Part shown: positions 1 through 12,380 of the stretch, one piece after another
How positions within the stretch are numbered: position 1 is the first letter of the stretch
Layout: each line of letters starts with the position of its first letter
Source: an uncultured Paracoccaceae bacterium
Lineage (GTDB): Bacteria; Pseudomonadota; Alphaproteobacteria; Rhodobacterales; Rhodobacteraceae
Direction of reading: 5' to 3'
Assembly: GCA_937927885.1 (NCBI GenBank)
Contig: CALEZJ010000206.1
Location: 1 to 12,380, forward strand
DNA: 12,380 nucleotides
Position numbers and translations under genes: made by a program
The notes under the pieces: generated by a model
Database searches by the model: none
What the model saw: the letters and a program-made list of their open reading frames with translations, nothing else
What the model was told of the DNA's origin: nothing

Positions 1-548
1 TGGCGATAGGTGTCCAGCGGGTTCAGGCCCAGACGCCCGATGTGGTAAAAGTCCAGCATCATCCCCAGGTTGGGTCGGTTGACCTCCGCGATGGTCGCCG
101 CAGCCTGGTCGGGGTGGGTCAGGTGGTAGCCGGGCACATCAAAGGGGTTGATCGGCTCGATCAGCAGCGCGATGCCCAGCGGCGCGGCCAGATCGCAGGC
201 CCAGCGCAGGTGCTCGCGAAAGATGGCCTCGTCCCCGCCCTTGCCTGCCATCACATGCACCATGGCGGTGTCCGTCGCGGCCGCATAATCGAGCGCCTCG
301 CGCGTGGCGGCGCGCGCTTTGTCCTGATCGGTGCGCGCGGCCAGCCCGAAACTGTCGCCCGGCCGCGTGTTCAGACTGAGCATCGGCACGCTCGCCGCCG
401 CCAGCGCCGCGCGGGTCGCAGCCGCCGGGGTGTCATAGGGCCAGTGGCATTCCACGGCAGCGAACCCTGCGGCCGCCGCGCGCGCGATGGACTGTGGCAG
501 GGGCAGATCGGCCCAGAGAAACCCCAGATTGGCCGAAAACCGGATCAC
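1..548 (-). CDS. Hydroxypyruvate isomerase-like TIM-barrel protein (3' end outside window)
   Basis: The visible 182 N-terminal residues look like the sugar phosphate isomerase/epimerase (AP-endonuclease-like TIM barrel) superfamily. Hyi-type members interconvert hydroxypyruvate and tartronate semialdehyde or related 2-keto sugars acids. The protein starts [11 protein letters not shown], has the strand VECHWPY near residue 33, and carries the Hyi-like block LIEPIN..D.PGY.L near residues 129-142, whose Glu (about 131) is a likely metal ligand. It continues with [12 protein letters not shown] near 163, whose Asp is a second likely ligand. The start is GTG at 548, overlapping the aroQ stop as GTGA, so translation is probably coupled. 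The C-terminal third, with the remaining metal ligands, lies beyond position 1. Because it is coupled to aroQ, a 3-dehydroshikimate dehydratase-like role in the same fold is an alternative, but the EPIN..D.PGY block favours the Hyi group. Family is fairly sure, substrate is not. Confidence 0.85.
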
Positions 549-979
549 GCCAGCAAATGCGCCATGTGCCGCACCGCCAGCGCGTAGCCATGCACGCCGA
601 ACCCCGCCATCACCGCATCGGCGCGGTGGCTGACATAGGAATGGTGGCGGAAGGACTCGCGTTTGTGCACCTGGCTGATATGCACCTCGATCACCGGACC
701 CTTGAACGTGTTCAGCGCATCGAGCACCGCGATCGAGGTATGGGTCAGCGCGGCCGGGTTGATGACGATGCCGGCAGCGGTTTCGCGCGCCTCATGGATC
801 CAGTCCACGATCTGCCCCTCCCAGTTCGACTGGCGCAGGACCGTTTCCAGCCCCAGTTCGGCACCCAGGGCGGCACAGTCGCGCGCCACGTCGTCGAGGG
901 TCACCGAACCATAGATCTCGGGCTCGCGGCGGCCCAGCAGGTTCAGGTTGGGGCCGTTCAGGATGTGGATTGTCTGCAT
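545..979 (-). CDS. aroQ: Type II 3-dehydroquinate dehydratase AroQ
   Basis: This 144-residue protein has the usual length for a type II dehydroquinase, the dodecameric cytosolic enzyme converting 3-dehydroquinate to 3-dehydroshikimate in the shikimate pathway or in quinate breakdown. The family blocks appear in order: [17 protein letters not shown] at 8-24 with catalytic Tyr23 and Arg18, [12 protein letters not shown] at 50-62, [10 protein letters not shown] at 73-82 with Asn74 and His80, and EVH(100)IS followed by RESFRHHS at 107-114. INPAALTH differs slightly from the common INPGAYTH. The ATG at 979 is preceded by AAAAGG at about 7 bases. A longer open frame runs upstream to 1444 but has no family similarity there and runs antisense to the DUF1800 gene. 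The stop overlaps the GTG start of the isomerase-like gene. That coupling leaves open whether this copy is biosynthetic or catabolic. Confidence 0.96.
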
Positions 980-1094
980 CGGATTGCCTTTTCGGGGGAC
1001 GGCGCATCCTAGCGCGCGGGTCCGGGGGGCGCCAGCCCGGCAAGGGTGCAGGAAACGTGATTTGGCGCGGGCGAGGGCTGGGGTAGGATGGCGC
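980..1094. promoter_or_regulatory. Divergent intergenic region between aroQ and the DUF1800 gene
   Basis: These 115 bases separate the divergent start codons and must hold promoters for both sides if both are transcribed from here. Candidates are weak. On the minus strand TAGGAT (1011-1006) could be a -10 box about 27 bases before the aroQ ATG, with only a poor TGGCGC at the -35 position. On the plus strand TTGGCG (1062-1067) and TAGGAT (1084-1089) are 16 bases apart, but the implied transcript would begin at or next to the ATG at 1095, giving a leaderless mRNA. The same TAGGA could instead serve as a weak ribosome site. No strong operator or riboswitch is visible. Confidence 0.3.
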
Positions 1095-2327
1095 ATGCGC
1101 AGCGTCGATGCCTTCATCGCCCTCAACCGCTTCGGCCTTGGCGCGGGGCCCGGCGGGGACGCGCCGCTGGGCGGCGATCCGCGCGGCTGGCTGGTGTCGC
1201 AACTGGCGGGGGGCGTGCCCGCAGCGCCGCCCGGGCGCAGTGCCGATGAGTTGCTGACCGAGGTCAGCCGCGCGCGACTGGACGGGCAAGGCGAGCAAGC
1301 GATCCGTCTGGCGATGGAGCGCGACTTTCGCCCCGCGCTTCTGGCCAGGGGCGCGCACCTCGTGCAAAGCGAGGCCCCCCTTGTCGAGCGGCTGGTGCTG
1401 TTCTGGTCGAACCATTTCACCGTCAGCACCACGCGACGCGCCATCGCGCCGATGACCCCCGCCTTCGAGGTCGAGGCGATCCGTCCCCATGTTCTGGGCC
1501 GTTTCGGGGCGATGCTGCGTGCCGTGGTGCGCCATCCGGTGATGCTGACCTATCTGGACAACCCGTTTTCCGTGGGGCCGGATTCGCCCGACGGGCGCGC
1601 GCAGGGCGGCGGCGTGAACGAGAACCTTGCCCGCGAGGTGCTGGAACTGCATACCTTGGGCGCGCGGGGTGGCTATACTCAGGCCGATGTGACCCAGTTC
1701 GCGCTGGCCCTGACCGGGTGGAGCCACGGAGGCCATCCGGGAAGCGGCGACGAGGCTTTGCATGGCCGGTTCCGGTTCGTGCCCGGGCATCATCAGCCGG
1801 GACCGAAAGAGGTGCTGGGGCGGCGCTACGACGAAGCGGGCGAGGGCGAAGGGCTGGCAATCCTCGACAATCTGGCGCGCCACCCGGCGACCGCACGGCA
1901 TCTGGCGACAAAGCTCGTGCGCCATTTCGTGGCCGACGATCCGCCCGAGGCGGCGGTTCAGCGCATCGCAGGGGTGTTTTTGGACAGCGAGGGCGATCTG
2001 GCCGAGGTGGCGCGCGCGCTGGTTTCCCTGCCTCAGGCGTGGAGCGAACCGCTGGCCAAGGTCAAGACGCCGCATGAACTGGTGCTGGCCGTGCACCGCG
2101 CGCTGGGGGGCGAGGCCCCACCGCCCGGCGATTACCTGCGCCCCCTGCGCCTGTTGGGCATGATGCCGTTTTCCGCCCCCGGGCCTCAGGGATGGGGCGA
2201 CCGGGCCCGAGACTGGCTGACTCCCGAGGCCTTGATGACCCGCATCGCCTGGCTGCGGGGGCTGACCCCGGCCGGAACAGCCGCCGCGCGCGGTGATGGA
2301 GGCGAGCATCGGCGCCGTTCTCCATGA
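1095..2327 (+). CDS. DUF1800 family protein, frame broken near its C terminus
   Basis: This frame encodes 410 residues of the DUF1800 family, proteins of unknown biochemical role that often sit beside DUF1501 genes. Recognisable blocks in order are [11 protein letters not shown] (11-21), FWSNHF (103-108), [10 protein letters not shown] (153-162), [15 protein letters not shown] (175-189), GGYTQADV (192-199) followed by ALTGW, then a HH..G..EVLGRRY segment, and [22 protein letters not shown]. The family normally ends in a segment finishing with ..EFQRR, but this frame instead runs into [17 protein letters not shown] and stops. The missing tail lies in the next frame (see 2275-2415), so a one-base insertion or two-base loss near 2266-2290 is likely. 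ATG 1095 starts directly at the conserved N terminus; upstream codons in this frame look non-coding. No export signal is visible, in contrast to its DUF1501 partner. Whether the protein works with its changed tail is unknown. Confidence 0.88.
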
Positions 2328-2415
2328 CGCGACGCGCACCTGGGTCTACCGCGCGCCTTCGCTCCGTGCCGGGCTGGCGATGGTGCTGTCCAGTGCCGAA
2401 TTCCAGAGGAGATGA
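2275..2415 (+). pseudogene. Out-of-frame C-terminal tail of the DUF1800 gene
   Basis: Reading in the frame one base later than the upstream gene gives about 46 residues that look like the natural end of a DUF1800 protein: [19 protein letters not shown], then LRAGLAMVLSSAEFQRR and a TGA at 2413-2415. This frame has a stop at 2263-2265, so the switch must lie after that point. If one G in the GCCGGAAC stretch at 2272-2278 were removed, the upstream frame would read [15 protein letters not shown] and run straight into the tail. The TGA overlaps ATG 2412 and lies within a few bases of the preferred DUF1501 start, the spacing expected of an intact gene pair. This could be a real mutation or a sequencing or assembly error in a GC-rich stretch. 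No clear slippery sequence for programmed frameshifting is visible. Confidence 0.8.
2405..2411 (+). promoter_or_regulatory. Ribosome binding site deciding the DUF1501 start
   Basis: AGAGGAG lies 6 bases before ATG 2418 but directly abuts ATG 2412. Normal spacing is about 5-9 bases, so 2418 is the better start, giving a protein beginning MRRRDFL. ATG 2412 would add only Met-Arg and would keep the twin-arginine motif. Confidence 0.6.
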
Positions 2416-2417
2416 GG

Positions 2418-3572
2418 ATGCGGCGGCGCGATTTCCTGGCCGGGTCTTGCGCGGGGTTGCTGGCGACGCTGCCGCAGACCCGGTTGGCGCTGGCCCATGC
2501 CGCGACCGACCGGCGGCTGGTCGTGGTGGTGCTGCGCGGCGGGATGGACGGGCTGGCGGCGCTGGCACCCTGGGCCGATCCGGGACTGCGACGGCTGCGT
2601 CCCCGGCTGGCGCCGGGGCGCGCGGGGGTGATCGACCTCGACGGCTATTTCGGGCTGGATGCGGGGCTGCGCGGGTTGATGCCGCTCTGGCAGGCGGGTG
2701 AACTGGCGTTCCTGCCGGCGGCGACCACGCGCTACCGCGAACGCTCCCATGCCGAGGGGCAGGCGCTGCTGGAAAACGGCACCGCCAGCCCCGAGGGTGC
2801 GCGCGACGGCTGGCTGAACCGCGCGCTGCTGGCGCTCAACGACGGCGATGCGCGGCTGGGCCTGTCGCTGGGTCCGGCCGTGCCGCTGATCCTGCAGGGG
2901 GCGGCGACGGTTCAAAGCTGGTCGAACGATGGCCTGCCCGAACCGGGTGCCGATTTCCTGACCCGGCTGGGCCTGATCTATCGCCACGATGCCGCTTTTG
3001 CCGCCGCCTTCGAGGCCGCGCGGGGATCGGCCCGGCCCGATCCGGCGCTGTTGGCGGGCATCGACGACACGCTGTTTCTCGGCGCGCGGGTGGCCGGGTC
3101 CTTGCTGGCCCAGACGCAGGGGCCGCGCGTGGCGGTGATCGAAATGCAGGGCTGGGACACCCATATCAACCAGGGCGCGCGCCTCGAGGGGCAGTTCGGG
3201 CGGCTGACCGAGGCGTTGTTGACACTGCGCGCCGCGCTGGGGTCGGCTTGGGAGCAAAGCGCGGTTCTGGTGGTGTCCGAGTTCGGGCGCACGGCGGCCG
3301 AGAATGGCGCCGGGGGCACGGATCACGGAACTGGCGGGCTGGCGATGGTTCTGGGCGGGGCGCTGGGCGGCGGCAGACTCCTGGGCGACTGGCCGGGGCT
3401 GTCGACGGGGGCCTTGCACGAAGGCCGCGACCTTGCCGCGCCCAATGCATTGGAATCGCTCTTCAAGGCCGCGCTGATCGGGCATATGGGCCTTGCCCCG
3501 GCGCAGGTGGACGAATCCGTGTTCCCTGCGTCGGCGCACCTGGCGCCGGTGCCGGGTCTCTTCGGGATATGA
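2418..3572 (+). CDS. DUF1501 family protein with Tat signal peptide
   Basis: This 384-residue protein belongs to DUF1501, a group related to the alkaline phosphatase/sulfatase-like fold and usually exported; its reaction is not established. The N terminus RRRDFLAGS followed by a hydrophobic stretch and ALAHA (to about residue 28) is a clear twin-arginine export signal, so it probably folds in the cytoplasm and acts in the periplasm. Family blocks are VVVVLRGGMDGL (35-46), GWDTH (245-249), SEFGRT (287-292) and GTDHGTG (300-306). The Asp and His residues in the last three are candidate metal or catalytic ligands. The length is typical. It follows the DUF1800 gene almost without a gap, so the two are probably one transcript. 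The common pairing of these families suggests a joint role in an exported or cell-surface process, which remains an inference. Confidence 0.9.
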   Translation: MRRRDFLAGSCAGLLATLPQTRLALAHAATDRRLVVVVLRGGMDGLAALAPWADPGLRRLRPRLAPGRAGVIDLDGYFGLDAGLRGLMPLWQAGELAFLPAATTRYRERSHAEGQALLENGTASPEGARDGWLNRALLALNDGDARLGLSLGPAVPLILQGAATVQSWSNDGLPEPGADFLTRLGLIYRHDAAFAAAFEAARGSARPDPALLAGIDDTLFLGARVAGSLLAQTQGPRVAVIEMQGWDTHINQGARLEGQFGRLTEALLTLRAALGSAWEQSAVLVVSEFGRTAAENGAGGTDHGTGGLAMVLGGALGGGRLLGDWPGLSTGALHEGRDLAAPNALESLFKAALIGHMGLAPAQVDESVFPASAHLAPVPGLFGI

Positions 3573-3577
3573 GCCCT

Positions 3578-3592
3578 GCGCCCTCCGGGCGC
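3578..3592. terminator. Short GC hairpin between convergent genes
   Basis: GCGCCC (3578-3583), loop TCC and GGGCGC (3587-3592) form a perfect 6-bp stem in the 23 bases between the convergent DUF1501 and monooxygenase stop codons. It is symmetric and could serve both strands. There is no T-tract on either side, so it is at best a weak or factor-assisted terminator. Confidence 0.35.
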
Positions 3593-3595
3593 TGC

Positions 3596-4882
3596 CTAGG
3601 CGGTCGCCGAGGCCGGTGTCCTGACCCTCGCGCCGGGAGCGATGGTGGGCGGGGCCGCGTTCAAGGCCTCGATGGCGAAACCCGCCGCTGCCTTGTAGCC
3701 AGCCATGAAGGCCGCGCGTTCCTCCGGGGGAATGACGTCATCGATATGCGCGAATTCGCCGCCGCAACGCTCGTCGACCAGATTGAGCAGGCCAAAGGGC
3801 CCCGCACCCCGATTGCGCAGGATCAGGGCCGAAACCGGCCCGCAAAGGCGCGCATCATAGGCAGAAAGCGCGGCGCGGGTGGCGCCGTGTTCGACCATCA
3901 TCGCGCCCAGGATGCGGGCGTCGATCACCGCCTGGCTGGCGCCGTTCGATCCCGTGGGATACATCGCATGCGCGGCGTCACCCAGCAGGGCCACCGGCCC
4001 GTCGACCCAGGTCGGTACCGGGTCGCGGTCGATCATCGGGTTCTCGTAGGCCCCGCCCGCCCCGGCCAGAAGTGCGGGCACATCCAGCCAGTCATAGCGC
4101 CAGTCGGCGAAATGATGGGCGAAATCCTCGATGGCGACCTCGCGGAACCAGCCGGTGTTCTCGCGCCCTTCGGGGCTGTCATAGGTAACCTCGGCGATCC
4201 AGTTGATGTCAGCCAGACCCTCGGCATCCGGGTGGCTGATCGGATAGACCACCATCCGGTGCCGGTGCGTGCCCAGCCCGACAAAGGAACTGCCCGTGCG
4301 GATCGGCTTCGCGCGGGTCACCCCGCGCCACATCACCGCACCGCCCCAATGGATCGGCGGCTGCGTCGGATGCATGGTTGCGCGCACGGCCGAATGGATG
4401 CCGTCGGCGCCAATCAGCAGGCTGCCGCGCTCGGTGCTGCCATCCTCGAACAGCGCGGTGACCCCTTCGGCATCGTGGCGATAGCCGGTCACCCGCCGTC
4501 CGGTCTGCACCGCGCCCTGACCCAGCCGCTCCACGACCAGCCGGTAAAGCAGCATGTGGAACTGCCCGCGGTGGACAGCGTATTGCGGCCAGCGATAGCC
4601 CGCCTCCAGGCCGCGCACCTCGGAATAGACGTCATTGCCGTTCAGCCCGACGAGCGCCCATTCCAGCGCGGGCAGGCCGACCTGATCCAGCATGGCCGCA
4701 TCGATCCCCAGATCCGCCAGTTCGCGCACCGCGTTCGGTTGCAGGTTGATCCCCACGCCCAGCGGCTTGAGGCTGCGCACCGATTCGAACACCACGCAGG
4801 GCACGCCGATCTGGTGCAGCGTCAGCGCGGTCACGAGGCCACCGATGCCCCCCCCGGCGATCAGGACTCGGCTTTGGGTCAT
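3596..4882 (-). CDS. PhzS-like FAD-dependent monooxygenase
   Basis: This 428-residue protein is a class A flavoprotein monooxygenase, the NAD(P)H-dependent group that hydroxylates aromatic or heteroaromatic substrates. It has the Rossmann motif GGGIGG at 10-15, the ribose-binding Glu33 ending the second strand, the DG motif GADGIHS at 158-164, and the FAD motif GDAAHAMYPTGSNGASQA at 301-318. From memory, several blocks (PLGVGINLQP near 40-49, WPQYAVHRG near 98-106, MWRGVT at 184-189, NPMIDRDP.P.W near 281-292) strongly recall PhzS, which acts on 5-methylphenazine-1-carboxylate. No other phenazine gene is present, so only the subfamily is proposed. ATG 4882 has GGAGAG at 4 bases; in-frame codons further upstream look non-coding. 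It is the last gene of the cluster, 96 bases after the second P450, and may act on that enzyme's product. Confidence 0.92.
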   Translation of the reverse strand: MTQSRVLIAGGGIGGLVTALTLHQIGVPCVVFESVRSLKPLGVGINLQPNAVRELADLGIDAAMLDQVGLPALEWALVGLNGNDVYSEVRGLEAGYRWPQYAVHRGQFHMLLYRLVVERLGQGAVQTGRRVTGYRHDAEGVTALFEDGSTERGSLLIGADGIHSAVRATMHPTQPPIHWGGAVMWRGVTRAKPIRTGSSFVGLGTHRHRMVVYPISHPDAEGLADINWIAEVTYDSPEGRENTGWFREVAIEDFAHHFADWRYDWLDVPALLAGAGGAYENPMIDRDPVPTWVDGPVALLGDAAHAMYPTGSNGASQAVIDARILGAMMVEHGATRAALSAYDARLCGPVSALILRNRGAGPFGLLNLVDERCGGEFAHIDDVIPPEERAAFMAGYKAAAGFAIEALNAAPPTIAPGARVRTPASATA

Positions 4883-4935
4883 GGGGCTCTCCGCTGGGGT
4901 GTTCGGCGGCGTTCTGGCAAAGATTCGCGCGCGGG

Positions 4936-4980
4936 GCAAGCGGCTTGCAATCGCAGCAGGCCGGGGGGCGTCTCCGGCCT
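4936..4980 (-). other. Two hairpins between the second P450 gene and the monooxygenase gene
   Basis: In the 96-base gap, AGGCCGG and CCGGCCT (4958-4964 and 4974-4980) form a 7-bp stem with a 9-base loop that starts inside the P450 stop codon. Next, GCAAG and CTTGC (4936-4940, 4944-4948) form a 5-bp stem with a 3-base loop. Neither is followed by a T-run on the minus strand, so these are more likely mRNA-stabilising or partial termination structures than a full terminator. I see no promoter motif in the gap. Confidence 0.3.
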
Positions 4981-6154
4981 AGCGCGACAGCGCCAGCGGC
5001 ACCGCCAGCGGTCCGTATTCGGGCCAGCGTGTCATCTCGACCGGTCCGGTCAGCGTCAGGCGCCGGGTCTTTTGCGTCAGTTGCCGCAGGGTTTCCAGCA
5101 GAAGTTCGCGTGCCAGCGGCGCGCCCGGGCACATGTGCGGGCCCCGGCCAAAGGTCAGAAGGTCCGTCTCGCCCCGGTCCAGACGATAGCTGTCGGGATC
5201 GGGGAACACATCGCCGTCACGGTTGCCCGAGGTAAAGACGACGGCCAGCGCATCCCCGGCCTTGATCGTCCTGCCGCCCAGGTCCACGTCGTGGCGCGCG
5301 GTGCGCGCAAAACCGCGGTAGGGGGTGTAGAGGCGCAAAAGCTCTTCGAGCGCCAGCGGGGCCAGATCCGGGTTGGCGGTCAGTTCCGCGTGGTGCTCGG
5401 GATGGCGTGCCAGATGCACCGCCATCGAGCCGATGAAGGTCGTGGGCGCGATGATGCCGACCAGCAGGAACTGGCGAAGCGCGCCCAGGATCTTGTCATC
5501 GGGCAGCGCCTGACCGTCGACCCGCACCGCAAGAAGGTTCGAGACCGGGTCCAGATCGGGGTCCTGCGGAGAGGATTTGCGTTCCTCGATCAGCCGTGCG
5601 GCGATCTGATAGAGCGCATCCGACCGTTCCCGCAGCGTATCGAAATCCTGCCGTTGCAGGGCCATGTTGAATTCGGCCCCGACACGGCGAATCTCGTCGG
5701 CATCCTTCGGGGAAAGGCGAAAGAATTCGGCCAGCAGGGCGATGGGCAGGGTGAACGAGAAATCCGCGCAGATATCGCCCCCGCCCGCGGCGACGAAGGG
5801 GTCAAGATGCTCGGCCACCATGCGGGTGATGACAGGTTTCCAGGCCTCGATCCGGCGCGGCGACAGAAACCGCAGGATGGCGTTGCGGTAGGGGATGTTG
5901 CCGGGCGGGTCCAGGTGCAGCGGCGGGCGGCGCTGGGTGGTGGCGACCGGGGGCACGACGTTCTGCACCGTGGTGGTAAAGGTCTGCCAGTCGGTCAGCA
6001 CACGGGCGATGTCCTCGTGGCGGGTCACGGCCCAGAAGCCGCCCATCTCGTTGGCCCAGGCAACCGGGCAGCGGCCGCGCAATTCGGCGAAAAGGGCGTG
6101 CGGGCTGTCGAAATCCTCGACCTCGGGCACGATGAAATCTGCGGGATGGGTCAT
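4979..6154 (-). CDS. Cytochrome P450 (second of tandem pair), no I-helix acid/alcohol pair
   Basis: This 391-residue soluble bacterial P450 should bind heme through Cys342 and oxidise a small substrate, with electrons from a ferredoxin system not encoded here. The heme loop is FGRGPHMCPG at 335-344, the K-helix ExxR is EELLR with Glu271 and Arg274, and the C-helix keeps DPP..IPYR with Arg90. The I helix reads LLVGIIAPTTFIGS: aligned by spacing and flanking residues to P450cam (GGLDTVVNFL), the Asp-Thr pair is replaced by Ile235-Ala236, with Pro237 after it and Thr238-Thr239 shifted on. The start is ATG 6154, overlapping the stop of the preceding P450 as ATGA. It shares the segment DWQTFT.TVQ and the positions of ExxR and the heme Cys with its neighbour, so the two are paralogues. 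The P450cam-like subgroup is my best guess; the substrate is unknown. Confidence 0.93.
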   Translation of the reverse strand: MTHPADFIVPEVEDFDSPHALFAELRGRCPVAWANEMGGFWAVTRHEDIARVLTDWQTFTTTVQNVVPPVATTQRRPPLHLDPPGNIPYRNAILRFLSPRRIEAWKPVITRMVAEHLDPFVAAGGGDICADFSFTLPIALLAEFFRLSPKDADEIRRVGAEFNMALQRQDFDTLRERSDALYQIAARLIEERKSSPQDPDLDPVSNLLAVRVDGQALPDDKILGALRQFLLVGIIAPTTFIGSMAVHLARHPEHHAELTANPDLAPLALEELLRLYTPYRGFARTARHDVDLGGRTIKAGDALAVVFTSGNRDGDVFPDPDSYRLDRGETDLLTFGRGPHMCPGAPLARELLLETLRQLTQKTRRLTLTGPVEMTRWPEYGPLAVPLALSR

Positions 6155-7320
6155 GCGAAGCGCAGCTCCAGATGGGTGACACCGTGTTCGGTCCAGCGCG
6201 CCCAGCGGATGGTCTCGCCGCGCTGAAAAGGGGGCAGGTCGGCCAGCACGTCCAACGTGATGCGCGCCTGCAACTTTGCCACTGACTGGCCCAGACAGAC
6301 ATGCGGACCGATGCCGAAGGCCAGATGACGGTTCGGGCTGCGATCCTCGACAAAGCGCATCGGCTCGGGGAATACCGACGCATCGCGGTTGGCGCTGAGA
6401 AAGTTCAGCGCAACCGGGCAGCCCTGCGGGATGGTGACGCCCTGCATCCGCGTCTCGCGCGTCGCCACCCGCACCAGCGCCTGATTGGGCGAATAGCAGC
6501 GCAGCATTTCCTCGATCAGGGCGCGGCGGTCGACGGAACCCGCGCGCAGCCGCGCTTGCAGGTCGGGATCGCCCGCCAGATGCCAGGCCATCGAGCACAG
6601 GAAATTGCGCGGCACCACATGCCCGCCAATCAGCATCAGGCGCACCATGCCCGCGAGTTCCTCGAAGGAATAGGGCCCGCCTTCGGGGTCAAAGGCCATG
6701 AGACCGCTGACGATATCGGTCTCGGGGTCTCGCGGGGAGGCCTGACGGTCCTGAACCAGCGCCACCGCAAAGCCGTCGATGGCGCGGCTGATCTCGCCCG
6801 CGCGGGGCATGTCGCCTCCCTGCACGGCGGCGACATAATCATGGCCCAGCCGACCCAGTTCCTCGGCCTCGGCCAGATCCATTCCGGCGAGGATGCACAG
6901 GCTGCCGACGGTGAACGGGGCGGCAAAGCCCTCGCCGAATTCGGGCAGAGCGGCGGCGCGCAATCCCTCGGCCAGGCGGGCGGCAAGGGCGCGCATCGGC
7001 GCCTCGATCGCGCGGATGCGGTTTTCCTTGAAGAATCGGTTCAGCCCCTTGCGATAGCGGTCGCTTTCGGGGGGGTCCTTTTGCAGGGGCAGCCGCGGCA
7101 ACCCCTTGCGCGGCGAGGCGGGGATCACTGTCTGCACCGTGGCGGTGAAGGTCTGCCAGTCCTTCGAGGCCGTCACCACGTCGTCATAGGTGGTCAGCGT
7201 ATAGAACCCGCCCCAGTTCTGCGACCCCGCCACCGGGCAGCTTTCGCGCAGCCGAGCCAGCTCGCCCTGAAGATCGGTCAATGCCGCAGGCCCGACCGGG
7301 TCCCAATCCTGCGGGATCAT
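6151..7320 (-). CDS. Cytochrome P450 (first of tandem pair), no I-helix acid/alcohol pair
   Basis: This 389-residue soluble P450 has the heme loop FGIGPHVCLG at 335-344 with Cys342, ExxR in EEMLR (Glu271, Arg274), and a C-helix DPPESDRYR with Arg90. The I helix reads IGGHVVPRNFL. Against P450cam VGGLDTVVNFL it aligns without gaps and puts Val235-Val236 at the Asp251-Thr252 positions that normally deliver protons for O-O bond cleavage. The 35-residue distance from there to ExxR equals that in P450cam, which supports the alignment. ATG 7320 overlaps the dctM stop as ATGA, and the stop overlaps the next P450 start the same way, so the three are translated together. The open frame extends far upstream to 8637, but that part is antisense-like frame shadow of dctM. 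Coupling to a transporter suggests the imported compound or its derivative is the substrate. Confidence 0.93.
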   Translation of the reverse strand: MIPQDWDPVGPAALTDLQGELARLRESCPVAGSQNWGGFYTLTTYDDVVTASKDWQTFTATVQTVIPASPRKGLPRLPLQKDPPESDRYRKGLNRFFKENRIRAIEAPMRALAARLAEGLRAAALPEFGEGFAAPFTVGSLCILAGMDLAEAEELGRLGHDYVAAVQGGDMPRAGEISRAIDGFAVALVQDRQASPRDPETDIVSGLMAFDPEGGPYSFEELAGMVRLMLIGGHVVPRNFLCSMAWHLAGDPDLQARLRAGSVDRRALIEEMLRCYSPNQALVRVATRETRMQGVTIPQGCPVALNFLSANRDASVFPEPMRFVEDRSPNRHLAFGIGPHVCLGQSVAKLQARITLDVLADLPPFQRGETIRWARWTEHGVTHLELRFA

Positions 7321-8597
7321 TGATTGAACACCAGGTTCGGCAGCCATAGCGAGACCTCGGGGACATAGGTGACAAGGATCAGGAACCCGACCATCGCCAC
7401 GACAAAGGGGATGACGCCGCGGATCGCCTCGGAAAGCGGCGCCTTGGCTATCGAGGACAGCACGAAGAGATTGAGCCCTATCGGGGGTGTCAGGAAGGCG
7501 ATCTCCATGTTGACGATCAGCACGATGCCGAAATGGATCGGGTCGATCCCCATCGCGGGCAACAGCGGCAGCACGATCGGGGTCACGATCAGCAGCACCG
7601 CCACGGCATCGAGGAACATCCCCAGGATCAGCATGGCGAGGTTGATGGCCAGCAGGAATTGCCAGGGCTCCAGCCCCACGCCGGTCGCCCAGCGCACCAG
7701 CCGCGTGGGCACGCCCGAACCGGTGATCCAATGGGCGAAAAGCAGGGCGAACATCACGATGAAGGTCACGGCGCTTGCCGCCTTCATGGCCTCGGCGGTC
7801 ATGCCGAAGATGTCGCGCCAGCCGACCTCGCGGTAGACCAGAACGGCGATCAGCACCGACGAGATGGCCGCGACCCCGGCGGATTCGGTCACCGTCGCAT
7901 AGCCCGAATAGATGCCGACAAAGACCGAGATCGGGATGAAGAGCGCAGGCAGCGCGCGCAGGTTGCGGCGCAGGAACTCGGGCCCGGACACCCGCGTGCC
8001 GCTGGCATAATTGTGCTTGCGCGACAGGATCATCACCACGCCGGCAAGGATCATCGCCTGGATCAGCCCCGGGATCACCCCGGCCAGAAACAGCCTTGGC
8101 ACCGATTGTTCGGCGATCAGGCCGTAAAGGATCATGCCGAGCGAGGGCGGGATCAGGATGCCCAACGTGCCCGAGGCGCCGACCGTTCCCAGCGCAAAGG
8201 GCCTGTGATAGCCGCGCGCCACCATGGCCGGGATCAGGAAGGTGCCCATCGCCATGGCGGTGACCACCGACGACCCGGAAATCGCCGCGAACATCGTCGT
8301 GGCCAGCACGCAGACCAACCCCAGCCCGCCGCGGAAATGGCCGACCCAGGCCTCGGCCGCATCGATGATGATGCGTGCGATGCCGCCCCTCTGCATGAAG
8401 GTCGCGGCCATGACGAAGAATGGCACGGCCAGGAAGGTGGTCGAGTTGATCCCGGAGACCGAGGTCATCGCCGCATCCATCAGCGGGCGCCCCTCGAAGG
8501 CGAGCATGGTCAGCGCGGCCACGCCGAGCGCGACGAAGATCGGCGCGCCCAGTGCCATCAGCACCAGCATCCCGCCAAGGCCCAGGAGAGCGTCCAT
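7317..8597 (-). CDS. dctM: TRAP transporter large permease subunit DctM
   Basis: This 426-residue, strongly hydrophobic protein is the large permease of a TRAP transporter, which moves substrate across the inner membrane driven by a sodium or proton gradient. It has about a dozen membrane segments. Family blocks include FLAVPFFVMAATFMQRGGI at 55-73, the loop ISGSS near 106-110, IPAMVARGY at 122-130, GTLGILIPPS at 143-152, and FLTPPIGLNLFV at 368-379 in the second half. The length is normal. The chosen ATG 8597 shares one base with the dctQ stop (TGATG); upstream in-frame codons to 8705 are not family-like and overlap dctQ. The stop overlaps the start of the first P450. Close packing with dctQ, dctP and the enzymes indicates the transporter imports the pathway substrate. 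Confidence 0.97.
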   Translation of the reverse strand: MDALLGLGGMLVLMALGAPIFVALGVAALTMLAFEGRPLMDAAMTSVSGINSTTFLAVPFFVMAATFMQRGGIARIIIDAAEAWVGHFRGGLGLVCVLATTMFAAISGSSVVTAMAMGTFLIPAMVARGYHRPFALGTVGASGTLGILIPPSLGMILYGLIAEQSVPRLFLAGVIPGLIQAMILAGVVMILSRKHNYASGTRVSGPEFLRRNLRALPALFIPISVFVGIYSGYATVTESAGVAAISSVLIAVLVYREVGWRDIFGMTAEAMKAASAVTFIVMFALLFAHWITGSGVPTRLVRWATGVGLEPWQFLLAINLAMLILGMFLDAVAVLLIVTPIVLPLLPAMGIDPIHFGIVLIVNMEIAFLTPPIGLNLFVLSSIAKAPLSEAIRGVIPFVVAMVGFLILVTYVPEVSLWLPNLVFNQ

Positions 8598-9097
8598 CAA
8601 TGTCCCTTTCCGCTGGTGCCAAGGCCGCGACCCGCAAGGGCCAGCGCCAGCATCTTCAGCACCATCAGTCCCATGCCGATCGGCAGGGCGAGAAACAGCG
8701 ACCACGATTGCGGGGTGCGCAGCGAACTGCCCGACCGGTCATCCAGCATCTGCGAGAACAGGTAGGCCTCCCAGCCGAACCAGGCCATGGTCGCGCAAAA
8801 GAACAGGGTCAGCAGGCCGACACCGGTGGCAAGCATCCGGCGCTTTCGCGGCGAAAGGCCACCCAGCAGGATTTCGGTATTGATATGGCGCCCTTCGGCG
8901 GCCAGCACGCTGCCGGCCAGCACCGAGGCCCAGACGATGAAATAAAGCGCTACCTCATCGGCCCAGTCGATGGAGTTGCGCGGGCTGACATGGCGCAGCA
9001 CCGCACCGCCCAGAAAGGTGCCCAGCGCGCAGAGCACGAGAACGCCGATCACGGCAGTCTCGATCCGCGACCAGATCGCGAGGAGTCGGTCGAGCAT
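8597..9097 (-). CDS. dctQ: TRAP transporter small permease subunit DctQ
   Basis: This 166-residue protein is the small membrane subunit that partners DctM. Four hydrophobic segments are visible: about residues 15-34, 48-67, 89-108 and 130-155. The family signature lies around SIDWADEVALYFIVW (42-56) and AAEGRHINTEILL (66-78), matching the usual W.eE....fvW and HI..e pattern. ATG 9097 is preceded by GAGAGAC, a modest ribosome site, within a small direct repeat. It lies 60 bases after dctP, the only sizeable gap in the CoA-transferase-to-P450 run, and that gap carries a strong hairpin. DctQ and DctM are separate proteins here, not fused. Confidence 0.95.
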   Translation of the reverse strand: MLDRLLAIWSRIETAVIGVLVLCALGTFLGGAVLRHVSPRNSIDWADEVALYFIVWASVLAGSVLAAEGRHINTEILLGGLSPRKRRMLATGVGLLTLFFCATMAWFGWEAYLFSQMLDDRSGSSLRTPQSWSLFLALPIGMGLMVLKMLALALAGRGLGTSGKGH

Positions 9098-9098
9098 G

Positions 9099-9116
9099 GC
9101 TGTCTCTCGCTGTCTC
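9099..9116. repeat. Small direct repeat before dctQ
   Basis: On the minus strand GAGACAGC occurs twice, separated by GA, immediately before the dctQ ATG (copies at 9109-9116 and 9099-9106). The GAGAGAC between them is the likely ribosome site. It may simply be a local duplication in the leader. Confidence 0.4.
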
Positions 9117-9124
9117 GAAATGGG

Positions 9125-9147
9125 CGGGGGGCCAGGACGGCCCCCCG
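9125..9147 (-). promoter_or_regulatory. Strong hairpin between dctP and dctQ
   Basis: CGGGGGGCC (9125-9133) and GGCCCCCCG (9139-9147) form a perfect 9-bp all-G/C stem with a 5-base loop, 10 bases after the dctP stop. There is no T-run after it on the minus strand (next bases CCCATTTCGAG), so readthrough is expected. Hairpins at this place in solute-binding-protein operons commonly protect the upstream mRNA from 3' decay and let the binding protein be made in excess over the permease. That role is inferred here. Confidence 0.7.
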
Positions 9148-9157
9148 TCAGACCGGT

Positions 9158-10162
9158 TTATTGCGCTGCCAGCGCCGCTGCCACGCGCGCGACATAGTCG
9201 GCATCCATCCCCGAATCCGCAACGATCTGGGCCTGCAGTTCCAGCATCTGCGCGCGCATCTCGGCGACGGCCTCGGGCGAGGGGTCGGCATAGGTGATGC
9301 CATTGGCCTCGTTCAGCGCCCGTGCCCCGGCCAGTTCCTCGGCGGCATAGTCGCGCGCCCAGCCGACCACTTGCGCCCATGATCCCAGAACGGCGGCGCG
9401 CTGGGCCTCGGTCATGCGCGACAGCGACGCGGCGGACACCAGCGGAATATAGACCCCCCACCCCGCATTGTCGTTGAAGGCGTGGCGGATGCCCGCCTCC
9501 CACAGCCGACCGCCCGAAATGGTCAGGTCCGTGACCGAACCCAGCCCCGCGATCTGCCCCTGCGTCAGTTGCAGCACGATTTCCGTGCGCGGCGTGGCGA
9601 CGCCGTTGATGCCCATGGCCGACATGATCTGCACCACCACCGGGCTGGGCGGCGTGGCCAGCGTGCGGCCCTGCAGGTCGGCGTAGCTGGCTGCGGGTTG
9701 GGTGGTAAACGCGGTCTGGTTCGGTGCGAACTCGAAATGGCCGCCCTCGGGGATCACGATGCCGCGGCGTTCGACCATGGACCACAATTCGGTCCCCAGC
9801 GGGCCGTCCAGAATGGCGCGGATCGTGTCGCGGTCGGCGCCGAAGAACATTGGCAGGGTGATGACCGACAGGTTCGGTTCCAGCCGGCTGATGGTGGGCG
9901 AGGCCTGGATCGACAGGTCCAGAGCCCCCGAGGCCAGCGCCCGCACCGCGTCGGCGCTGTTGTAAAGCTGCCCGGCCGGGAAGACCTCGACGGTGATTTC
10001 ACCGCCCGAAGCCGCGCTTATCGCCTCGGCCCAGCGCTCGGCCGCCTGGTTGCGCACATGGCCGGGCGGGGTTTCCACCGACAGGCGCAGTTCCAGCGCC
10101 TCGGCGCCGGTCGTCATCATCAGCGCGCCGGCCAGCGCCAGACTCAGGGTCGTTCTCATCAT
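9158..10162 (-). CDS. dctP: TRAP transporter substrate-binding protein DctP, conserved Arg replaced
   Basis: This 334-residue protein is the periplasmic binding component. The N terminus MMRTT, a hydrophobic stretch and TTGAEALE give a Sec signal peptide with likely cleavage after about residue 22. Typical blocks are AAERWAEAI.AASGGEITVEVFPAGQL (40-66), ADAVRALASGALDLSI (70-85), ADLQGRTLATPPSPVV (161-176) and TEIVLQLTQGQIAGL (193-207). In most relatives the third block reads GLKIR.P, and its Arg makes the salt bridge to the substrate carboxylate; here that place is Ala169, while Arg166 sits three residues earlier. This suggests an altered binding mode or a ligand without the usual carboxylate. 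The start ATG 10162 has a strong GGAGGAGGAG about 5 bases upstream and overlaps the CoA-transferase stop as ATGA. A TTG at 10180 is possible but poorer. The family call is firm, the ligand unknown. Confidence 0.94.
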   Translation of the reverse strand: MMRTTLSLALAGALMMTTGAEALELRLSVETPPGHVRNQAAERWAEAISAASGGEITVEVFPAGQLYNSADAVRALASGALDLSIQASPTISRLEPNLSVITLPMFFGADRDTIRAILDGPLGTELWSMVERRGIVIPEGGHFEFAPNQTAFTTQPAASYADLQGRTLATPPSPVVVQIMSAMGINGVATPRTEIVLQLTQGQIAGLGSVTDLTISGGRLWEAGIRHAFNDNAGWGVYIPLVSAASLSRMTEAQRAAVLGSWAQVVGWARDYAAEELAGARALNEANGITYADPSPEAVAEMRAQMLELQAQIVADSGMDADYVARVAAALAAQ

Positions 10163-11301
10163 CGCGTCTCCTCCTCCCAAGGGGTTGCGTGTGGATCTTC
10201 GGGGCGCAGTGCCGGGGCAGGGCGGTCAGTGCCCGGCCCCCCCTGCGCGAAACGGTACCCGGCGTTCAGGATGCGCGCGCCATCTTGCAGCGTCAGCACC
10301 AGATCGCGCGTCGCCAGATGCGGCATCGCCAGCGCCTCGGCAGCAGACTGAACCCGGGCGGCGGGCACGCCCACGGCGCGAAACGCGGCCTCCCAGACGG
10401 CGGCGGCGCGGGTCTTGAGCACCTCGGCCATGCGCGCGGCCAGCGCATCGGCATGCACCGCGCGCGCGGCGCGGGTGGCAAAACGGGGGTCGTCCAGAGC
10501 GTCGGACAATCCCAGCACCGACAGCGTGGCCGCGACCTTGGCATCCTCGACCGCGCCCAGCGTGATGGCTCCGTCAAGGCAGGCGAAGGTGTCCGAGGTC
10601 GGCGCCCGCGAAAACCCCCGGCTGCCGGTGCGCGCCGGGGCCTCGCCGGTCATCAACAGCGGATTGACCACCGACAGCATCATCACCAGCGCCGCGTCCA
10701 GCATGGCGACGTCGATCTGTTGCCCTTCGACCAGCCCGCGCTCGCGCTGCAACAGCGCGGTCTGGATGGCAAAGGCTGCCAGAAGCCCGGTGAACGTGTC
10801 GACCAGCGGGAACCCCACGCGCAACGGCGGATCGCCGGGCAGGCCCGAGACCAGCATCATGCCCGACAGGCTTTGCACGATCTGGTCCATCGCCGCGACA
10901 TCCGCCAGGGGGCCCGACTGGCCAAAGCCGGAAATCGCGCACCAGATCAGGCGGGGGTATTTGGGCCGCATCGCTGCCGCTCCCAGCCCCAGCCGGTCCA
11001 TCACCCCGGGGCGGAAATTCTCGACCACCACATCGGCCCCGGCGATGATCGCCTCGGCCCGCGCACGCCCTTCCGGTGTCTTCAGGTTCAGCGAGATTGA
11101 TGTCTTGCCCGCGTTGATCCCCTGAAACGCCGGAGCCATGCCGCGCTCTTCGGCGTGCTGGGTGTAGTTGCGCAAGGGATCGCCCGTCGGGGGTTCGATC
11201 TTGACCACTTCGGCCCCGTTGAGCGCCAGGAAATGCGACGCCAGCGGTCCCGCGACCACATGGCTGAAATCCGCAACCCGGATGCCCTTCAGTGCCCGCA
11301 C
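10159..11301 (-). CDS. Family III CoA-transferase (CaiB/BaiF)
   Basis: This 380-residue protein is a class III CoA-transferase, which moves CoA between organic acids such as succinyl-CoA and the pathway acid. It begins with the family opening ALKGIRVADFSHVVAGPLAS, then GAEVVKIEPP.GDP.R (29-44), NAGKTSISLNLK (63-74), ADVVVENFRPGVMDRLGL (89-106), ISGFGQSGP (123-131) and AAMDQIVQSLSG (136-147), where Asp139 is the likely catalytic residue forming the anhydride. The GTG at 11301 is preferred: it places the protein start at the usual family position, with GGGGGGA just upstream. ATG codons at 11319, 11340 and 11349 are in frame but lack a ribosome site and would put a palindromic operator-like element inside the coding region. 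The stop overlaps the dctP start. Its place before the transporter suggests that it activates the imported acid. The acid cannot be deduced. Confidence 0.93.
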   Translation of the reverse strand: MRALKGIRVADFSHVVAGPLASHFLALNGAEVVKIEPPTGDPLRNYTQHAEERGMAPAFQGINAGKTSISLNLKTPEGRARAEAIIAGADVVVENFRPGVMDRLGLGAAAMRPKYPRLIWCAISGFGQSGPLADVAAMDQIVQSLSGMMLVSGLPGDPPLRVGFPLVDTFTGLLAAFAIQTALLQRERGLVEGQQIDVAMLDAALVMMLSVVNPLLMTGEAPARTGSRGFSRAPTSDTFACLDGAITLGAVEDAKVAATLSVLGLSDALDDPRFATRAARAVHADALAARMAEVLKTRAAAVWEAAFRAVGVPAARVQSAAEALAMPHLATRDLVLTLQDGARILNAGYRFAQGGPGTDRPAPALRPEDPHATPWEEETR

Positions 11302-11319
11302 GATTCCCCCCCGGCGCAT

Positions 11320-11340
11320 ATGGTTCACAGGATGAACCAT
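11320..11340. promoter_or_regulatory. Perfect inverted repeat, probable operator
   Basis: ATGGTTCA (11320-11327), spacer CAGGA, and TGAACCAT (11333-11340) form a perfect 8-bp dyad with a 5-base spacer. It lies 18 bases before the preferred GTG start of the CoA-transferase, in the only gap before this run of overlapping genes, and just downstream of a TTGACA hexamer. The size and symmetry fit a dimeric repressor. I cannot assign the regulator family, and no regulator gene is in the window. The arms could pair in RNA, but A/T content and position favour a DNA operator. Confidence 0.6.
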
Positions 11341-11356
11341 TACATGCATCTGTCAA
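11328..11356 (-). promoter_or_regulatory. Candidate internal promoter of the CoA-transferase/TRAP/P450 genes
   Basis: On the minus strand a perfect TTGACA (11356-11351) contains the TGA stop of the upstream dehydratase-family gene. Seventeen bases further, ATCCTG (11333-11328) is a poor -10 match lying in the centre of the inverted repeat. The implied start near 11321 leaves a leader of about 20 bases before the GTG. A repressor on the dyad would cover the -10 region. The weak -10 keeps confidence low. Confidence 0.4.
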
Positions 11357-12380
11357 CGACCTTTTTGCACCCGGTCGATCCCGGCCTGCACGGCAGCGCG
11401 GGCCGAGGCGCCATCCCAGGCGCGGGCGTCCACCATATCGGCGTCCACCATCACGCAGGCGACTCCGGCCTGTTCCAGCGCATGGGCAATGAAACGCGTG
11501 CCATAGCCCGAAGGGCGGTCGGTTTTCGGCACGATGATCACCGCAAGGTCGATGCGGTGGCGCCTTGCCTCCTTGACATGCCAGGCCCCGGCCCAGGGCG
11601 GCTGGTGGAGGTGCTCGTTCAGGTCGATCACCCGCGCGGCGAGGGCGCGCATCGGGTCGCCGTGGTCGGCACGCAGATACCCGTCGGCGGCAAAGGGCAG
11701 ATACATCGACCAGGCAAAGACCGCGCCCTGATCCTCGAAGGCGGAATAGAACCCGGTGTCGAACCACAGCCCCGCACCGATCCACATCATGCGGATGCGC
11801 TCGTCGGGGACCACGGCCACGCCATCGCGCACCCGAGCCGCCACCTCGTCACGAAAGGCGCGGGCATGGGCCAGTGCCCAGTCGCTGCCGCGGTGCCACT
11901 GCGGGATCATCACGTTGGGGATCATGTCGGCGATGCGCAGCGGCAGGCGTGGCGCCTCCGCGATGATCCGGGCCGCCTCGTCGAACAGGCGCTCTTGCGC
12001 GTCGATCCGCGCCATCAGCCTTTCCAGCGCCCCCTCGGGCGTGCGCCGCCCCGCCACCCGTTCGGCCAGTGTGGTCAGGTCGGCGATTTCCGACACCATC
12101 AGGTCCAGCCGGTCAGGGCCTGCCTCGCGCTCCCAGTCGTGGCGCAAGGGGGTCCACCAGTCCGGCGCGGGCGCGGGGTGGCCGGGGGCGGACAGGATGG
12201 CCAGCGGGGCCCCCGTCAGCCGCGCCCATTCGGCAAAGATCAGCGGGTGGTCATCAGCCGAGGCGCGCGCGACCAGAAGCCCGGGCGGCGGCAACCCGCC
12301 CCAGGGCTGGACCTCTGGCCGACCGTCGAGGGCGGCGAACAGCGGCAAGGCGCTGTATTTCGCCAGCCTGGCATGGAACC
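11353..12380 (-). CDS. 2-hydroxyacyl-CoA dehydratase (HgdB/BcrB-type) family protein, 5' end outside window
   Basis: The visible 341 residues resemble the D-component subunits of 2-hydroxyacyl-CoA dehydratases and benzoyl-CoA reductase BcrB/BcrC, which use a 4Fe-4S cluster to generate ketyl radicals. Supporting features are a LLVARASADDHPLIFAEWAR segment near the start (usual place of a Cys-Asp motif), IFAEWARLTGAP, the central RIRMMWIGAGLWFDTGFYSAFED region, and the C-terminal GYGTRFIAHALEQAGV..VMVDADMVDARAW, ending in a long helix. Only one cysteine is visible (in GVACVMVD, a buried-strand position), so the usual cluster ligands seem to be missing. The protein runs off the right edge: the frame is open to 12380 and the TTG at 12348 is not needed as a start. 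No activator ATPase (HgdC type) is in view; a second subunit may lie upstream. The family is likely, the function uncertain. Confidence 0.75.
   Translation of the reverse strand, partial: FHARLAKYSALPLFAALDGRPEVQPWGGLPPPGLLVARASADDHPLIFAEWARLTGAPLAILSAPGHPAPAPDWWTPLRHDWEREAGPDRLDLMVSEIADLTTLAERVAGRRTPEGALERLMARIDAQERLFDEAARIIAEAPRLPLRIADMIPNVMIPQWHRGSDWALAHARAFRDEVAARVRDGVAVVPDERIRMMWIGAGLWFDTGFYSAFEDQGAVFAWSMYLPFAADGYLRADHGDPMRALAARVIDLNEHLHQPPWAGAWHVKEARRHRIDLAVIIVPKTDRPSGYGTRFIAHALEQAGVACVMVDADMVDARAWDGASARAAVQAGIDRVQKGR

Follow-up and report, generated by a model that had tools for sequence, protein, structure and literature searches.

Organization of the gene block

The stretch of DNA analysed here (the window; 12,380 nucleotides, from an uncultured Paracoccaceae bacterium) carries eight genes between positions 3596 and 12380, all on the minus strand, as assigned from open reading frame coordinates and Pfam matches:

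11353..12380, minus strand: HgdB-like protein of the HGD-D family (PF06050, 104.8 bits), 5' end cut by the window edge
10159..11349, minus strand: family III CoA-transferase, CaiB/FRC-like (PF02515, 359 bits)
9158..10162, minus strand: DctP, TRAP solute-binding protein (PF03480, 117 bits; NF037995 over its cut-off, TIGR00787 under its cut-off)
8597..9097, minus strand: DctQ, TRAP small permease (PF04290, 82 bits)
7317..8597, minus strand: DctM, TRAP large permease (PF06808, 369 bits; TIGR00786 over its cut-off)
6151..7320, minus strand: P450-1 (PF00067, 75.9 bits), with heme Cys and ExxR, acid-alcohol pair replaced (GGHVVP)
4979..6154, minus strand: P450-2 (PF00067, 61.7 bits), with heme Cys and ExxR, acid-alcohol pair replaced (VGIIAP)
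3596..4882, minus strand: class A flavoprotein monooxygenase, PhzS-like, accessory (PF01494, FAD_binding_3, 81 bits; NF005720, 577 bits)

Overlaps of 4 nt join the CoA-transferase gene to dctP, dctM to the P450-1 gene and the two P450 genes to each other, with a further 1-nt overlap between dctQ and dctM; the coordinates thereby confirm the co-directional genes and stop/start overlaps of the original prediction. The TRAP transporter is complete, with DctP, DctQ and DctM all encoded in the window (Pfam, NCBIfam). The CoA-transferase has YfdE (4hl6) as its best solved relative and shares PF02515 and the catalytic Asp position with YfdE and formyl-CoA transferase, but unlike these it exceeds the cut-off of none of the seven NCBIfam models that it matches. 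In the alignment of its cluster, 79 of 81 members have Asp at this position, which we take to be that of the catalytic Asp of family III CoA-transferases (Glu in one, a gap in one). A second CoA-transferase group, encoded in loci of other layouts, has Gly there in 25 of 67 members.

Conservation and co-occurrence of the gene set

Scanning 84,980 species genomes turned up 203 stretches encoding relatives, and gene content was compared across a sample of 84 loci (80 from the genome scan and four from plasmids). Both P450 genes are present in 12 of the 84, each of which also contains the remaining five genes of the core (HgdB-like, CoA-transferase, DctP-Q-M). The gene order of the window recurs in 11 of these 12 and is rearranged in L011. 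The ATGA overlap between the P450 genes is found in 13/13 loci, the window included, and that between dctM and the P450-1 gene in four of the eight relatives tested, CTGA replacing it in the other four (four further relatives lie outside this comparison). Beyond the P450-pair loci, the TRAP transporter and P450-1 genes also adjoin in the stretches L085, L087 and L089. The P450s and the transporter, on whose joint occurrence in related genomes the original prediction had staked its reading, are thus found together repeatedly; conservation of the whole set, which it had put up for testing, holds for the seven core genes, but not for the flavoprotein, present in three of the 12 loci.

Because of this scarcity, the flavoprotein is regarded as accessory and outside the conserved unit; it was added locally, in some loci of the Pararhodobacter type, and its ATG start lies 96 nt after the P450-2 gene. 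The family label PhzS-like itself stands: among solved proteins its closest relatives are 2rgj and 3c96 (271 bits; table name 'Flavin-containing monooxygenase'), both presumably PhzS, and the protein scores 577 bits against a cut-off of 400 for NF005720, a model described as 'hypothetical protein'. Unlike PhzS, the protein is accessory in its position, and no phenazine genes are among those identified in the window.

Co-occurrence of the P450 lineage with HgdB was examined across three families, with P450-1 as the query for the Pararhodobacter and Devosia families and P450-2 for the Novosphingobium family. In the family of Pararhodobacter marinus (G002, locus L006; 295 genomes), eight genomes encode P450-1 relatives and 13 encode HgdB, and all eight P450 genomes (8/8) are shared (hypergeometric 1e-12, a kind of value that overstates independence because the genomes are related). 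The corresponding counts are five, eight and five shared (5/5) among the 136 genomes of the Devosia family (that of G009), and 13 with P450-2 relatives, 19 with HgdB and 10 shared (10/13) among the 249 of the Novosphingobium family (that of G014). Close P450-1 relatives in the Devosia family are confined to G414 (55% identity), the other four being 32-34% relatives. At the thresholds used, G468, G472 and G550 have the P450 lineage and no HgdB match, and HgdB is present with no P450 match in 5/13, 3/8 and 9/19 HgdB genomes of the Pararhodobacter, Devosia and Novosphingobium families; these absences are softer than the presences, since scoring was limited to a few top candidates in each genome. 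Given genomes with either gene alone, the two modules are not obligate partners. Both are present in G111, where the P450 and HgdB genes lie 70 kb apart, in G174, where they are on two large contigs, and in G172, where two short contigs leave the distance unreadable; the HgdB proteins of G111 and G172 are distant (42-44% identity). Among plasmids, tblastn with P450-1 returned 219 records, all below 60% identity, and with HgdB seven (six sphingomonad and one Rhizobium).

The separability of the modules and the patchy flavoprotein would suit two or three unrelated operons that adjoin by chance. This explanation is very improbable, however, given that gene order and ATGA junctions are conserved and that the modules co-occur even when apart. 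The joint occurrence of P450s and transporter, and of the P450 lineage with HgdB even where the two lie at a distance, instead supports the proposal of one dedicated route.

The HGD-D proteins

The window encodes the C-terminal 341 of the 417 residues of the HgdB-like protein. Its full-length homologue P0121, which matches the window-encoded part at 100% identity, gave a predicted model with a pLDDT of 83.3, of which the best Foldseek match is BzdO of class I benzoyl-CoA reductase (E 7e-17, TM ~0.8); all 20 PDB matches at E <=0.001 are BCR, HAD or DCCP entries. Pfam and the model therefore agree on the HGD-D fold. HgdB also resembles the alpha subunit of 2-hydroxyisocaproyl-CoA dehydratase, which is an active-site subunit like BzdO.

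The original prediction listed a single HgdB-like gene and was incomplete in this respect, as a second HGD-D-family gene (hgdA) lies, in relatives, immediately outside the window. HgdA is encoded in 12/12 P450-pair loci, nine of them by gene calling (including L011, of the second-type group) and L005, L006 and L037 by tblastn. Pfam matches HGD-D in HgdA of L010, L065 and L086 and gives no match for that of L007, for which the predicted model nonetheless has the HGD-D fold, with BCR, HAD or DCCP entries as the first 17 Foldseek PDB matches. Comparison of HgdA and HgdB profiles gives E 3e-4 with a probability of 40%. Two homologous subunits are thus seen in the relatives, the window being cut, and HgdA and HgdB probably pair.

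This arrangement resembles BzdNO (PDB 8s02; PMC11971306), which likewise consists of two homologous HGD-D subunits, with HgdB modelling onto BzdO and HgdA onto BzdN. Cys95, Cys128 and Cys380 are the cluster ligands of BzdO, and Glu65 and His131 its acid-base residues (PMC11971306). The aligned residues in P0121 are Ala82, Ala117 and Asp363 for the cysteines, unlike BzdO, Gln53 for the glutamate, again unlike BzdO, and His120. Across 42 HgdB rows from the window's clade and the second type, Cys occurs at none of the three positions that bind the catalytic [4Fe-4S] cluster, which are Ala/Pro, Ser/Ala/Gly and Asp in 42/42. The Glu position is Gln in 40/42 (one row has Thr, and the window's own sequence stops short of this position) and also in 43/43 of the sphingomonad type; the equivalent of His131 is kept in 36/42. 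HgdA, too, differs from its BzdNO counterpart in having no widely conserved Cys (no Cys column reaches half of 61 rows), and the window block further differs in its P450 genes. As judged from these alignments, HgdB appears to have lost the parts that hold an Fe-S cluster. Sphingomonad-type HgdB proteins carry Cys at two of these three positions, with three more cysteines besides, in 43/43, and that branch may therefore have a metal or cluster role. Its cysteines may have been either kept or regained, given that they are missing from a further branch too (L086, L090, L091, L004) and that the tree is unrooted.

The ATP-dependent activase that accompanies BzdNO is scarce: one of 15 genomes with the family has a TIGR00241 match over the cut-off, in a sample that includes neither the window's own genome nor that of L007. 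This genome, G011, is window-type (locus L037), with the activase gene on another contig; G007 has one weak match under the cut-off. With the cluster cysteines and Glu replaced and 14/15 genomes giving no activase match over the cut-off, HgdB should not work like the known dehydratases and reductases. The original prediction had overlooked this loss of the three cluster ligands and of the catalytic Glu, and its HgdB analogy therefore does not extend to the chemistry.

FldABC-type dehydratases combine a family III CoA-transferase with an HgdAB-type pair, as window-type loci do, and FldA-FldBC represents the CoA-transferase-linked phenyllactate dehydratase type. Like (R)-2-hydroxyisocaproyl-CoA dehydratase (3o3m), with which window HgdB shares its fold, they differ from the window type in their cluster ligands and in having no attached TRAP transporter and P450s. 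An oxygen-tolerant 2-hydroxyacyl-CoA dehydratase or ring reductase could still operate with non-Cys cluster or metal ligands and an unlinked activase, along the lines of FldA-FldBC. The common fold, a family III CoA-transferase in 85/85 HgdB loci compared, the numerous invariant His, Asp and Trp residues, the sphingomonad cysteines and the activase-like gene of G011 are all compatible with such an enzyme, but the substitutions at the ligand and Glu positions, the poor conservation of Cys in HgdA and the rarity of activase make it decidedly unlikely. An ordinary HgdAB dehydratase was likewise judged unlikely, the cluster ligands being lost.

The loss of known catalytic features, together with the constant presence of the CoA-transferase, might also mean that HgdA and HgdB catalyse nothing and serve that enzyme as acyl-CoA carrier or regulatory partner, leaving the chemistry to the P450s and general beta-oxidation. 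However, motifs such as PQWHRGS, MWIGAG and WSMY are strongly conserved over distant groups, as an active site would be, and this alternative is considered unlikely.

The P450 lineage

Both P450s retain the heme and ExxR motifs (FGIGPHVCLG and EEMLR in P450-1; FGRGPHMCPG and EELLR in P450-2), and the heme Cys is present in 13/13 of each group. CYP125-like and CYP107-like bacterial P450s, which share the heme Cys and ExxR, are among the best solved relatives by sequence. Unlike in these, the I-helix acid and alcohol are replaced in the window P450s, a loss that the original prediction had missed. Alignments and motif surveys show the pair to be absent in both, in most cases with Pro at the following position. 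A VGIIAP-type motif is common to 13/13 members of the P450-2 cluster; the P450-1 survey covered 120 homologues, 11 of which were not read, including P0119 and P0120, the two most distant listed. By comparison, 24 other P450s of the same genomes keep the acid in 24/24 and the pair in 22/24.

The acid-alcohol pair is usual for P450s, not defining, and CYP152-type peroxygenases are known P450s that lack it. The departure from the control enzymes, and the finding of no redox partner gene (ferredoxin or reductase) interspersed with those of the window, may therefore point to peroxygenases or to non-hydroxylating enzymes (coupling, dehydration or isomerization) instead of NAD(P)H-driven hydroxylases. 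Yet CYP107A1 (6-deoxyerythronolide B hydroxylase), which aligns here as Glu-Ala, hydroxylates without the alcohol, and redox partners may be encoded elsewhere; the proposal falls only slightly short of even odds. It bears on a single step and does not conflict with the pathway favoured below.

A candidate pathway

The block is best read as a catabolic unit of two separable modules (probability roughly 0.6), in which a TRAP/P450 module imports and oxidizes an acid, and a module of CoA-transferase and HgdAB carries out its activation and cluster-free processing. The first module, DctP-DctQ-DctM-P450-1 and usually P450-2, would bring in an organic acid by way of its TRAP transporter, to be oxidized by the translationally coupled P450 pair. 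In the second, comprising the CoA-transferase, HgdA and HgdB, the family III transferase would place CoA on the acid, and a putative HgdA/HgdB heterodimer would then bind and act on the CoA ester. As no Fe-S cluster ligands are seen in HgdAB, ordinary acid-base chemistry is the most likely type of reaction (addition or removal of water, isomerization or a lyase step), and this would be oxygen-tolerant. The BCR I/HAD family is oxygen-sensitive. An aerobic setting is suggested by the P450s and presumably fits the lifestyles of these bacteria.

The acid may be cyclic, terpenoid or aromatic, as the original prediction guessed; the comparisons made here speak neither for nor against such a compound. 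Similarity of DctP did not lead to a substrate and was dropped as a guide, its solved relatives being weak (best 83 bits) and uninformative. Neighbouring genes share no common theme across loci: sphingomonad-type loci add TonB receptors, CapA, and S15/CocE and other alpha/beta-hydrolases, and other loci add MR_MLE, DHDPS, MmgE-like, alcohol dehydrogenase or oligopeptide ABC genes. Abscisic acid catabolism was dropped as a lead, as nothing on it in bacteria was found among the papers listed.

Among the papers listed, literature searches found no published description of this gene combination. A putative PAH cluster of Sagittula sp. MA-2 (Roseobacteraceae) likewise brings together TRAP transporter, acyl-CoA transferase and P450 genes, but differs in a TAXI-type TRAP system with fused permease and in ring-cleavage genes (PMC11705938). 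The word dehydratase is absent from the main text of that paper, which thus reports no HGD-D gene under that name (PMC11705938).

Implications for the HGD-D family

On sequence grounds, the block unites two unusual traits, an HgdB from which the cluster residues are missing and a pair of P450s that both lack the acid-alcohol pair. We tentatively suggest, at clearly less than even odds, that a branch of the BCR/HAD family has given up Fe-S chemistry entirely and become an oxygen-tolerant acyl-CoA enzyme of a new kind in Proteobacteria, operating with a P450 lineage devoid of the usual oxygen-activation residues in an undescribed aerobic pathway. For oxygen activation in the absence of an acid-alcohol pair, this P450 lineage is a test case provided by nature. 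BCR I/HAD enzymes are noted for cluster chemistry at very low potential. The published account of their evolution starts with double-cubane proteins and leads to benzoyl-CoA reductase, the dehydratases and TudS, all described as having one cluster or more (PMC11971306). If true, an HgdAB pair without cluster ligands would extend this series to zero clusters and raise the question of what role the scaffold plays without iron. Relatives currently go under '2-hydroxyacyl-CoA dehydratase' or 'benzoyl-CoA reductase subunit B', which may mislead, and knowledge of the HgdAB reaction would annotate a gene set as widespread as the 203 stretches indicate.

Gene organization and conservation

Eight genes run along the minus strand of the window, and the gene overlaps claimed in the original prediction are all seen in its coordinates. 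The HgdB gene is interrupted by the window end, with 341 residues present; a full-length homologue of 417 residues (P0121) is 100% identical over these.

12380-3596, minus strand: by Pfam and in this order, HGD-D (HgdB), CoA_transf_3, DctP, DctQ, DctM, P450 (P450-1), P450 (P450-2) and FAD_binding_3 (flavoprotein)
948-2327 and 2412-3572, plus strand: adjacent DUF1800 and DUF1501 genes, separated by 23 nt from the convergent flavoprotein gene
545-985, minus strand: type II dehydroquinase AroQ, with a 4-nt overlap with the next gene
3-548, minus strand: hydroxypyruvate/2-oxotetronate isomerase-like gene, cut by the window

When species genomes were scanned once for the HgdB family, 227 stretches matched and 203 of these encode relatives; the best 80 of the 203, plus four plasmid loci, gave 84 loci. 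Gene clustering resolved three main layouts: the window type; a second type in Rhodobacterales and Rhizobiales with HgdA, HgdB, several CoA-transferases and a different TRAP set; and a ‘sphingomonad type’ combining HgdA, a CoA-transferase that is mostly fused, HgdB, TRAP genes, TonB receptors, CapA and hydrolases, which also reaches Caulobacterales, Hyphomonadaceae and some Gammaproteobacteria. Both P450s occur in 12 of the 84 loci, and no locus carries just one of the two P450 groups. These 12 were picked for the conservation test because both P450s are present; used directly as tblastn queries, the window’s eight proteins located the remaining five core genes in every one of them. The gene order is that of the window in 11, and in L011 the transporter-P450 block is inverted. 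The flavoprotein, predicted to belong to the cluster, was found in three of the 12 (L005, L006 and L007) and does not stand as a core member. Downstream of P450-2, these three loci carry two tandem flavoprotein genes vs one in the window, followed by an opposite-strand gene (MarR-like by Pfam in L006). The P450-1/P450-2 junction is an ATGA overlap in 13/13 loci, window counted.

In an HgdB tree of 85 rows, one starred group (100/99) unites the window with the 11 collinear loci, these 12 join 29 second-type rows including L011 in a further group (100/98) and 43 sphingomonad-type rows form a third (100/99); L004 is a single long-branch row outside all three.

In relatives, a second HgdB-family gene (HgdA) immediately precedes HgdB, at a place that would fall just past the window end, with a 4-nt overlap in the called coordinates of L007, L008, L009 and L043, and is present in all 12 P450-pair loci (nine via gene calls, three via tblastn). 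Eight of the 11 collinear loci also have a MarR-type gene, belonging to a single group, that is oriented away from HgdA (Pfam checked for L007).

Co-occurrence of the P450 lineage with HgdB

Genome families, labelled by their central known genome, were searched for both proteins. Among the 295 genomes of the G002 family (L006, Pararhodobacter marinus), P450-1 relatives (E ≤1e-50) were found in 8 and HgdB (E ≤1e-30) in 13, and all 8 genomes with a P450-1 relative have HgdB. Both proteins are encoded 70 kb apart in G111, deep within two separate contigs in G174 and on two short contigs in G172. In the flanks of all three, DctP-DctQ-DctM-P450-1 lie together at one place, bearing out the predicted association of transporter and P450; P450-2 is also adjacent in G174, and both G174 and G111 have a MarR gene there. 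HgdA-HgdB lie near a CoA-transferase at the second place, and the HgdB proteins of G111 and G172 are distant (42-44% identity).

In the G009 family (Devosia; 136 genomes), P450-1 relatives occur in 5 and HgdB in 8, with all 5 shared, but only the P450-1 relative of G414 is close (55%), the other four being at 32-34%. In the G014 family (Novosphingobium; 249 genomes), P450-2 (E ≤1e-60) matched 13 genomes and HgdB 19, with 10 shared; G468, G472 and G550 have a P450 match without an HgdB match. Hypergeometric values of 1e-12, 2e-7 and 1e-10 for the G002, G009 and G014 families are too small because genomes share ancestry. At these thresholds, HgdB occurs without a P450 match in 5/13, 3/8 and 9/19 HgdB-bearing genomes, respectively; therefore, the module of CoA-transferase, HgdA and HgdB forms the wider core, for which the P450 module would act as a feeder. 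The Novosphingobium aromaticivorans DSM 12444 plasmid pNL2 (L093, L094) encodes a related P450 (36% identity to P450-1) whose neighbours are LacI, a pair of MFS genes, a TonB receptor, MmgE/PrpD, a hypothetical protein and CapA; no HgdB match was found on this plasmid.

Predicted fold of HgdB and HgdA, and loss of the cluster ligands in window-type HgdB

The predicted structure of P0121 (pLDDT 83.3) is nearest in the PDB to BzdO, MbdO and 2-hydroxyisocaproyl-CoA dehydratase alpha (TM near 0.8 for the first nine), and 20/20 matches at E ≤0.001 are benzoyl-CoA reductase (BCR), 2-hydroxyacyl-CoA dehydratase (HAD) or double-cubane protein (DCCP) entries. In the class I BCR BzdNO, the catalytic cluster is ligated by Cys95, Cys128 and Cys380, with Glu65 and His131 as acid-base residues (PMC11971306). 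In profile alignments, the three ligand positions are instead Ala82, Ala117 and Asp363 in P0121, while His131 is matched by His120. The Glu65 position is Gln53, mapped via MbdO and the dehydratase because the BzdO alignment begins after Glu65; counting residues gives BzdO one extra in this stretch.

Residues at the mapped positions of HgdB (number of rows).
Position; window clade and second type (42 rows); sphingomonad type (43 rows)
Cys95; Ala 22, Pro 20; Cys 43
Cys128; Ser 24, Ala 17, Gly 1; Cys 43
Cys380; Asp 42; Asn 40, Ser 2, His 1
Gln53; Gln 40, Thr 1, with the window row truncated before this position; Gln 43
His120; His 36, Gln 5, Ala 1; His 0

In a further HgdB branch (L004, L086, L090 and L091), the ligand positions are occupied by Pro, Ser/Gly and Asp. 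Sphingomonad-type HgdB (L001-L003 and L044-L084 except L046) carries five Cys in 43/43 rows (C-x2-C-x5-C ... C-x-C), two of them at known cluster-ligand positions, possibly forming a metal site of its own. The activase TIGR00241 exceeded its cut-off in one of 15 genomes, the window-type G011 (L037), on another contig.

Pfam assigns HGD-D to HgdA of L010, L065 and L086 and gave no HGD-D score for that of L007, whose predicted model (pLDDT 88.5) has 16 PDB matches at E ≤0.001, to BCR, HAD and DCCP entries. Profiles of HgdA and HgdB aligned over 304 columns (E 3e-4, probability 40%). No Cys column in HgdA reaches half of the 61 rows (best 27/60). HgdA-HgdB pairs have sugar-acid-type neighbours in L004 (16153-24470; MR_MLE, alcohol dehydrogenase) and L086 (10974-12701; DHDPS, epimerase), a possible sign that this core also serves different substrates.

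CoA-transferase and P450s

The catalytic Asp is conserved in 79/81 members of the CoA-transferase cluster that includes the window protein. Second-type group 1 transferases (e.g. L024, 11282-12469) have Gly at this position in 25/67 members, and several second-type loci encode Asp-keeping transferases directly afterwards, perhaps forming heteromeric pairs.

Both P450s keep the heme Cys and ExxR, whereas the acid and alcohol of CYP125MRCA (‘AGNETT’) are both replaced in P450-1 (‘GGHVVP’) and P450-2 (‘VGIIAP’). The motif was readable in 109 of 120 listed P450-1 homologues, all with Val, Ile, Leu, Met or Thr (Thr in 8) at the acid position and Val or Ala at the alcohol position. Across loci, neither residue occurs in P450-1 (13/13) or P450-2 (13/13), nor in 11/13 of a related third group, where one sequence was too short and that of L037 has Thr at the alcohol and Gly at the acid position. 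As a control, 30 of 62 P450 matches from seven of the same genomes were taken, 27 loci yielding 29 sequences (L113, L116 and L117 none): five belong to this lineage and have neither residue, and among the remaining 24 the acid is kept in 24/24 and both residues in 22/24.

Proposed pathway and significance

The transporter-P450 gene junctions suggest that the imported acid would be met first by the P450s. The CoA-transferase would then form a CoA ester, to be handled by the HgdA/HgdB scaffold. With no clusters, and no activase in most genomes tested, radical dehydration or ring reduction should be unavailable, and acid-base chemistry is therefore the most likely remaining use of the conserved active-site channel.

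No treatment of this cluster or of a cluster-free BCR/HAD member was found in open-licence literature among the matches listed, judged by titles and abstract openings. The nearest described combination in the literature searched is reported for a Roseobacteraceae strain, whose putative PAH cluster unites TRAP transporter, acyl-CoA transferase and P450, with no dehydratase named (PMC11705938). The gene set is real, conserved and undescribed within the literature searched, and the structural puzzle at its centre is strong.
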